Below are positions 1-64,000 of a stretch of 64,000 bases of DNA, one piece after another. This DNA is from Phocaeicola coprophilus (GTDB lineage: Bacteria > Bacteroidota > Bacteroidia > Bacteroidales > Bacteroidaceae): the NCBI GenBank assembly GCA_016900015.1, contig JACJJM010000001.1, positions 1 to 64,000 of the forward strand, in the 5' to 3' direction. The notes below the pieces were generated by a model. It saw nothing but the letters and a program-made list of their open reading frames with translations, was not told the origin of the DNA and ran no database searches. Made by a program: the position numbers and the translations under genes. Position 1 is the stretch's first letter; the number at the start of each line of letters is the position of its first letter.

Positions 1-90
1 TCCGTCATCAATGCGCTACGAGCCAAAATTGTAGCAAGAATGTTTGCGGTCATCAAAAGAAATGAGAAATATAAACCCATTTTATCGTAA
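1..90 (+). CDS. IS110-family transposase, C-terminal end only (partial)
   Basis: The frame is open from the first base of the window and ends at TAA 88-90. It encodes 29 residues that include ALRAKIVARMFAVIKRNEKY. This pattern, an N-A-[LIV]-R-x-K segment followed by a basic R-x-F-A-V-I/V-[KR]-R stretch close to the stop, is typical of the extreme C-terminus of IS110/IS116/IS902 transposases (DEDD-type RuvC-like plus serine-like domain). Only the tail is present, so no catalytic residue can be checked. The body of the element lies to the left of the window. Family assignment rests on pattern memory alone. Confidence 0.5.
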   Translation, partial: SVINALRAKIVARMFAVIKRNEKYKPILS

Positions 91-113
91 ATAATTTGCA
101 AAAATCATAGTAG

Positions 114-374
114 TATGAAGGTCCCGCCGAGTCTTATATACAAGACTTGCAATTCAAATCAGATCAAGCTTATGATAGTGAACTGATGAAATTGTATGAA
201 GAGGATTATCCATTAGAAAACACCCTCGGCCTGGCATTCAACCTACCCAATGACACAGGAGAAATACACGAATTGTTGTTGGAAAAAAGCGGCGACGTGA
301 AAACAGTATACAAACTTGATGGATTTGGTACGATCCAAAAAATCACATTTGCACTGACCACCCAAGCCTACTAA
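114..374 (+). CDS. Small hypothetical ORF, possibly a gene remnant
   Basis: An open frame preceded by a TAG at 111-113 runs to TAG-less codons and stops at 372-374. The only usable initiation codon is a TTG at 147, giving 75 residues. The protein is acidic and looks natural (MKLYEEDYPLENTLGLAFNL), but I recognise no family. An ATG at 115 lies in another frame and runs only 23 codons, so this could be a frameshifted remnant. It follows directly on the IS110 tail, and the sequence is AT-richer than the operon to the right, which fits interrupted or transferred DNA. Existence as a working gene is uncertain. Confidence 0.3.
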   Translation, partial: YEGPAESYIQDLQFKSDQAYDSELMKLYEEDYPLENTLGLAFNLPNDTGEIHELLLEKSGDVKTVYKLDGFGTIQKITFALTTQAY

Positions 375-385
375 TATCCATAAAA

Positions 386-446
386 AAACAAAGAGGACAA
401 AAAACATGTATTCGCTTATTGAAACATGCAATTGTCCTGTTTGTTC
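386..446. terminator. Probable bidirectional terminator hairpin
   Basis: The arms AGGACAA (394-400) and TTGTCCT (432-438) pair and can be extended outward by AACAAA/TTTGTT. A/T-rich runs flank both sides. The hairpin sits between the small + strand ORF ending at 374 and the minus-strand CPBP gene ending at 453, which is the expected place for a shared terminator of convergent genes. Confidence 0.35.
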
Positions 447-452
447 TTAGAT

Positions 453-1235
453 CTATTGCTCCGAAAAAGTATGATTCACCCGCTTCAAGCAACGGCGGGC
501 ATAGAAAAAGGAACAAGCAAAAACGATAATTGCCAGGGCGATGCCCACACAGAGCGGACCTGTGCCGCCGACAAGGTCTACCAGACGAGTATCGGCGTGG
601 TCAGAACGGAGGAGGATGACGCCTAGGGAGTTGTTGATGAAATGGCAGAGGATGCCCGGCAAGAGGCTACCCGTGCGATAATAAAGCCAGCCCAAGAGCA
701 AACCCAGCAAAAAAGCAAAAGGTATCTGCGCCGGATTGAGGTGGAACACTCCGAATATCAGGGCCGACCACAGAATCATGGCACGCGGTCCATAGCCTGC
801 ACGGTGCAGGCTGTTCATCACGCCTCCGCGGAAAAGGAGTTCCTCCACAAGCGGCGCCCCTATGGTTATGGCGAGCACGCCCCACACATTGCGGCTCATG
901 CCCAGAAAAGCAGCCTCTCCCCAGTTGGGCAAATCGAGCCATTCATTGAACGCATTGAGCACGAACATAGCCGACAAAACCAACGGCACACACACCAGCA
1001 ACATCCGGAAGGGTACTTCCACAAAAGAATGCATACCGAAACGCACGTCTTTCCAAAACAGCAGGTGTGCAATCATCAGAACATTTGAAAGCAATACGGA
1101 AAGGCTCAACTCCATCGGATCTGTCAGGCTCATCGAACCGGACGTGCCCTGCACGAGATGCCAAAGTATAAACGGCAATGTCGCCACAAACTGGCAAACA
1201 AAATAAAGTAAGACGAGAAAGAGAGCTTTTTTCAT
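453..1235 (-). CDS. CPBP-family intramembrane metalloprotease
   Basis: The 260-residue product is an integral membrane protein of the CPBP (CAAX protease / bacteriocin-processing, Abi) family. It carries the motif EELLFRG (EExxxR), then a second motif with FGVFHLNPAQ and a third with HFINNSLG, which supply the metal-binding and catalytic residues. Several hydrophobic segments alternate along its length. The start at MKKALF is chosen because it gives a clean hydrophobic N-terminus; an upstream ATG (1259, MNLKYF) would overlap the ribF stop by about 11 bp and is also possible. It is the last gene of a HAD-ribF-CPBP unit. Substrate unknown; such proteins process prenylated or other membrane peptides. 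Confidence 0.85.
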   Translation of the reverse strand: MKKALFLVLLYFVCQFVATLPFILWHLVQGTSGSMSLTDPMELSLSVLLSNVLMIAHLLFWKDVRFGMHSFVEVPFRMLLVCVPLVLSAMFVLNAFNEWLDLPNWGEAAFLGMSRNVWGVLAITIGAPLVEELLFRGGVMNSLHRAGYGPRAMILWSALIFGVFHLNPAQIPFAFLLGLLLGWLYYRTGSLLPGILCHFINNSLGVILLRSDHADTRLVDLVGGTGPLCVGIALAIIVFACSFFYARRCLKRVNHTFSEQ

Positions 1236-1248
1236 AGGGCGGAAATAT

Positions 1249-2166
1249 TTAAGATTCATCAGCTTGACGGGGCAAAAGCAAACGCTCCACCTCTTCGGCA
1301 TCACAAGCAAGTTGCTCCATCAACGCTTCCAGCGTGTCAAACTTCTGTTCATTCCGGATGCGCTGCACAAAGGTGATACGCATGTGCGCACCGTAGATGT
1401 TTCCGGAGAAATGCAAGATGTGCACTTCCACCGAACGTCGTCCGCCATTATTGACCGTAGGGCGTATACCCACATTGAGCATCCCGGCATAGGTCTCCCC
1501 GCCCACGGCTACACGCACAGCATATACGCCATCAGCAGGAACCAGCTTGCCAGCTTCCTCCACATGCAGGTTAGCCGTAGGATAACCAAGCTTGCGGCCG
1601 ACCTTGAACCCATCGACCACCGTGCCCTCAAGATAGTATTCATACCCCAGGCAATGAGCAGCAACCGTCACCTCTCCTCCGCACAAAAAACGGCGGATGG
1701 CCGACGAACTCACCGTGACGCCATCGACCACACAAGCCTCAGCATGCACCACCCGCATACCTATCTCCTCACCATAACGTCGATAGTCCTCGAAACCTTC
1801 GCTGCGATTGTGTCCGAAACGATGGTCGTAGCCAATCACGAGCGTGTCGACATGCAAGCGTCGCTGCAACACTTCGACCATAAACTCACGTGCCGTATAT
1901 TGCGAAAGCTCCATCGTGAAAGGCAACTCCACGATACGGTCCACACCTTGCGCCTCCAACATCTGGCGTTTCTCTGCCGGAGTGGAAAGCAAAGGCATCT
2001 GAAAACCGGGTTGCATCACCATGCGCGGATGTACAGGAAAAGTGATGATGACCGAAGACAAATCCCGCTCACGAGCAATCTGTTTCACACAGCCTATCAG
2101 GAATTGGTGTCCCCGATGTACTCCGTCAAAAAAACCTATCGTGGCAACACATGGCATAGCATTCAT
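1249..2166 (-). CDS. ribF: Bifunctional riboflavin kinase / FAD synthetase
   Basis: This 305-residue protein phosphorylates riboflavin to FMN and adenylates FMN to FAD in the cytoplasm. The N-terminal nucleotidyltransferase domain opens with VATIGFFDGVHRGHQFL (GxFDGxHxGH motif). The C-terminal flavokinase domain shows GYPTANL and the segment with PADGVYAVRV and NVGIRPTVNNGGRRSVEVHI. Length matches the usual 300-315 residues. The frame is open further upstream into the HAD gene, but the ATG at 2166 places the GFFDG motif close to the N-terminus as in the family and leaves a 16-bp gap to the HAD stop. It is co-directional with HAD and CPBP genes, probably one operon. Confidence 0.93.
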   Translation of the reverse strand: MNAMPCVATIGFFDGVHRGHQFLIGCVKQIARERDLSSVIITFPVHPRMVMQPGFQMPLLSTPAEKRQMLEAQGVDRIVELPFTMELSQYTAREFMVEVLQRRLHVDTLVIGYDHRFGHNRSEGFEDYRRYGEEIGMRVVHAEACVVDGVTVSSSAIRRFLCGGEVTVAAHCLGYEYYLEGTVVDGFKVGRKLGYPTANLHVEEAGKLVPADGVYAVRVAVGGETYAGMLNVGIRPTVNNGGRRSVEVHILHFSGNIYGAHMRITFVQRIRNEQKFDTLEALMEQLACDAEEVERLLLPRQADES

Positions 2167-2182
2167 AGAAAAGAAGAATGGG

Positions 2183-2788
2183 TTATAAAGAAGAAATCCA
2201 ATCCGTCCCGGCTTCCACACGTAGAGTTTGCCATCCTTGCAGACGGGCAGCCTCACAGTTGGCAGCCGAATCGTCAATCAACATTGTCTCATGAGGAAAT
2301 ATGCCCGCACGACATACCAATGACTGGAAAATGCGCGCGTCAGGCTTGCATACATGCATCTCAAAAGAAAGAAAGATGTCATCGAAATAGTCACTTACCC
2401 GATGTCCTCCTTGTGCAAACATGGGTAGGGAGGCTTTCCAATGAAGAACATTCGTATTGCTCAACAAATAGACCTTATAATGATTTCGCAATTCCAAAAG
2501 TTTGTCCAATTTGGGCCGGGCTATTGACACCAACATGGCATTCCACGCCCTCACTATCTGCTCATCACTCACCGGCTTCCCGGCATCATGCCGCACCGAT
2601 TGGCAAAACACCTCTGACGATATGTTGCCCAACTCAAAGTCACGGAATACTCCCTGTTGCTGATACTTACCCACCAATGGCTCAGCTGCGAAACCCAATG
2701 CCCGAAAAGCATTCACGCAACGCTCAATGTCAATGTCTATCAAAACGCCTCCAAAATCAAAAACAAGGTTCTTTATTCTGTCGTCCAT
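2183..2788 (-). CDS. HAD-superfamily hydrolase (YihX-like)
   Basis: The 201-residue protein starts with the HAD motif I (VFDFGGVLID, nucleophile D11). Motif II is LLSNTN, motif III lies around CKPDARIF and motif IV is MLIDDSAANCEAA. The substitution of the second motif I Asp by Gly (DxGxV form) is normal for the YihX/alpha-D-glucose-1-phosphatase and epoxide-hydrolase-like branch. A helical cap lies between residues about 15 and 90. The likely role is hydrolysis of a small sugar or nucleotide phosphate; the substrate cannot be told. It is the first gene of the unit with ribF (16-bp gap), and transcription would start in the region before the MITE-like repeat. Confidence 0.85.
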   Translation of the reverse strand: MDDRIKNLVFDFGGVLIDIDIERCVNAFRALGFAAEPLVGKYQQQGVFRDFELGNISSEVFCQSVRHDAGKPVSDEQIVRAWNAMLVSIARPKLDKLLELRNHYKVYLLSNTNVLHWKASLPMFAQGGHRVSDYFDDIFLSFEMHVCKPDARIFQSLVCRAGIFPHETMLIDDSAANCEAARLQGWQTLRVEAGTDWISSL

Positions 2789-2929
2789 GAATTGTGTAAT
2801 GGTCTCTTTGTTATAATTGCCTGCAAATATAGATATAATCTGTAGGATTCTACACCGGCAGAATAAAGAAAAACGGTTTTTTCTTTAGAGAAAGGCATGA
2901 AAAAAAGCCGCCTTCCCGTACTTTTGCCT

Positions 2930-3182
2930 ACGGCTCTTTCATTAAAAAATAAAGACAGCCAAACAAGCCCTAAAGGATAGCCGACCTAACCTTCCTTTCC
3001 GTCCGACCACGGAGTACTATCCGTCCCCGGCTACCCTCCTTTCCGTGGTCGGGCGGAGTTAACAGGCCTCCGGACGAAGGTTGTGACGGGGCAGGAACGG
3101 CATCAGACGACATCCTGACGCGGACAAGGATAAAAACGCGAATTATAAGCTGTCCATCCACGGTTTACATGAAAGAAGCCGT
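2930..3182. repeat. MITE-like element, copy A, with 13-bp terminal inverted repeats and CCTTTCCG/CCGTGGTCGG core
   Basis: The element begins ACGGCTCTTTCAT (2930-2942) and ends with its inverted form ATGAAAGAAGCCGT (3169-3182, one extra A). Its interior aligns over most of its length with a second copy at 18180-18427. The core (2981-3063) holds the words CCTTTCCG and the pair CCGACCACGG / CCGTGGTCGG, so it can fold into a nested hairpin. No open reading frame of note and no target-site duplication are visible. It lies between the divergent HAD gene and tRNA-Met. Confidence 0.7.
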
Positions 3183-3266
3183 GAAGAGCCGTGACTTTTT
3201 TCAAGAGAGCTATTGCACAATTCAAGCCAAATATCTACTTTTGCACCGAAATAACAGCATTTCACC

Positions 3267-3340
3267 GGACTTGTAGCTCAGTTGGTTAGAGCAACAGACT
3301 CATAATCTGGAGGTCCCAGGTTCAAGCCCTGGCTGGTCCA
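3267..3340 (+). tRNA. tRNA with CAT anticodon (tRNA-Met type)
   Basis: A 74-nt cloverleaf can be drawn: acceptor GGACTTG / CTGGTCC plus discriminator A, D-arm AGCTCAGTTGGTTAGAGC, anticodon loop CTCATAA with anticodon CAT, and T-arm CCAGG-TTCAAGC-CCTGG. The 3' CCA is not encoded. The anticodon can belong to elongator Met, initiator Met or Ile-lysidine tRNA; the missing C1-A72 mismatch argues against initiator, but elongator Met versus Ile(CAT) is not settled. A strong terminator follows 11 nt downstream. The AT-rich island starts right after this gene, as is common for tRNA-targeted integration. Confidence 0.93.
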
Positions 3341-3351
3341 CATTAAGAATC

Positions 3352-3383
3352 AAGCACTTACAAATATTTGTAAGTGCTTTTTC
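3352..3383 (+). terminator. Rho-independent terminator after tRNA
   Basis: A perfect 13-bp stem, AAGCACTTACAAA (3352-3364) with TTTGTAAGTGCTT (3367-3379), has a 2-nt loop and runs into a T tract (TTTTTC). It ends the tRNA transcript. Confidence 0.85.
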
Positions 3384-3683
3384 TTATATACAGTGACCTT
3401 CAGGGACCTTTTTGAGGCGAAACTGTGTAATAATGGCCTTTTGCAATTCCATGAAATTACAGAGAGTTTTTATAGATTTTTAAATAGAAAGAGTGGCTAA
3501 ATCTGGCCTTTAAATAAATCATTGCGATTATTCGTGTAAGGGATAAGATGAGACCGCAATAACTTGTCGGGGAATTATTGAGTATTCTTGAAATTAATAC
3601 ATTATGCACAATAACATGATACACCTATTTTTTCTTTGCGTATATTTTGTTCTGTAACTTTGTATCCATAAATATTATGCAAT

Positions 3684-4310
3684 ATGGAAAGCGAAAAATT
3701 AACCATTGGCAAACTCATCGAAAAGGAGGTGAGGAAACAGCAAATTCCAATCACAGAGTTTGCACGATTGATTTGCTGCCAAAGGAACAATGTGTATGAC
3801 ATATTCAAGCGCAGCAAAATTGACATCGTACAGCTTAAACAAATATCAAAGGTTTTAAGGCGGAACTTTTTCAAAGAGCTTGCCGATGACCTTGAATTGA
3901 TAAATGAAGAAGAAATGAGTGGGGCTGATGTAAAAAAGCAAAAGGCAGTATCACAATTCTTTGAGGTCGTACCGAATATATTGCGAGAATTGGGAAAACC
4001 GTCTACAATTATCTTCTGTAAATTGGACGATTCTGGCTATGAAGATTGTGCTACACCAGATTTTGGATTGCCCGACTATTTCATAACTTTCACCATCGGA
4101 GACACTCTCCAAGAGCGAATCGGCAACAACCTTGCGCTTCCTATTGGAGTAGTCCACGACAGCACGAATAACTGTGAAGTCGAAGTCTGCACTAATGTCG
4201 TCTATGGGTCAGTCTGTGTAAATGTAAAGCTGGATTACAAGACACAAGACGAATGGAGAAAAGTTTTGCTGTTAGCTTTTGAAACCTATGACAGATTTGG
4301 ACGGAGGTAA
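3684..4310 (+). CDS. XRE-like helix-turn-helix protein with unknown C-terminal domain
   Basis: The 208-residue product has an N-terminal helical region of about 70 residues (TIGKLIEKEVRKQQIPITEF, then ARLICCQRNNVYDIFKRS) that looks like a lambda-repressor-type HTH. The rest (about 75-208) is alpha/beta and I cannot name it. A -7 box TAACTTTG lies 21 bp upstream of the ATG. The stop is followed after 2 bp by the ATG of the HNH gene, so the two are almost surely co-transcribed. The protein may regulate or partner the nuclease. Island location and AT-rich codon use suggest horizontal origin. Confidence 0.7.
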   Translation: MESEKLTIGKLIEKEVRKQQIPITEFARLICCQRNNVYDIFKRSKIDIVQLKQISKVLRRNFFKELADDLELINEEEMSGADVKKQKAVSQFFEVVPNILRELGKPSTIIFCKLDDSGYEDCATPDFGLPDYFITFTIGDTLQERIGNNLALPIGVVHDSTNNCEVEVCTNVVYGSVCVNVKLDYKTQDEWRKVLLLAFETYDRFGRR

Positions 4311-4312
4311 TA

Positions 4313-5350
4313 ATGAGAAATTTATTGGATGATTATAAGGAGGTTAAGGATTGCATCTACAAAGGTGAAACCTACTCTGTCCGTGACAATGGGGCGGTAT
4401 TGCGCCATTCTCGCATAGGTAAAAGAGTGAGGAAAGAAGATGATATTTGGACATTCGGAAAAGCTAATGAACAAACTGGATATATGATTATTGGCGGCGA
4501 AAGAGTACATCGCATTGTTGCCTATGCTTTCTTAGGGGAGCCACCTACACCCCAACATGTTGTTGACCATATAGACACCAATAGACGAAACAATCGCCCT
4601 CAAAATCTAAGGTGGTTAACAAAGTTGGAAAATGTTTTGCTAAATCCTATTACAAGAAAGAGAATAGAGTTTCTATGTGGGAGTATTGAAGCATTCATAA
4701 ACGACCCTTCAATCATACAGGAATTTGCCAATGACAACCCAAACTTTGCATGGATGCGGACTGTTTCCGCCGAGGAAGCAAAGGCTTCATATGAACGCTT
4801 GAAATTATGGGCGGAAACACCATCTGCCCCAACAAACACAAGCAATGGTACTATGGGCGAGTGGATTTATGCACCGACCAAACGCCACGAACACATTGAG
4901 CCATTTTCTAAATACAGTTCTGTACCCAGTAGCCAATCAGAATTCTCTGCCGTAGAATACAAGCAAGACATTCTGACTGAATCGCTATCACCGACTGCGA
5001 TGCAAAAGTATTGGCGTACACCGACAGAATTTCCGCTATGCCCAATTCGTTGGGATGAAGAACCATTGGAAACATATTCCAAGATGCTTAAAAAAGGGGC
5101 TATCGTTACCAAGAATGAATTTTCCACTCATTATATTGACGATTTCGCCTTGAAAGGGGACTCCCTTTTAATCAAAACCCATGCAGATGATGGCATCAAG
5201 AAATTCTCTTTGATTACTGTGTCATTTGAAGGTGATAAATATATTCACGAGGGACAAACATTCTTTGAGGAACAGGGCGCACGAAAGGCTTTTACATTAG
5301 CCCAAGGTTTAGAATGGGATGGTGAAGATGGAATTGACGATTATTGCTAA
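4313..5350 (+). CDS. HNH endonuclease-like protein
   Basis: The 345-residue protein carries an HNH core at about residues 66-110: HRIVAYAFLG, then HVVDHIDTNRRNNRPQNLRW, which gives the H...DH...N...N pattern of homing-type HNH enzymes. The preceding part (YSVRDNGAVLRHSRIGKRV) resembles a NUMOD/DNA-contact module of phage and intron HNH nucleases. The last 200 residues are unknown and acidic at the very end. It is translated 2 bp after the XRE-like gene. The likely activity is DNA nicking or cleavage; a target cannot be read from the sequence. Part of the island. Confidence 0.75.
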   Translation: MRNLLDDYKEVKDCIYKGETYSVRDNGAVLRHSRIGKRVRKEDDIWTFGKANEQTGYMIIGGERVHRIVAYAFLGEPPTPQHVVDHIDTNRRNNRPQNLRWLTKLENVLLNPITRKRIEFLCGSIEAFINDPSIIQEFANDNPNFAWMRTVSAEEAKASYERLKLWAETPSAPTNTSNGTMGEWIYAPTKRHEHIEPFSKYSSVPSSQSEFSAVEYKQDILTESLSPTAMQKYWRTPTEFPLCPIRWDEEPLETYSKMLKKGAIVTKNEFSTHYIDDFALKGDSLLIKTHADDGIKKFSLITVSFEGDKYIHEGQTFFEEQGARKAFTLAQGLEWDGEDGIDDYC

Positions 5351-5355
5351 AATAA

Positions 5356-5386
5356 TTTGCTATATTGCTAAAAATGAGTAAATTTG
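5356..5386 (+). promoter_or_regulatory. Bacteroidales sigma-ABfr promoter
   Basis: TTTG at 5356-5359 and TAAATTTG at 5379-5386 are separated by 19 bp, matching the -33/-7 pattern of the phylum's housekeeping sigma factor. The ATG of the exported protein follows at 5416. Confidence 0.65.
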
Positions 5387-5415
5387 TAACTATAACAAAT
5401 CAACCATCATAAATT

Positions 5416-5985
5416 ATGAAAAAGATTCTAGCCTCTTTAGCCGTATTCTTAGCTGTCATTAACATCATGGCACAAGAACACCTTTCATTCAAAGGGATTC
5501 CTATTGAAGGAAGCATGACCGAGTTTTGTCAAAAACTAAAAACCAAAGGATTTACTTCTATCGGGCAGGAAAACAATATCTCTTTGTTTACAGGGGATTT
5601 TACTGGCCGTGAAGCGACTGTAGGTGTAACTGCTACAGACGATGGGAAAAATGTTTTTGCTGTAGTTGTGTTGTTTGAACCGAGCGGAGAATGGAACACT
5701 CTCGTTAACACCTATGACTACTATAAAGATTTGTATACTCGCAAATATGGTAAGCCGTCTATCTCAAAAGAAAAAAATCCAGCCCTTTCTGATTCCAATA
5801 CTGCTTTAATGGCAGAAGTCCATCAAGGAACAGTTGTATATGGTAGTGCATGGGAAGTGACAGGTGGAGATATACAACTTTCAATTGAAAAATCCTCTGG
5901 GGTTTACGAAGGTATGGTGCTGATTCGCTATCGTGATTCTCAAAATGTAGAAGCCAAAATTCAAAGCGATTTGGATGATATTTAG
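5416..5985 (+). CDS. Exported hypothetical protein
   Basis: The 189-residue protein begins with a signal peptide (MKKILASLAVFLAVINIMAQ, cleavage after A-Q region). The mature part begins EHLSFKGIPIEGSMTEFCQK, a segment seen in small periplasmic proteins of Bacteroides, but no function is known to me. It has its own promoter and so is transcribed apart from the HNH gene. The gene is followed by a convergent mob fragment with only 8 bp between. Function unknown. Confidence 0.75.
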   Translation: MKKILASLAVFLAVINIMAQEHLSFKGIPIEGSMTEFCQKLKTKGFTSIGQENNISLFTGDFTGREATVGVTATDDGKNVFAVVVLFEPSGEWNTLVNTYDYYKDLYTRKYGKPSISKEKNPALSDSNTALMAEVHQGTVVYGSAWEVTGGDIQLSIEKSSGVYEGMVLIRYRDSQNVEAKIQSDLDDI

Positions 5986-5993
5986 ATCCAATA

Positions 5994-6485
5994 TCATCTT
6001 TGTAATCTTTGTTGTATACTCTCTATTTTCCAATCATACTTACCTTCTGCCACATCGCCAACCTCTTTGAGTGTATGGCGATGTTTTATTTCGTCAAACG
6101 GCTGTCGGCTTTCCGCATAGTCACAGAGCCATGCTCCGACCGCGTTCTGCTGTTCGGTTGTTTCCCCGTACTCCTGCATCACGCTCTTGATGTCGGCGGC
6201 TTCAGACGGGGCGAAGAATGACTTGTGCCGCTCCGTGCCGAAATGGATAATCGCATCGATGGCTCTTTTGAACACCTCGCTTGCCTTGTAGAGCATATCC
6301 GCAAACAGGCTTAGGATATGCCTGCTCGCTTTCAGCGTACTCTGCAACAGGCGGATAGTCTTGTCTTTCTCCACCGTGGCTTGGCTCACCGCTTGGTTGA
6401 TGCGCTGCTGCTCTCTGTCCTTTTGTTCCTGAAGTTGCCGTACCGCCTTGTCTCTTTCAATGGTAAGTAAACGGCTCTGCACCAA
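5994..6485 (-). pseudogene. C-terminal fragment of a mobilisation (MobV/Pre-type) protein
   Basis: About 163 residues remain, starting in a coiled coil (ERDKAVRQLQEQKDREQQRI) and ending in a helical tail. Such long coiled coils form the C-terminal half of Bacteroides plasmid-recombination/relaxase proteins. The catalytic N-terminal relaxase domain is absent: upstream in this frame a TAA occurs within 20 codons and the sequence runs into an unrelated reading frame near 6490-6500, which marks a deletion junction. It is a relic of a mobilisable element. Confidence 0.55.
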
Positions 6486-6489
6486 AGCC

Positions 6490-6655
6490 CTGTACGTATC
6501 TGTTTACTGTGGTTATCGCACAACAGGTTCTTTAAGATGGATTGAATCTTACTCTTAAAGTCTGTATAGATTCCTCGATTCGCTTCAAGCCATTCCTGCA
6601 TTTTCGCTTGAAAATGAAACTTATCAGGGGAAAGTTCCTTCATATTATTGTCCAT
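6490..6655 (-). pseudogene. N-terminal gene fragment fused to mob remnant out of frame
   Basis: An ATG at 6655 opens a frame (MDNNMKELSPDKFHFQAKMQ and on to CDNHSKQIRT) of about 55 natural-looking residues. It then continues only as the out-of-frame reading of the mob fragment. The most likely reading is that a deletion joined the start of one gene to the end of another. I do not recognise the family. Confidence 0.35.
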
Positions 6656-6676
6656 ATAAACAGCTCCGCTAAATGG

Positions 6677-7969
6677 TTAATCTTTGAGACATGCCAAAGG
6701 AATCACTTTAACTCCATCGGGACGAGAGTATGCCATTGTTCCACCCGTCATCACAATAAGCAAGTCTGGCTCCCGAATAGGCACCTGCTTCTCCGCCTTA
6801 TTGTGTTCCTGTATAAGCCTTTTGAGTTCGAGTAAGTGTTTAGCTCCTTCATCAATTTCGCTACTACCAAGTTTGCATTCTATCAAGGCATAACGCCCAT
6901 CTTCCAGATGTAACACCAAATCAGCTTCCAGGCCATATCTATCTCTATAATAGGAAATACGACTATTGAAATCAGCTGTATATGCCTTCAAATCTCTGAT
7001 GCACATCTGTTCAAATATGAAGCCAAAGGTTTTGAGCTGAGTCTCTAATGCTTCTACATTGACATTCATAGCAGCTACAGCAATAGAAGGGTCAACGAAG
7101 CAACGCTTGGGAGAGCTACGGATGGCTGTCTTACTACGGATAGCGGGGCACCACGCATCAATATCTTGGATAACGAACAATTTTTCCAAGGCAGCAATAT
7201 AATCATCAAAGGTATTCATGGACAAACTGATGTCTTCTGACGCAGTGACATCTGCAAGAATATTGCTTTTCTTGGCTAGTGTACTGATATTTCGGGTATA
7301 CGACTTCATGATTTGTCGGGCAATTTTCGGATTTCGCTGTTTGTTATCTACAGCCGAAATATCATTCTCGCAAACACTATTTACATAATCTTTAGCGATG
7401 AGCATGCTTGCTTTTGCGGGTATCTGCAATGTGGCAGGCCAACCTCCCCGACAGGCTGCCATAATCAGCCCTGGAATATCTAATTTGCTTGAAGCACCAT
7501 CAATATCGTAATCAGGGTTGTTGAAAAGTTCCTGAATAGAAACTTCTCCTGATGATTCCAAAGATTCCCATAAACTCATCGGGTAAATCTTCATTCGTGT
7601 AATGCGCCCCGTACCAGTATGCCGGATCTTTGTTTTATCCACGGTGTTGCTTCCCGTCAGAATAAATTGTCCAGGCTTACCTCCTGCATTATCGACAGCT
7701 GTACGTACAGCATCCCAAATCATCGGGGTGTCTTGCCACTCATCTATCAACTTCGGTTGCTCTCCCTTCAATAATAAAGATGGTTTGGTGGCTGCTGTGG
7801 CAAGATACTCTTCCGCTTTATCCGGGTCTTGTAACTTGATTACGCTTTTGGCTTGTTATTCCGCTGTGGTTGTTTTTCCAGTCCATTTTGGACCTTCTAT
7901 TAACACTGCCCCAAATGTTTCCAAGCGTTCTTGAAGCATTTTATCAGCGACTCTTGATAAATATTTCAT
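6677..7969 (-). pseudogene. DUF4143-type AAA ATPase with a nonsense codon at position 38
   Basis: From the ATG at 7969 the frame encodes MKYLSRVADKMLQERLETFG and then a Walker A (EGPKWTGKTTTAE), followed at once by TAA (7856-7858). The same frame resumes without shift (QAKSVIKLQDPDKAEEYLAT) and continues 364 codons through IDEWQ (Walker B), ILTGSN (sensor) and the C-terminal DUF4143 nuclease-like domain (LEADLVLHLEDGRYALIECK). A single CAA-to-TAA change would explain it. Read-through or restart at the TTG at 7771 would lose the P-loop. DUF4143 ATPases are common, poorly understood, and often sit on mobile DNA. A four-copy 23-bp repeat lies upstream. Confidence 0.8.
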
Positions 7970-7991
7970 AACGATTGTTTTATTTTTAGTA

Positions 7992-7999
7992 CAAAGATA
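7992..7999 (-). promoter_or_regulatory. -7 box of the DUF4143 ATPase gene
   Basis: On the minus strand this reads TATCTTTG, 22 bp before the ATG at 7969. The 23-bp repeats lie just upstream of it. Confidence 0.6.
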
Positions 8000-8026
8000 C
8001 TGATTTTATTGGGAATACGATTAGCC

Positions 8027-8112
8027 ACTTGGTATTTTTGTGGCATTTTACTTGGTATTTTTGTGGTTGTTTATTCCGTATTTTTGCGGTGTTTTGCTTG
8101 GTATTTTTGCGG
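8027..8112. repeat. Four tandem imperfect 23-bp repeats upstream of a DUF4143 ATPase
   Basis: Copies begin at 8027, 8050, 8073 and 8096, an exact 23-bp period. The first two share ACTTGGTATTTTTGTGG; copies 3 and 4 carry GTATTTTTGCGG. Two helical turns separate equivalent bases, so a protein could bind all four on one face of the DNA. The array ends about 28 bp upstream of the -7 box, where operators or activator sites lie. Confidence 0.75.
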
Positions 8113-8123
8113 TAAAGGTTGCA

Positions 8124-8539
8124 TCAGTTAGATAAATCAACCATCAGTTCCATCCTCTCCTCTTCGCTTAAGCCCTTCAGCATCTCCAACAAAGCTTTCT
8201 TATCTACAACTGGGGCAGTTTCTTTAGGCTTCTCATTAAGCAAATAATATCAGCAAGATTTTGCCCATCGCCTAAATACATAAAGAGGAATAATCCAAGG
8301 TCGCGAAATATAGCATGCTTTTCCTGCCCAAGAAACAACTCGTTCCCATCCTTGTCTTTTGCCTCACCTGCTTTCCAGAAGTCATAAAGTTTACGCATGG
8401 TAGCCACATCAAGAAACTCATGCTTGCGGCTTTGGGATTTATTGTAACCTGTGTCCTTGAACATTTCCTTGGTATCACCTTTCATCAAACCATTTGAGAT
8501 ACACATATTGATGATTGTTCTCAAACGACAAAACAGCAA
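8124..8539 (-). pseudogene. Broken tyrosine integrase (core fragment plus shifted tail)
   Basis: The first about 100 codons read RLRTIINMCISNGL, a linker, and LFLFMYLGDGQNLADIICL, matching the end of the SAM-like core-binding domain and the first catalytic block of Bacteroides phage-type integrases. After about 8240 the protein-like reading moves to another frame (KALLEMLKGLSEEERMELMV and a stop at 8124-8126). The catalytic R-H-R-Y box is missing, and there is no start codon region upstream. It is a relic that once moved the island. Confidence 0.6.
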
Positions 8540-8618
8540 TCTCCCTATGAATTGATTTTCGGAAGAGTCTCCTCAGCCAACTCCCAACAAGAAGGAAACA
8601 AGCGATCGAAGCCCATGA

Positions 8619-9968
8619 CTACCCCACCTGCCGCGCTGCACGCAAGATCATGTCCACAGCTCCGTCTATGCCGATACGTTCCGTGTTGATGACGAGGTCA
8701 TAGCCATTTATATCGGCCCATTGCCGACCGGTGTATTTCCAATAATGGTTCGCACGGCCGATGTTCACCTGCTCAATCTTTTTCGCTGCGTCCTCTTCTG
8801 AAAGGTGAAATTTGTCAACGATTTGTCTGACAGCAAAGTCCATCCCCGACATGATGAACACACGGAGCACGTGTGGATCGTCCCGCAGAATCCAGTTGCC
8901 CAGTCTTCCGACAATCACACACGGGCCGCTGTGAGCCAACCCACGGATGGTGCGGCTTTCGCTCACATAGATAGCATCCTCTTTCGACGGATTCATGGAA
9001 GCCGGAATGCCATTGTCTGTAAAGATAAGCTCCCACAAGCGGGCCGTGGAGATGGTCTGTTCGTTCTCAGCCACAAACTCTACAGAATATCCCATCTGCT
9101 CGGCTGTCCGGTCGATAATCTGACGGTTATAGCAAGGACAACCCAAACGACGTGCCACTTCTTCGCCGACGGCATTACCACCGCTCCCATACATGCGGGC
9201 AATGGTGATGATACGATGTCCGGACCACTCATCACCAGCAGGCTGTGAAGCAGCAAGCTGACGTTCACTCCGAGGTGTGAAGATGATGTCCAGCCACAGG
9301 ATGTGCGGCGCGAACACGCGGACCATGAACCCGACATAGAACATGGATACCAGTGTCCCTACACCCACCATTTCCCAATCCCAACGGCCAAAATACAGAA
9401 ACATGAAAATCGTCCCGATGCACACCAGCGATGTGTCAGAGCATATCTTCACTTTGCCAAAATCACGTTTGAGAAACCTGGAAATGGCCAACGGAAGCCC
9501 TTCACCTGCCAGCATCAACGAGTCGCAACGCACTTCGCAAGCGATGCCGAAAGCCAGAATGCTGCCACCGGCGAGCAACTCAACAAAACGCAACGGATAG
9601 CCTATCATCGGATTCATGTCGGACGGGATTTGCAGGAAGCCCGTCATCCACATGGTCAGGTCCGTGTAGAACCCGAAAAGGAAGGAGACGAGTATCTGGG
9701 CGTATTGCCGCTTCTCAAAGTCGCGACGCAACAGCACCATCTGAATCAGAATGAAAAACACATGCATGCAGATGGTCAGTTGTCCCATCGTCAAATGCAT
9801 GCCCGGAATAAGCGACAGGATATAGGGAGGAGCAGAAATGGGCGACGAGCCCAGATTGGCCCGGATAGAAAGTGAGGTACCAAAGGCTATGACAAAAAGA
9901 ATGACCACAAAACTGGCATAGCGGCGCACCCATTCAGCGCGACTTCTCTTCACATTTATCATGGACAA
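8619..9968 (-). CDS. Fusion of YczE/YitT-like membrane protein with cytidylate kinase-like domain
   Basis: Residues 1-225 form about five to six transmembrane helices (FVVILFVIAFGTSLSIRANLG at the start) of the YczE/YyaS type. Residues about 250-449 are a cytidylate-kinase-like P-loop domain beginning ITIARMYGSGGNAVGEEVAR (P-loop GSGGNAVG), with RQIIDRTAEQMGYSVEF, VGRLGNWILRD and a C-terminal helix. The P-loop lacks the final lysine of GxxxxGK[ST], as in other members of the cytidylate kinase-like (Cytidylate_kin2) group. Similar fusions occur in Bacteroidales. Role unknown: perhaps membrane-linked nucleotide sensing. Transcribed alone on the minus strand; the convergent partner is the integrase relic's side, with no gene in 8540-8618. 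Confidence 0.85.
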   Translation of the reverse strand: MSMINVKRSRAEWVRRYASFVVILFVIAFGTSLSIRANLGSSPISAPPYILSLIPGMHLTMGQLTICMHVFFILIQMVLLRRDFEKRQYAQILVSFLFGFYTDLTMWMTGFLQIPSDMNPMIGYPLRFVELLAGGSILAFGIACEVRCDSLMLAGEGLPLAISRFLKRDFGKVKICSDTSLVCIGTIFMFLYFGRWDWEMVGVGTLVSMFYVGFMVRVFAPHILWLDIIFTPRSERQLAASQPAGDEWSGHRIITIARMYGSGGNAVGEEVARRLGCPCYNRQIIDRTAEQMGYSVEFVAENEQTISTARLWELIFTDNGIPASMNPSKEDAIYVSESRTIRGLAHSGPCVIVGRLGNWILRDDPHVLRVFIMSGMDFAVRQIVDKFHLSEEDAAKKIEQVNIGRANHYWKYTGRQWADINGYDLVINTERIGIDGAVDMILRAARQVG

Positions 9969-10071
9969 AGTGTTTTTTTCATACGTCCGCGAAAATACAA
10001 AATCTAACTTCCACAGTTAAACGCTTGGGTATGTTTAAACTTATTTAAACACCACAAGCTGAAGAGAACGC

Positions 10072-10230
10072 TCACTCCTCCCGCTTATTCAATATCACCA
10101 GTGCCCCAATCACGCCGGGCACCCATCCACAAATTGTCAGGATGAGCACGATGAGGAACGAACCGCAGCCTTTGTCGATGACGGCAAGGGGCGGAAACAG
10201 GATGGACAGGATTACTCTAAATACAGACAT
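10072..10230 (-). CDS. YqaE/Pmp3-family small membrane protein
   Basis: A short gene of 52 residues starts at ATG 10230 and ends at TGA 10072-10074. The product opens MSVFRVILSILFPPLAVIDK, passes GCGS and then ICGWVPGVIGALVIL before a charged tail NKREE. The pattern FPPLAV...G-C-G...N/T-x-x-x-x-x-G-W-x-P-G-x-I-x-A is the signature of the YqaE/Pmp3 (UPF0057) proteolipids, with two membrane helices. These are stress-linked membrane potential modulators in other organisms. It is divergent from the methyltransferase gene, with a repeat copy in between. Confidence 0.88.
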   Translation of the reverse strand: MSVFRVILSILFPPLAVIDKGCGSFLIVLILTICGWVPGVIGALVILNKREE

Positions 10231-10318
10231 GGTGTGTTTCAATCTACGTTATAGACCACAAAAATAGGCATTTCAGACCAGCCAAGCAAATCCGTAAAAG
10301 ATTTGTTCGACGGTCTGT

Positions 10319-10400
10319 TAAGGGTAGCCGACCACGGACTCCTTTCCGTCGTCGGCTACCCTCCTTTCCGCTCACGGCTACCCTTTAGGCCGCTCACGGG
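10319..10400. repeat. CCTTTCCG-family intergenic repeat, hairpin copy
   Basis: A perfect 12-bp stem AGGGTAGCCGAC (10321-10332) / GTCGGCTACCCT (10351-10362) encloses CACGGACTCCTTTCC. A second CCTTTCCG with CTCACGGCTACCCT follows. The copy sits between the divergent YqaE and methyltransferase genes, next to the promoter of the latter. Confidence 0.75.
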
Positions 10401-10426
10401 ATGTGCGGAATACCACTCAAAACTGC

Positions 10427-10434
10427 TATCTTTG
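10427..10434 (+). promoter_or_regulatory. -7 box of the methyltransferase gene
   Basis: TATCTTTG lies 32 bp upstream of the ATG at 10466 and directly after the intergenic repeat. It rules out the upstream in-frame ATG at 10403 as the start. Confidence 0.65.
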
Positions 10435-10465
10435 CAAACAAAAAACATCCATAATCCCCCGCTCT

Positions 10466-11689
10466 ATGTGCATGACCCCTTCACCCGAAACGCTCGACTT
10501 CATCCGCCTCCACCGCACGGACGACGTGCAGGCGCTGGCCCTCCATGCGGCACGCCATCCCGGCATCGACTTCCCCTTCGCCCTGAAGCAGATAGCCGGC
10601 TGGCAGGCCTCGCGCCACAAGTTGCCCCGCTGGAGCGCGACGGAAGGTATCCTCTACCCTGTCCACCTGTCGATGGAACAATGCTCGTCGGAGACGACGG
10701 CCGCCTGCAAAGCCGACGTGATGGGCACGGGCGAACGGGCCGTCGACCTCACGGGCGGGTTCGGTGTCGACTGCTCTTTCCTGGCAAGGAAATACCGGCA
10801 CGTGGACTACGTCGAGCGCAACCCCGAACTGTGTGCCCTCGCCCGGCACAATTTCCCGCTGCTGGGATGTACGAATGTGGAGGTGCACGAAGCGGAAGCG
10901 GAAAACTATCTCCGGACGATGGAGCCGGCAGACATGGTCTACCTCGACCCCGCCCGGCGCGACAGCCATGGCGGCCGCACGGTGGCCATCGCCGACTGCA
11001 CGCCGGACGTCACACGCCTCCTCCCGCTGCTGCTGGAGAAAAGCCCCGCCGTCTGCGTGAAGCTCTCGCCCATGCTGGACATCGCACAGGCACTGCGCGA
11101 CCTTCCCTCCGTGGGCCAGGTATTTGTCATCTCGGTGCAAGGCGAATGCAAGGAGTTGCTGCTCCTGCTCAGCCGCGTTTCAGGCCAGAGCGAACATGCC
11201 GTCTTCCACTGCCTGAACCTCACGTCCGGCACGGCTTCGCGCTTCAGCTTCACGGCCGACGAAGAACGCAGTGCGGAATGCAAGCTGACATCCACGCTCC
11301 GGGCCTATCTCTACGAACCGGGCGCATCGCTGCTCAAGGCCGGCGCCTTCCGCCTGCCCGCCGCGCGCTACGGCATGGAGAAACTCCATCCGAACAGCCA
11401 CCTGTACACGTCGGACACTTGCCGGCCGGACTTCCCGGGGCGCATGTTTGCCGTCGAGTCGGTCTGCGGATTCAGCAAACAAGAACTGAAGGCACTCACG
11501 GCCTCGGCCCCACAGGCCAACCTGACCGTGCGCAACTTCCCCGCCTCCGTGGCCGAGCTGCGCAAACGACTCCGCCTGCGCGAAGGCGGAGACATCTACC
11601 TCTTCGCCACCACACTGGCCGACGGGCGAAAAGTCATTGTCAAATGTAAAAAAGCTCCTAATTATTCTATACAAACCGACAGGCAATAA
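10466..11689 (+). CDS. Class I SAM-dependent methyltransferase with THUMP-like C-terminal domain
   Basis: The product (407 residues from ATG 10466; 10472 also possible) shows SAM motif I as AVDLTGGFGVDCSFLARK, an acidic motif II region (VDYVERNPELCALAR) and the motif MVYLDPARRDSHGGRTV, close to the DPPR/DPAR motif of nucleic-acid methyltransferases. The C-terminal part (from about residue 320) resembles the THUMP-like domain found with this family in Bacteroidetes. A tRNA or rRNA base is the likely substrate, but this is inferred. The region is strongly C-rich on the coding strand, in line with lagging-strand skew rather than transfer. Confidence 0.85.
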   Translation: MCMTPSPETLDFIRLHRTDDVQALALHAARHPGIDFPFALKQIAGWQASRHKLPRWSATEGILYPVHLSMEQCSSETTAACKADVMGTGERAVDLTGGFGVDCSFLARKYRHVDYVERNPELCALARHNFPLLGCTNVEVHEAEAENYLRTMEPADMVYLDPARRDSHGGRTVAIADCTPDVTRLLPLLLEKSPAVCVKLSPMLDIAQALRDLPSVGQVFVISVQGECKELLLLLSRVSGQSEHAVFHCLNLTSGTASRFSFTADEERSAECKLTSTLRAYLYEPGASLLKAGAFRLPAARYGMEKLHPNSHLYTSDTCRPDFPGRMFAVESVCGFSKQELKALTASAPQANLTVRNFPASVAELRKRLRLREGGDIYLFATTLADGRKVIVKCKKAPNYSIQTDRQ

Positions 11690-11699
11690 GCAGATTCAT

Positions 11700-11707
11700 T
11701 ATCTTTG
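11700..11707 (+). promoter_or_regulatory. -7 box of the GNAT-like gene
   Basis: TATCTTTG at 11700-11707 lies 33 bp upstream of the ATG at 11741 and 10 bp after the methyltransferase stop, so the downstream genes can be transcribed from here. Confidence 0.65.
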
Positions 11708-11740
11708 CATATTCAAACGCTTGTGAAAGAATAAAAAAGA

Positions 11741-12880
11741 ATGGCTATAACAATCAAAAAAGTAACTACCCACAAGGAACTGAAGACATTCATTCGGTTC
11801 AACTACGAACTCTACAAAGACAATCCCTACTCCGTGCCCGACCTGCTGGACGACATGCTGCGCACCTTCAACCCGAAGAAAAACGCGGCCTTCGAGTTCT
11901 GCGAGGCAGACTATTTCCTGGCCTATAAGGACGGGCGGCTCGTGGGCCGCGTGGCAGCCATCATCAACCGGCGTGCCAACGAGAAGTGGAACGTGAAAAA
12001 CGTGCGCTTCGGATGGATTGACTTCGTGGACGACCCCGAAGTGTCGGCAGCCCTCCTCCGGACAGTGGAAGAATGGGGACGCGCACGGGGCATGAACGCC
12101 ATGCACGGCCCGCTGGGTTTCACCGACATGGACGCCGAGGGCACGCTCATCGAAGGGTTCGACCAACTGAGCACGATGGCCACCATCTACAACTACCCTT
12201 ACTACGCCACACACCTGGAAGCCTACGGCATGGAGAAAGATGCCGACTGGGTGGAATACAAAATCCGGGTGCCGGAAGAAGAACCGGAAAAACACAAGCG
12301 CATATCAGCCCTCGTGCAGCAGAAATACGGACTGCAAATCAAGAAATATAAATCGGCCAAAAAGATCGCCCGCGAATACGGACAGAAGATATTCGAACTG
12401 GTCAACGAAGCATACGCTCCGCTCTACGGCTATTCTCCGCTGAGCCAGGGGCAGATAGACCAGTACGTGAAAATGTACTTGCCCATCCTCGACCTCGACC
12501 TGGTGACACTTGTCGTGGACAGCCAGGGCGAACTCATCGCCGTGGGCGTGACGATGCCTTCCCTCTCACGTGCCTTGCAAAAGGCCAAGGGCAAAATGCT
12601 CCCTTTCGGATGGATACACATGCTGAAGGCTCTTTTCCTGAAACATCCCGACACGCTCGACCTGCTGCTCATAGCCGTGAAACCGGAATACCAGAACAAA
12701 GGCGTCAACGGATTGCTCTTCTCCGACCTCATCCGCACCTATAACGCGAAGGGTTACAAGTGGGCTGAAAGCAACCCGGAACTGGAGGTCAACGAAGCAG
12801 TCCAACGCCAGTGGGGCTATTTCGAACACATCCAGCACAAACGCCGCAGAGCCTACAAAAAGCAAATTGACAATCAATAA
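11741..12880 (+). CDS. GNAT-superfamily acetyltransferase-like protein
   Basis: The 379-residue protein starts [20 protein letters not shown], has an N-terminal acyltransferase-like half ([38 protein letters not shown]) and a C-terminal GNAT core ([20 protein letters not shown], the motif A Q/R-x-x-G-x-G/N region). This is a long two-domain GNAT form common in Bacteroidetes, of unknown substrate. Length and start agree with the promoter 33 bp upstream. The parE ATG follows 19 bp after the stop, so parE may be co-transcribed with it. Confidence 0.78.
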
Positions 12881-12899
12881 TCGAGAATTGACAATTCAA

Positions 12900-14804
12900 A
12901 TGGAAGAAGACGAAGAGAAACAGACGACCGTAGAATATAACGACGACAACATACGCCACCTGAGCGACATGGAGCACGTCCGCACACGCCCCGGCATGTA
13001 CATAGGCAAGCTGGGCGACGGAAGTTATCCGGAAGATGGCATCTATGTGCTCCTGAAAGAAGTCATCGACAACAGCATCGACGAGTTCAAGATGCACGCG
13101 GGCAAGAAGATAGACATCCGCGTGGAAGACAACCTGCGTGTCAGTGTGCGCGACTACGGACGCGGCATCCCGCAAGGCAAACTCATCGAGGCTGTGAGCG
13201 TGCTCAACACCGGCGGCAAGTATGACAGCAAGGCGTTCAAGAAAAGCGTCGGGCTGAACGGCGTCGGCGTCAAGGCGGTCAATGCCCTGAGCGCACGTTT
13301 CGTCGTACGCAGCTACCGCGACGGGAAAGTGCGTGAGGCCATTTTTGCCAAAGGCATCCTGCAAAGCGACACGACCTCTGATTCCGAGGAACCGACCGGC
13401 ACCTACATCTTCTTCGAACCGGACAGCACCCTTTTCGAGCATTACAACTTCCGCCCGGAATTCATAGAGACGATGTTGCGCAATTATACCTACCTGAACA
13501 CAGGCCTTGCCATCGTCTACAACGGACACCGCATCGTGTCGCGCAACGGACTGGTCGACTTGCTCAACGACACCATGACCGCCACACCGCTCTACCCGAT
13601 TATCCACCTGAAAGGGGAGGACATCGAGATAGCCTTCACCCATACCAACCAGTATGGCGAAGAGTACCACTCCTTCGTCAACGGACAGCACACCACCCAG
13701 GGAGGTACACACCAGAGTGCTTTCAAAGAACACCTGGCACGCACCATCAAGGAGTATTTCAACAAAAACCTTGACTATGCCGACATCCGCAACGGACTCG
13801 TGGGCGCCATTGCCATCAATGTGCAGGAACCCGTGTTCGAAAGCCAGACGAAGGTGAAGCTGGGTTCGCTGAAAATGGCCCCCGAAGGGCCGAACCTCAA
13901 CAAGTTTGTCGGCGACTTCATCAAAACCGAAGTGGACAACTACCTGCACCGCCATACCGACGTGGCCGACGTGATGTATCAGAAAATACAAGAGTCGGAG
14001 AAGGAACGCAAAGCCATAGCCGGCGTCACCAAACTGGCACGCGAACGCGCCAAGAAAGCCAACCTGCACAACCGCAAACTACGTGACTGCCGCATCCACC
14101 TGAATGATGCCAAGGGCGACGGACTGGAAGAAAGCTGCATCTTCATTACGGAGGGCGACTCGGCCAGCGGCTCCATCACGAAGAGCCGGGACGTGAATAC
14201 GCAAGCCGTGTTCAGCCTGCGGGGAAAACCGCTCAACTCCTACGGACTGACCAAAAAAGTGGTCTACGAAAACGAAGAGTTCAACCTTCTGCAAGCGGCA
14301 CTCAACATCGAGGACGGCATCGACGGACTGCGCTACAACAAAGTCATCGTGGCCACCGATGCCGATGTGGACGGCATGCACATCCGCCTGCTGATGATTA
14401 CCTTCTTCCTCCAGTTTTTCCCCGACCTCATCAAGAAAGGCCACGTCTATATCCTACAGACACCGCTCTTCCGCGTACGCAACAAGACCAAGAAGGGAGG
14501 CAAAGGCAAGTCGGAATTCGAAACTATCTATTGCTATTCGGAAGAGGAACGCATCGCCGCCATACGCAAGCTCAGCCCCAACCCCGAAATCACCCGGTTC
14601 AAAGGATTGGGAGAAATCTCGCCCGACGAGTTCAAACACTTCATCGGCAAAGACATGCGCCTGGAGCAAGTGACACTCCGCAAGACCGACACCGTGAAAG
14701 AACTCCTGGAGTTCTACATGGGAAAGAACACGATGGAACGCCAGAACTTCATCATCAACAACCTCGTCGTGGAAGAAGACGTTCCAAACGAAGACGAAGC
14801 ATAA
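12900..14804 (+). CDS. parE: DNA topoisomerase IV subunit B (type IIA, GyrB/ParE)
   Basis: The 634-residue ATPase subunit of a type IIA topoisomerase has a GHKL ATPase domain: [18 protein letters not shown] (catalytic E, Mg-binding N), DYGRGIPQG and [13 protein letters not shown]. Then comes the transducer and a TOPRIM domain with [10 protein letters not shown] and [13 protein letters not shown], ending with the [12 protein letters not shown] and [13 protein letters not shown] tail. The shorter length and the [17 protein letters not shown] start favour ParE over GyrB. The ATG at 12900 is chosen because the longer frame reaches back into the upstream gene. No parC gene lies within the window. 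It decatenates daughter chromosomes together with ParC. Confidence 0.9.
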
Positions 14805-14818
14805 CCAAACCTAAACAC

Positions 14819-15271
14819 ATGAAACGAGCCATCTTCCCGGGCACATTCGACCCGTTTACCATCGGACACTATTCCGTCGTGCGGAGAGCACTCACCTTTA
14901 TGGACGAAGTGGTCATCGGCATTGGCATCAACGAAAACAAACGCACGTGGTTCTCCACGGAGAAGCGTATCGACATGATACGTCACCTCTACAAGGACGA
15001 ACCGCGCGTGAAAGTGGAAGCCTACGACGACTTGACCATCGACTTCGCACAACGCATGGACGCACGCTTCATCGTGCGCGGCATACGCACGGTGAAAGAC
15101 TTCGAATACGAAGAAACCATCGCCGACATCAACCGGCAACTCTCCGGCATCGAGACCATCCTGCTCTTCACCGAACCCGAACTCACGAGCGTCAGCTCCA
15201 GCGTCGTGCGCGAACTGCTCAGCTTCGGCAAGGACGTCAGCCGCTTCCTGCCCGAAGGATTGACCATCTAA
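14819..15271 (+). CDS. coaD: Phosphopantetheine adenylyltransferase
   Basis: The 150-residue enzyme makes dephospho-CoA from 4'-phosphopantetheine and ATP, the fourth step of CoA synthesis. It begins [20 protein letters not shown] with the (T/G)FDPxTxGH nucleotide-binding motif. It has the conserved [12 protein letters not shown] segment and the C-terminal [20 protein letters not shown]. The start is fixed by the motif at residues 8-17. It follows parE by 14 bp and precedes the S41 protease by 29 bp, on one strand, probably one operon. Confidence 0.95.
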
Positions 15272-15300
15272 GAACACAACCACATATAGTACACTATGTT

Positions 15301-16893
15301 ATGATGAGAAAGATTCTGACCGCATGTCTGCTCCTGATAGCCATCGGAAGCCAGGCACAGCAACCCAAAGACCTCAACTTCACACCGGCACGCAAGCTGC
15401 AAATAGCCGAATTCGCCATCCAGCAACTCTACGTGGACACCGTGAACGAAAACAAACTGGTCGAGAGCGCCATCATCGAGATGCTGCGCCAGCTCGACCC
15501 GCACTCCACCTACGCCAACGCGGAAGAGGTGAAAAAACTCAATGAACCGCTTCAAGGGAACTTCGAAGGAATCGGCGTACAGTTCAACATGAACGAAGAC
15601 ACACTCATGGTCATCCAACCCGTGCCCGGCGGGCCGTCCGAAAAAGCAGGCATCCTGGCGGGCGACCGCATCATAGCCGTCAACGACACGGCCATCGCCG
15701 GCGTGAAAATGAGCACGGACGAAATCACACGCCGACTGCGCGGACCGAAAGGCAGCAAGGTCAACCTCGGCGTGCTGCGCCGCGGCATCAGCGAGACCCT
15801 GCACTTCGTCGTCACGCGCGACAAGATTCCCGTACACAGCATCGACGCCGTCTACATGTATCCCGAACACATCGGCTACGTGCGCATTAATAATTTCGGC
15901 GCGACCACCCTTGACGAATTTGCCGACGCTCTCAAACAACTCAAACGCAAAGGCATGAAAGACCTCATCCTCGACCTGCAAGGCAACGGCGGGGGCTATC
16001 TGAACGCGGCTGTGGGACTGGCCAACGAATTTCTGGAAAAGGGAGAAATGATTGTCTACACAGAAGGACGGCGCGTCCCGCGCAACGAGTTCCGAGCCCT
16101 GGGCAACGGACGGATGCGCTCCGGACGACTTGTCGTGCTGGTCGACGACTTCACGGCATCGGCCTCGGAAATCGTCACAGGAGCCGTACAGGACTGGGAC
16201 CGCGCCCTCGTCGTGGGCCGTCGCACGTTCGGCAAGGGACTGGTGCAACGTCCGCTCGACTTGCCCGACGGCTCCATGATACGCCTCACCGTGGCCCGCT
16301 ACTACACGCCCACAGGACGCTGCATCCAGAAGCCGTATGACAATCCGGACAACTACAATGCCGACCTCATCAACCGCTACAACCGCGGCGAAATGACCAA
16401 CGCCGACAGCATCCATTTCCCCCAATCGCAGAAATACACGACGCTGAAGCTGGGCCGCACCGTCTATGGCGGCGGAGGCATCATGCCCGACTACTTCGTC
16501 CCCCTCGACACGACGCGCTACACGAACTACCACCGCCAGCTCGTGGCCAAGGGGGCCGTCATCAAGGCTACGCTGGACTATGTGGACCAACACCGCGCCG
16601 AGATGCTGAAGACCTACAAGAAATTTGCCGACTACGAACGCTCATTCGCCATCCCCGAATCGCTCAGCCGACAGCTCATAGACGACGGCAATGAGAGCGG
16701 AGCGACCTACAACGAGACCGAATACCAGAAATCAAAGCCGCTCATCGACCTCCAGCTAAAAGCCCTCATAGCCCGTGACCTCTGGGGAATGAACGAATAT
16801 TACCAAGTCATCAACCAGAGCGACCCCGTCGTGCTGAAAGCACTCGAACTGCTGGCTGCACCCGACTTCGAAAGTCTGCTGCGCAAGAAATGA
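15301..16893 (+). CDS. S41-family C-terminal processing peptidase (CtpA/Tsp-like)
   Basis: The 530-residue exported serine protease has a signal peptide (MMRKILTACLLLIAIGSQAQ), a helical segment with LDPHSTYANAEE, a PDZ domain at about residues 90-170 (GIGVQFNMNEDTLMV, GPSEKAGILAGDRIIAVND) and the S41 fold. The catalytic serine lies in TASASE (residues 285-290), and the lysine is K312 in GRRTFGKGLVQ. It most likely trims or degrades periplasmic proteins. The start could be either of two adjacent ATGs (15301, 15304). It is the last gene of the parE-coaD-S41 group and converges on a lipoprotein gene 13 bp downstream. Confidence 0.93.
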   Translation: MMRKILTACLLLIAIGSQAQQPKDLNFTPARKLQIAEFAIQQLYVDTVNENKLVESAIIEMLRQLDPHSTYANAEEVKKLNEPLQGNFEGIGVQFNMNEDTLMVIQPVPGGPSEKAGILAGDRIIAVNDTAIAGVKMSTDEITRRLRGPKGSKVNLGVLRRGISETLHFVVTRDKIPVHSIDAVYMYPEHIGYVRINNFGATTLDEFADALKQLKRKGMKDLILDLQGNGGGYLNAAVGLANEFLEKGEMIVYTEGRRVPRNEFRALGNGRMRSGRLVVLVDDFTASASEIVTGAVQDWDRALVVGRRTFGKGLVQRPLDLPDGSMIRLTVARYYTPTGRCIQKPYDNPDNYNADLINRYNRGEMTNADSIHFPQSQKYTTLKLGRTVYGGGGIMPDYFVPLDTTRYTNYHRQLVAKGAVIKATLDYVDQHRAEMLKTYKKFADYERSFAIPESLSRQLIDDGNESGATYNETEYQKSKPLIDLQLKALIARDLWGMNEYYQVINQSDPVVLKALELLAAPDFESLLRKK

Positions 16894-16906
16894 CAAAGCC
16901 GCGTGT

Positions 16907-18139
16907 TCAAGGCTTCACGAGCTTGCCGTTGCGCACGGCCACAATGTAGGCATCAGGATAAGCACGAAGAATCTCGGCCCGGTCATACTCCAACAGAGAC
17001 GGGTCACCCCATGTCTGGCCTGTGAAATACACGTAGCGACCCTCGTCGTAAATGTAGGAATCATACCCTTCCTTTTCCGTCAGAGTCGACGAGGAGGCAA
17101 TGCGAAACGTGTAACAAAGGCTGTCGACCGGCTCGTCATAGCTCATGCCGTTCATCAGCAGTCGGAGCAGGGCATAGCGCATGCGCTGGGTCTCATTGCC
17201 AAAGGCTGCCCGTGTCTCGCCGTCGAACCGGGCCTCACGCTCGCGACGCACCTCCAGCCAACGATGAAGCGCCGGTATGACGGCCTGCGCCAGGCTGTCA
17301 GCCGACGGGTCTTTGTAGTAATCGTCCGCTTGCAGATAGCCTTCCAGTTGACGTTCGAAGTCGGCATCCTTCACCCATTCATACTGTCCGGCGATGGCAG
17401 CTGTCGGACGACCCGCCGCCAACTTCAGCTCCTCCCGCAGTCCATCCATCCGACACTGCATGAGTGCCTCCGACACGGAGTTGGACTCCAAAGAAGCAGC
17501 TGAATAATGCTCCGTGCCGATGATAGCCGCATCGTACAGCCCGGAGAGCGTCGCCGAGAGCTCGCTCCATGTGACATAGTCACGCATCACGGTCCGAGCC
17601 AAAAGGCTGTCAGGCATAAGTGAATATAAATAGCCGTAAGCATGAAGTGCAGCATAATGGGCCATAACCGAGGACACATAAGAGGCCGTATTCATTTCCG
17701 ACTGTGCACCGATGGAGTAATCGCTTAGCAGCCCATACACGGCAAAAATGGCCTCCTGCACGTCAGCCGGTGTGGGAGGCACATGGACAGGAAGCTGCTT
17801 GACCGCACGAAAGCGCTCCACTTCGCGGTTGGAAGCTTCCATCCATTTCCAAAAATAAACGTGCTCGTCAAAAGGAGGATTCTCAAGCTCATAATAGGCC
17901 GCACTCATTTGCATGATACGGTTCATTAAGCGGAAAGCGGCCGTATCAGCCCGCATCATGTCCTCGTCATCGGAAAACAAGAAATAATCCAGCGTGTCCG
18001 AACTCGCCAACACGGACTCCACACTATACGGGCCATCCGTATCCGACTCCGCCACAGGGGCAGAAGCCCGATGCCCGCACGCCATCAAAAGAGTGGTGAG
18101 GAGAACACTCCCCACCCATTGAACAAATCGTTTTTTCAT
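16907..18139 (-). CDS. Hypothetical lipoprotein
   Basis: The 410-residue product has a lipoprotein signal (LLTTLLMACGHRAS, lipobox LMAC). The mature protein is mainly helical and acidic with many Tyr/Trp; the final 60 residues (SYIYDEGRYVYFTGQTWGDP, then IVAVRNGKLVKP) look like a small beta domain. I recognise no family. The gene stands alone on the minus strand, with MITE copy B 41 bp upstream of its start. Function unknown. Confidence 0.8.
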   Translation of the reverse strand: MKKRFVQWVGSVLLTTLLMACGHRASAPVAESDTDGPYSVESVLASSDTLDYFLFSDDEDMMRADTAAFRLMNRIMQMSAAYYELENPPFDEHVYFWKWMEASNREVERFRAVKQLPVHVPPTPADVQEAIFAVYGLLSDYSIGAQSEMNTASYVSSVMAHYAALHAYGYLYSLMPDSLLARTVMRDYVTWSELSATLSGLYDAAIIGTEHYSAASLESNSVSEALMQCRMDGLREELKLAAGRPTAAIAGQYEWVKDADFERQLEGYLQADDYYKDPSADSLAQAVIPALHRWLEVRREREARFDGETRAAFGNETQRMRYALLRLLMNGMSYDEPVDSLCYTFRIASSSTLTEKEGYDSYIYDEGRYVYFTGQTWGDPSLLEYDRAEILRAYPDAYIVAVRNGKLVKP

Positions 18140-18179
18140 ATACTTTTACCAATCAACATGAAACATGTCTCCTGCAAAC

Positions 18180-18427
18180 ACGGCTCTTTCATCAGAAAAC
18201 AAAGAGAACAAAGCCAGCCTTGAAGGATAGCCGGCCAAGCCTTCCTTTCCGTCCGTGCACGGAGTACTATCCGTCCTCGACTACCCTCCTTTCCGTGGTC
18301 GGACGGAGTTAAGGGGTGTCGGACACGAGCAGTAATGAGACAAGACCTGCAATCAAGCATCCGGATGCGGACAACGCGGGAAACGCAGATTGTGAATCAT
18401 TCGCTGTTTATTAGATGAAAGAGCCGT
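18180..18427. repeat. MITE-like element, copy B, with perfect 13-bp terminal inverted repeats
   Basis: The ends are ACGGCTCTTTCAT (18180-18192) and ATGAAAGAGCCGT (18415-18427), an exact inverted pair. The 248-bp interior is the homologue of copy A (2930-3182), with the same order: GGATAGCCGG, CCTTTCCGTCCG, CACGGAGTACTATCCGTCC, ACCCTCCTTTCCGTGGTCGG and CGGAGTTAA. Substitutions are scattered, so the two copies are not recent duplicates. It ends 12 bp past the stop of the YbjN-like gene and may end the operon's transcript. Confidence 0.75.
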
Positions 18428-18439
18428 ATGCTTATCCCA

Positions 18440-18829
18440 TTAGGCGTTTTCGCTGTTTTTGAGTGCGTCGTAGAAGCGAACACGCGCTTCACACACGGTA
18501 GGCACAGCGAAGCGGACAAGCTCTTCCATGACGGCTTCAGGCTCTATTTCAGCTTCAAAGCAAACCCACACGTTGCCTTCGTTCACCACCAGCTTCACCA
18601 CCTTCATCTCATTGTTAATCTTATTGACGGCACGCAGCACATCCAGTTCATTTTCCTCGTCCACCTCATAAATGTAAGGAAGAACCATGTTGAAGAAATT
18701 TTCATCATTCTCATTGTCTAGCATGAGCACGGTAGCCATCTGATACTTGAACGAGATGCCAAACTCTTCTTGCTTAGGCACGAAGCCTTCATTTCTCAGG
18801 ATTTCAAATGCTTTGTCTACAGTTTTCAT
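18440..18829 (-). CDS. YbjN-like small protein, last gene of the unknown cluster
   Basis: The 129-residue protein starts MKTVDKAFEILRNEGFVPKQ; a longer frame reaches into the upstream gene and is not used. The pattern (helix, then EEFGISFKYQMATVLMLDN, a paired helix, then KLVVNEGNVWVCFEAEIEP) resembles the YbjN/type III secretion chaperone-like fold, which often binds partner proteins. It lies 34 bp after the kinase-AAA stop, the last of 12 co-directional genes. The role could be a dedicated chaperone or adaptor for one of them. Fold call is by pattern only. Confidence 0.6.
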   Translation of the reverse strand: MKTVDKAFEILRNEGFVPKQEEFGISFKYQMATVLMLDNENDENFFNMVLPYIYEVDEENELDVLRAVNKINNEMKVVKLVVNEGNVWVCFEAEIEPEAVMEELVRFAVPTVCEARVRFYDALKNSENA

Positions 18830-18863
18830 ATCTTCTTTATTTAAAACATTACTAATTTTCTCT

Positions 18864-20648
18864 TCAATAGGCAGCAAAGCCAATACGTTTCCGGTCGTCA
18901 CGGGAGACCGATTCCAGTTTATCGCGCATCCGGGCGAAGTCTTTCACTTGATCGTCAGTGACCGAACGTCGCATGGACTTCACACCCTCCGACAACAGTG
19001 TTTGAGAGATTGGCACATCGGCCATGGCAGCCTCCAGGGCCACATCGTCCACCAAACGAGTGATGTCGCTCGCTACGCAACCCTCGGTGCGGCCGGCCAG
19101 TTCGGAGCAGTCCACGTCGTCAGCGCAGTAACGCCCCTTCAGGGCGAGTTCAAACAGCGTGCACCGTGCTTCGAAATCCGGCAAAGGGATGTATATAAGG
19201 CGGTCGATACGCCCGGTGCGAAGCACGGCGGGGTCGATTCGGTCGGGACGATTCGACGTGCCGATGACGAAGATGCCACGCTCGGAACAATTGTTCAACT
19301 GAGTGAGAAACTCGTTCACCTCACCTGAAAGTTCCTCGCTGGCAGACTTCGAACGGTTGGGCACCATCGCGTCAAACTCATCGAAACAAAGCACAGAAGG
19401 CGCTTTCTTTTCAGCCTCGGCAAAGAGGTCGGCTATCTTTCCCTGTGTGCCGTGGATGTAAATACTGCCTAAATCGGAAGCTTTCACCATCATGAAGTTC
19501 AGCCCTGATTCCTGCGCGAACTTTTCCGCAAAGAACGTCTTTCCACAGCCGGGAGGGCCGTAGAGCAACGCACCGTTGGGCGTCTTCAAATGATACTTCT
19601 CGGCCTTCTCTTTGTTTTTCAAAATGAAAAGCACGTCTTTGTAGAAAATACGTTTCACGTCATCCATCCCGGCAACGTCGGCAAAGCCGCCACCCGTACG
19701 GGGACGTATGTCAGACTTTGAAGCTGTCTCCCTTTTCGTGGTCGTCTTCTGCCGCGGAGCAGCCTCGGCTTTGGCGACAGGCGGTTCTTCTGTCACGGGC
19801 TTTTTTCCTTCCAATGCGCTCCGAAGGCTCTCCATATTGGGAAAACGGTTGTCGTAATCCAAACTCAACACCTTCTTCAATAGGCGTACCTGAGCATCCG
19901 CCAGGAAATCGCCTTCCGTCAAATCCAATGGCGCACGGCGGGCATCCCGCACACACTTCTTACGCTGCGCCAACGTGGCATTCTCCGGAATATCTGTCTG
20001 CCACGGCGCATGCCCGAAAAGCATGGCGTAAAGCAACACACCCACGGAAAACACATCGCTCTGCTCGTCATATATGCCGATATAAGTCTCCGGCGCACGA
20101 TACCACGGATTCAAATCACCCGTAGGAAACGAAGGCGCCCCGTTCGTGCGATACGACAGATGGCCAAAACCGATAAGAGCCACCGTACCGTCATCAGCCA
20201 AAATAACATTGCGCGGAGTAACGTCATTGTGTATCAGGGGCACATCCAATTTGTGAAGCCTGCGTAAGCGTTCCGTCACCTGAAGGACGACAGGCACCGC
20301 CTCTTCCCAACTGTAACGCTTTCCCTGCTCCAGCAAGTCACTCATGCGCTGTCCCGACACGAATTGCCGGATGACATACCTGCAATCTTTCCCGCCGTCT
20401 GCCCATTTGTCACAAGCCAATACATGATAAGCATCAGCACAACCGGCATCGGCACAAAGCCTTTCCACAGGCAGCTCGCCATTCCTCCCCACAGCCGCAC
20501 GGGGCAGCCTCTCCAAGTCGTACATCTTCAAGACAGCCGCCTGCGACTCATTGCTGACGAGGTAGCTTTCCTCCCCTTCGCGGGCCGTTTCCTTGTACAT
20601 GTTGACCCGGAAGCCTTCAAATTCTTGTCCTAAGCTTAACATGCTCAT
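18864..20648 (-). CDS. Protein kinase-like domain fused to AAA+ ATPase
   Basis: In the 594-residue protein, residues about 10-280 are a Ser/Thr-kinase fold: K41 in AVLKMYD, catalytic loop LIHNDVTPRN (H140, D142, N147), and APE at 185-187. The metal-binding DFG reads GFG (160-162), and no glycine-rich loop is visible, so it may be a pseudokinase. A Lys/Pro/Thr-rich linker (281-320) leads to a CDC48/FtsH-type AAA+ module: Walker A GPPGCGKT (364-371), Walker B VLCFDE (419-424), sensor 1 N466 and arginine fingers around R477/R480. The kinase part could gate or target the ATPase. Gaps: 93 bp to the upstream membrane-protein gene, 34 bp to the YbjN-like gene. Confidence 0.88.
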   Translation of the reverse strand: MSMLSLGQEFEGFRVNMYKETAREGEESYLVSNESQAAVLKMYDLERLPRAAVGRNGELPVERLCADAGCADAYHVLACDKWADGGKDCRYVIRQFVSGQRMSDLLEQGKRYSWEEAVPVVLQVTERLRRLHKLDVPLIHNDVTPRNVILADDGTVALIGFGHLSYRTNGAPSFPTGDLNPWYRAPETYIGIYDEQSDVFSVGVLLYAMLFGHAPWQTDIPENATLAQRKKCVRDARRAPLDLTEGDFLADAQVRLLKKVLSLDYDNRFPNMESLRSALEGKKPVTEEPPVAKAEAAPRQKTTTKRETASKSDIRPRTGGGFADVAGMDDVKRIFYKDVLFILKNKEKAEKYHLKTPNGALLYGPPGCGKTFFAEKFAQESGLNFMMVKASDLGSIYIHGTQGKIADLFAEAEKKAPSVLCFDEFDAMVPNRSKSASEELSGEVNEFLTQLNNCSERGIFVIGTSNRPDRIDPAVLRTGRIDRLIYIPLPDFEARCTLFELALKGRYCADDVDCSELAGRTEGCVASDITRLVDDVALEAAMADVPISQTLLSEGVKSMRRSVTDDQVKDFARMRDKLESVSRDDRKRIGFAAY

Positions 20649-20741
20649 AGTTTATCGTTTTTAATGTTTCCTATCTTGTTTATCCCTCTTCCCACCCTCG
20701 TCCGGAGACAGACTGAGCTTGGTCGTAAACGATGTGCCGTA

Positions 20742-21917
20742 TCAATTGCCGACAACTACCGTTTCCTTTTCGGCATCAGTGTCACGCTTAAAGAGCGAAG
20801 TGGCTTTTTCGGTCACATAGTCCCAAAAGCGTTGCAGGCTTTCGCGCACACGACGGATGAAGTCATTCTGCGAGAAGAAGTCGATGACCTTGTCATAAGC
20901 TTCGCCCAATCCTTTCATGATGGGTTCCGCCACTTCTTCATAGAGCCAATCGAGTGCCTTGTACATGGAATAGCCCCCGATAAGGATGCCTGCCACGATA
21001 CCGATGGTGGCCGAACCAACCAAGCTGGCAATCAACGCACAAGTAAGTCCTACGCCAAACAGGAAGATATGCGCACCCACCCATGCGAAAAGCACCATCA
21101 AGAGCGCACCTCCCAAGAGTTTGAGCAGCGAAAAAGCTTTATCCCATGAGATCCAGCCCTTCTGTGCCCCAGTAATGATTTTACTGCGCTCCACACCAGC
21201 AGCCACACTGGCGCCCAACAACTCAGCATTCAGTTCGTCGGGCATGGACGGGAGCTGTCCTTTCCGATAAGCGATGTAGGCAGCCAAGGCAGCGTATGCT
21301 TTATAGTCCAGGTCTTGCAAACCCTTTTCGACCAAAGTCTTGGCCAGCTCCGGGTCTGTGTCGAGCGTATGGAGAAGTTCCTTCATCTGCTCGTCCCCGG
21401 CAATGCAAATAGAACTGTTGTCGATGGCGTCGCGCAGGCATTCGCGCAGTTCGGCAAGCTGTTCGTCGCTGATGTCTTCCGCCACTTGCGGATTGAGCGA
21501 CTTGAACGTTTCGAAACGAGCCAACACGTCAGCATTAGCATCTTCTAGCAAGCTGCCCAACACGGTGGTGTCAAGTGTCTTCAGCAAAGCGACGAAGTTG
21601 AGGATACAAGCAGCCTGCTCCTGCGGCGTGCGGTCCTTAATCATTTCCAAGCAACGTTCGTAGAGATTGTTCTCCGTATCCTGTCCCTTGCAAAGTTCCT
21701 CGAAGCGGTCGGTGAAGTCAGTCGCCCCTTTCAGCAGCTCGGCAACAATGTTTGCAGCCGTGCCTTCCGTACACGACGGCACACGTTCCTGCAACATGGC
21801 CACAAGGTTGTCTTTGGTCGATTTCGTAGCGTCGGTGTTCTGTACCAGTTCTTGCGTCAACGAAGTGATGATGTTCATCTCTTCAGCAGTAAAATTGAAA
21901 TTAGCATTCATAGTCAT
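20742..21917 (-). CDS. Membrane protein of unknown function in the Hsp70/AAA cluster
   Basis: The 391-residue protein has a long acidic, helical N-terminal domain (1-255), a strongly hydrophobic stretch at about 264-315 that can form two membrane helices with many Gly/Ala, and an amphipathic charged tail (316-391). No signal peptide is present, so the large domain is probably cytoplasmic. I do not recognise the family. It is the first gene after the internal repeat (22065-22130), 271 bp from its upstream neighbour, so it may start a second transcript together with kinase-AAA and YbjN-like genes. It could anchor the AAA+ ATPase to the membrane (inference). Confidence 0.75.
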   Translation of the reverse strand: MTMNANFNFTAEEMNIITSLTQELVQNTDATKSTKDNLVAMLQERVPSCTEGTAANIVAELLKGATDFTDRFEELCKGQDTENNLYERCLEMIKDRTPQEQAACILNFVALLKTLDTTVLGSLLEDANADVLARFETFKSLNPQVAEDISDEQLAELRECLRDAIDNSSICIAGDEQMKELLHTLDTDPELAKTLVEKGLQDLDYKAYAALAAYIAYRKGQLPSMPDELNAELLGASVAAGVERSKIITGAQKGWISWDKAFSLLKLLGGALLMVLFAWVGAHIFLFGVGLTCALIASLVGSATIGIVAGILIGGYSMYKALDWLYEEVAEPIMKGLGEAYDKVIDFFSQNDFIRRVRESLQRFWDYVTEKATSLFKRDTDAEKETVVVGN

Positions 21918-22064
21918 ACGTTTTATGTTTGTTCTACATTGTTTTCTTCACCACTAATACGATGAGAAAACGGTTTGTGACACATTCGGCAAAAATTTTT
22001 TTCTGTTGCTATCCAATTCATTCATTTAGAAAGGAGTAAAATTTCTTAGAAGAGCGGCAACCTA

Positions 22065-22130
22065 GCCTTCCTTTCCGTCCGACCACGGATTCCTTTCCGC
22101 TCTTGCACCGAAAGGAGGCCGTGGTCGGAC
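22065..22130. repeat. Left copy of a perfect 66-bp inverted repeat (CCTTTCCG family)
   Basis: The 66 bases from GCCTTCCTTTCCGTCCGACC to GGCCGTGGTCGGAC are the exact reverse complement of 31885-31950. Each copy itself holds an inner inverted pair GTCCGACCACGG / CCGTGGTCGGAC, so it can also form a hairpin. The rest of the 21918-22188 gap holds no gene. Confidence 0.85.
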
Positions 22131-22188
22131 GGCCTTAAGGGGCTACCGACGTAAGATTGTGGATAAGACGAATGTACAAGCCGCGCAG

Positions 22189-22617
22189 TCACTCCTGTTC
22201 CTGCAACAAGCGGAGCAACACGCTACGCAACAAATGCTCTGGAGTTTCCGACACAGGCAAGCGGGATTCATGCACGAATGCGGTGGCATTTTCCGTCCAT
22301 GCTTCGTAATGGCTCATACTTGCCGCATGCCGCTGCTCCATCAGTTTCCGCAGTTCGTCCACAGGGTCGGAGCCGGTCAATGCCTTCAGCCGCTTTTCCA
22401 CCTCGGCGTCCTGCCCCTGCGCCAATTCCTCGCGTGCTTCTTCTATCAATTGCTGCTTGGTCATCCGACGCATTTCCTCCAACACTTCAAACATCAAGTC
22501 AAAGTTTTCCGCCAGATAGCGGCGCACAGCCAGTTTCTCGGCTTTATCCGCCTTGCCGCACGCATATTTCTTCAATAGTTCTTCTGTCATCATGGGTGAA
22601 TCTATATAAGTCTGCAT
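22189..22617 (-). CDS. Hypothetical helical protein in the Hsp70/AAA cluster
   Basis: The 142-residue protein is almost wholly helical and charged (ENFDLMFEVLEEMRRMTKQQ, IEEAREELAQGQDAEVEKRL). The N-terminal LLKKYACGKADKAEKLAVRR resembles the short helical segment at the start of some anti-sigma or zinc-finger-like proteins, but no metal ligands are present beyond one Cys. No family recognised. The start at 22617 leaves 23 bp to the upstream stop; the ATGs at 22593 and 22590 are alternatives. Given the sigma factor at the head of the operon, an anti-sigma-like or adaptor role is possible but unproven. Confidence 0.7.
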   Translation of the reverse strand: MQTYIDSPMMTEELLKKYACGKADKAEKLAVRRYLAENFDLMFEVLEEMRRMTKQQLIEEAREELAQGQDAEVEKRLKALTGSDPVDELRKLMEQRHAASMSHYEAWTENATAFVHESRLPVSETPEHLLRSVLLRLLQEQE

Positions 22618-22640
22618 TTGATTATAAAAACAAATTACGG

Positions 22641-23501
22641 TTAGCCGACAGGCAGCATGCCTTTCACGAACACATAGTGGTCTGAGCGACGGACAATGGC
22701 GGGCGTGGCAAAGTCCACGTCGCGGCTGCGCACGAAGCAGTCTTCCTCATCCAGCGGTCCATGATAGGACTCCGGCACTTCCACCACTTCAAGCCCGCCC
22801 TGCTCCAAGGCAGCTTTCACGCTGTACAGGAAACGGTGTACGCCGTCAAACGACGCAGGCGCGTGTCCGCTTTCCAGCGATTGGAAGCAACCGCTTTCCA
22901 GCTGCTTCACGAAAGGCTCCATAAGTGTCCACAGTTGTTCATAAAACAATCGATTGGCATCGACGCGCTTTTCTCTGACCTGTTCGTGCAAATAGTTCAG
23001 ACGTGCCTGCAAAGTGGACAAGCTGGGCGAAGTTTCTAGCTCATTGACGTTCATTTCCTGCTTCATAGCCGGCAACAAGTCTTCCGTATGCTTCCGCAGC
23101 TGCGTGCGCAACAAGATAATCCAATTCTGAATAGGGAAAATGTATTGTCCCACGAAATAGCGTCCCTGATTCTCCCCGCCTGCGGCAGGTTCACGCAAAT
23201 AGTGCTCCACATAGCCATAGGCACGGGAAAAATGGTAAAACAAACCTTCATCACAGAAGAAATGCCTGTAGTAATCGGTCTCTTCCATAGCATAACGCTC
23301 ACGGAAAGCAGCTTTGAACTCTCCGATGATGCGCTGGCGTTCGCACTCATGCAAGTCTTCAAGCTTGTCGCCTTGTGCCTTCACTTTGGCGGTACACGCC
23401 TTTAGTTCATTATATACACCCTTAATCATGTTGGTTAATGAAATGACCATATTCTTTACTTCATCCTTTCCATAGCTATCTATTATCATAACTTTCTTCA
23501 T
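22641..23501 (-). CDS. Hypothetical soluble protein, paralogue of its neighbour
   Basis: The 286-residue protein starts MKKVMIIDSYGKDEVKNMVI (ATG 23501, 7 bp after the upstream stop). It has a helical N-terminal half and a C-terminal domain ending DVDFATPAIVRRSDHYVFVK followed by GMLPVG. The same ending pattern (PAIVRRSD...KG) closes the next protein (23509-24399), and both share the order: helical segment with DEGLFYHF/DEGILYYY, a PxxxxNxx linker and a C-terminal mini-domain. The pair is likely to be an ancient tandem duplication. No signal or membrane segment here. Function unknown. Confidence 0.75.
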   Translation of the reverse strand: MKKVMIIDSYGKDEVKNMVISLTNMIKGVYNELKACTAKVKAQGDKLEDLHECERQRIIGEFKAAFRERYAMEETDYYRHFFCDEGLFYHFSRAYGYVEHYLREPAAGGENQGRYFVGQYIFPIQNWIILLRTQLRKHTEDLLPAMKQEMNVNELETSPSLSTLQARLNYLHEQVREKRVDANRLFYEQLWTLMEPFVKQLESGCFQSLESGHAPASFDGVHRFLYSVKAALEQGGLEVVEVPESYHGPLDEEDCFVRSRDVDFATPAIVRRSDHYVFVKGMLPVG

Positions 23502-23508
23502 TAAATGT

Positions 23509-24399
23509 TCAACAATAAACCACACCTTTATAATATAGAGCCTCATCGCTACGTCGTACGATGGCAGGCATGTTGCCCATGCCTGTGGCCGGGGTCTGAA
23601 TAAACCAGTCCTCCTGCTGTCCGGACGTGGCGTCAGCATAAGCCACACACACGATACCCCGCTCGGCAAGCGTTGCCTGCATATCGTCACGGAAACGAGT
23701 GGCACGGGCTATGATTTCCCTGTCGGGGAGCGATGCGAATTCCCCGTCCTCACAAAACACTGTCACCGTGGGCAGAATCCTTTCGAGCAAACGGCGATAA
23801 TAAAGTCCGTTTGGGTCTTTATCCAGCCCGTCCTGTTCGCGGGCCGTGTGCCGCATCCCGGCTTGCAGGCGGGCTGTCTGCTCCTCCATCCGCTCCATCT
23901 TCAAATCCACTCCCAGGCGATACAGGTAGTTGTCCTTCTCCATGACAGGCGCAGGAGCGGACGGAAACGTGTAATGCCCCTCACCGTCAGGCTCCATACG
24001 CAGGGACAACACATTGTGCAAGCCGTTGACTATCACACCGCGCAGGCGCGAGGCCAGCAAGGCTTCGTCCCAGCCTGCCGCAAGGAATCCCCACAGTTGC
24101 TGGTAGTAGTACAATATTCCCTCATCACACAGCGTCTTGCGCGAGAGCCTGCATGCCCACTCAAGTTTGCTAAAATGGACATACTGCTCCCAACATTGAT
24201 CAGCTGTGCGAAGCAATACGGCATGCTGCTCTTGCAACTGTCTCCGACGCACATCTTCTTCCTCCTTCAGTCGTCTGACCTCCGCTTCCATCTCACATTT
24301 CTTTTTATGCTGACTATAAGACCAATAAGCCACCCCTATTATAACGACAATGATAAGAAAGACAATCCATCCAGCCGATAAACCTTTATCTTCTACCAT
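23509..24399 (-). CDS. Membrane-anchored coiled-coil protein, paralogue of its neighbour
   Basis: The 296-residue protein starts MVEDKGLSAGWIVFLIIVVI: one N-terminal membrane helix (about residues 10-28), then a charged coiled coil (HKKKCEMEAEVRRLKEEEDV) and a soluble domain. It ends MPAIVRRSDEALYYKGVVYC, the motif shared with 22641-23501. The ATG at 24399 is 2 bp past the TAG of the propeller gene. A membrane anchor and a paralogue without one suggest a heteromeric assembly at the membrane. Family not recognised. Confidence 0.75.
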   Translation of the reverse strand: MVEDKGLSAGWIVFLIIVVIIGVAYWSYSQHKKKCEMEAEVRRLKEEEDVRRRQLQEQHAVLLRTADQCWEQYVHFSKLEWACRLSRKTLCDEGILYYYQQLWGFLAAGWDEALLASRLRGVIVNGLHNVLSLRMEPDGEGHYTFPSAPAPVMEKDNYLYRLGVDLKMERMEEQTARLQAGMRHTAREQDGLDKDPNGLYYRRLLERILPTVTVFCEDGEFASLPDREIIARATRFRDDMQATLAERGIVCVAYADATSGQQEDWFIQTPATGMGNMPAIVRRSDEALYYKGVVYC

Positions 24400-24401
24400 A
24401 A

Positions 24402-25781
24402 CTATCCAAGTTTTAAACATTCCACATGCGAACCGTAGTAAACTACCACCTGTTCCTTATCGTAATTCCATGCATCGTCCACCCACACGAAGTCATCGAT
24501 GTCGTGCTCCAGCGAAAGGGTGCTACCCTTGCACATCAAACTTCCATCAGTGCCCATCCGCAATTCCACGCCCGATGCGGATACAGCTTGTTTACCTATG
24601 CCGGTAGCCGTTTGTCCTGACGCGAAGTGCGTGAGACCGTCACGAGTGCGAACACTACATGCGTTCGTGCCTGCTGTACAGACGGCATAGATATTGTCCG
24701 AAGGCATTTGCCAGTCAGCCGCACCATGAAGCAAGCGGGCTTCGGATGTCAGCGCATAAAAGGCACCGTCCTTGCCAAGTCCCACGGAAACCACATTGTC
24801 CAGTCCGGCCAAGGGTGAATACCCATAATTGGAATAGGTGTGCCCCCGGCTTGTCAATGCCAACAGCATGCGCCCATTCATTACCACCTTCATGAAACGT
24901 TCGTCATCCGCCAACGGAAAATCGCAGTCATCCTCAGGACGCAACAGCGTGGAGAAAGGCAACAACCGTCCGTCGGCTATTCCTACGAATCCGCCTTCGC
25001 TGTCGGGACAGAACTGTGTAAGCCCTTTGCAGTTGGCAGGATTGTAAGTGAACGTATTGCCCGTGCCAAGCATATAACGTCCCAACGTGACACGTTCACC
25101 TTCGTAAGCGAGATAGTTGCAATGACTGGACGAGACCATGAGGCGGGGCAGCAACTCCACCACGCTGTCGCCAACGAAGTTGGCAAACAGGCACTCCCTG
25201 CTGTGCACGCGCACCATGTCGAGCAACCGTCCGTCAGGCGTTTTCACCACCACAGTGGCATAACCGGGCAGACTCGAATTATTGGCTATCTTCACCGTGC
25301 GAAGCTGACCGCTCAGTTGTGACGACGGAGTGAACAGGACAAGCTCCAACTGCTGGTCGGCATGGAGCGATATTTCATCGCGCAGAGGTGCGGCAACCAA
25401 CACATCAGCAGACGGAGTATCCAACAAACGAACGGGCATCATGCGATGTGCCAACTCATGGAGCAAGAGTGCACTCCATGCCTGAGGAGACCATGCCTTC
25501 ACCTGCTTCAAATCCTGTGTCTGCTGATGTGCAAACACTACCGTCTCACCTGTAATTTCGTCAGTCAGTGTCAGACAGCCATTCTCACAACTTACGGCGA
25601 GCGCTTCAAGTCCATCACTGAGCACATGCGCCAGCATCTGCTGCACAGCCACGTCATGACTGTCCGTGAACAAAGTCTCGTCATGCGCCACCTTGTTTGC
25701 CTGCTTCCACACGGCTTCCCATTCGAAATGCTGACGAAATTGCGCATCATACGTCACTATCGTGTTTCCTATCTTTATCAT
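24402..25781 (-). CDS. RCC1/beta-propeller-like protein
   Basis: The 459-residue protein has an N-terminal domain (1-200) of unknown type that includes ALLLHELAHRMM, and a C-terminal run of repeated units such as NVVSVGLGKDGAFYALTSEA and NIYAVCTAGTNACSVRTRDG, spaced about 45-50 residues. These look like RCC1-type propeller blades (V-x-x-V-x-x-G-x-x-x-x-x-A-L-T). HELAH matches HExxH in form, but no third ligand stands out. The ATG overlaps the stop of the AAA gene (ATGA at 25778-25781), a sign of translational coupling. Propellers usually mediate protein contacts, here perhaps a sensor or scaffold. Confidence 0.7.
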   Translation of the reverse strand: MIKIGNTIVTYDAQFRQHFEWEAVWKQANKVAHDETLFTDSHDVAVQQMLAHVLSDGLEALAVSCENGCLTLTDEITGETVVFAHQQTQDLKQVKAWSPQAWSALLLHELAHRMMPVRLLDTPSADVLVAAPLRDEISLHADQQLELVLFTPSSQLSGQLRTVKIANNSSLPGYATVVVKTPDGRLLDMVRVHSRECLFANFVGDSVVELLPRLMVSSSHCNYLAYEGERVTLGRYMLGTGNTFTYNPANCKGLTQFCPDSEGGFVGIADGRLLPFSTLLRPEDDCDFPLADDERFMKVVMNGRMLLALTSRGHTYSNYGYSPLAGLDNVVSVGLGKDGAFYALTSEARLLHGAADWQMPSDNIYAVCTAGTNACSVRTRDGLTHFASGQTATGIGKQAVSASGVELRMGTDGSLMCKGSTLSLEHDIDDFVWVDDAWNYDKEQVVVYYGSHVECLKLG

Positions 25782-27631
25782 ATATTCCGATATTGCGGAT
25801 ACCGCTCACTTTTGAGCTCCTCCAATGTTTCCTTTATTTTTTTGTATAACAATTCATCGTACCCGTTAGGCGTGCCTTCAAAGGGAGGTATCTCCATCCG
25901 CCGGGCATTGACTTTGCTGATGTCCACTACGTTGGTAGCCGATGAGGGAACGAACTGTTCTTTGCCAAGGAGCAGCAGGCATTCCACTACTTTGTCCATG
26001 TCTGTCTCGCCGTATGTACGCGCATCGAGCACGGCAGCCTTCAATGCCTTCTTAAACGGTTGCGCCATGTAGGCGTAAGATGTCTGCACATGGTTGGCAT
26101 GGCTTCTAGTGTCCAAGTAGACAAGGAACTTCGCGTCGCTCACAATGCCTTCTATGTCTGCACCGGTCATGAACTTCCCTTTTTGGCCACAGAAGGAAAG
26201 GAGTTCATCAAGATACTCGTCCTTGAATACTTCCGGGTCAAAGAGATGGACAGTCCGTCCATCCTTTCCACCTATAATGCTACGGAAAATACTACGGCAC
26301 TCCTCTTTCGTGGGCATGAAGGTGAAAAACTTCTGGTCGAAACGTCCACGACGCAAGAATTCCGACGGAAGCGACGATACATCGTTGGCAGTAGCAAAGA
26401 TGAAACAAGGAGCTTTCTTGTCCTGCATCCAAGTGAGGAATGTCCCGAAGCTGCGCATGGTGGTTCCTCCGTCGGCCTCGCCAGAACCTTTCACACCGGC
26501 AAAGGCTTTCTCTATCTCGTCAATCCACAATACACAGGGCGACAAGGCTTCGGCAAGACTGATGAGCCGACGCATGTTCTGCTCACTTTCACCATGAAAC
26601 TTGCTTTGCAGACTACCCATATCCATCTGTATGAGCGGGATGCCCAAAATGCGGGCAGTCTCCTCGGCGAGCAATGACTTACCTGTGCCCGGCACTCCGG
26701 ACACAAGCACGCCCTTCGGTGCGTTCAAGTCCCAATCACGCTTGCCCTCGATGGCATTTTCAAAGTTCTCTTTCCGTTTGGTAATCCAATCTTTGATTTG
26801 TTCCAAGCCCGATGCCTCCTTGTCACCCAACTCCCTATTGCGCAACAGACCGGACTTCTGGAGCATCTGCTTCTTCTCCTCACTGATAATATGCAAGGAC
26901 ACTTCCTCTACGCTAGTGTCAGACAGAGTGCCGCACTCCAGCAGTATCTTCCTCAACATCTGCTCTATCTTACTTCGCATGAAACCTCGGAAATTGAGCG
27001 TCATCGAGTCTAACAAACGCGGATAAGGACGTTCCTCATGTTCGCGCTCAGCAAAATCACAAATGATTTCCGCTATCTCTTTATCGTCCAGATGTGGCAC
27101 TGTTATCACCTCCACATAAGGCTCTATGCCGGCAGGCAAACTCACGACAGGCGATTGCAAGATGATAAAACTACGCAAAATGGAGTCACCCGGCATGGCG
27201 GACAGATGTTCACTGACCAGACGCTCCAATGTCTTTGCTGTACTGTCGTCCGACCGATAATTACGCACGGCTATCACTTGGGGTACGCCACCCCGTACCC
27301 CTGTCCGAAGATATTGAAAACCGGTGTAACCGGGCACAAACGAAGTGCGCGTATAGGTGGTTGCCTCGGTAGTGTTGTTCACGTCCTTGAAATAAGAGGT
27401 AAGCGAGCCATTGAAGATAGCCACATTTTCCGGTCTCACACGAGCTGCCTTGTCAACCTCTCCCAACTGCTTCCAACCCTCATCACAGTCGTTACACCAA
27501 TACGGCAACAGCCGTTCGGAGCGAAGAAGTGCGTCGAGCAATGACATGTCATCGGTCTCCAAATACAAGATGGGAATGCCCGCATTCATCGCTGCGGCAC
27601 AACGTTCTATTACATAATCAAGCTGCTTCAT
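25778..27631 (-). CDS. Ycf46-like AAA+ ATPase
   Basis: The 617-residue protein (start MKQLDYVIERCAAAMNAGIP at 27631, 11 bp after the Hsp70-like stop) has a Ycf46-type N-terminal domain (residues 1-250: PILYLETDD, SFIILQSPVVSLPAGIEPYV) and an AAA+ domain: Walker A GVPGTGKS (312-319), Walker B VLWIDE (367-372), sensor 1 N416 in FATAND, and basic fingers in FLRRGRFDQ. A C-terminal helical lid follows. Ycf46 proteins are little-studied ATPases related to the FtsH/CDC48 group. Between an Hsp70-like ATPase and a propeller, it is probably the remodelling motor of the system. Confidence 0.88.
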   Translation of the reverse strand: MKQLDYVIERCAAAMNAGIPILYLETDDMSLLDALLRSERLLPYWCNDCDEGWKQLGEVDKAARVRPENVAIFNGSLTSYFKDVNNTTEATTYTRTSFVPGYTGFQYLRTGVRGGVPQVIAVRNYRSDDSTAKTLERLVSEHLSAMPGDSILRSFIILQSPVVSLPAGIEPYVEVITVPHLDDKEIAEIICDFAEREHEERPYPRLLDSMTLNFRGFMRSKIEQMLRKILLECGTLSDTSVEEVSLHIISEEKKQMLQKSGLLRNRELGDKEASGLEQIKDWITKRKENFENAIEGKRDWDLNAPKGVLVSGVPGTGKSLLAEETARILGIPLIQMDMGSLQSKFHGESEQNMRRLISLAEALSPCVLWIDEIEKAFAGVKGSGEADGGTTMRSFGTFLTWMQDKKAPCFIFATANDVSSLPSEFLRRGRFDQKFFTFMPTKEECRSIFRSIIGGKDGRTVHLFDPEVFKDEYLDELLSFCGQKGKFMTGADIEGIVSDAKFLVYLDTRSHANHVQTSYAYMAQPFKKALKAAVLDARTYGETDMDKVVECLLLLGKEQFVPSSATNVVDISKVNARRMEIPPFEGTPNGYDELLYKKIKETLEELKSERYPQYRNI

Positions 27632-27642
27632 AACGGTATACA

Positions 27643-29721
27643 TTAAAAGTACAACGATACATTGTCCACGGCACGGTCGATAGCAGGTTCGAGACAAGCC
27701 ACGATATTGTCGGCAATCTTCTGTTCGTTTTCAGGAAGAATGCACGAAGCACTCAGCGAAGCAGTAATCAACTTCTTGTTTTGCTCCTCCTTATTAACCA
27801 GGTTGTTGTAAATCTTCTCCCGCTCTTCTTTTGAACATACTTTGCTGCGGTTCTCTGTGAATGCCTGGTCTATCTTGTCTACCCACTTCGTATTAAATAT
27901 CCAGTCGAAAAGACCAGCTATAATTATAATGGGAATGCCTATGGCCAAAATTATAAGTATATTGTTCTTCAAGGCACGTATTATGGTACTCTCTATATCG
28001 AGTTGGTCTATCAGTGCGTCAGTAACATTCCATGCATCTTGGGTAGACAACATTTCCACGATGGTTTTCCATTCGTCTTCGCTGATGGAGAATTTGTTGA
28101 TGGAACGCTCATTCAACCGACCGGGAAACAGGCTTTCGAACAACTCATTCACCGTCTTTACGATGAGGGCTTTGACGCCCTTGTCCCCTTCCCTATTTAA
28201 ATAGTCAAGGAATGTCTGTCGTGTAATCCGGCTTACGTCCTGTCCGCAATCATCCAAGAACTCCTTATTAATCTTCTTCATGACGGCTTCCAACGAAAGG
28301 TTCTCACCATCGTTTTTCCAAGCTTGAAGTTTACGCTTCATGTAACTGTAGACAACAGGAGTCAACGCCTCGCCTATCATCCCTTTCAAGGTCGGCATGT
28401 CATCCTTCACGGCCTTCGCTATCTTCTCTTTCGCTTCGTGAATCAGGCGGAAAGCTTCCAAATCGGTGCGCACTGCATAAGCCAATCCACGCGAAACACA
28501 ATAGGAAGGCTCACAATCGAGAATCACCCGTGCATGCGGAAACACTTCCCGGGCTATGTCCTGTATGAAAAACATATTCGAAGCACCTCCGGTGAGCAAT
28601 ACGATGCCTTCGAAATCCTGATTGTTTGTCATTTCAAGCCATTCTCCCCTGCAAGATGCAAGAAAATTCCTATAAAGTTCCGCCCATGTGCCTTGCACCA
28701 ACGGACATTCATCAGTGCTGTATGACACACGGTTCCGGTGTGTCACTTCCAGCATGAAATCAGGCGTCAGTTCCAAACTTTCGTCTTTGCCGTCCTTGAA
28801 GCGCACTCTATGGAAACCTAATGCCATAGTGCCTTCGACAATATCGCGCACATTCTTGTAACTATCATAAAACTTTTCCTTGCTAAGCCGCAGCATGACT
28901 TTCTCCTGCTCATACTCCATGATGTCTTCTTTCTTATACCCGCTCCGACGGCATGCCAACCGGAGTATAGCTTCCTCCACCATGGCACCTCCTAACGGAA
29001 TGCTCCTCTCATGCATCGTGTTGGTGTCAAAGTCAATCGCTGTGACATCGGACGTGCTCGACCCGTTGTCCACCACGATGACTCCTTTGTGGAACTGAGC
29101 AATGAAAGCTTGAAAATCATCGGTATTCTGGGTCTCCTTGTAGACCTTAAGCAGCGAAGCACGAGATTCGGGAATAACAATCACCACCAAATCCAACCCG
29201 CACTTCTTCGCACCTTCGGACAATATCTGCGCATAGCGCACGATACGTTTACGACTCGTCCATTCCGGACTGGAAGGACAGCCCACGGCCAATATGCCTT
29301 TGCCGTTAAAGTCTTTACTCGTATTGGAGTCCTTGATGCCCGACAATGCATTGCGCAACATCTCCTGCATCAGTTCACGCTTGGTGACATTCGTCCCCTC
29401 ATAGAGTTCCGGAATGTCCAGCCGCTGTGGCTTCACCTTAAAGCATGTGAACAAGCTACCCACCACGCTGGGAAGCGCTATTTCTTCCGCACGCCCGGTA
29501 ATGTAACAGCCATTCTTTTTACGGAACAGCGCACTGATAATCTTCGTGGCTCCTCCTTTTGTCAAAGCTAAATCCACAGGTTGCACACTAGTCTCACTTA
29601 AATTCCAATAGGATGCTTCTATCTCACCGTGACCCAAGTCGAAGCCTATCACATAACTGAAACGTTTCTCCAGAATATCTTCTTCACGAATGCCAAAACG
29701 TTTAAAATCTATCAGTGCCAT
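27643..29721 (-). CDS. Hsp70/actin-like ATPase with C-terminal membrane segment
   Basis: The 692-residue protein has the Hsp70/actin ATPase signatures: phosphate 1 in VIGFDLGHGEIEASYW (about residue 24), phosphate 2 in VIVVDNGSSTSDVTAIDF and the adenosine motif in IVLLTGGASNMFFIQDIA. The canonical substrate-binding domain is not evident; instead a helical region leads to a membrane helix at about 585-609 (NNILIILAIGIPIIIIAGLF) and an 83-residue tail. It therefore looks like a membrane-tethered, divergent Hsp70. No DnaJ or GrpE gene lies nearby. Spacing: 1 bp to the upstream gene and 11 bp to the AAA+ gene. Confidence 0.85.
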   Translation of the reverse strand: MALIDFKRFGIREEDILEKRFSYVIGFDLGHGEIEASYWNLSETSVQPVDLALTKGGATKIISALFRKKNGCYITGRAEEIALPSVVGSLFTCFKVKPQRLDIPELYEGTNVTKRELMQEMLRNALSGIKDSNTSKDFNGKGILAVGCPSSPEWTSRKRIVRYAQILSEGAKKCGLDLVVIVIPESRASLLKVYKETQNTDDFQAFIAQFHKGVIVVDNGSSTSDVTAIDFDTNTMHERSIPLGGAMVEEAILRLACRRSGYKKEDIMEYEQEKVMLRLSKEKFYDSYKNVRDIVEGTMALGFHRVRFKDGKDESLELTPDFMLEVTHRNRVSYSTDECPLVQGTWAELYRNFLASCRGEWLEMTNNQDFEGIVLLTGGASNMFFIQDIAREVFPHARVILDCEPSYCVSRGLAYAVRTDLEAFRLIHEAKEKIAKAVKDDMPTLKGMIGEALTPVVYSYMKRKLQAWKNDGENLSLEAVMKKINKEFLDDCGQDVSRITRQTFLDYLNREGDKGVKALIVKTVNELFESLFPGRLNERSINKFSISEDEWKTIVEMLSTQDAWNVTDALIDQLDIESTIIRALKNNILIILAIGIPIIIIAGLFDWIFNTKWVDKIDQAFTENRSKVCSKEEREKIYNNLVNKEEQNKKLITASLSASCILPENEQKIADNIVACLEPAIDRAVDNVSLYF

Positions 29722-29722
29722 A

Positions 29723-30184
29723 TCATTTCAGTTTAAAGGTGATGGAGCCGTTGTCATGCAGCTGGAAATCTTCTTTCTTCTTCTCGTCGTCGGCATCCCG
29801 CTCTTTAAGCTTTTGCGCCACGTACTCACGCAGTTCAGGACGCAGTTCTTCCAGTCCTACAGTGGAAAGCCGGGCATCGTTTGCCACCAGCATGTTCAGG
29901 GCGGCGTCAGGATTGTTCTTCAACTCGTCCATGAAGAGGAAGGCATTGAACTCGTTCATCTTCCTATACTTCCGCAGTTCGGAGAAACTGATGCCGGCGT
30001 ATTTCAACTTCGGTTCCTTGCCATCGGTAAACCACTCGATGAAGGCACGTTGTATCTCAGGGTCCACATGGATGAGCCGCCACACGGTGTGCATCACTTG
30101 ACGTTCAGTATACTTATAAGGTTCATTCATCATGCGCTTGCGCAAGAGGATGTATTTCAATACGATTGTTGTCTGGGTAATCAT
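29723..30184 (-). CDS. Hypothetical protein between peptidase and Hsp70-like genes
   Basis: The 153-residue protein is helical, with YTERQVMHTVWRLIHVDPEI and IQRAFIEWFTDGKEPKLKYA early and a charged end (KLKERDADDEKKKEDFQLHD, then NGSITFKLK). No family recognised. It starts 15 bp after the peptidase stop and ends 1 bp before the Hsp70-like start, which marks tight co-translation. It could be a co-chaperone or nucleotide-exchange partner of the Hsp70-like protein, by position only. Confidence 0.72.
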   Translation of the reverse strand: MITQTTIVLKYILLRKRMMNEPYKYTERQVMHTVWRLIHVDPEIQRAFIEWFTDGKEPKLKYAGISFSELRKYRKMNEFNAFLFMDELKNNPDAALNMLVANDARLSTVGLEELRPELREYVAQKLKERDADDEKKKEDFQLHDNGSITFKLK

Positions 30185-30199
30185 AGCTTGTCATGTCTT

Positions 30200-30850
30200 T
30201 TAAAAGTTCTCGATAATATGTTCTGCTATCTGTCTGGCATCGGCTTCCACAGCCTGTCTCTGGTAAAGCACAAAATCCACCTCAGGCGGAATGTAGTTGC
30301 CTTCCATGAAATTGAGTGCCCACAGCCGCCGTTGCTCTTCCGTGCCGTAATGGAAATCGGAGTCAGTGATGGCTTTGTACTGCAATGCGTGGCGCAACTC
30401 ATGAAACACTGTGCCGACAATGGCACGCATCACGTCAGCATCGTCTGATGCCAGGATGTCCACGTTAATGGCCACGCAGTTGGTATCCTTGTCAAAATAG
30501 CCCAACGTGCAGTCACCTATCTCACTTCCCGGAGCGAACTTCACCGTACTGATGCCTACACCGTAAATTTGGTTGGCACGTTCGATGAGTTCTTTCATCT
30601 TTTCCACGCGGTCGGCAAGCGGCATGTCGCGAAACTTATTTTCAATGCCGTCAGGGAAAAGCTCGCGCATCAGTTCCCGGTTATCCTCAATGAGCTGTTT
30701 GTCTTCTTCCGTAAGTGGAAGGGTTTTACACCACTCCTCTGTCCGCTTCTTCACACCGTGCAGCCTCCACATCTGGAACAGCCAGCCCACTGTTTCCAAG
30801 ACAAGTGCCGAAGCCACATAAGTCGCGATAAGGATTAGAAATGTGATCAT
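30200..30850 (-). CDS. Membrane-anchored HExxH zinc metallopeptidase-like protein
   Basis: The 216-residue protein has one N-terminal membrane helix (MITFLILIATYVASALVLET), a helical linker and a C-terminal catalytic domain with TVFHELRHALQY (HExxH) and, about 50 residues on, AVEADARQIAEH, giving the E-x-D-A third-ligand pattern of gluzincin/ImmA-like peptidases. All metal ligands needed are present. In a cluster headed by a sigma factor, a membrane protease might cleave an anti-sigma or a toxin-like partner (inference). It starts 38 bp after the sigma gene stop. Confidence 0.8.
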   Translation of the reverse strand: MITFLILIATYVASALVLETVGWLFQMWRLHGVKKRTEEWCKTLPLTEEDKQLIEDNRELMRELFPDGIENKFRDMPLADRVEKMKELIERANQIYGVGISTVKFAPGSEIGDCTLGYFDKDTNCVAINVDILASDDADVMRAIVGTVFHELRHALQYKAITDSDFHYGTEEQRRLWALNFMEGNYIPPEVDFVLYQRQAVEADARQIAEHIIENF

Positions 30851-30888
30851 GGTCGTCGTTTTTTATTGTTAATAATCTATTCTATCAC

Positions 30889-31593
30889 TTATACGTCGTT
30901 TTCCTCGAATGTGACATCTTCTTCCTTATATTTTTTCAAAGATTCCTGCAATTTCTTGAATGTGCGGCTTTTCTCCTGCCTTACATTTGTTTCGTTCATG
31001 CCCAGCTGTTCGGCCAAGCGTGCTGAAAGCCCCACGGGAATGCCCTTCTCCTTGTAACAGTTACAGAGTATATAAGTGAGGACAATGTAACGTTTCTCCG
31101 GCGGATAGTCTTGCAGCAGTTCCAACGTCAGCACGAGTAAAGTGTTCCAATCCTTGCCCGGTTCTTCCTGTTCGTCAATAAACCTGTCCGTTACGTCGTC
31201 GTCCGACACCCCGTCCGTATTCTCTGAAAACGGGACATCCTGTTCTCGTTTCTTCGCTTCTTGCCTGTTTTTATCTATGGCCCAATTACGGGCAGCCATA
31301 CTGATATATTTATCAAAAGGCATGCTTTCGTCATAGTGATCCAACTTATTTCCGTCGTCACTTTTGCGTGGCAAAGTAAGATCATAATAGAAATCGTCCA
31401 GCCAGGCTTCAAGGTCATAATCGTCATAACCACCGGAGTAATATTTCCCCATCACTCTTTTCAACTGCTGCTTGTAGCGTTGCCGTATTAATATATGTAA
31501 GGCTTGAAGGTCGCTGTGCGATACATAGCGTTTCACCAGTTCTGCATCCGACAGTATAGATAAGTTTTCCGTTATTTTGATTTGTGTATTCAT
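30889..31593 (-). CDS. Sigma-70-like RNA polymerase sigma factor
   Basis: The 234-residue protein looks like an ECF-type sigma factor. Region 2 includes LILIRQRYKQQ-like and DKYISMAARNWAIDKNRQEA (2.4-like), and region 4 includes YPPEKRYIVLTYILCNCYKE and LAEQLGMNETNVRQEKSRTF, the HTH for -35 recognition. An unusual acidic insertion (about 115-150, DGVSDDDVTDRFIDEQEEPG) lies between the two. It is the first gene of the cluster, with a promoter at 31635-31665, so it probably controls the operon and may autoregulate. No classical anti-sigma factor is recognisable next to it. Confidence 0.8.
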   Translation of the reverse strand: MNTQIKITENLSILSDAELVKRYVSHSDLQALHILIRQRYKQQLKRVMGKYYSGGYDDYDLEAWLDDFYYDLTLPRKSDDGNKLDHYDESMPFDKYISMAARNWAIDKNRQEAKKREQDVPFSENTDGVSDDDVTDRFIDEQEEPGKDWNTLLVLTLELLQDYPPEKRYIVLTYILCNCYKEKGIPVGLSARLAEQLGMNETNVRQEKSRTFKKLQESLKKYKEEDVTFEENDV

Positions 31594-31634
31594 CGCTACG
31601 TTGTTTTAAGGTGTTCTTTTTACGAGTAATGCAA

Positions 31635-31665
31635 CAAAGCTATGAAATAAGGTCGAAATAATCAA
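31635..31665 (-). promoter_or_regulatory. Promoter of the sigma-headed operon
   Basis: On the minus strand a -7 box TAGCTTTG (31635-31642) lies about 20 bp downstream of a TTG. This fits the housekeeping promoter pattern of the phylum. The start codon of the sigma gene is 42 bp downstream. Confidence 0.5.
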
Positions 31666-31884
31666 GCAAAAACTTATTAAAATATTATTACATCAGCCCA
31701 CATCCAAATACCCATTTTTTACTCCATAAAAGCCTATATATCGCCAATGTGCCGAGATGCTGAAGGCCTGCAAGGCATTTGTTGCCTACAAAAGTATGTC
31801 AGCTATCCCCGGCTATCTCCGCGACAGCCTCATCATCCATAAACGTCCTTTGTCCAAAGCCCAAGAATGAACCCTCTAAAACAC

Positions 31885-31950
31885 GTCCGACCACGGCCTC
31901 CTTTCGGTGCAAGAGCGGAAAGGAATCCGTGGTCGGACGGAAAGGAAGGC
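31885..31950. repeat. Right copy of the perfect 66-bp inverted repeat
   Basis: This is the exact reverse complement of 22065-22130, starting GTCCGACCACGGCCTCCTTT and ending GGACGGAAAGGAAGGC. Further CGGAAAGGAGGG follows at 31960-31973. The rest of 31666-32048 contains no gene that I can support. Confidence 0.85.
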
Positions 31951-32048
31951 ACGCAGAAGCGGAAAGGAGGGCTTCCACATCACCTGCGACACCCGCGTCT
32001 AAATAGTATATAAACTAAATAGGAATTTCTACTTAAATTGTTTTTAAT

Positions 32049-32576
32049 TTACTCCACGCCATAAACCTCGCGATAGATGGCGCGGCGCACTGCGTCGACG
32101 GGAGGCATCGCCTCAGACTCATTGGCCACCATCAGATAAAGAGGCAGGGAAGCGTCGCCCGGACGATAGGGAGGCTGCACGTAGTCCTTGTCCCACACAC
32201 GGAAACCTTGACGCTCGTAGAAACCTACGCGGCGACGACTCAAATCGTCAGTGGGCACTTCGGCTTCCAATACAAAAGGCAGAGGAAGTTCGTGGAGCAG
32301 GTGCTTCATCACGCGCGAACCATATCCGCCGTTGCGTAAGGAAGGATCTACGGCAAAATGCTCGCCGTAATAGAACCCGTCGAGCTGCCACACAGTGATG
32401 AAGCCGATGGGACGGTCGTCTTCAGTCAGCAGATAGCAACTGAAGGCTTCGTTTTCGTCGACATTGCGTCGCTGGGCGTCCACGGGACGGCGTTCGCTCT
32501 CAGGAAAAGCGTCCAAAAACAACTTCTCGACAAAGGGATAGTGAGGATGGTTTGTCTTGATGTTTGTCAGTTTCAT
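32049..32576 (-). CDS. GNAT-family N-acetyltransferase
   Basis: The 175-residue protein has the GNAT core: FITVWQLDGFYYGEHFAVDP (beta4), SLRNGGYGSRVMKHLLHELP (motif A R-x-x-G-x-G-S, here RNGGYGS, acetyl-CoA pyrophosphate loop) and YERQGFRVWDKDY (beta5/alpha4). It acetylates an unknown small molecule or protein. It is monocistronic, 74 bp downstream of the SulP gene on the same strand. Confidence 0.85.
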   Translation of the reverse strand: MKLTNIKTNHPHYPFVEKLFLDAFPESERRPVDAQRRNVDENEAFSCYLLTEDDRPIGFITVWQLDGFYYGEHFAVDPSLRNGGYGSRVMKHLLHELPLPFVLEAEVPTDDLSRRRVGFYERQGFRVWDKDYVQPPYRPGDASLPLYLMVANESEAMPPVDAVRRAIYREVYGVE

Positions 32577-32650
32577 TTCATTCTTTTTTTAATTCTACAT
32601 ATGCTTCCGCAAAGCAAATAAAAAACTTACAGACTTACAAGCTCCCCCTC

Positions 32651-34327
32651 TTACGCCTTGACGATTTCCCGAGCCTTGGCCAGAGCTTCGTTGATGTTGC
32701 TGCAAATGTTGTCCTTGCCCAGCAACTCATAGAAACCGGCCTTCTCGAGCGTCTCATGCACACGCGGATTGACACCGGAAAGCACGATGATGATGCCTTC
32801 GCGCTGGCTCATACGGCAGAGATTGGTCAGGTTGTGTATGCCCGTGGAATCGACGAAAGGCACCTTGCGCATGCGGATGATGCGCACTTTCGGACGGTCG
32901 CCGATGCGTATCATTTCCTCTTCAAATTTGTTGGCAATGCCGAAGAAATACGGGCCGTTGATTTCATACACCTCCACACGGTCCGGGATGGTGAGATGTT
33001 CCTCGTGCAGTTCAATGTCCGACTCCTTGTTCGGGTCGAGGTCATCAGTAATGACCGAAATCTGTGTGCTTTCGGCCATACGCTTCATAAACATCAGGCA
33101 GGCCAAAAGCAATCCCACCTCGATGGCAATGGTAAGGTCGAAGATGACCGTGAGAAAGAACGTGACAAGCAGGACGCCCACATCCGATTTCGGATTGCGT
33201 AGCAACTCCTTGAACGTGCGCCAACCGCTCATATTGTAGGAAACTACCACCAGCACGCCGGCCAGGCAGGCCATGGGAATGTATTGCGCCAAGGGCATGA
33301 GGAAAAGGAAGATGAGCAACAGGACGACAGCATGCACGATGCCGGCCACAGGCGTGCGCCCACCGTTGTTGATGTTGGTCATCGTGCGGGCGATGGCTCC
33401 CGTGGCGGGAATACCTCCGAAGATGGGTGAGAAGACATTCGCAATGCCCTGCCCGATGAGTTCCTGGTTGGAATTGTGTTTGTCACCCGTCACGCCGTCG
33501 GCCACAGTCGCAGAGAGCAGTGATTCGATAGCCCCCAGGATGGCAATGGTGACAGCCGGCGAGATAAGTCCTTTAATCGTGTCCCAAGTCATGCTGGGCA
33601 CGCTGGCGTCGGGCAAGGCGGCACTGATGCTGAAACGGTCGCCAATGGTTGCCACAGAAGTGACACCGGCATAAGTCTTTAACAGCCACACACCCACTGT
33701 CATCACGACGATGGCCACGAGCGAGCCAGGAACTTTCTTGGAAAACCGGGGCGTCAAGGCGATGATGACGACACTCAGCACACCGACCAGTGTTGACCAG
33801 AGGTCTATCGTATGGAAATGGCGGACATAGACAATCCATTTCTCGATGAAATCACCCGGAACATTGTCGACCGTAAGGCCGAAAAAGTCTTTCAACTGCG
33901 TGGAAAAGATGGTCAGGGCAATACCGCTGGTGAATCCTACGACGATAGGGTAAGGGATGTATTTGATGATGGTTCCCAGGTGGAACAGTCCCAGTAGAAT
34001 CAGGAACACACCCGCCATGATGGTAGCAATCATCAGTCCACTCTCGCCATACTGCTGAATGATGCCATAGACAATGACGATGAAGGCCCCCGTCGGGCCG
34101 CCTATCTGTACACGGCTTCCGCCAAACAACGACACAAAGAAACCGGCAACAATGGCCGTGATGATGCCTTTTTCAGGCGATACGCCGGAAGCGATGCCAA
34201 ACGCGATGGCCAGCGGCAGGGCGACAATGCCGACGATGAGTCCGGACATCAAGTCGGCCGTAAACGAAGCTCTCGAATAGTTTTTCAACGTATAAAATAA
34301 CTTCGGTTTGAATTCAAATGCTTTCAT
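32651..34327 (-). CDS. SulP-family anion transporter with STAS domain
   Basis: The 558-residue inner-membrane protein begins MKAFEFKPKLFYTLKNYSRA and then carries the SulP N-terminal motif TADLMSGLIVGIVALPLAIA and about 10-12 membrane helices, with the NVFSPIFGGIPATGAIARTM signature. The STAS domain (about 430-550) has the MRKVPFVDSTGIHNL motif with the conserved DST. It most likely carries sulfate, bicarbonate or a dicarboxylate. The upstream in-frame ATG at 34405 is less likely, since it would add 26 untypical residues. Confidence 0.92.
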   Translation of the reverse strand: MKAFEFKPKLFYTLKNYSRASFTADLMSGLIVGIVALPLAIAFGIASGVSPEKGIITAIVAGFFVSLFGGSRVQIGGPTGAFIVIVYGIIQQYGESGLMIATIMAGVFLILLGLFHLGTIIKYIPYPIVVGFTSGIALTIFSTQLKDFFGLTVDNVPGDFIEKWIVYVRHFHTIDLWSTLVGVLSVVIIALTPRFSKKVPGSLVAIVVMTVGVWLLKTYAGVTSVATIGDRFSISAALPDASVPSMTWDTIKGLISPAVTIAILGAIESLLSATVADGVTGDKHNSNQELIGQGIANVFSPIFGGIPATGAIARTMTNINNGGRTPVAGIVHAVVLLLIFLFLMPLAQYIPMACLAGVLVVVSYNMSGWRTFKELLRNPKSDVGVLLVTFFLTVIFDLTIAIEVGLLLACLMFMKRMAESTQISVITDDLDPNKESDIELHEEHLTIPDRVEVYEINGPYFFGIANKFEEEMIRIGDRPKVRIIRMRKVPFVDSTGIHNLTNLCRMSQREGIIIVLSGVNPRVHETLEKAGFYELLGKDNICSNINEALAKAREIVKA

Positions 34328-34522
34328 TTCTCCTTTCTTGAAAATTAAACTTCTTACTAATGAAAATGAGGGCGCAAAATTAGCATCTATTAATATCTTA
34401 TACAAATATTTCTCATGTCAGTATGCCTCCGGAAGGGCATCCGTAGCCGGTCTTCTTGTTAAATCAAGGTTACAAAGCATTCATTCTTCATTTTCCATTC
34501 TTTCTACTTCGCTGGAAACCTC

Positions 34523-34530
34523 TATCTTTG
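34523..34530 (+). promoter_or_regulatory. -7 box of leuS
   Basis: TATCTTTG at 34523-34530 lies 42 bp upstream of the leuS ATG. The divergent SulP gene starts at 34327. Confidence 0.65.
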
Positions 34531-34572
34531 CACATTATTATAATAAACACTAAATAAACAAATACATCGCAA

Positions 34573-37416
34573 ATGGAATACAATTTCAGAGAGATTGAGA
34601 AGAAATGGCACCAACGCTGGGTCGACCAACAGACCTACCGGGTGACAGAAGACGAATCGAAGAAGAAATTCTATGTGCTCAATATGTTCCCTTATCCGTC
34701 GGGAGCCGGGTTGCATGTGGGACATCCGCTGGGATACATCGCATCGGACATTTACGCCCGATACAAACGTCTCCAGGGATACAACGTGCTCAACCCGATG
34801 GGATATGACGCCTATGGTCTGCCGGCCGAGCAATATGCCATCCAGACCGGACAACATCCGGCCATCACGACGGTGAACAATATCAACCGCTATCGTGAAC
34901 AGCTGGACAAAATCGGTTTTTCATTTGACTGGGACCGTGAGGTACGTACCTGCGACCCGCAATATTACCACTGGACACAGTGGGCCTTCATCCGCATGTT
35001 CCAAAGCTACTATGATAACACCAAACAACAGGCACGCCCCATCGACGAACTGGTGAAAGCATTCGAAACCAACGGCACAGAAGGCGTGAATGCAGCATGC
35101 AGCGAAGAACGCTGCTTCACAGCAGATGAATGGAAAGCCATGAGCGAAAAAGAACAGCAAGAGACATTAATGAACTATCGCATCGCCTACCTGGGCGAGA
35201 CGATGGTCAACTGGTGTCCGAAGCTCGGCACCGTGTTGGCAAACGACGAAGTGGTCGATGGTGTGTCGGAACGAGGTGGATACCCCGTCGTTCAAAAGAA
35301 GATGCGCCAATGGTGCCTGCGCGTGTCAGCCTACGCCCAACGTCTGCTCGACGGACTGGATACACTGGAATGGACCGACTCTTTGAAAGAAACCCAACGC
35401 AACTGGATAGGCCGTTCGGAAGGTACGGAAATGCGTTTCCGCATCAAAGACAGTGATGTGGAATTCACCATCTTTACAACCCGCGCCGACACCATCTTCG
35501 GCGTCACGTTCATGGTGTTGGCTCCTGAAAGCGAACTCGTCCCGCAAGTGACGACCGACTCCCAACGTGCTGAAGTGGAAGCCTACCTGGAAGCCACAAA
35601 GAAACGTACCGAACGTGAACGCATCGCCGACCGTCGCGTGACGGGTGTGTTCACAGGCTCTTACGCCATCAATCCCATGACAGGCGAAGCCATCCCCGTC
35701 TGGATAAGCGACTATGTCCTGGCCGGCTACGGAACAGGAGCCATCATGGCCGTCCCTGCCCACGACAGCCGCGACTACGCCTTTGCCAAACACTTCGGTC
35801 TGGAAATACGTCCGCTCATCGAAGGGTGCGACGTGAGCGAAGAGAGCTTTGATGCTAAGGAAGGCATCATCATCAATTCGCCAGCCTCATCCATACAGGC
35901 AGGAGAAGATACCCTTGTACTCAACGGACTCACCGTGAAGGAGGCCATCGCCCGCACGAAAGAATATGTCAAGGAACACCATTTGGGCCGCGTCAAGGTC
36001 AACTACCGTCTGCGCGATGCTATCTTCAGCCGCCAACGTTACTGGGGCGAACCATTCCCCGTCTACTACAAGGACGGCATGCCTCACATGATTCCGGAGG
36101 CATGCTTGCCGCTCGAACTCCCCGAAGTGGACAAATTCCTACCCACCGAGACTGGTGAACCGCCCCTCGGACATGCCACACGCTGGGCTTGGGACACAGC
36201 TCATAACTGCGTGACTGAAAACTCCCGTATAGACCACTGTACCGTGTTCCCTCTTGAACTGAACACCATGCCTGGTTTCGCCGGCTCGTCTGCATACTAT
36301 CTCCGCTATATGGACCCGCACGACGACCAAGCACTCGTGTCACACCGCGCTGTCGAATACTGGCAGAACGTCGACCTCTATGTAGGTGGCACGGAACATG
36401 CCACAGGCCACCTCATCTACTCCCGTTTCTGGAATAAGTTCCTCTTCGACCTGGGTGTGAGCGTGAAGGAAGAACCATTCCAAAAGTTAGTCAACCAAGG
36501 CATGATCCAAGGACGGAGCAACTTCGTCTATCGCATCAAAGACACCAACACCTTCGTTTCCCTCGGCCTGAAAGACCAATACGATGTCACCCCACTGAAT
36601 GTCGATGTCAACATCGTTTCGAACGACGTGCTCGACCTTGAAGCCTTCAAGGCCTGGCGTCCGGAATTTGCCAACGCAGAGTTCATCCTTGAGGACGGCA
36701 AATACGTTTGTGGGTGGGCTGTCGAGAAAATGAGCAAATCCAAACACAACGTAGTCAACCCCGACATGATTGTTGAAAAGTATGGCGCCGACACATTGCG
36801 CATGTACGAGATGTTCCTCGGTCCTGTCGAAATGTCGAAACCTTGGGACACGAACGGCATAGACGGCGTACACCGCTTTCTGAAGAAGCTCTGGTCGCTC
36901 TTCTACAGCCGCAAGGGAGAATTCCTTCCCACCCAAGAAGGCGAACCGACACGCGACGAACTCAAGTCCATCCATAAGCTCATCAAGAAAGTAACCGTAG
37001 ACATCGAAAACTTCTCCTATAACACTTCTGTGAGTGCTTTCATGATTTGCGTAAACGAACTGAGCCAACTGAAATGCAACAAAGCAACCGTCCTGAGCGA
37101 CCTCATCGTGCTGCTCGCGCCCTTTGCCCCCCACTTGAGCGAGGAGCTTTGGGAAAAGCTGGGACACACGACTTCCGTATGTGACGCACAATGGCCTGTC
37201 TGCAACGAAGATTACCTGAAGGAAGACATCGTGAAATACACCGTGTCGTTCAACGGAAAGGCACGCTTCACGCTCGACTTCCCGGCCGACGCCGACAATG
37301 CGACCATCGAACAGACCGTACGCACGCATGAGGCCTCACAGAAATATCTGGAAGGAAAGACGGTGAAGAAAGTCATCATCGTGCCGAAGAAGATTGTCAA
37401 CATGGTCATCGGATAA
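34573..37416 (+). CDS. leuS: Leucyl-tRNA synthetase
   Basis: The 947-residue class I synthetase charges tRNA-Leu. It has [16 protein letters not shown] (HIGH-type HVGH, residues 48-51), the CP1 editing domain with the threonine-rich [18 protein letters not shown] and the [19 protein letters not shown] loop, and KMSKS at residues 719-723. The C-terminal anticodon-binding domain follows. Length is at the upper end of the bacterial range, as usual in Bacteroidales. It is followed by a YitT gene 27 bp downstream. Confidence 0.97.
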
Positions 37417-37443
37417 TCCAATTAAACATTATAAAAGTATAGT

Positions 37444-38349
37444 ATGAACAAATTTAAACCTATCGTTTTCACTAGCGTATGGACAGAAGCCAAAGACTAT
37501 CTGTTCATCACATTCGGACTACTCCTGTACGCCTTCGGATGGGCAGGATTTCTTATCCCGAATAAAATCACCACCGGCGGCGTGACGGGTATATCGGCCA
37601 TCGTCTACTATGGTACGGGAATACCCATCCAAAACACCTACGTGCTCATCAACATCGTCCTGCTGGTCTTTGCCTTGAAGATTTTAGGCTGGAAGTTCTG
37701 CCTGAAAACCATTTACGGCATCGGAGTGCTCTATTTCCTGCTATGGTTCCTCCAGCGAATCATCGTGGACGAACAGGGCAACGCACTCTCACTCGTGGGT
37801 GACGAACCGTTTATGGCCGTCATCGTGGGAGCTGCACTTTGCGGTATGGGGCTTGGCATCGCCTTCACGCACAATGGCAGTACGGGAGGTACGGACATCA
37901 TCGCCGCCATCGTCAACAAGTATCGCGACATCACGTTCGGACGTATGACCATGCTCTGTGACCTCTGCATCATCTCGTCCTCGTCATTCATCCCGGGATA
38001 CACCATCGAAAAGGTGATTTTCGGCTACAGCACGCTCATCGTCATCGGACTGTGTATCGACTATGTGGTCAACAATGCCCGACAGTCGGTCCAATTCCTC
38101 ATCTTCTCGAAAGAGTATGAGAAAATCTCCGATGCCGTGACACACCAACTCCACCGGGGCGTAACCCTGCTCGACGGCGTAGGGTGGTATAGCAAGCGTG
38201 ATGTGAAAGTCATCGTCATCCTGGCCAAAAAGCGTGAGTCGACCAACATCTTCAGGCTTGTGAAAGCCATCGACCCCAATGCCTTCGTCTCGCAAAGCGC
38301 TGTCATCGGCGTATTCGGAGAAGGCTTCGACAAGATAAAAGTAAAATAA
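37444..38349 (+). CDS. YitT-family membrane protein (DUF161/DUF2179)
   Basis: The 301-residue protein has about five to six membrane helices (FITFGLLLYAFGWAGFLIPN, NKITTGGVTGISAIVYYGTG) and the GIAFTHNGSTGGTDIIAAI motif, then a soluble C-terminal DUF2179 domain (SRxDVKVIVILAKKRESTNI). These are widespread, uncharacterised membrane proteins. It follows leuS after 27 bp and is ended by a hairpin terminator. Confidence 0.9.
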   Translation: MNKFKPIVFTSVWTEAKDYLFITFGLLLYAFGWAGFLIPNKITTGGVTGISAIVYYGTGIPIQNTYVLINIVLLVFALKILGWKFCLKTIYGIGVLYFLLWFLQRIIVDEQGNALSLVGDEPFMAVIVGAALCGMGLGIAFTHNGSTGGTDIIAAIVNKYRDITFGRMTMLCDLCIISSSSFIPGYTIEKVIFGYSTLIVIGLCIDYVVNNARQSVQFLIFSKEYEKISDAVTHQLHRGVTLLDGVGWYSKRDVKVIVILAKKRESTNIFRLVKAIDPNAFVSQSAVIGVFGEGFDKIKVK

Positions 38350-38392
38350 TACTGAAAACTTCATACTGTACATACTAAACCTGATTTCGACG

Positions 38393-38436
38393 GCCGCAGC
38401 CTTCCCGCAACACGTGGGGACGCTGCGGCTTTTTTC
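38393..38436 (+). terminator. Rho-independent terminator after the YitT gene
   Basis: GCCGCAGC (38393-38400) pairs with GCTGCGGC (38422-38429), followed by TTTTTTC. It separates leuS-YitT from rdgB, although rdgB starts only 26 bp later. Confidence 0.8.
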
Positions 38437-38462
38437 TACTAACTCATCAAGAAACAACGCTT

Positions 38463-39047
38463 ATGAAAGAAAAACTCGTTTTTGCGACCAACAATGCACA
38501 CAAACTGGAAGAGGTGTCTGCCATGCTCGGCGAACGTATCGAGCTGCTGAGCCTGCGCGACATCGGTTGCCATGCCGACATCCCTGAGACGGGAACGACA
38601 CTGGAGGAAAACGCCCTGCTCAAGGCACGCTATGTCAACGAACATTTCAACACGGACTGCTTTGCCGACGACACGGGGCTGGAAGTAGAGGCTCTCGGCG
38701 GCGAACCGGGGGTGTATTCGGCACGCTATGCCGGAGGCGAAGGACATGACTCTGTGGCCAACATGAACAAACTGCTCGCACGCCTGAAAGGGGTCGAAAA
38801 CCGAAGGGCACGCTTCCGCACGGTCATCGCCCTCATACGCGGCGGGCAGACATACGAATTTGAAGGCATCGTCGAAGGACACATCACGACAGAGCCGCAC
38901 GGTGACGGCGGATTCGGCTACGACCCCGTCTTCGTCCCCGAGGGCTACGACCGCACGTTTGCCGAACTGGGTGACGTGAAAAACCACATCAGCCACCGCG
39001 CACGCGCCGTCCAGAAACTGGTCGACTTCCTGAAAAGCGGACTGTAA
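38463..39047 (+). CDS. rdgB: dITP/XTP pyrophosphatase (RdgB/HAM1)
   Basis: The 194-residue enzyme removes non-canonical purine nucleotides from the pool. It starts [18 protein letters not shown] (T-N-N-x-x-K motif), then has [20 protein letters not shown] (catalytic Asp), [20 protein letters not shown] and the C-terminal SHRARA motif. Length fits the family. The stop codon TAA (39045-39047) is at the same time the left target duplication of a MITE. Confidence 0.95.
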
Positions 39048-39240
39048 GAAGCTGTTTTGAATTTATCGTGTGTTGATTGGGGATGAGTTTTTGAATCATT
39101 TTTGGTTCTGTGATGAGGAAGATAGCGGGCTATCTGACGAAGAACAGGAACGAAAAGGACCAAAAAATCGCCCAAAGCATACACGAAAAGCGGACGCATC
39201 AAGCAGGGAAAAACTTTTTGTAGAAATTCAAAATAGCTTC
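39048..39240. repeat. MITE with 17-bp imperfect terminal inverted repeats and TAA target duplication
   Basis: The element runs from GAAGCTGTTTTGAATTT (39048-39064) to AAATTCAAAATAGCTTC (39224-39240), inverted with one mismatch, and is flanked by TAA on both sides (39045-39047, 39241-39243). The TAA duplication and the short ends fit a non-autonomous IS5/IS1031-type element. It holds no gene of its own. It is unrelated in sequence to the CCTTTCCG family. Confidence 0.75.
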
Positions 39241-39310
39241 TAAGTGTTGAAAAGTGGGCCAATCGATGTCAAAAACCTTATCGAACGCATCCTTAAATGC
39301 CCGAAATACG

Positions 39311-39352
39311 TAATTTTGCACCTGTCAATAACTCTATTGACAGGTGTTTATT
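39311..39352 (+). terminator. 12-bp hairpin with T tract overlapping a nadA promoter
   Basis: CACCTGTCAATA (39319-39330) pairs perfectly with TATTGACAGGTG (39335-39346), followed by TTTATTTTTTC. A -7 box TAATTTTG (39311-39318) abuts it, so transcripts begun there would start inside the left arm and escape the hairpin, while read-through from rdgB would form it. It thus most likely ends rdgB transcripts just before nadA. Confidence 0.65.
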
Positions 39353-39394
39353 TTTTCTTCATGCCGAATGACTAACAACTAACTCCGATACACT

Positions 39395-40330
39395 ATGAAT
39401 CTGAAAGAAGAAATCAACCGCTTGCGCAAGGAAAAAAACGCCGTCATCCTGGCCCATTATTACCAGGAAGGCGACATACAAGACCTGGCCGACTTCGTGG
39501 GCGACAGCCTGGCACTGGCTCAATGGGCCTCACGCTGCACGGCTGACATCCTGGTGATGTGCGGCGTGCATTTCATGGGCGAAACCGCTAAAATCCTCTG
39601 CCCGGACAAGAAAGTACTCGTCCCTGACCTGACAGCCGGCTGTTCGCTGGCCGACAGTTGCCCGGCCGACCGCTTCGCCGACTTCGTGAAGGCCCATCCG
39701 GGACACACGGTCATCTCGTATGTCAACACGTCCGCTGCCGTCAAGGCCCTGACCGATGTAGTGGTGACTTCCACCAATGCCCGCCAAATCGTGGAAAGTT
39801 TCCCGCAGGAGACGCCCATCATCTTCGGACCGGACCGCAACCTGGGAAGCTACATCAATGCTGTCACAGGCCGCCAAATGCTGCTCTGGGACGGTGCCTG
39901 CCACGTGCATGAGCAGTTCTCCGTGGAGAAAATCGTGGAACTGAAAGCTGCACATCCCGATGCCGAAGTGCTGGCCCATCCGGAATGCAAGGGTGCCGTG
40001 CTGAAGCTGGCTGACGTTGTCGGCTCGACAGCTGCCCTGCTGAAACACGCTGTGAAGAGTCCCTGCCGCCGCTTCATCGTCGCCACGGAAGCGGGCATCC
40101 TGCACGAGATGCGCAAGCAATGTCCCGACAAGGAATTCATCCCGGCTCCGCCCAATGCGGGCATCTGTGCCTGCAACGAATGCAACTTCATGCGCCTGAA
40201 CACGATGGAAAAGCTCTACGCCTGCCTGCGTGACGAATCGCCGGCCATCGAGGTCGACCCCGACATCGCCGCACGGGCCGTCAAACCCATCGAGCGCATG
40301 CTGGACATCTCCCGCAAACTCGGGCTTTAA
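39395..40330 (+). CDS. nadA: Quinolinate synthase A
   Basis: The 311-residue iron-sulfur enzyme makes quinolinate from iminoaspartate and dihydroxyacetone phosphate in NAD synthesis. It has LAHYYQEGDIQDLADFVGDS, the VPDLTAGCSLADSC segment (C83), GACHVHEQF (C169), HPECKG and GICACNECNFMRLNTMEKL (C260/C263), which supply the [4Fe-4S] cluster ligands, and the nucleotide loop VSYxNTSAAVKA. Length is normal. The partner nadB is not in the window. Confidence 0.96.
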   Translation: MNLKEEINRLRKEKNAVILAHYYQEGDIQDLADFVGDSLALAQWASRCTADILVMCGVHFMGETAKILCPDKKVLVPDLTAGCSLADSCPADRFADFVKAHPGHTVISYVNTSAAVKALTDVVVTSTNARQIVESFPQETPIIFGPDRNLGSYINAVTGRQMLLWDGACHVHEQFSVEKIVELKAAHPDAEVLAHPECKGAVLKLADVVGSTAALLKHAVKSPCRRFIVATEAGILHEMRKQCPDKEFIPAPPNAGICACNECNFMRLNTMEKLYACLRDESPAIEVDPDIAARAVKPIERMLDISRKLGL

Positions 40331-40418
40331 AATGAAGAGTGAAGAATGAAGAATTTTCTTGCTGTGAAAGTTATATCAACTCTTCATTGTTCATTCTATA
40401 TACTTCATTCAAACCGCC

Positions 40419-40496
40419 CCTTAACTCCGCTCCCGCCTACCCTCCTTTCCGTGGTCGGGCGGAGTTAAGGCCGTGGTCGGCTACCCTTAACAGGGT
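40419..40496. repeat. CCTTTCCG-family repeat after nadA
   Basis: A perfect 12-bp stem CCTTAACTCCGC (40419-40430) / GCGGAGTTAAGG (40459-40470) encloses CCTACCCTCCTTTCCGTGGTC. It continues CCGTGGTCGGCTACCC and GTGAAAGAGCC, the latter matching the right end of MITE copies A and B. It can act as the nadA terminator. Confidence 0.7.
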
Positions 40497-40526
40497 GAAA
40501 GAGCCATCCGAATCCACACTTTTCAC

Positions 40527-41000
40527 CCTCTCCCACTTATCGACACATATCATATATATATTATTTCTTTCTTTTTAATTCTAAAGAAAATGATGATTAT
40601 GATAAGCTGTTGATTGTGTCGGAAGAAAAAGGGTGTTTTTCTTGCACAGTAACTTATCATCACGAAAGAAATAGTTATGCCGATGGAATAAACAGGTTTT
40701 AGACTGTCTAATTTATTGCCTTTCAATGGTCTTACTTCGTCAGATGAAGTCTTGTTGATAACCCGGCATGTCGATAACTTTTCGTCCTCCGACAGTCCGA
40801 CGGGCTGTGAATAAGCTGTTGAAACGAGCTTTGAAACTTTCCATGAAAAAACTTGGCCGTATCGGATGAAGTGCGGTATATCATTTTATTTTGTATCTCC
40901 AACTTTTCACCTCGTCCATCTTTTCACATGTTGTCGACAGGATATTGACTGTGGTTTGACTGGCTATTGACAGTTTATGAACAGTTTTGTCGTATCTTTG
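40527..41000. other. Candidate chromosomal replication origin (oriC)
   Basis: The region between nadA and the TrmH gene has no gene. It holds DnaA-box-like nonamers: TTATCGACA (40537-40545), TTATCAACA (complement of 40753-40761), TTATCGACA (complement of 40769-40777), TTATTCACA (complement of 40806-40814; exact TTATNCACA consensus), and the weaker TTATCATCA (40654) and TTATGAACA (40975). A run of almost pure A/T at 40545-40605 could be the unwinding element. On the left, the + strand of genes is C over G; on the right, G over C (for example 60-base rows at 37081: G13/C25; 39721: G15/C20; 41341: G22/C16; 42661: G15/C10). That is the change expected at an origin. dnaA itself is not in the window. 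Confidence 0.65.
40993..41000 (+). promoter_or_regulatory. -7 box of the TrmH-family gene
   Basis: TATCTTTG at 40993-41000 lies 28 bp before the ATG at 41029, on the right flank of the candidate origin. Confidence 0.6.
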
Positions 41001-41028
41001 CAATCTCTTTTTATTAAATGAATAAGCA

Positions 41029-41559
41029 ATGAGAAAACTGAAGATAACGGAGATGAACCGCCTGACGGTGGACGAATTCAAACAAGCCGAAAAGATGCCG
41101 TTGGTCGTGGTGCTTGATGATGTGCGCAGCCTGCACAATGTCGGAGCTGTGTTTCGCACGTCGGATGCATTCCGTGTCGAGCGTATCTTCCTCTGTGGCA
41201 TCACGGCTGTCCCTCCCCAGCCGGAAATACACAAGACAGCCCTTGGGGCGGAGGACAGTGTGGATTGGACTTATTATAAGGATACGGCTGATGCCGTGCG
41301 TGCGTTGCAAGTTGACGGTTACAAGGTGTATGCCGTGGAGCAGGCTGAGGGCAGCACGATGCTTCAGGACTTCCGCTGGGAAGCAGGGCAACGTTGTGCC
41401 GTGGTAATGGGCAATGAAGTGAAGGGAGTGCGTCAGGATGTCGTTGACCTCTGTGACGGTTGCTTGGAAATCCCCCAATATGGGACGAAACATTCGCTCA
41501 ATGTCTCCGTCACGACGGGGATTGTCATCTGGGAACTGTTTAAAAAGCAACCTCTCTAA
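41029..41559 (+). CDS. TrmH/SpoU-family RNA methyltransferase
   Basis: The 176-residue SPOUT-class enzyme methylates a ribose 2'-OH in tRNA or rRNA. It has the three SpoU motifs: DDVRSLHNVGAVFRTSDAF (motif 1 with the key Arg), VVMGNEVKGV (motif 2) and IPQYGTKHSLNVSVTTGIVI (motif 3). The short form without N-terminal extension is typical. First gene of the G/T-rich side of the skew switch. Converges on the DUF4294 gene across a large hairpin. Confidence 0.93.
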   Translation: MRKLKITEMNRLTVDEFKQAEKMPLVVVLDDVRSLHNVGAVFRTSDAFRVERIFLCGITAVPPQPEIHKTALGAEDSVDWTYYKDTADAVRALQVDGYKVYAVEQAEGSTMLQDFRWEAGQRCAVVMGNEVKGVRQDVVDLCDGCLEIPQYGTKHSLNVSVTTGIVIWELFKKQPL

Positions 41560-41569
41560 GTTCAATCCC

Positions 41570-41645
41570 AGCCCCTCCAAACCTCCCCCGAAGGGAGACT
41601 GATAAAGGCTGAAAGCCTCCCCTTCGGGGGAGGTTTGGAGGGGCT
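41570..41645. terminator. Bidirectional terminator: 25-bp perfect hairpin
   Basis: The arm at 41570-41594 (AGCCCCTCCAAACC...) is the exact complement of 41621-41645 (...GGTTTGGAGGGGCT), with a 26-nt loop. It lies midway between the convergent TrmH (ends 41559) and DUF4294 (ends 41656) genes. Similar GGGGGAGG hairpins recur in Bacteroidales intergenic regions. Confidence 0.8.
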
Positions 41646-41655
41646 CCGTATTAGT

Positions 41656-42264
41656 CTATAATTGTCCGCTTTCCACCATGAGTATGACCCGTTCGGTGAG
41701 TGCATCGTTGTCTTCCGGGTCATATTCCTTCTTCAGGCTGGCGCCAAACAAGGAAGCAAATGTCTGGTAGAACCCGGCTTTGAACGGGCCGAAGAAGGCT
41801 TTCACGATGTCATAGCTCGTCTGGTTGCACTCGCGGTCGACCAGCTTGATGAGCAGTCTTCCCTGGGCGTAGGTGAGCTTCTTCATCATGGGCGTGTAGC
41901 GCTTCTTCAGGTCCTTTTCACGCTGTTTGATGTAGTCGTCGCGTTTGTTTTCAGGCAGTTTCATCATTTCTTCGTAGGTCTCTATGAGCAGTCCGCGTAT
42001 CATACGCGCCAGGGGGAGCGTGCGTTTCACGTCGCGGATGAGCTTGTAGTAAGCCCGTTCGCGTCGTCGGTTCTTAAAAGTCAGTTTCGGGTAGACACGC
42101 AGCGGATAGAAGTCGACGCGCGTGATGCTGTCGCCTTCATACACGGTGCGGCTCACAGTGAGCCTGGCAGGCGGTGGCGTGTTCTTCGTTTGTGCATGTG
42201 ACATGGTGTTCATACTGGCGAGGCAAGTTATGAACAGGATGATGAAAATCTGTATGGCTTTCAT
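41656..42264 (-). CDS. DUF4294 exported protein
   Basis: The 202-residue protein has a signal peptide (MKAIQIFIILFITCLASMNT, then MSHAQ) and a helical, basic mature domain of the DUF4294 type (VDFYPLRVYPKLTFKNRRRE, ITYAQGRLLIKLVDRECNQT-like segment). Members are widespread in Bacteroidetes and lie in the periplasm, with unknown function. The gene is monocistronic, 101 bp from the divergent HhH gene. Confidence 0.85.
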   Translation of the reverse strand: MKAIQIFIILFITCLASMNTMSHAQTKNTPPPARLTVSRTVYEGDSITRVDFYPLRVYPKLTFKNRRRERAYYKLIRDVKRTLPLARMIRGLLIETYEEMMKLPENKRDDYIKQREKDLKKRYTPMMKKLTYAQGRLLIKLVDRECNQTSYDIVKAFFGPFKAGFYQTFASLFGASLKKEYDPEDNDALTERVILMVESGQL

Positions 42265-42365
42265 ACGCGCAAAGTTAGGTGTTTTAATAAAAAAAGCTTT
42301 TCTTTTTATTTGTTTTCTCTCCGTCTTTCAATTACTTTTGAACTTATAATTTAATCTGCTGACTG

Positions 42366-44447
42366 ATGGAGAGGGAAAATAGAACTCTGCTTGTGACACC
42401 TGTTCAAATCTGGTTGATAAGTTGCCTGCTGCTGTTTATGGTTGTTCATAAATCTGCGGCCCAATCGCTCACGTGGGAAGAGTTTGTCGAACGCATGACG
42501 ACCGAAGAGGAGCGCGAACAGACTTCCTGGCAGCATCTCTACGAGGAGCTTGCCGAGCGTCACGCTCATCCGTTCAACCTGAATGAATTGACGCGCGAGC
42601 AACTCGAGACACTGCCCTTCCTCACTTCGGAGCAAATCGAAGAGTTGTTGGCTTACGTCTATGTACACAAGCCTGTGTTGACTCTTTCCGAACTTCAGTT
42701 GGTTGAAAGGTTGGATTATGACACACGAGCCATGCTTTCCCTGTTTGTTTATGCAGGGGAAGTCGGGAAGCAGACAGCTCCTTTACGGTGGAAGAACCTG
42801 GGCAAGTATGGAGAACATGAGTTTATCGCACGTGTGGACATCCCGTTCTACTACCGCAAAGGATACTACCGGTATCCGCCTGATGTGCTGGAACAGTATC
42901 CCAATCGCCGTTATCTGGGGACACGTTTCTATCACTCCATCCGCTACCAGTATGATTACGGGACACGGCTTTCAGCCGGCTTTGTGGCCGAGAACGACGC
43001 AGGAGAACCTTTCTTTGGGCGCGGCAATAAGGGCTATGATTTCTATTCCTACTATTTTCTTTTGCATGATGTGGGTCGGATGCGTACGTTGGCATTGGGC
43101 AATTACCGACTGAACTTCGGCCAAGGGCTGGTGATGAACAATCAGTTTGTCTTGGGCAAACAGTCGGTGCTGACCGGCATATACAGTCGCAACAAAGGCA
43201 TTAAGAAACATTCCTCGACGAGTGAAGACGACTATTTGCGAGGCATGGCCGCAGCCTGGCAGTTTGGCCGGGTGGGACTGACCGGGTTTTATTCGTTTCG
43301 CGAACGCGACGCCACACTGAAGGAGGAGTTCATAACTTCGTTGAAAACTGACGGTTATCACCGCACGCCGCTGGATATGTCGAAGAAGCACAACGTTCAT
43401 AACCACTTGGCTGGATTGCATTTATCCTATGAAACTCCGACTTTCAACATTGGTTTGACAGGTGTTTATACTGTTTTCAACAGGGCGTTCAAACCGCAAC
43501 GCTCTTACCAGCAGTATGACCCGCGCGGACGTGAGTTTGGTGCGTTGGGAGTGGACTATCGTTGGGACGGCCATCGCTTTTCCTTCGTCGGCGAGACAGC
43601 TTTAGGAGGCAACGGAGCTTTGGCTACGCTCAATGCCCTGGTCTATCGTTTTTCTCCTTCCTGGAGTGTGCTTGTCCTCCACCGTTACTATGCGAAGGAC
43701 TTCGAAGGCATTCATGCCCGTGCTTTCGAGGAAGGCGGACGTGTGCGCAATGAAAACGGGCTTTATGTGGGAATGGAAGCCGCGTTGGGCGATAAGCTGA
43801 AGGCGACGGCCTACGTAGACTGCTTTCGTTTTCCCGCTCCGAAATACAGAGTCTCCGTCCCCGGTTCGAAGGGAGTGGAAGTTTTCACGCAGTTCACGGG
43901 GCGTATGGGAGAGCGTGTCGACTGGTTGTTGCGTTACCGCTTCAAGAATAAGGGAAAAGATTTTACGATGGAAGACGATGGCCGCAAGGGAACTGCTCCG
44001 GACGACCGCCATACGTTCAAGACACAGCTCCGCTGGCAGGCAATGCCCGAATGGATGTTGAAAACTACGCTTGACTATGTGCATAAGTCTTTCATTTCCG
44101 AGGGCAATGAACAGGGTTTCCAGTTGTCCCACTCCGTCGCCTGGAGACCGTCTGCGAAGCCCGTGCAGTGTGAGGCCGGAGGCAGCTATTTTCATACAGA
44201 CAGTTATGATACAAGAGTTTATTCTTACGAGCGCGGCCTGCTCTACACGTTTTCATTTCCTTCTTCCTACGGACATGGAGTACATGCCTACCTGTGGGGA
44301 AGTTGGTCTGTCAACAAGCTGTTCACAGTGATTGTCAAGTATGTTTATACCGGATATTTCGACCGGGACCGTATCGGTTCGGGAACGCAGGAAATCGAAG
44401 GACGCCACAAGCAGGACCTCCAACTGCAACTGAGAGTAAGGTTTTGA
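42366..44447 (+). CDS. Exported helix-hairpin-helix / beta-barrel protein
   Basis: The 693-residue protein has a signal-like N-terminus (VQIWLISCLLLFMVVHKSAA) and two helix-hairpin-helix units at about 70-115 (FNLNELTREQLETLPFLTSE, LTLSELQLVERLDYDTR), as in ComEA. The remaining 550 residues are Tyr/Phe/Arg-rich alternating strands with a final RVRF, typical of an outer-membrane barrel. HhH plus barrel proteins are known in Bacteroidetes; a role in DNA uptake is suggested by the HhH but not shown. It has its own terminator. Confidence 0.8.
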   Translation: MERENRTLLVTPVQIWLISCLLLFMVVHKSAAQSLTWEEFVERMTTEEEREQTSWQHLYEELAERHAHPFNLNELTREQLETLPFLTSEQIEELLAYVYVHKPVLTLSELQLVERLDYDTRAMLSLFVYAGEVGKQTAPLRWKNLGKYGEHEFIARVDIPFYYRKGYYRYPPDVLEQYPNRRYLGTRFYHSIRYQYDYGTRLSAGFVAENDAGEPFFGRGNKGYDFYSYYFLLHDVGRMRTLALGNYRLNFGQGLVMNNQFVLGKQSVLTGIYSRNKGIKKHSSTSEDDYLRGMAAAWQFGRVGLTGFYSFRERDATLKEEFITSLKTDGYHRTPLDMSKKHNVHNHLAGLHLSYETPTFNIGLTGVYTVFNRAFKPQRSYQQYDPRGREFGALGVDYRWDGHRFSFVGETALGGNGALATLNALVYRFSPSWSVLVLHRYYAKDFEGIHARAFEEGGRVRNENGLYVGMEAALGDKLKATAYVDCFRFPAPKYRVSVPGSKGVEVFTQFTGRMGERVDWLLRYRFKNKGKDFTMEDDGRKGTAPDDRHTFKTQLRWQAMPEWMLKTTLDYVHKSFISEGNEQGFQLSHSVAWRPSAKPVQCEAGGSYFHTDSYDTRVYSYERGLLYTFSFPSSYGHGVHAYLWGSWSVNKLFTVIVKYVYTGYFDRDRIGSGTQEIEGRHKQDLQLQLRVRF

Positions 44448-44458
44448 TAAAAAATTTG

Positions 44459-44516
44459 AAGCCGGCCTATCGACGGATACATGAATTTTTCTATCCGTCG
44501 ATAGGTCGGCTTTTTG
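44459..44516 (+). terminator. Rho-independent terminator after the HhH gene
   Basis: A 21-bp stem (44459-44479 with 44492-44512, one G-T pair), from AAGCCGGCCTATCG to CGATAGGTCGGCTT, is followed by TTTTT. It lies 12 bp past the stop. Confidence 0.88.
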
Positions 44517-44564
44517 TCTTTAGCCTAAAAAGTCTGAACAAATGTGCAAATGACCGATTGGGGG

Positions 44565-45341
44565 TCAATAAGACACTGACACATTCAGGCCGGACTCGCG
44601 CAGGAGTGTCGCGATGCGGTCGAGTTCTTCGTGTGAGGCTTTTTCGAGATGCGTGTCAGGCGTTTCGCGGTCGATGGTGTATATCATTACCTGGCTTGGC
44701 GCGATTTGTTTGACGGTCTCTATCCAAGGCAGGACGTAGCGGTCACCGGTGTTGTCCACGGAAATTCCGTCGTGCGTTCCTTTCATGAACATGGTCTGGA
44801 TGATGAGATGGCCGTGGAAGGCTTTCAGCTGTTCGATGACTTGCTTCACGTCGTATGCACCCGTCGGACGGTCGACCCGACGGATATAATCGGCATCCAC
44901 GGTGTCGAGTTTCAGGATGTTGTTGTCAATGCGCTTCAGGGCAGCCACCACCTCCGGACGGTGGAGCATGGTCGAATTGCTCAGCACGCTCACCTTGGCC
45001 GCCGGGAAATAGCGGTCGCGCAGGGCCAGCGTGTCATCCATGATTTCAGGAAAATGCGGGTGGGCGGTCGGTTCGCCGTTGCCGGCAAAAGTCAGCACGT
45101 CAGGAGCAGGGCCGTTGGCTTTCATGTCTTGCAGGCGGACTTCCAGTGCTTCGCGCACCTCTTCGCGGGTCGGGCGGCGCAGGTGTGCACGGTGGTCCGC
45201 ATTGAAACCGCATTCACAATAGACGCAATCAAACGTACACACTTTACCGTCTCCCGGCATCAGATTGATGCCCAGGGACACTCCCAGTCGACGGCTATGT
45301 ACGGGACCGAAAATGGGAGAAGGATAGATAATCGTAGACAT
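44565..45341 (-). CDS. Radical SAM protein
   Basis: The 258-residue protein has the CxxxCxxC cluster motif in CTFDCVYCECG, preceded by GPVHSRRLGVSLGINLMPGD, and the SAM-binding segment FAGNGEPTAHPHFPEIMDD (GNGEPT). The pattern matches COG0731-like radical SAM proteins (wybutosine-type/YfkB-like short forms). The start is set at MSTIIYPSP because an earlier ATG would add an unrelated basic stretch. Substrate unknown. The 279 bp upstream up to 45620 hold no gene that I can support. Confidence 0.88.
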   Translation of the reverse strand: MSTIIYPSPIFGPVHSRRLGVSLGINLMPGDGKVCTFDCVYCECGFNADHRAHLRRPTREEVREALEVRLQDMKANGPAPDVLTFAGNGEPTAHPHFPEIMDDTLALRDRYFPAAKVSVLSNSTMLHRPEVVAALKRIDNNILKLDTVDADYIRRVDRPTGAYDVKQVIEQLKAFHGHLIIQTMFMKGTHDGISVDNTGDRYVLPWIETVKQIAPSQVMIYTIDRETPDTHLEKASHEELDRIATLLRESGLNVSVSY

Positions 45342-45620
45342 GCTTTTTGGCGTTCTTTTGGTTAGTCGGGCAAAGAAAAGCATTTTAATGAAGAATGCAG
45401 CATGAAGCAGGAAGATTTTTCCAGCAGGTTCTTTTCTTTACCATATCAGCTCTTCGGAGGAGACATGATTGAAAAATGCGGAGATGTGTGGGGTATGTAT
45501 TTTCTTGTGTATTGCATGCCAACTCTTTATGAATGTGCCTTTTTCTTTATGTAATCTTTATGACATTTATGGAATAGATTGGAGACTATTCATTAGTTTG
45601 CTCCTGATACAATAAGATAT

Positions 45621-46736
45621 ATGGCTACAGTTAAAGTGAAATTTCGTACCTCTTCTGTCGATAGAAAGGAAGGTACATTGTATTATCAAGTGATTCATAA
45701 TCGAGTGGTGCGTCAGATAAGCATCGGGTATAAGATTTATCCGATGGAATGGGACGTCGTCGAGGGAAGGATACTCTTTCAGGCTGCATGTGACAAAGGG
45801 CGGTTCTGCTATTTGCAATCTTTGGATGCCCGTCTTAAATCCGATGTTGCACGCTTGAACGACATTTTGTCGAGGCTTGCGTATGCCGGGAGTCCATTCA
45901 CCTCCGATGATGTCGTGGCGCTTTTTCTTACCTCTTTCGGCAAGGACGGTTTTTTTTCGTTTTGCAAAAGGCTGATTGCACAGATGAGGCAGGTGGGAAA
46001 ACAGCGCACGGCAGAAACCTATACCACCGCGCTCAACAGTTTCATCCGATTCAGGAACATCCACGGGGACATCCCGCTTGACGAACTGGATGTCAACCTG
46101 ATGATGGAATATGAGAGCTACTTGAAGTCCAATGGCATTTGTCCGAACAGTTCTTCTTTCTACATGAGGAATCTTCGTGCCATGTATAACCGTGCGGTCG
46201 AGCAAGAACTCACCATGCAAAGGCATCCGTTCAAGCACGTCTATACCGGCATTGACAAGACAGTCAAGCGGGCTGTGTCGGCCAAGGTGATTCGGCAGAT
46301 TCGTGATTTGGACTTGATGCCTTCCATGGACTATGCCAGGGACATGTTCATGTTCAGCTTCTACACCCGCGGGATGTCGTTTGTGGACATGGCCTATTTG
46401 AAAAAGAAAGATTTGCAAAATGGCGTGTTGACCTATCGTAGGCAGAAGACCCACCAGCTATTGTTCATAAAGTGGGAAAAGCCCATGCAGGAGATTGGCG
46501 ACAAGTATGACACTTCCGGCTCTCCCTATCTCTTGCCCATCATCAGGAATGTCGGGAAAGATGATTGGCGGCAATATAAAAATGCAGCACATCTGGTGAA
46601 CAGTAAATTGAATATACTTTCATCTTCATCACCCATCATGCGGCCGTGTCGGCAAGATGTGGGCAAATCATTCGGATTGGCGTGTCGGATTAGCGAAAAG
46701 AAGCAACATGTCTGTCTCTCCCGGACAGGGACTTAA
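45621..46736 (+). pseudogene. Tyrosine recombinase (integrase), C-terminally decayed
   Basis: The first about 330 residues form a Bacteroidales integrase: arm domain (MATVKVKFRTSSVDRKEGTL), SAM-like core (QRTAETYTTALNSFIRFRNI) and the first catalytic block with FYTRGMSFVDMAYLKK (catalytic Arg) and YRRQKTHQLLFIKW (Lys). After AAHLVNSKLNIL the frame departs from the family: the H-x-x-R and catalytic Tyr boxes are missing, and scraps resembling them (for instance LAKRSNMSVS) appear in another frame. The ORF ends at the border of a CCTTTCCG repeat. It is therefore inactive. Confidence 0.75.
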
Positions 46737-46737
46737 T

Positions 46738-46797
46738 GGAAGCCGGGAGCGGAAAGGAGACCGTCCGGCCTTACCCTCCTTTCCGTTCCCGGCTTCC
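46738..46797. repeat. CCTTTCCG-family hairpin repeat after the integrase relic
   Basis: GGAAGCCGGGA (46738-46748) pairs with TCCCGGCTTCC (46787-46797), and GGAAAGGAG inside pairs with CTCCTTTCC. It starts right at the stop of the decayed integrase. The following 46798-47044 contains no supported gene. Confidence 0.75.
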
Positions 46798-47044
46798 TTA
46801 GTTCCGGCTCTCAGCTTCTGTTAAGGTGCTTCCACGGCGGTGCTTTCTTGTTGACAATAAGGCATTTGTCGGAAGACGGCTCGCTGTCGGCCTTCGTCGT
46901 GGAGTGTTTGGAAAAATGTTGAATGTTCGAAAGCTGTCCGGATGTCCGGCTGTGTATCCGGCTTTTGTGTGTTCTTTGGGCGATAAGTCCCAGGCAGCTT
47001 CTTGGTTTTTGTGCTGGGATAATGTGGAAAGTAGAGGATGGTTG

Positions 47045-47326
47045 TCACTCCAGCACGACCACGCCTTGGCTCTCCAGTTGAGTCATCAACGTTTTCACGT
47101 CGGCCAGCGCTTCGGGGAGGGACACTTCGTAGCTGTCGGCCAGGCATTGTGCCAATGTCTCCACATCGACGGGAACAGCCTGCTTTTGCAGTTCTTCGAT
47201 GACGAAGGCTGCCGTGTCGTTCAGCATCAGCATTTTGGAGAAGTTGATTTGTTCTCCGTTGCCTATCAGCACTTTTTCGTTGGCAATGGTCCGTATAAGG
47301 AAATCACTTTTTATATGCGCTTTCAT
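47045..47326 (-). CDS. PqqD-family small protein (RiPP recognition element)
   Basis: The 93-residue protein (start MKAHIKSDFLIRTIANEKVL) shows the PqqD/RRE pattern: VLIGNGEQINFSKMLMLNDT, then AAFVIEEL, the LA...SYEVSLPEALADVKTLMTQL helices and a C-terminal VVVLE strand. In RiPP pathways such domains bind the leader peptide; in Bacteroidetes they also occur in capsule and lipoprotein loci. It follows the lipoprotein and a 66-residue Cys-containing peptide gene on the same strand, but no radical SAM or peptidase gene adjoins. Confidence 0.8.
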   Translation of the reverse strand: MKAHIKSDFLIRTIANEKVLIGNGEQINFSKMLMLNDTAAFVIEELQKQAVPVDVETLAQCLADSYEVSLPEALADVKTLMTQLESQGVVVLE

Positions 47327-47524
47327 TGTCGTGTCATTGGCAAGAAGAGGCTGTGTCACGATGGATTTCCAACACACTGGAGACGCATGAGCTCAGAGTT
47401 TTTATTTTTTTCTGATTTATGCGACATGCCCTCTGCTTCTCCGTGTCTTTGTTGGATTTTCCCCTTTCGACATAACCTCTTTCTTTCGATTATAATTCAA
47501 AAAAATGTATGCAATCTTTCGTCA

Positions 47525-48790
47525 TCAAAAGGTCTCGCAGACGACTTTCGCGTCTTTCAGCGTGAACGTGCGCACGCCGCCTGTGCTTCTGGTCGCATTG
47601 GCTGCGGCGTCTCCGCCTGCGCTCTCCCATGCGCTTTGGAATTGCCGGATGTCCATCAGCAAGCCGTAGATGTGGAAGCTGTTGTTTGCCGGAACGGTAG
47701 TGCCTCCCATGTCCACTTCCGTCTGCAATGCGCCCGTGTCGTCCAGCAGCCATTCGTCCGTAGGCTCTCCGCTGCCCGTCCAGTGTTTTATCCGGATGTA
47801 GACGTGGGCTTCTCCGCCGGTGACGGGGGTGAAGAGCTGGTTGCCGGTTCGTGTGTAGTAGCCAAAGCCTTGGAGCATGATGTCAGGGCTGTAATTGTAG
47901 TTCCGGTTGGTGAGTGGCAGGTATTTGTTTGCATCCTCACTCCCTTGTTCGAAAAGGTCGGAGTCACCGGAGGAGTAGTAACCGCCTTCCCGGTCGCCTG
48001 TGGACTGCTGGCTGCTCAGGTCATATTGGTTGGTAAATGCCGGGCCGCCGGTGATAATCTTGATGTACCACGTGGAAGGATCCGATCCCATGATCTCTGT
48101 AAATTTATCGTCTGTCAGGCTGGCGTATCCGCCCTCTTCTTCGTCCAACGACCCCAATTCTTCTCCGTCATAGAACAGTCCCACCAGGTTGAAGGCAGCG
48201 CAAGCGCGGTGTATGACTACCGGACCGCTGGTGGTCAGGTCTGTGATGGAAAAGTCCGCGGCGCTGCGGTAGATTTCTTTGTTGATGTCGTTTTTGCGGA
48301 GGTAGAGCGTGTAGTCGCCGCTGTCGGTTATTTGCTCGTCCGGCAACGTCCAGTCGTCAGACTCCAGTGAGGAAAAATAGACCTCGGCTCCAGAGGATAG
48401 TTCCAGTGATGTCTCCAGGTAGTTGTAAGTCGAGTCTATCGGGGTTATGGTCGCACTGCCGTCTTCTTTCACCTCGATGCGGTAGCGGAATCCTTTGTTG
48501 CACTGTTGTCCCTCGCTGTTTGTGTAGGAGTATAGGGGAAACGCAAGCACGCCGTTGCCATCTTTTTGGTGGAGGTAGATGGTGTCAGGGTCGTAGTTCA
48601 CGTCGAAGTTGCTGTTGTTTTCAATGCCTCTCGTTGACTTGGAGGTCTCTCTTTGGGCATCCACGGCCATGTCGATGGTGTAGACGCCCGGTTCTGCCGG
48701 TGTCACGGCATTGTCATCATTCGTACAAGATGAAAGCATCACGACACTAAACAATAGGTCGATGATGAACAAAGGAAAAAGTCGTTTCAT
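47525..48790 (-). CDS. Surface lipoprotein, fimbrillin-like
   Basis: The 421-residue protein has a lipobox (VVMLSSCTNDDNAV), then an acidic, beta-rich mature domain with Gly/Ser/Thr/Tyr-rich strands (NVDYDPDTIYLHQKD-type segments, RACAAFNLVGLFYDGEELGS). It resembles FimB/Mfa-type fimbrillin or PUL surface lipoproteins, but no exact family is secure. It follows the 66-residue peptide gene by 26 bp and precedes the PqqD gene by about 200 bp. Confidence 0.75.
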   Translation of the reverse strand: MKRLFPLFIIDLLFSVVMLSSCTNDDNAVTPAEPGVYTIDMAVDAQRETSKSTRGIENNSNFDVNYDPDTIYLHQKDGNGVLAFPLYSYTNSEGQQCNKGFRYRIEVKEDGSATITPIDSTYNYLETSLELSSGAEVYFSSLESDDWTLPDEQITDSGDYTLYLRKNDINKEIYRSAADFSITDLTTSGPVVIHRACAAFNLVGLFYDGEELGSLDEEEGGYASLTDDKFTEIMGSDPSTWYIKIITGGPAFTNQYDLSSQQSTGDREGGYYSSGDSDLFEQGSEDANKYLPLTNRNYNYSPDIMLQGFGYYTRTGNQLFTPVTGGEAHVYIRIKHWTGSGEPTDEWLLDDTGALQTEVDMGGTTVPANNSFHIYGLLMDIRQFQSAWESAGGDAAANATRSTGGVRTFTLKDAKVVCETF

Positions 48791-48816
48791 GTCCATAAGC
48801 ATTTGTTACAGGTTAA

Positions 48817-49017
48817 TTATCTGGAGCCGATGCGGGTCCACGTTCCGGTCATGTCCGTTCTGTTTTCGACGGAGTTTTGCTGGCTGCCTCTTTGCACGTC
48901 CAGGCATCGTCCACTGCTGTATGTCACTACGGAACTGCACACAGACTCGTTGAAGTCCCATTCCACTACTTTTGCACTCGGTTTCGAGTATTTTCTTTTA
49001 GTTACATTTGTCATCAT
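48817..49017 (-). CDS. Small Cys-containing peptide (possible RiPP-like or secreted)
   Basis: The 66-residue product starts MMTNVTKRKYSKPSAKVVEW and continues DFNESVCSSVVTYSSGRCLD. The opening K-x-Y-x-K-P-x-x-K-V-x-E-x-D with a following Cys-Ser region recurs in short Bacteroidales proteins found beside lipoproteins. It has two Cys 14 residues apart and an own -7 box (49046-49053). With the PqqD gene in the same group it might be a modified-peptide precursor, but this is unproven. Confidence 0.55.
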   Translation of the reverse strand: MMTNVTKRKYSKPSAKVVEWDFNESVCSSVVTYSSGRCLDVQRGSQQNSVENRTDMTGTWTRIGSR

Positions 49018-49045
49018 GTGATTGAATTATAATAGAATTACCATG

Positions 49046-49053
49046 CAAAGGTA
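49046..49053 (-). promoter_or_regulatory. -7 box of the small peptide/lipoprotein group
   Basis: On the minus strand it reads TACCTTTG, 28 bp upstream of the ATG at 49017. Confidence 0.5.
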
Positions 49054-49167
49054 GTCGTTGAATAGTTCTGACAGTCGGCTTTATCGTTCGAATGAGTGAC
49101 AATTAGTCACAATGAGGTGCTAAATAGTCCCAGAAGTCAAAAAGCTGTGTTTCTACACATACAAAAA

Positions 49168-49197
49168 GAAAGCCCTATCTTCACAGACGGGGCTTTC
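49168..49197 (-). terminator. Rho-independent terminator of the SusC/D operon
   Basis: GAAAGCCC (49168-49175) pairs with GGGCTTTC (49190-49197). On the minus strand the hairpin runs into TTTTTG. It lies 77 bp past the SusD stop. Confidence 0.75.
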
Positions 49198-49273
49198 GCT
49201 ATATAAACTTTTGTTTTAACAAAGCACAAGATTCTTCTTCTTGTGTTTATCGTGTGTATTGAATACAGTCTTT

Positions 49274-51484
49274 TTATTCAGCCAGCGGGTCGAAAGTTCC
49301 GTTGGCGCCACCTTTATTTATATCAGTCCAACCGATGGTTTGTTCAATCTTCGTATTGTTCTGCATCATGTTCTGTTTGAAACCAATAAAGTAATATTGC
49401 GGCTTGAAGGTGATTATATTGTCTACCGAGTTACCGTCGGCATAGCGGTCTTTACGGTTTAAGTATTGACGATAGAAGCTTGTCAACGATTTCACCTTGT
49501 TATCAGTGGGTTCGCCATCACTAGTTCCAAAATTCACACTTGTCAGGTTTAAGGCTTCCGGTCTAAACTCATCGATGGGGTCATTGCCGTTTGATTTATC
49601 GGCTGTGGCATATTTGGTATAGAGTTCGATGCTATGGCGACGTGTACCATTCAGAGGCTTTACACCCAGATATTGGCAAGTGTTACCGCCAAATCCGGTC
49701 ACTTTCCACGAAGCGTTCAGACTTTCTTGTCCCTGTCCACCATCCCAAAGCAGCCAACGGCGCATGTCGTCAAAGCGTTTTCCTTCGTAAGCCAATTCTA
49801 TTTGACGTTCGTAGAGGATGGCCGAGAAGAGGCGTGCACGGTCGTTCTTGATGCTGGCGTCAAGTCCGTAGTTTTCATCTGCCTTGTCTGATGGATACAC
49901 ACGAGAACGGATGCGCATCAGTGCTTCAAAAGCTTCAGACATTTTGGCTGCGTCACCTGTACCACAGGCAGCTTCGGCCATGTTGAGTAGTACTTCTGCA
50001 TAACGGATTTCCATGTAAGGTGCACCTGATTGTTTGAATCCTGAAGGTGCGCCGTTGCTGGATGCTGTGACGTTGAATGTATAGAGAGGCGATGAGTTGA
50101 CGTCCAAGTCATCACTTCGTTTGTTGATGTATACACCTCCGTTAGAGCTTTCAAAGCCGTCTGTTGCAAAACCGCTCTTGGTGGGATCGTCTTGTTCCGA
50201 CTCTTCCTTGTACCAACAGTAGTTCCACAGTTCGTAGTTCTCGCCATTGTAGGGATATTTCTCGATGCCTTGCGGTGTGGGGTCGCCGTTGAACTTCCAG
50301 TAGATGCCAGGGAATGCAAACGTGCGGTAGAAGCGCGGGTCACGATTCAGGTAGAAGCAGGTCTTGTCGTATGAATACGTTACCGATTCGCCTGGTTTTT
50401 TACCATCGGCCATCGGGAAGAGGTCTACCATTTCCGACGTAGGATTCTGGCCTGTACCCATTGCGTTTTTCGGACGGACGGTATGCTCCCAGTTGTTATA
50501 TTTATGGAAGTCTGAGCCATCTACCCAGTTTATTTTGTTGTAGAGTGTCACGAACACAGCCTCCGATTTGCCGTTATCGTCTGAACCGGTGTAGTTGACA
50601 AACATCTTGGCCCAATTTGTGGCATTCTTTCCAGGGTTGCCTTCATAAGCCAGTCCGAAACGTCCGCTGTTATCCAATGCGTCGAGTGCAGCTTTGTTGG
50701 CATCATATGCGTCAGACCAGCGTTGCGGGTCGTCAGCACGGTTGAAGAGCGGACTGGCCCATAACAACAAGACGCGTCCTTTCAGCGCGAGTGCCGTACC
50801 TGAAGTAACACGACCAAAGTTTTCGCCTGGGAAGTCCCATACGGCAGGCAGATATTCGGCTGCCTTTTTCAAGTCTTCGCAAATGAATTCGATACACTTC
50901 TTTGTGCTGGAGCGGGGTACGACAAGGTCTTCTCCTCCACCGTCGCCGATGATGGGGTTTTGTACGTGGTCAATGATGGGCACGCCGCCATAAACTTTCA
51001 CCAGGCGATAGTAGCACCACGCGCGGAAGAAGTAAGCCTGTCCAAGCAGCTCTTCCTTTTCTTCCTGAGTGAGCGATTTGCTGTTGGTGATGCCTTCAAT
51101 CACGTCGTTGCAGTCGCGGATGCGGCCATAGGGGCTGTTCTTCTTCGTTTCTCGGAAGATGAGGTCTTGCACGTTTGTGTAGTCGATAATCTTTGCAGGG
51201 TCTACATAGTCGGACAGTCCGCCATATTCTTCCGTGCTTTGTGAATAGATGTCTTTTACACCCGTGCTTGGCGTGTCGTAGTCGATTTTGCTGGCCGACA
51301 CGGGGAGCAGGAGGTTATATAAGTAGTCTATGCGAGTCAGAGCACCGTCATAGTCTTCATAGATGGTGGCGGCTCCAAAGCTGCCGTATGATTTTTTGTC
51401 TTGTAAGAATTGGTCGCTGCAACCGCTGAAACATGCTGCTGCACATATGAGAGCGACCGAACCGAAAAGTTTTATATTCTTCAT
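49274..51484 (-). CDS. SusD/RagB-family glycan-binding lipoprotein
   Basis: The 736-residue outer-membrane lipoprotein has a lipobox (CFSGCSD) and the SusD helical scaffold: QAYFFRAWCYYRLVKVYGGV and RILYERQIELAYEGKRFDDM (TPR-like helices), ending with QTIGWTDINKGG. It caps the SusC transporter and binds the target glycan. It is larger than the usual 500-600 residues. It follows SusC by 12 bp. No substrate-specific residue can be read by eye; pectin is inferred from the neighbouring lyase and DUF3826 genes. Confidence 0.95.
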   Translation of the reverse strand: MKNIKLFGSVALICAAACFSGCSDQFLQDKKSYGSFGAATIYEDYDGALTRIDYLYNLLLPVSASKIDYDTPSTGVKDIYSQSTEEYGGLSDYVDPAKIIDYTNVQDLIFRETKKNSPYGRIRDCNDVIEGITNSKSLTQEEKEELLGQAYFFRAWCYYRLVKVYGGVPIIDHVQNPIIGDGGGEDLVVPRSSTKKCIEFICEDLKKAAEYLPAVWDFPGENFGRVTSGTALALKGRVLLLWASPLFNRADDPQRWSDAYDANKAALDALDNSGRFGLAYEGNPGKNATNWAKMFVNYTGSDDNGKSEAVFVTLYNKINWVDGSDFHKYNNWEHTVRPKNAMGTGQNPTSEMVDLFPMADGKKPGESVTYSYDKTCFYLNRDPRFYRTFAFPGIYWKFNGDPTPQGIEKYPYNGENYELWNYCWYKEESEQDDPTKSGFATDGFESSNGGVYINKRSDDLDVNSSPLYTFNVTASSNGAPSGFKQSGAPYMEIRYAEVLLNMAEAACGTGDAAKMSEAFEALMRIRSRVYPSDKADENYGLDASIKNDRARLFSAILYERQIELAYEGKRFDDMRRWLLWDGGQGQESLNASWKVTGFGGNTCQYLGVKPLNGTRRHSIELYTKYATADKSNGNDPIDEFRPEALNLTSVNFGTSDGEPTDNKVKSLTSFYRQYLNRKDRYADGNSVDNIITFKPQYYFIGFKQNMMQNNTKIEQTIGWTDINKGGANGTFDPLAE

Positions 51485-51496
51485 GTTGTTGTCGTT

Positions 51497-54400
51497 TTAG
51501 AATGAAATGTTAATACCAATCGTGTATTTACGCAAGTTGGGATACTTGCCATAGCTCCCAGCCCAGGAATTCATGAAATTGTCAGGATAAGGATTGCAGA
51601 AGTTGATAGCGTTTTGACAAGTTAGGTTCAGTCGGCAACTTGCCACACCCACGGCGTTCACCCATTTTTTAGGCAAGGTATAAGCCAGTGTGATGTTGCG
51701 CAGGCTGATGCTGGTGGACTTGACTTTCCAGAAGGTGGAAGCCTGACTGTTTACGTCTTGATACTGTAAATTTGGATATTTGGCATCAAGATTGGCCGGA
51801 ACGGTCACATTGCCATTGGCGTCCTTGATGTCTTCATAGACAAACATGTCTCTCCAGAACGAAGGCATATTTGTGTAGAGCAGGTCTTTGTATCCGTCTT
51901 CCAAATAATAAGCGCCCTTGTTGATGATGTTGTATCCGCCCCAATTGGCGTTGAACTGTGCGCTCAGTGAAAGCGATTTCCATTCACAACCGAAGTTTAT
52001 GGTAAACCCGTAGATATTACTTGAGCGGTTGGATATTTTGATTCGGTCATTTTGATTGATGACACCATCGGCCGGTTTATAAGTACCATCCTCGTTCTGT
52101 TCGCCACGTATATCGCGGTAAATCAGCATACCCGGATGCACGTCGTCGATGGTTTTTCCAAGATAGTTCGTAATGCCGTACATATGGAAGTATTCTTGGA
52201 TTTCCTGGTAGCTGCGGAACATGCCGATGCATTCATATCCCCATACACCGCGGTCAGAGCGTTCGCCCGGACGTTCACCGTCGAGTTCGATTCGGTCGGG
52301 CCAAGCCATCTTATTAATTTTGTTGTCGCTATATCCGGCGTTGACTTTTACATGATATTTAAAGTCTTTACCAATGTTGTCACGCCATCCCACAGAAAGT
52401 TCTGTACCCCAAGTGTCGATAGAACCGAAGTTTTCGGCTGTCGGCTGTGTACCTACCGTGGAGGGGAAATTGCTTGCTCCTGTACGGTTCATGAACATGT
52501 CGCGGTTCATGTCATAGTATGCATCGAAGTTGACCGACAGACGGCTGTTCAGGAAGCGCATGTCGAGACCGATGTTGGTTTTGTAGCTCTTGTCCCAGTG
52601 TGCGTCGGGGTTTGGCGCATCGCTTGTCTGTGCACCCGGTGATTTGGGACTGTTCAGACTGTTTTCACCGAAAATAGCTCCTTTGCCCAGGTCGACATTG
52701 TAGAGTTGTGTCCAACGCCACGGTTGGATGTTGTCTTTACCAAGGATACCGAATGAAGCACGGATTTTCAGGAAGTCCATGAACTTGATGTTGTCCTTGA
52801 ACCAGTTTTCCTCCGACATGACCCAACCTGCCGAGAACGACGGGAATGTGCCCCAGTAATTCTTCGGAGCAAACTTGGTCGAAGCATCGGAACGAATCAA
52901 GAACTCAAACAAGTAGCGGTCGGCATAGGAGTAGTTGAAACGTCCTACGTAGGAAAGCATACCCGATTCGCTGCGTCCAAACGACGTATAGTGTTCGCCG
53001 TTGGCTGATTTTGATTGTCCGTCAGTGAATTCATAGGGGTCGGAAACTCGTCCTAATAAGTCTTCGCTTTCGGCTTCGCTTTTTTCGATGGAGAAGAGGG
53101 CACTCACGTTGTGAAGTCCGAATTGGCGGGCGTAGCTGATGTTTAAGTTCATCTGATAGCTGTCACTACGGGTCATCATGCGGCTGATATTGTTGCCGTT
53201 GTTCACCTCGATGGGCTGGAAGTTGCCTTCCGAGTAGTCTGCTCCTTCGCCGGTATAGAGGTGTCCGCCGCTTCCCGTACGGTTTATCATCTGATAGACA
53301 GTGAGCGTCGTACCTATTTCGTTGCTCTTCGACGTACTGATGTTTTTGGAGTAAGTAGCCTTAATCTTCAGTCCTTTCAAAATTTCGCTCCAGCCGAAGT
53401 CATATTCTACAGAACCGTTGATGGTCATGTTGGTTGTCTGATTCTCGATGTTGTCCGGTGAGTTCTGCACGGCACTGAAGTTATACAGATTCAGGTCGGT
53501 AGGCGTTTCGTTCTGCTGTCCCGATTGCACGATGGGGAGTCCGTTGATATAGTCGGGCACCCAGCGTGAGTGGGTAAGCAGCGTGTTATAGTCCAAATCA
53601 CTGCCTCCGCCAGAAAGTCCGTTCTTTGCCTTATTCATTTCTCCGTAGTCACCGGACACTTGGAGCGAAGCCTTGAACCATTTGCTGATGTTGGCATTTA
53701 CTCCAGCACGGAAGTTCCAACGGTCATAGTTTAGTCGGCCGATGTTTCCGTCTTGGTCGTAGTAGGATATTCCTGCAAAGTAAGTAGCTTTTTCAGTACC
53801 ACCGTTGATGTTGAGGCTGTGGCGTTGGGTGAAGGCTGCTTTCCATTCTTTTTCCAACAAGTCATAGTTCAGGTTGCGCATGGCGGCTAACTCGTCGGCT
53901 TGGAACAGATCTTTCTGTATTTCGGAAGCTTCTTCGTCGGTCGAAGTGCGTGCGGCGCGTACGGCGTTCCATGCCATACCTTGTTCGTAAGCACTCATCA
54001 TTTTTGTGCGATAAAGCTCGTCCGTGACACCAAACTGGCCACTGTATGAAATCTTTGGTGCGCCCACTTGTCCACGCTTTGTTTTTACTAGAACAACACC
54101 TTGTGCTGCACGTGCACCATAAACAGCGGCTGATGCGTCTTTCAAAATAGTGATGCTTTCCACTTCGCTTGCATCCAAGTTGTTGAATGCTTCTTCATCG
54201 GTCACGAAATCATCGATGACATAAAGAGGGCTGGCACTAGTCTCACCTCCTTTTCCTGCATAGCCTGAAGCGATATTGGCTTGGCGGATTTGCAGAGTCG
54301 CAGCTTCGCCCGGACGTCCGAAGCCACCGCTAGAGCTCAAACCATTGACCAAACCTCCAAGAGCCGCGCTCAAGCTACCGACATTGAGGTCTTGTATCTC

Positions 54401-54817
54401 ATCGGGGCTGATGACTTCGATGGCACCGGTTACGTTTTTCATTTTCTGCGTACCATAGCCGACTACGACTACTTCGTCGAGCTTCATCATGTCCTCACGC
54501 ATCACAACATTCATGCCGTCTTTTGCTATTACGACCTGAGATGTATAACCGATGTACGAAATGTTGAGTTTGGCGTTTTCTGGTACTTGCAGAGTGAAGT
54601 TTCCGTCGAGATCGGTAATCGTACCCGTGGAGGTCCCGTCTATTTTGACGGAAGCGCCGATAATGGGCATACCTATTTCGTCGACCACTGTACCTTTGAC
54701 AGTCTTTGTGGCCTGTTGTTGGGTGGCCTGTTGGCTAGTTTGCTGTGCCTGTGTGGGTTCGGCCATTGCGAACATAGAAGCTAGGCACAAGCTATAAAGG
54801 ATATATCTTGTTTGCAT
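51497..54817 (-). CDS. SusC/RagA-family TonB-dependent transporter
   Basis: The 1106-residue outer-membrane transporter begins with a signal peptide (ILYSLCLASMFAMAEPTQAQ), a CarbopepD_reg-like beta domain (VKGTVVDEIGMPIIGASVKI), a TonB box-like DEVVVVGYGT, the plug (GAIEVISPDEIQDLNVGSLS) and a 22-strand barrel ending NLRKYTIGINISF. It has a Gln/Thr-rich stretch just after the signal peptide. It imports oligosaccharides handed over by SusD. Spacing: 50 bp after the DUF5123 lipoprotein gene, 12 bp before SusD. Confidence 0.97.
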   Translation of the reverse strand: MQTRYILYSLCLASMFAMAEPTQAQQTSQQATQQQATKTVKGTVVDEIGMPIIGASVKIDGTSTGTITDLDGNFTLQVPENAKLNISYIGYTSQVVIAKDGMNVVMREDMMKLDEVVVVGYGTQKMKNVTGAIEVISPDEIQDLNVGSLSAALGGLVNGLSSSGGFGRPGEAATLQIRQANIASGYAGKGGETSASPLYVIDDFVTDEEAFNNLDASEVESITILKDASAAVYGARAAQGVVLVKTKRGQVGAPKISYSGQFGVTDELYRTKMMSAYEQGMAWNAVRAARTSTDEEASEIQKDLFQADELAAMRNLNYDLLEKEWKAAFTQRHSLNINGGTEKATYFAGISYYDQDGNIGRLNYDRWNFRAGVNANISKWFKASLQVSGDYGEMNKAKNGLSGGGSDLDYNTLLTHSRWVPDYINGLPIVQSGQQNETPTDLNLYNFSAVQNSPDNIENQTTNMTINGSVEYDFGWSEILKGLKIKATYSKNISTSKSNEIGTTLTVYQMINRTGSGGHLYTGEGADYSEGNFQPIEVNNGNNISRMMTRSDSYQMNLNISYARQFGLHNVSALFSIEKSEAESEDLLGRVSDPYEFTDGQSKSANGEHYTSFGRSESGMLSYVGRFNYSYADRYLFEFLIRSDASTKFAPKNYWGTFPSFSAGWVMSEENWFKDNIKFMDFLKIRASFGILGKDNIQPWRWTQLYNVDLGKGAIFGENSLNSPKSPGAQTSDAPNPDAHWDKSYKTNIGLDMRFLNSRLSVNFDAYYDMNRDMFMNRTGASNFPSTVGTQPTAENFGSIDTWGTELSVGWRDNIGKDFKYHVKVNAGYSDNKINKMAWPDRIELDGERPGERSDRGVWGYECIGMFRSYQEIQEYFHMYGITNYLGKTIDDVHPGMLIYRDIRGEQNEDGTYKPADGVINQNDRIKISNRSSNIYGFTINFGCEWKSLSLSAQFNANWGGYNIINKGAYYLEDGYKDLLYTNMPSFWRDMFVYEDIKDANGNVTVPANLDAKYPNLQYQDVNSQASTFWKVKSTSISLRNITLAYTLPKKWVNAVGVASCRLNLTCQNAINFCNPYPDNFMNSWAGSYGKYPNLRKYTIGINISF

Positions 54818-54867
54818 AAATTTTGGGTTCTTAGAGTATTAATATACAGTATATGCGCTTGGATAGC

Positions 54868-56298
54868 TTATTCTGTGGTGTCGCCTTCTGATGTTTCAGG
54901 AAGCCAGCGCGGGTCTCCTGTGCGATTGGCGAGCTGTTCAGCACCTGTTACGGTGAATGTCCCGTCACCGGTGTAGGAGAATGGTTCCGTTTGCAAAGTG
55001 CTTGTGTCGTTTTTGTCTGCACCTACAGCACCATTCCACCAATAAGTGTTAGATCTGAAATTGTGAACCATGTTTGTATTGCCCATGATTTTGTTGGTAA
55101 AGTCTTTGTTACCAATGTTTCCACAATCAACAATGATACTTTTCTGGATATTCAGTGTGACGATGCTTTGTCCTCTATAATTGTTCCAGTTGACAAAGTC
55201 TTTGTTGTAGGCAATGTTGTAGAGCGTACAGTTATTGATGTTAAATGATGCGTTTGTGTAGCCGGTAATCTTGCTGGGACGCTGACCGCTGATTTGAGCA
55301 AAATATTTGCCAGACTGTTTGGTGCTATAGAGTGTGCTCTCTTTGAGAGTAAAGTTAATAGTACTGCTCTTTTTAAACAGTAGAAGTACGTCGGATTGAT
55401 TAATGCGGATGTAGCAATCGTTGACATTTAGGTTCTCTACGGCATATTTCTCTTTGTTATTGTCGTAGATGAGATATTTATTCACGTCGTAGATGTTACA
55501 TGATTGGATGGCAATTGGGTCTTTGATGACAAATTCTCCACTGGCCACTTTAATAGAGTCGTGAGGAGTTTTGCTTAGTCCAAGGAATGTGCCACTTGTG
55601 TTGGCCTTACAGTCAAAGTCGATGAATTTGATTTTAAGTCCGGCAAAGGTTGCAATCGAAGCTTTTTCGCCAAAAGTTACTGTAGGATGGCTGATTTTAT
55701 TGCCACGTAATGTAATTTTATGTCCACCGAAGTCAATTTCTCCACTCATGGTATAGTGTCCTCCGGCAACTAAATCATAAGCCAGCTCTTCGTTACTGGT
55801 TGGGATAGGATTTGTTTCGAAATAGGTGGTCAGGTCAGTGTTATCGGGGATTTCTGCATAGGTGGCCAATAACGTGGAATATGCAATTTCCGTAGCTGTT
55901 TCAGCTTCTTTGTTGCCTGCTTCCGCATTGCCCAGCGAGCGGATGCAGAATTTGTAGCTGGTATCTTCTGTAATGTCGTAATCTACCGAACATCCGTCAA
56001 TGGTTTGCGCCTCTCCCAATTGAACGGGGGCGTTGGCATCGTCCACATTGTATGCAATAAATTCATAGCCGCCTGCACCTAGTACTACGGGCCATTCAAT
56101 GGTCACTCTTGTACCTTCTGGGTTTTGAGTGAATGTTATTTCTTCCGCTTTGGGAGATTCGAGCGTGATTCCCGTCACACCGGAAGAAAAGGTCCAATCT
56201 TCGTCGTATCCGTTGATACACGCACTGAGAAGGAGTGTTGTGGCTGCAAACGCCATGCAGTGCACACTTCTCAGGGAAAAGAAATGATAACTTTTCAT
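54868..56298 (-). CDS. DUF5123-type PUL lipoprotein with FN3-like domain and beta-helix
   Basis: The 476-residue protein has a lipobox (LLLSACINGYDE), an FN3-like domain (GTRVTIEWPVVLGAGGYEFI), then a parallel-beta-helix region (EIDFGGHKITLRGNKISHPT, VNDCYIRINQSDVLLLF) of the DUF4957/DUF5123 kind. Such lipoproteins accompany pectin-type PULs and are thought to bind polysaccharide at the surface. It is the first gene of the three-gene SusC/D operon, with a -7 box at 56319-56326. Confidence 0.85.
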   Translation of the reverse strand: MKSYHFFSLRSVHCMAFAATTLLLSACINGYDEDWTFSSGVTGITLESPKAEEITFTQNPEGTRVTIEWPVVLGAGGYEFIAYNVDDANAPVQLGEAQTIDGCSVDYDITEDTSYKFCIRSLGNAEAGNKEAETATEIAYSTLLATYAEIPDNTDLTTYFETNPIPTSNEELAYDLVAGGHYTMSGEIDFGGHKITLRGNKISHPTVTFGEKASIATFAGLKIKFIDFDCKANTSGTFLGLSKTPHDSIKVASGEFVIKDPIAIQSCNIYDVNKYLIYDNNKEKYAVENLNVNDCYIRINQSDVLLLFKKSSTINFTLKESTLYSTKQSGKYFAQISGQRPSKITGYTNASFNINNCTLYNIAYNKDFVNWNNYRGQSIVTLNIQKSIIVDCGNIGNKDFTNKIMGNTNMVHNFRSNTYWWNGAVGADKNDTSTLQTEPFSYTGDGTFTVTGAEQLANRTGDPRWLPETSEGDTTE

Positions 56299-56318
56299 AC
56301 AAAAAAATTTAAGTTAAA

Positions 56319-56326
56319 CAAAAGTA
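56319..56326 (-). promoter_or_regulatory. -7 box of the SusC/D operon
   Basis: On the minus strand it reads TACTTTTG, matching TAnnTTTG, 20 bp before the ATG. A G10 tract lies 177 bp further upstream. Confidence 0.5.
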
Positions 56327-56502
56327 TAATTCTATCTAAAGTTTGTTCAGTTTAGTCCGTGCGCAAGTACAATGGGTGTCGCTCTTTCCCGAGAGGTTGT
56401 CAAAAGGTTGTGTTTTTTCGGGCTTGTGCTTTGTCAATGTGCTTTTCGCATTGGCTGGTTTTTAATGAAATAAACCGCTGCGAAGGTATGTTAAAAAACG
56501 TT

Positions 56503-56512
56503 GGGGGGGGGG
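56503..56512. repeat. Homopolymeric G10 tract
   Basis: Ten consecutive G follow AACGTT in the 700-bp gap upstream of the SusC/D operon. Such runs are prone to slipped-strand length changes. Apart from this tract, the promoter and the repeat below, the gap 56299-57003 shows no gene. Confidence 0.9.
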
Positions 56513-56738
56513 AGTAAAATAGTATCAAAAGAGAGGACTGATGTTGCACTGGTGTGATTTTAACTCTTTACTCTCTGAAAATGTGTTTAGGTGGCTGTTT
56601 TCTCTGTATCAGCTCAGTTGTTTGTGGCGGCAGTTTGGCTTGTTGGGGGCATTTGCGTGATTGCATTTGTGTTGCGGATAGCCTCGATGTTTTTAGTAGT
56701 AAATTCATTTTATATAAAAGCCTCCGTGCGGGGATTTC

Positions 56739-56857
56739 CTAGAGGCTGTCCGCGCCAGGCCTTTATTCCGCTTGTGAGCCGAAAGGAGGGCGGACACGGG
56801 CGGACTCCTTTCGGTGCTCGCTTCCCTTCCTTTCCGCCCGAGAGCGGAAAGGAAGGG
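56739..56857. repeat. CCTTTCCG-family repeat with double hairpin
   Basis: GAGCCGAAAGGAG (56776-) pairs with CTCCTTTCGGTGCTC, and CCCTTCCTTTCCGC (56824-56837) pairs perfectly with GCGGAAAGGAAGGG (56844-56857). The words CGGACACGG/CCTTTCGG replace the usual CCGACCACGG. It lies between the PUL operon and a DUF4143 ATPase. Confidence 0.7.
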
Positions 56858-57003
56858 ATGGATTCCTGTTGTCAACCGCTTTGTTTACAGCTGTTTGCGG
56901 AAAGTGTGCCGACAGGCTTCGCTTGCGGGCAGCGGCTGTGTCCCCACTGTCCGGAGCGAGGACTCGGGTTTTGAAAAATGCGTACGATTTGTCCGCGAAG
57001 GGT

Positions 57004-58173
57004 TCAGTAGGTCAGGCCGAACTGCCAGAGGGGGACGACGTTGGCGTAGCCTGTTTCGATGTCGTCTTTCACCACGTAGCCCTTGTCGATGCCTTGCAGT
57101 TGCTTTTGTTTCTTGTTCCGTCCTCCCACTTCGAAGGTGAGGTCTCCGATGCGGAAATCCGATACGGGCGAGGCGATGACGTCGTGTGTCACGCGCATCT
57201 GGTTGAAGAAGAACGTTTCGCGCAGGTTTCCCTTGTCGGCGTTTTCTCGTCCGAGGGCTTGGACCAGGTTGGTGTTGTCCAAATAGATTTTGTCCACTTT
57301 GCCCAATCCGCGGATGCCGCCCGTGGCGTCGCGCAGTTGGGCGATGAAGCCGGCTTCTTCGATGTAGAGGCAGTAGTCGGCTATGCTGTTGCGGCTGGCT
57401 CCCAGCATCTGGGCGATGCTGCTGATGTTTGGTTTGAAAGGCACGCTCCGCGCGATGATGGCCAGCAGCTGCTTGAGCTTGCGTGCCGTGGACACGTTGA
57501 TGCCTGCATACTGCGGGATGTCGGCTTCGAGCGTCTGGTTGATGATTTGTTGCAGGCGCAAGTCGAAGTCGCCGTCCAGGGCGAAGGGGTAGTAGCCTTG
57601 GCGCAGATAGTCGGCAAAGTGGGGTAGCGGGTGGAAGTCGTCGGGGCACTCCACCCGATGCGACAGGATGTCGCCTAAGGCATGCACGCCGATGCGGATG
57701 CCGCGGAACAGCTCCAGGTATTCACGGAAGGAAAGTCCCTGCATCCGGTACATTACCGCCCGTCGGCTCAGGTCGGCGGCTCCCTTGTTGATGTCGAGCA
57801 CCGACGAGCCGGTGAACGTCACGTGCAGCCCGGGGTGGTAGTCGTAGATGAGTTTCAACTCTTTGGACCAGTCGGGGTATTTGTGGATTTCGTCGATGAA
57901 CAGGTGCGTGCCGCCCATCTTTTCGAAGTCGTCGGCCAAGTCGGCGAGACGGTGGGTGGAGAAGTAGAAGTCCTCGGCCGTGACATAGAGCGATGTGTCC
58001 CGGGGAAGATTTTCCTTGATGTGTTGCAGGACGAGGGTCGTCTTGCCCACGCCGCGCGGGCCGGTGAGGCCCACCATGCGGTTCGCCCAGTTGATTTGTC
58101 CGTACAGGTAGCGGTGGAAGCGGGTGTCTGTCTCCCGCAGCAGTTTGGCGAAGTGTTGTTGTAGCTTTTCCAT
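57004..58173 (-). CDS. DUF4143-type AAA ATPase
   Basis: The 389-residue protein (start MEKLQQHFAKLLRETDTRFH) has an AAA_14 ATPase domain: Walker A GPRGVGKT, Walker B HLFIDEIHKY, sensor FTGSSVLD, then a winged-helix/C-terminal DUF4143 domain with a PD-(D/E)xK-like segment (DFRIGDLTFEVGGRNKKQKQ). Unlike the homologue at 6677-7969 the frame is intact. Function unknown; family members are often linked to mobile DNA. Two palindromic 20-mers lie upstream of its promoter. Confidence 0.85.
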   Translation of the reverse strand: MEKLQQHFAKLLRETDTRFHRYLYGQINWANRMVGLTGPRGVGKTTLVLQHIKENLPRDTSLYVTAEDFYFSTHRLADLADDFEKMGGTHLFIDEIHKYPDWSKELKLIYDYHPGLHVTFTGSSVLDINKGAADLSRRAVMYRMQGLSFREYLELFRGIRIGVHALGDILSHRVECPDDFHPLPHFADYLRQGYYPFALDGDFDLRLQQIINQTLEADIPQYAGINVSTARKLKQLLAIIARSVPFKPNISSIAQMLGASRNSIADYCLYIEEAGFIAQLRDATGGIRGLGKVDKIYLDNTNLVQALGRENADKGNLRETFFFNQMRVTHDVIASPVSDFRIGDLTFEVGGRNKKQKQLQGIDKGYVVKDDIETGYANVVPLWQFGLTY

Positions 58174-58204
58174 GCTGTAAATGAGTTGAATAATTGTCCG
58201 GAAG

Positions 58205-58272
58205 CAAAGATAGGAAGTATTTGCTCTCCGAGAGAGCAATTTTTGCCGTTTTTTGCTCTCTGAGAGAGCAAT
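58205..58272 (-). promoter_or_regulatory. Promoter with two palindromic 20-mers (putative operators)
   Basis: The minus-strand -7 box TATCTTTG is at 58205-58212. Upstream lie TTGCTCTCCGAGAGAGCAAT (58221-58240) and TTGCTCTCTGAGAGAGCAAT (58253-58272), both near-perfect palindromes 32 bp apart. Their place over the -20 to -65 region fits operators for a dimeric protein. Confidence 0.6.
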
Positions 58273-58341
58273 TTTCACCATTCTGCTCCTTGCCGGCTGA
58301 AATACACCTCGCTTCATGCCGTCTGCTGCGGGAAATCATCG

Positions 58342-58349
58342 TATCTTTG
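58342..58349 (+). promoter_or_regulatory. -7 box of the DEAD-box helicase gene
   Basis: TATCTTTG at 58342-58349 is 23 bp before the ATG at 58373. Confidence 0.65.
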
Positions 58350-58372
58350 CGGCCGTAAACAAAGGATTTTAA

Positions 58373-60238
58373 ATGAAGACATTTCAAGAGTTAGGTGTTT
58401 CCGAGGAAATACTGAAAGCCATCACTGAGCTGGGGTATGAGAGCCCCATGCCCGTACAAGAGGAAGTGATTCCCTATCTGCTCGGAAACGGGAACGACGT
58501 CGTAGCCCTAGCCCAGACCGGAACTGGTAAAACAGCCGCATTTGGTTTGCCGCTTATCCAGAAGATTGTAGTGAAAGACAGAGTGCCCCAGGCACTTGTC
58601 CTGTGTCCCACCCGTGAGCTCTGCCTCCAGATAGCAGGCGACCTCACTGATTATTCTAAATATGTCGACGGCCTGCGTGTGCAGCCCGTCTATGGAGGTT
58701 CGTCCATCGCAAGCCAGATACGTGGCCTGAAAAACGGCGTGCACATCATCGTCGCCACGCCGGGCCGCCTGATTGACCTCATGGAGCGTGGCGTGGTCTC
58801 CCTTGCCACCATACGCGATGTGGTCATGGACGAGGCCGACGAGATGCTCAACATGGGATTTACCGACAGCATCAACGCCATCCTGGCCGATGTGCCTAAA
58901 GACCGCAACACGCTTCTCTTCTCGGCCACGATGAGCCCGGAGATAGCCCGCATTGCCAAAAACTACCTGCATGACCCGAAGGAAATCACCATCGGCGTGA
59001 AGAATGAAGGAAACAAGAACGTGAACCACGTGTACTACATGGTCCACGCCAAGGATAAATATCTCGCCCTGAAACGCATCGTGGACTTTTATCCTCAGAT
59101 CTATGGCATCATCTTCTGCCGCACGCGCAAGGAGACGCAGGAAATCGCCGACAAGCTCATCCAGGATGGCTATAACGCCGACTCCCTTCACGGCGAACTC
59201 TCGCAGCAGCAGCGTGACATCGTCATGCAGAAGTTCCGCCAGCGCCACCTGCAACTGCTCGTGGCCACGGACGTGGCCGCCCGCGGGCTCGACGTGGACG
59301 ACCTGACGCACGTCATCCACTACGGCCTGCCTGATGACGTGGAGAGCTACACCCACCGCAGCGGACGTACGGGCCGTGCCGGGAAGACGGGTACGTCCAT
59401 CGCCATCGTCAACCTGCGCGAGAAAGGACGCCTGCGCGAGATAGAGAAAATCATCGGCAAGAAGTTTGTCCCCGGCGAGATGCCCACGGGCAAACAGATA
59501 TGCGAGAAGCAGCTCATCAAGGTCATCGACGACATCGAGAAGGTGAAGGTCAACGAAGAAGAAATCGCCGACTTCCTGCCTGATGTCTACCGCAAGCTCG
59601 ACTGGCTGGACAAGGAGGACATCATTAAGCGCATGGTGTCGCTTGAGTTCAACCGTTTTCTGGAGTACTACCGCAATGCGCCCGAGATAGAGACTGTCGC
59701 TGACCGTCGCACACGCGAGCCGAAGGCGGTCAAGGGCGACCGCAAGGGCAATCACCGCGCCGAGCCGGGCTATACGCGTCTCTTCCTCAACCTGGGCAAG
59801 ACGGACAATTTCTATGCATCCCAAATCATCGACCTCATCAACCGCAACACGCGTGGCAAGAAGATAAATGTCGGCCGCATCGACCTGATGAAGAATTTCT
59901 CCTTCTTCGAAGTGGACGAAAGGCAGGCGCAGACCGTCGTCCAGGCTCTCAGCAAGGTGAAGGTGGACGGCCGTAAAGTGGTGGTCGAGGTGGCAGACGA
60001 TGCGCCGGAGGAGAACGCTCCGCGTCGTCCCGCGCCGAAAGGACGCCGTGCGGAGCGTGACGCCAAGCCGGCTCCTGCCAAAGGCAAGGCTTCGAAAGCC
60101 AAGGACAAAGCCTATGCCGAGCCGCGTTCTTCGAGGAAGAAGGACGACTGGCGCCAGTTCTTCCAGAAAGACCAACCTTTCCACGACGACGAGCCTGACT
60201 TCAGTGAGGAAGGATGGGCTTGGCGGAAGAAGAAGTGA
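58373..60238 (+). CDS. DEAD-box RNA helicase (CsdA/DbpA-like)
   Basis: The 621-residue helicase has the Q motif (GYESPMPVQ), Walker A AQTGTGKT, PTRELCLQ (Ia), TPGR, DEAD in VMDEADEML, SAT, and HRSGRTGRAGKTG (motif VI). A C-terminal RNA-binding domain (YTRLFLNLGKTDNFYASQII) of the DbpA/CsdA type follows, then a basic Lys/Arg/Pro tail (570-621). It remodels RNA in ribosome assembly or cold adaptation. It is monocistronic with its own terminator. Confidence 0.95.
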   Translation: MKTFQELGVSEEILKAITELGYESPMPVQEEVIPYLLGNGNDVVALAQTGTGKTAAFGLPLIQKIVVKDRVPQALVLCPTRELCLQIAGDLTDYSKYVDGLRVQPVYGGSSIASQIRGLKNGVHIIVATPGRLIDLMERGVVSLATIRDVVMDEADEMLNMGFTDSINAILADVPKDRNTLLFSATMSPEIARIAKNYLHDPKEITIGVKNEGNKNVNHVYYMVHAKDKYLALKRIVDFYPQIYGIIFCRTRKETQEIADKLIQDGYNADSLHGELSQQQRDIVMQKFRQRHLQLLVATDVAARGLDVDDLTHVIHYGLPDDVESYTHRSGRTGRAGKTGTSIAIVNLREKGRLREIEKIIGKKFVPGEMPTGKQICEKQLIKVIDDIEKVKVNEEEIADFLPDVYRKLDWLDKEDIIKRMVSLEFNRFLEYYRNAPEIETVADRRTREPKAVKGDRKGNHRAEPGYTRLFLNLGKTDNFYASQIIDLINRNTRGKKINVGRIDLMKNFSFFEVDERQAQTVVQALSKVKVDGRKVVVEVADDAPEENAPRRPAPKGRRAERDAKPAPAKGKASKAKDKAYAEPRSSRKKDDWRQFFQKDQPFHDDEPDFSEEGWAWRKKK

Positions 60239-60281
60239 CTTGTTCTGCTTCTCTTTCCTGCAAGTCAGGGAGACAACGCGG

Positions 60282-60322
60282 CAGACGCTTCCGGCACACG
60301 GGTGCCCGAAGCGTCTGTTTTG
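60282..60322 (+). terminator. Rho-independent terminator after the helicase gene
   Basis: CAGACGCTTCCGGCAC (60282-60297) pairs with GTGCCCGAAGCGTCTG (60302-60317, one mismatch), followed by TTTTG. Confidence 0.8.
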
Positions 60323-60435
60323 TAATCATATTTAAGCAATGAGCCTTCCCGCCGTGTTCGAAAACGGTCTTTTGCTTTCATTGCCTTGACATAGGTCAAT
60401 AAAAAGGCTTTTTTTCATCGAAAGTTTTTCGATGA

Positions 60436-60467
60436 TTTGTATCCTGTTGAGTCTGACTCTATCTTTG
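60436..60467 (+). promoter_or_regulatory. Near-perfect promoter of a candidate small RNA
   Basis: TTTG at 60436-60439 and TATCTTTG at 60460-60467, 20 bp apart, match the phylum's -33/-7 consensus. No coding gene follows on this strand. Confidence 0.7.
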
Positions 60468-60472
60468 CATCG

Positions 60473-60719
60473 TGTTGTGAAGCGAAAAGGATAACAATCA
60501 GTTTGAAGGCATGAATGAGACGATATGCCCAATAGGTAATAGAAAGGTAAAAAGATTTTGATTTTCCAAGTAAGTAGATGTTGGATGAATCTATTCATGG
60601 CAACATTTTTATAGACTTGTCAATTTCACGTAGCGAATTTAAGAATTTAAGAATTTGAGAGATTTGAAATGATTTGAGTTAGACTCCCGGGCTTGCGATA
60701 AGTCCGGGAGTCTTTTTTA
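60473..60719 (+). ncRNA. Candidate small RNA (about 245 nt)
   Basis: Transcription would start near 60473 after the promoter and stop at the strong terminator AGACTCCCGG (60681-60690) / CCGGGAGTCT (60704-60713) with a TTTTTT tail. The longest reading frame begins at ATG 60510 and has 16 codons (MNETICPIG...). The unit lies alone between two terminators. I cannot match it to a known RNA family. Confidence 0.5.
60681..60719 (+). terminator. Rho-independent terminator of the candidate small RNA
   Basis: A perfect 10-bp GC-rich stem (60681-60690 with 60704-60713) with a 13-nt loop and six T. Confidence 0.85.
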
Positions 60720-60778
60720 TGTCCGTCAATGCTCCCGTCTTCTTTCTGGCTTCTGTGCGTCCCGTGCGGGCAAAAGAA

Positions 60779-60812
60779 AAGCCGTCCTAGTTTCACAACC
60801 GGGACGGCTTAG
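60779..60812 (-). terminator. Rho-independent terminator of the DUF3826/PL1 operon
   Basis: AAGCCGTCC (60779-60787) pairs with GGACGGCTT (60802-60810). On the minus strand the stem runs into TTTTCTTTT. It lies about 80 bp past the DUF3826 stop at 60890. Confidence 0.75.
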
Positions 60813-60889
60813 TAAGTCTAACTAATCAATTATAACATTTAAAGATCTGTGCTTATTTCCTATATGTATGTAGGTTGAATAGCCTGTAT

Positions 60890-61564
60890 TTAAAACTTCT
60901 TTCCTTGAGCTTTCATGCGTTCATACCACGCCTTGCGCTCTTTGGTCAGATCGTATCCCTGCTTTGACAGGTAGTTGTTGATGCGGCCTTTGTATTTGCC
61001 GAAGGCTGCGTGCTTCTTGTTGGAGTTCTCAGCATCCATCGCATATTCGCGTGCCTCTTTCAGCCAGGCCAGGATCAGCTTCTTCTCGAAGTCCTTCAGA
61101 GTGGGAATCATGTCGCAATGGGCATCGTAGGTCTTTTTGACCACTCCGTAGGTCATGCCGTCTTTGACGGCTTCGATTTGTGCATCGTCCAGATAGAGCG
61201 AGAGGTTTGACTCCAGCTCGAAGTGGTGGCGGAAGAGCTCGCTGTCCTTGGCGTTTTCGGCTGCTTGCACAGCCGCGTTCTTGGCGTCGCCGGTAAGCTT
61301 TTCTTTGGCCTCCTTGACGGCTGCGTCGCGCTTTTCGTAGATGTCGTTGAGCAGGAAGTAACGGTTGGCGATGACGTTGCGCACGTTGAGTGCCGTCTCT
61401 TGGTCTGTCAGGCCCAGCCCGTCGACAATCTTCTGTGAGCGGTCGCAGATGGTCTTCACATAGTCCGCATCACGGTTTTCCTCGTTGAGCTGTACGGTCT
61501 GTGCCGAAGCGGACATGCCGACGAGCAGGAGGAAAAGCAGTATGAAATGAATCTTCGTTTTCAT
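60890..61564 (-). CDS. DUF3826 exported protein of pectin PULs
   Basis: The 224-residue protein has a signal peptide (FILLFLLLVGMSASAQ) and a helical domain with KTICDRSQKIVDGLGLTDQE, NVRNVIANRYFLLNDIYEKR and KDGMTYGVVKKTYDAHCDMI. This pattern fits DUF3826, often located beside pectate lyases in Bacteroidales. Role unknown, probably periplasmic. It begins 10 bp after the lyase stop, so the two form an operon. Confidence 0.83.
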   Translation of the reverse strand: MKTKIHFILLFLLLVGMSASAQTVQLNEENRDADYVKTICDRSQKIVDGLGLTDQETALNVRNVIANRYFLLNDIYEKRDAAVKEAKEKLTGDAKNAAVQAAENAKDSELFRHHFELESNLSLYLDDAQIEAVKDGMTYGVVKKTYDAHCDMIPTLKDFEKKLILAWLKEAREYAMDAENSNKKHAAFGKYKGRINNYLSKQGYDLTKERKAWYERMKAQGKKF

Positions 61565-61574
61565 TGCCGCAAAA

Positions 61575-63317
61575 TTACATCAATTTTCCTTTTTCTGCCA
61601 AAGTATCATAGTTATTTTTCAGGTCAGTCCAGTCAATTTTGTTCTTGGTACTGATTCCGTTGATGTATTTCTCGATGTTGGTGTATCCGTCACCGTTGCA
61701 GTCGCCGTTGGCATCGCTCGGGTCATTCGGATTCAGGCCGTTGGCTTTTTCCCATTCGTCAGGCATGCCGTCGCCGTCAGTGTCGACATACGGAGTACCG
61801 TGATATTCGGGGAAGCCGCCCATCTGTGCCGGCGAGGTGATGATGCCGAGCTTGTAGGAGTCGTTACCCATGCGGCGGTATTTGAAGTAGCCGTCTTTGT
61901 TCTGTGACTTTTCAGCCAGGCCCCACACGTCGCCATAGGTGTTTTCCTTCGGCAGTTTCTCGACGTAGTACGGTTTGCCGGTGCGCACTTCCTCGATGAT
62001 ATGCTGGTCGATGGCGTCGCGGCAGGGGATGGTCGCGCCCACGTTCTTCAGCACGTAGTCGTAAGCATCGCGGGTGTTCATGATGGTGATGTGGGGCATT
62101 TCAAACGGAGCCTTGGCACGCATCAGTTCCGTGTAGCCGTCGGTGTTCTCCTGGTCTTCGATTTGGATGCCGCCGTCCCAGTTGTCGCGGGTCACGCGCT
62201 CGTTGCCTTCCATGATGTTGCCTTCGGCAAACACGCGGCCATAGACCTTGTGGTCGAGCTTGCTGCGGCCTGATTCAGGCTTCAGGATACGGAATGCGAT
62301 GGCGCCTTCCTTCGGAGTGGCAGGACCGGGCTTGTAGTAGTTGTTGATGAAGTTGTACATGGCTGTGTAGTCGCCGCCGTCGGAGGAGCGGTGTACCCAG
62401 TTGAACACGACATTGTTCACGAAGTTGAAGACGCCGTTCCAGCCCACTGACGGGTTACGTCCTGTGTTGCTGGCCCAGAGGTTGCGCATGAAGGCACAGT
62501 TCTCGCCGCCCAGCGTGCTGCCGAATGAGTGGTTGTAGGTGTCGAGCGCCTTGGCCGAGATGGTGTTCTGGATGGTCACGTTCACAGTCGGGAGTTTCAG
62601 CTCCTTGGCCTCGTATTGTCCCTCACTGGGGTCATACATGTGGCGGTAGAACGAGATGTTTTCATCCAAGCCCCAGGAGCACGAACAGTGGTCGATCATG
62701 ATGTTGCCCACCGGGTTGCCGCCGAAGGAGTCGTCGCGGTGCCATACTTTCGTTTCGCCGCGGCGGAAACGCATGTGGCGGATGACCACATCGTGCGTGT
62801 CGACCCAGAATGACTGTCCGCTGACGACTACGCCGTCACCCGGAGCTGTCTGTCCGGCGATGGTGATATAGGGAGCGCGTACGATGATGGGGGTTTCGAG
62901 CTTGATGATACCTGACACGTTGAACACGACGATGCGTGCGCCGCCCTGGCTGCAAGCGTCGCGGAGCGAGCCGGGTCCGCTGTCGTTGAGGTTGGTCACG
63001 GTGATGACGCGTCCGCCGCGTCCGCCGAAGCTGTACATACCGCCGCCTTCAGCACCCGGGAATGCGGGAATCTTGGCCTGCGGGAGGTCACACGGACGGG
63101 AAGCCCAGGGCACGTAGGGACGGCCTTCCTTGGCTTCTTTCATCACGATGGGGAGAGCCTTGGCCCAAGCTGAATCGGCATAAGCGTATGCCTTCGTAAT
63201 CATTTCCTTGTACTTGGCTTGCGCCTCAGGAGTGATTGAGGGATATTGGGCGTATGCGGAAGACGCTGCTCCGAGCATACCTGCTACCATGAATCCCAGT
63301 GCAAGTGTTTTTTTCAT
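61575..63317 (-). CDS. Pectate lyase (polysaccharide lyase family 1)
   Basis: The 580-residue secreted enzyme cleaves polygalacturonate by beta-elimination. After a signal peptide (LGFMVAGMLGAASSAYAQ) come PAFPGAEGGGMYSFGGRGGR, VNxSGxIKLETPI-type strands and the parallel beta-helix with VIRHMRFRRGE and IMIDHCSCSWGLDENISFYR, matching PL1 family (PL1_2-like). The C-terminus has Ca-binding-like loops DTDGDGMPDEWEKANGLNPN and DANGDCNGDGYTNIEKYING. No second lyase lies in the window. It is co-transcribed with DUF3826 and is the best pointer to the PUL substrate. Confidence 0.92.
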   Translation of the reverse strand: MKKTLALGFMVAGMLGAASSAYAQYPSITPEAQAKYKEMITKAYAYADSAWAKALPIVMKEAKEGRPYVPWASRPCDLPQAKIPAFPGAEGGGMYSFGGRGGRVITVTNLNDSGPGSLRDACSQGGARIVVFNVSGIIKLETPIIVRAPYITIAGQTAPGDGVVVSGQSFWVDTHDVVIRHMRFRRGETKVWHRDDSFGGNPVGNIMIDHCSCSWGLDENISFYRHMYDPSEGQYEAKELKLPTVNVTIQNTISAKALDTYNHSFGSTLGGENCAFMRNLWASNTGRNPSVGWNGVFNFVNNVVFNWVHRSSDGGDYTAMYNFINNYYKPGPATPKEGAIAFRILKPESGRSKLDHKVYGRVFAEGNIMEGNERVTRDNWDGGIQIEDQENTDGYTELMRAKAPFEMPHITIMNTRDAYDYVLKNVGATIPCRDAIDQHIIEEVRTGKPYYVEKLPKENTYGDVWGLAEKSQNKDGYFKYRRMGNDSYKLGIITSPAQMGGFPEYHGTPYVDTDGDGMPDEWEKANGLNPNDPSDANGDCNGDGYTNIEKYINGISTKNKIDWTDLKNNYDTLAEKGKLM

Positions 63318-63477
63318 AATACTGTTTTTATGTGTTTCAATCTGATTGTTCGTTTGCTGCGTTACGTCTTTTAAGACTCACAGTCGCGATAAAGGTTTTA
63401 TGCCGTCTTTTTATTTTATGATTTGTACACAAATGTTTATCTTTGTTTGTATAAATGCCTCATTTTTCGCCCATAGA

Positions 63478-63566
63478 GGCCGCCCGACCACGGATAGGAT
63501 TCCGGGCGCGGGCCGACTCCTTTCCGTGGTCGGGCGCCTTCCTTTCGGTCCGCGGGCGGTGTTAAG
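63478..63566. repeat. CCTTTCCG-family repeat, hairpin copy near right edge
   Basis: A perfect 14-bp stem CGCCCGACCACGGA (63481-63494) / TCCGTGGTCGGGCG (63523-63536) encloses CCGACTCCTTTCCGTGG. CCTTCCTTTCGGTCC and GTGTTAAGGGGG follow. It lies between the lyase start and the DedA stop. Confidence 0.8.
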
Positions 63567-63586
63567 GGGGTATTTTTTAACGGTGG

Positions 63587-64000
63587 TTAACCTTTTCGCT
63601 TGGCGCGGATGAACTCGACGACGCCCGGGATGACCGAGATGACGATGATGGCGACGATGACCAGCTTCAGGTTGTTCTGGATGAAGGGCTGGTTGCCGAA
63701 GAGATAGCCTGCATAGATGAACGAGGCCACCCAGAGCAGGCCGCCCGTGACGTTGTAGAGCATGAAGTAGGTGTAGTGCATCCGTCCCATGCCGGCCACG
63801 AACGGGGCAAACGTGCGCACGACGGGGACGAAACGTGCCAGGATGATGGTCTTCCCGCCATATTTGCGGTAGAATTCATGCGTCTTGTCCAAGTAGCTCT
63901 GCTTGAATATCTTCGAATTGGGATTGCTGAAAAGCTTCTTTCCGAAGAAATGCCCGATGGCATAGTTTGACGAGTCGCCCAGGACGGCTGCGGCGAAGAG
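63587..64000 (-). CDS. DedA-family membrane protein (partial at right edge)
   Basis: The visible C-terminal 137 residues read [40 protein letters not shown], a [20 protein letters not shown]-type motif (F-x-R[FI]-x-P-[VG]-[VLI]-R-T) and two membrane helices with [12 protein letters not shown]. This is the DedA/SNARE-associated (VTT) domain: polytopic proteins that help flip membrane phospholipids such as undecaprenyl phosphate carriers. The N-terminal part lies beyond the window. Confidence 0.9.

Follow-up and report, generated by a model that had tools for sequence, protein, structure and literature searches.

Where does replication of the chromosome begin in this Bacteroidaceae bacterium? 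The question is raised by a gene-free stretch between nadA and a SpoU/TrmH-family RNA methyltransferase gene (here TrmH), which an earlier note on this DNA had proposed as the origin. The window that we analysed consists of bases 1–64,000 of contig C104 (323,028 bp), from a genome of 3.79 Mb in 254 contigs. The features by which an origin is recognized come together in the stretch, namely the GC-skew minimum, a cluster of DnaA boxes, DNA beside these boxes that is A/T-rich by composition, and a conserved core found about once per chromosome, and they support the earlier placement. We therefore predict, with a probability of about 0.93, that this stretch is the chromosomal replication origin (oriC).

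39395–40330, plus strand: nadA (quinolinate synthase), left flank, directed towards the origin
40331–41028, no strand: gene-free stretch, proposed oriC region, from the ORF listing and the gap model match
41029–41559, plus strand: TrmH, right flank, directed away from the origin

A gene-free stretch at the switch of GC skew

The first reading of the stretch, that it holds no gene, proved correct: nadA ends at 40330, TrmH starts at 41029, and the overlapping ORFs are all short or antisense, none of them a credible gene. One small ORF (40610–40702), the frame of which seemed to be common to three relatives, was rejected as conserved, given that, as we read the alignment, third positions show no excess of changes and that a wider alignment is not codon-like. 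An Rfam search for structured RNA in the stretch returned no match.

Cumulative GC skew along the 323-kb contig reaches its minimum at exactly 40,581, inside an A/T-rich run, and then rises over the remaining 280 kb. When the contig was divided into 10-kb bins, the four bins left of the switch all had negative skew, and every bin from there to the contig end at 323 kb had positive skew. The switch had been noticed before in a hand count of four 60-base rows, with a minimum expected near 40.6 kb; it is far larger than that count could tell, as bins of the whole contig change sign, and the minimum is where it was expected in this profile of one contig of the 254-contig assembly.

In many other bacteria the origin lies beside dnaA. 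Such an arrangement is extremely improbable here, because the contig that carries dnaA (C43) shows no skew switch around this gene and is positive in all ten of its bins; the minimum next to dnaA that the earlier note had named as the contrary outcome was thus not seen. The passages on oriC in the Prevotella intermedia genome paper also describe it as commonly far from dnaA in Bacteroidetes (PMC4755523); the earlier note had mentioned such a position for some members of the phylum.

We profiled the skew of two complete chromosomes from relatives of the same family (G019 and G022). Both switch from minus to plus at the TrmH orthologue or close to it, and back again about half a chromosome away, with local minima about 3 kb (G019) and 72 bp (G022) from the TrmH start. 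Skew was higher to the right of the TrmH gap than to its left in nine of ten further genomes, the exception (G032) belonging to another family. No clear switch at TrmH was seen in Prevotella lacticifex, and this named control was dropped, its skew being too weak for use.

DnaA boxes, an A/T-rich run and a trio-like run

The DnaA of this genome passes the TIGR00362 cut-off and looks ordinary, with an NRNHSTVLHS stretch that we take to resemble the DnaA signature. Its candidate sites and the elements between them are as follows.

40537–40545, plus strand: DnaA-box-like TTATCGACA, TTATNNACA pattern, at the left edge of the A/T run
40545–40604, no strand: A/T-rich run, likely DNA unwinding element (predicted from composition), holding the cumulative GC-skew minimum
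40590–40603, plus strand: five ATN triplets, ATGATGATTATGAT, DnaA-trio-like, 3'-TAN-5' from the boxes towards the A/T run
40604–40607, plus strand: 4-bp spacer AAGC between the trio-like run and the tandem boxes
40608–40625, minus strand: two abutting DnaA-like boxes, TGTTGATTG and TGTCGGAAG, degenerate, with 3 and 4 mismatches to TTATCCACA
40753–40761, minus strand: DnaA-box-like TTATCAACA, TTATNNACA pattern, from the close-triplet search
40769–40777, minus strand: DnaA-box-like TTATCGACA, TTATNNACA pattern, from the close-triplet search
40806–40814, minus strand: DnaA box TTATTCACA, the sole exact TTATNCACA match in the stretch
40975–40983, plus strand: DnaA-box-like TTATGAACA, TTATNNACA pattern

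Five TTATNNACA sites (middle bases relaxed) lie in the stretch against 0.10 expected, and this is the densest cluster of the 323-kb contig, in which the next-best 698-bp windows hold two. The closely spaced box triplet is the only one in the 3.79-Mb genome, and TGTNNATAA forms two overlapping close pairs here, of four such pairs genome-wide. Across 23 gaps, the box variants TTATCAACA, TTTTCAACA and TTATTCACA are enriched over shuffles. The several box-like nonamers reported before, one of them an exact TTATNCACA, correspond to five TTATNNACA sites, of which the one at 40806 is the single exact match. The lone exact match is no evidence in itself, because TTWTNCACA occurs 4 times in the whole window against 5.1 expected by chance. 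Counts of exact TTATNCACA or TTATCCACA were rejected as evidence for an origin, enrichment being absent (for TTATCCACA, 30 genome-wide and 32 for the reversed control).

On the plus strand, the elements run from left to right as TTATCGACA, the A/T run, ATGATGATTATGAT, AAGC, the two abutting box-like nonamers and the remaining boxes. The A/T run, outlined by the earlier note at 40545–40605, has 15% GC over 40545–40604, a value reached by 0.003% of the 60-mers in the contig and nearly the lowest among them. To its right, the triplets keep an A register at positions 0, 3, 6, 9 and 12 (a mean of 4.3 of the 5 positions over 18 loci, and all five in this genome), and the T after the register A never varies in four of these triplets, whereas in the remaining one it occurs at 16 of 18 loci. 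A published rule for finding DnaA-trios asks for at least three 3'-NAN-5' triplets with a spacer of up to 16 bp from a box (PMC8287927); the core has a 4-bp spacer and, in this genome, five triplets in register. Its unit is 3'-TAN-5' and differs from the consensus trio, 3'-GAT-5'. The tandem boxes have 0–1 mismatch in some relatives (for example, TGTGGATAA) against 3 and 4 here. In the present genome and the two closest to it these boxes are weak, and in all three nadA has the reversed orientation.

From this layout we infer how replication would start. DnaA, the gene for which lies elsewhere, would load onto the TTATNNACA boxes (40537–40983), extend from the tandem boxes along the 3'-TAN-5' run and open the adjacent A/T-rich run, from which two forks would leave.

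A conserved core and its flanking genes

Part of the stretch is conserved well beyond this genome.

40553–40666, plus strand: conserved single-copy core (model R1), E = 4.0e-12, the next hit in the same genome having E = 0.16

Model R1 has 126 positions and was trained on 16 loci, with the present genome and the two closest to it left out; the training set was mixed, roughly six of the loci being of the same genus. It matches 51 of 61 genomes of the family and 28 of 30 genera, nearly always in one copy, and 32 of 79 genomes across the order (sampled at about one per family), figures from searches with stricter filters that lose weak matches, such that the absence of a match does not equal the absence of the core. 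With nhmmer, a gap model trained on 11 loci from other genera matched 40554–40952 (E = 7.7e-24) as the sole place in 417 kb of this genome's sequence, and a 36-bp matrix from ten of these loci ranked 40590 first of 645,986 positions; earlier runs of both on the mixed training set had the same outcome. The less expected part of these results is a probable start element that is present about once per genome and common to most of the family.

The TrmH orthologue was matched in 41 of 41 relatives, although only by weak, paralogue-level matches in G003 and G013. By TrmH identity the closest named matches come from an uncultured Phocaeicola metagenome-assembled genome (MAG; 89% identity) and from Bacteroidaceae MAGs, and the organism is therefore very probably of this family. 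The gap between nadA and TrmH measures about 450–700 bp in most Bacteroidaceae checked, and both genes adjoin the core at 21 of the 30 loci found by the core model alone. They are divergent, both pointing away from the origin, in most relatives checked; in four genomes (the present one, G007, G008 and G010) nadA is reversed and faces the origin, and the noncoding core persists despite this change. The TrmH locus of G032 (L184 and L185), a genome from another family of this order, is flanked by skew of the opposite sign, and its genome gave no match to the core; TrmH is therefore no origin marker across the order.

Could the gap be an ordinary A/T-rich promoter region, with chance look-alikes of DnaA boxes and a change of skew that follows gene direction only? 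Promoter motifs are indeed present, a −7 motif of the Bacteroides type (TATCTTTGC) closely preceding TrmH and a leftward motif TAACTTTGC in divergent relatives, and the skew figures include any effect of gene direction. However, the skew holds its sign over 280 kb on the right-hand side, the genome has no second such box triplet, and a core of about 115 bp, present roughly once per genome, is conserved between genera whichever way nadA points, so we hold this explanation to be very improbable. The TAACTTTGC motif appears not to be kept where nadA is turned round, as if lost with the flip.

There is likewise only a slim chance that the origin lies nearby, say up to 20 kb to the left or right, with the boxes of the gap serving to titrate DnaA or in regulation, as datA and DARS do in Escherichia coli. 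Local skew minima 4–20 kb away in G001, G010, G011, G015, G021 and G026 would fit such a position, and the close relative G008 has noisy skew with a dense-region minimum 46 kb from TrmH. These distant minima, the skew results for P. lacticifex and G032 and the weak tandem boxes all count against the main reading. In its favour, the minimum falls within the core or 0–277 bp from it in five species of four genera (this genome, G007, G016, G022 and G024), a coincidence with a chance probability of about 2e-6 (5 of 13 as a binomial) that serves as a guide only, as genomes were treated as independent and the distance cut was picked after the data were seen. Moreover, no comparable box cluster was found elsewhere in the 323 kb, and the boxes have the A/T run and the trio-like run right beside them, an arrangement that would be expected where DNA is unwound. 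An origin within the stretch itself remains the preferred reading.

Several other elements lie in the neighbourhood. A dispersed repeat of about 197 bp (39045–39245), flanked by nadA and by a gene for a HAM1-family pyrophosphatase, has near-inverted ends (agaagctgttttgaattt and aaattcaaaatagcttct), is MITE-like and has about 17 near-full copies in the genome at 82–100% identity. Between the convergent TrmH and DUF4294 genes is a palindromic C-rich/G-rich hairpin (41565–41650), the arms of which are repeated at many places in the genome. A 693-aa ORF near the origin (42366–44447, leading strand) had no match in Pfam and NCBIfam searches. The palindrome GTTNCACGTGNAAC, parS-like and the only perfect match in the genome, lies at 113287–113300 of the same contig (L075), at a distance of 73 kb from the stretch; a copy with one mismatch is at 222761, and total counts of parS-like sites are not above a reversed control. 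We count the perfect copy on the same contig as consistent with the origin reading.

Comparison with known origins

We found no experimental study of an origin in this group in the open-access literature, and none that names nadA or the methyltransferase next to oriC. An exact oriC coordinate and the searchable model of 126 positions would give growth-rate methods that rely on read depth an anchor in draft assemblies from a dominant family of the gut. With the conserved trio-like run and its variant unit, the proposal that DnaA-trios are widespread can be put to a direct test in Bacteroidota. Tentatively, Bacteroidales may have a conserved, roughly single-copy origin core in which the single-strand track for DnaA is a variant trio, 3'-TAN-5'; if this were true, which we consider possible but doubtful, phyla would differ in their DnaA-trio code. 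The guiding boxes would then have decayed in this genome and those nearest to it, with the trio-like run retained, and another way of loading DnaA would be implied.

An origin distant from dnaA is already published in Bacteroidetes, and the kind is therefore known. The oriC of P. intermedia OMA14 chromosome I, predicted by Ori-Finder from skew and boxes (PMC4755523), resembles the present one, from the same phylum, in its skew switch, multiple DnaA boxes and position away from dnaA; the passages of that paper that describe it mention neither flanking genes nor a core element, and the two were compared by description. Compared with the published 'basal unwinding system' (BUS), the unit here is 3'-TAN-5' rather than 3'-GAT-5' and the boxes of this genome are weak. 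The likeness is one of sequence layout, box orientation aside: in both, two abutting boxes are followed by a 4-bp spacer, at least three 3'-NAN-5' triplets and then A/T-rich DNA.
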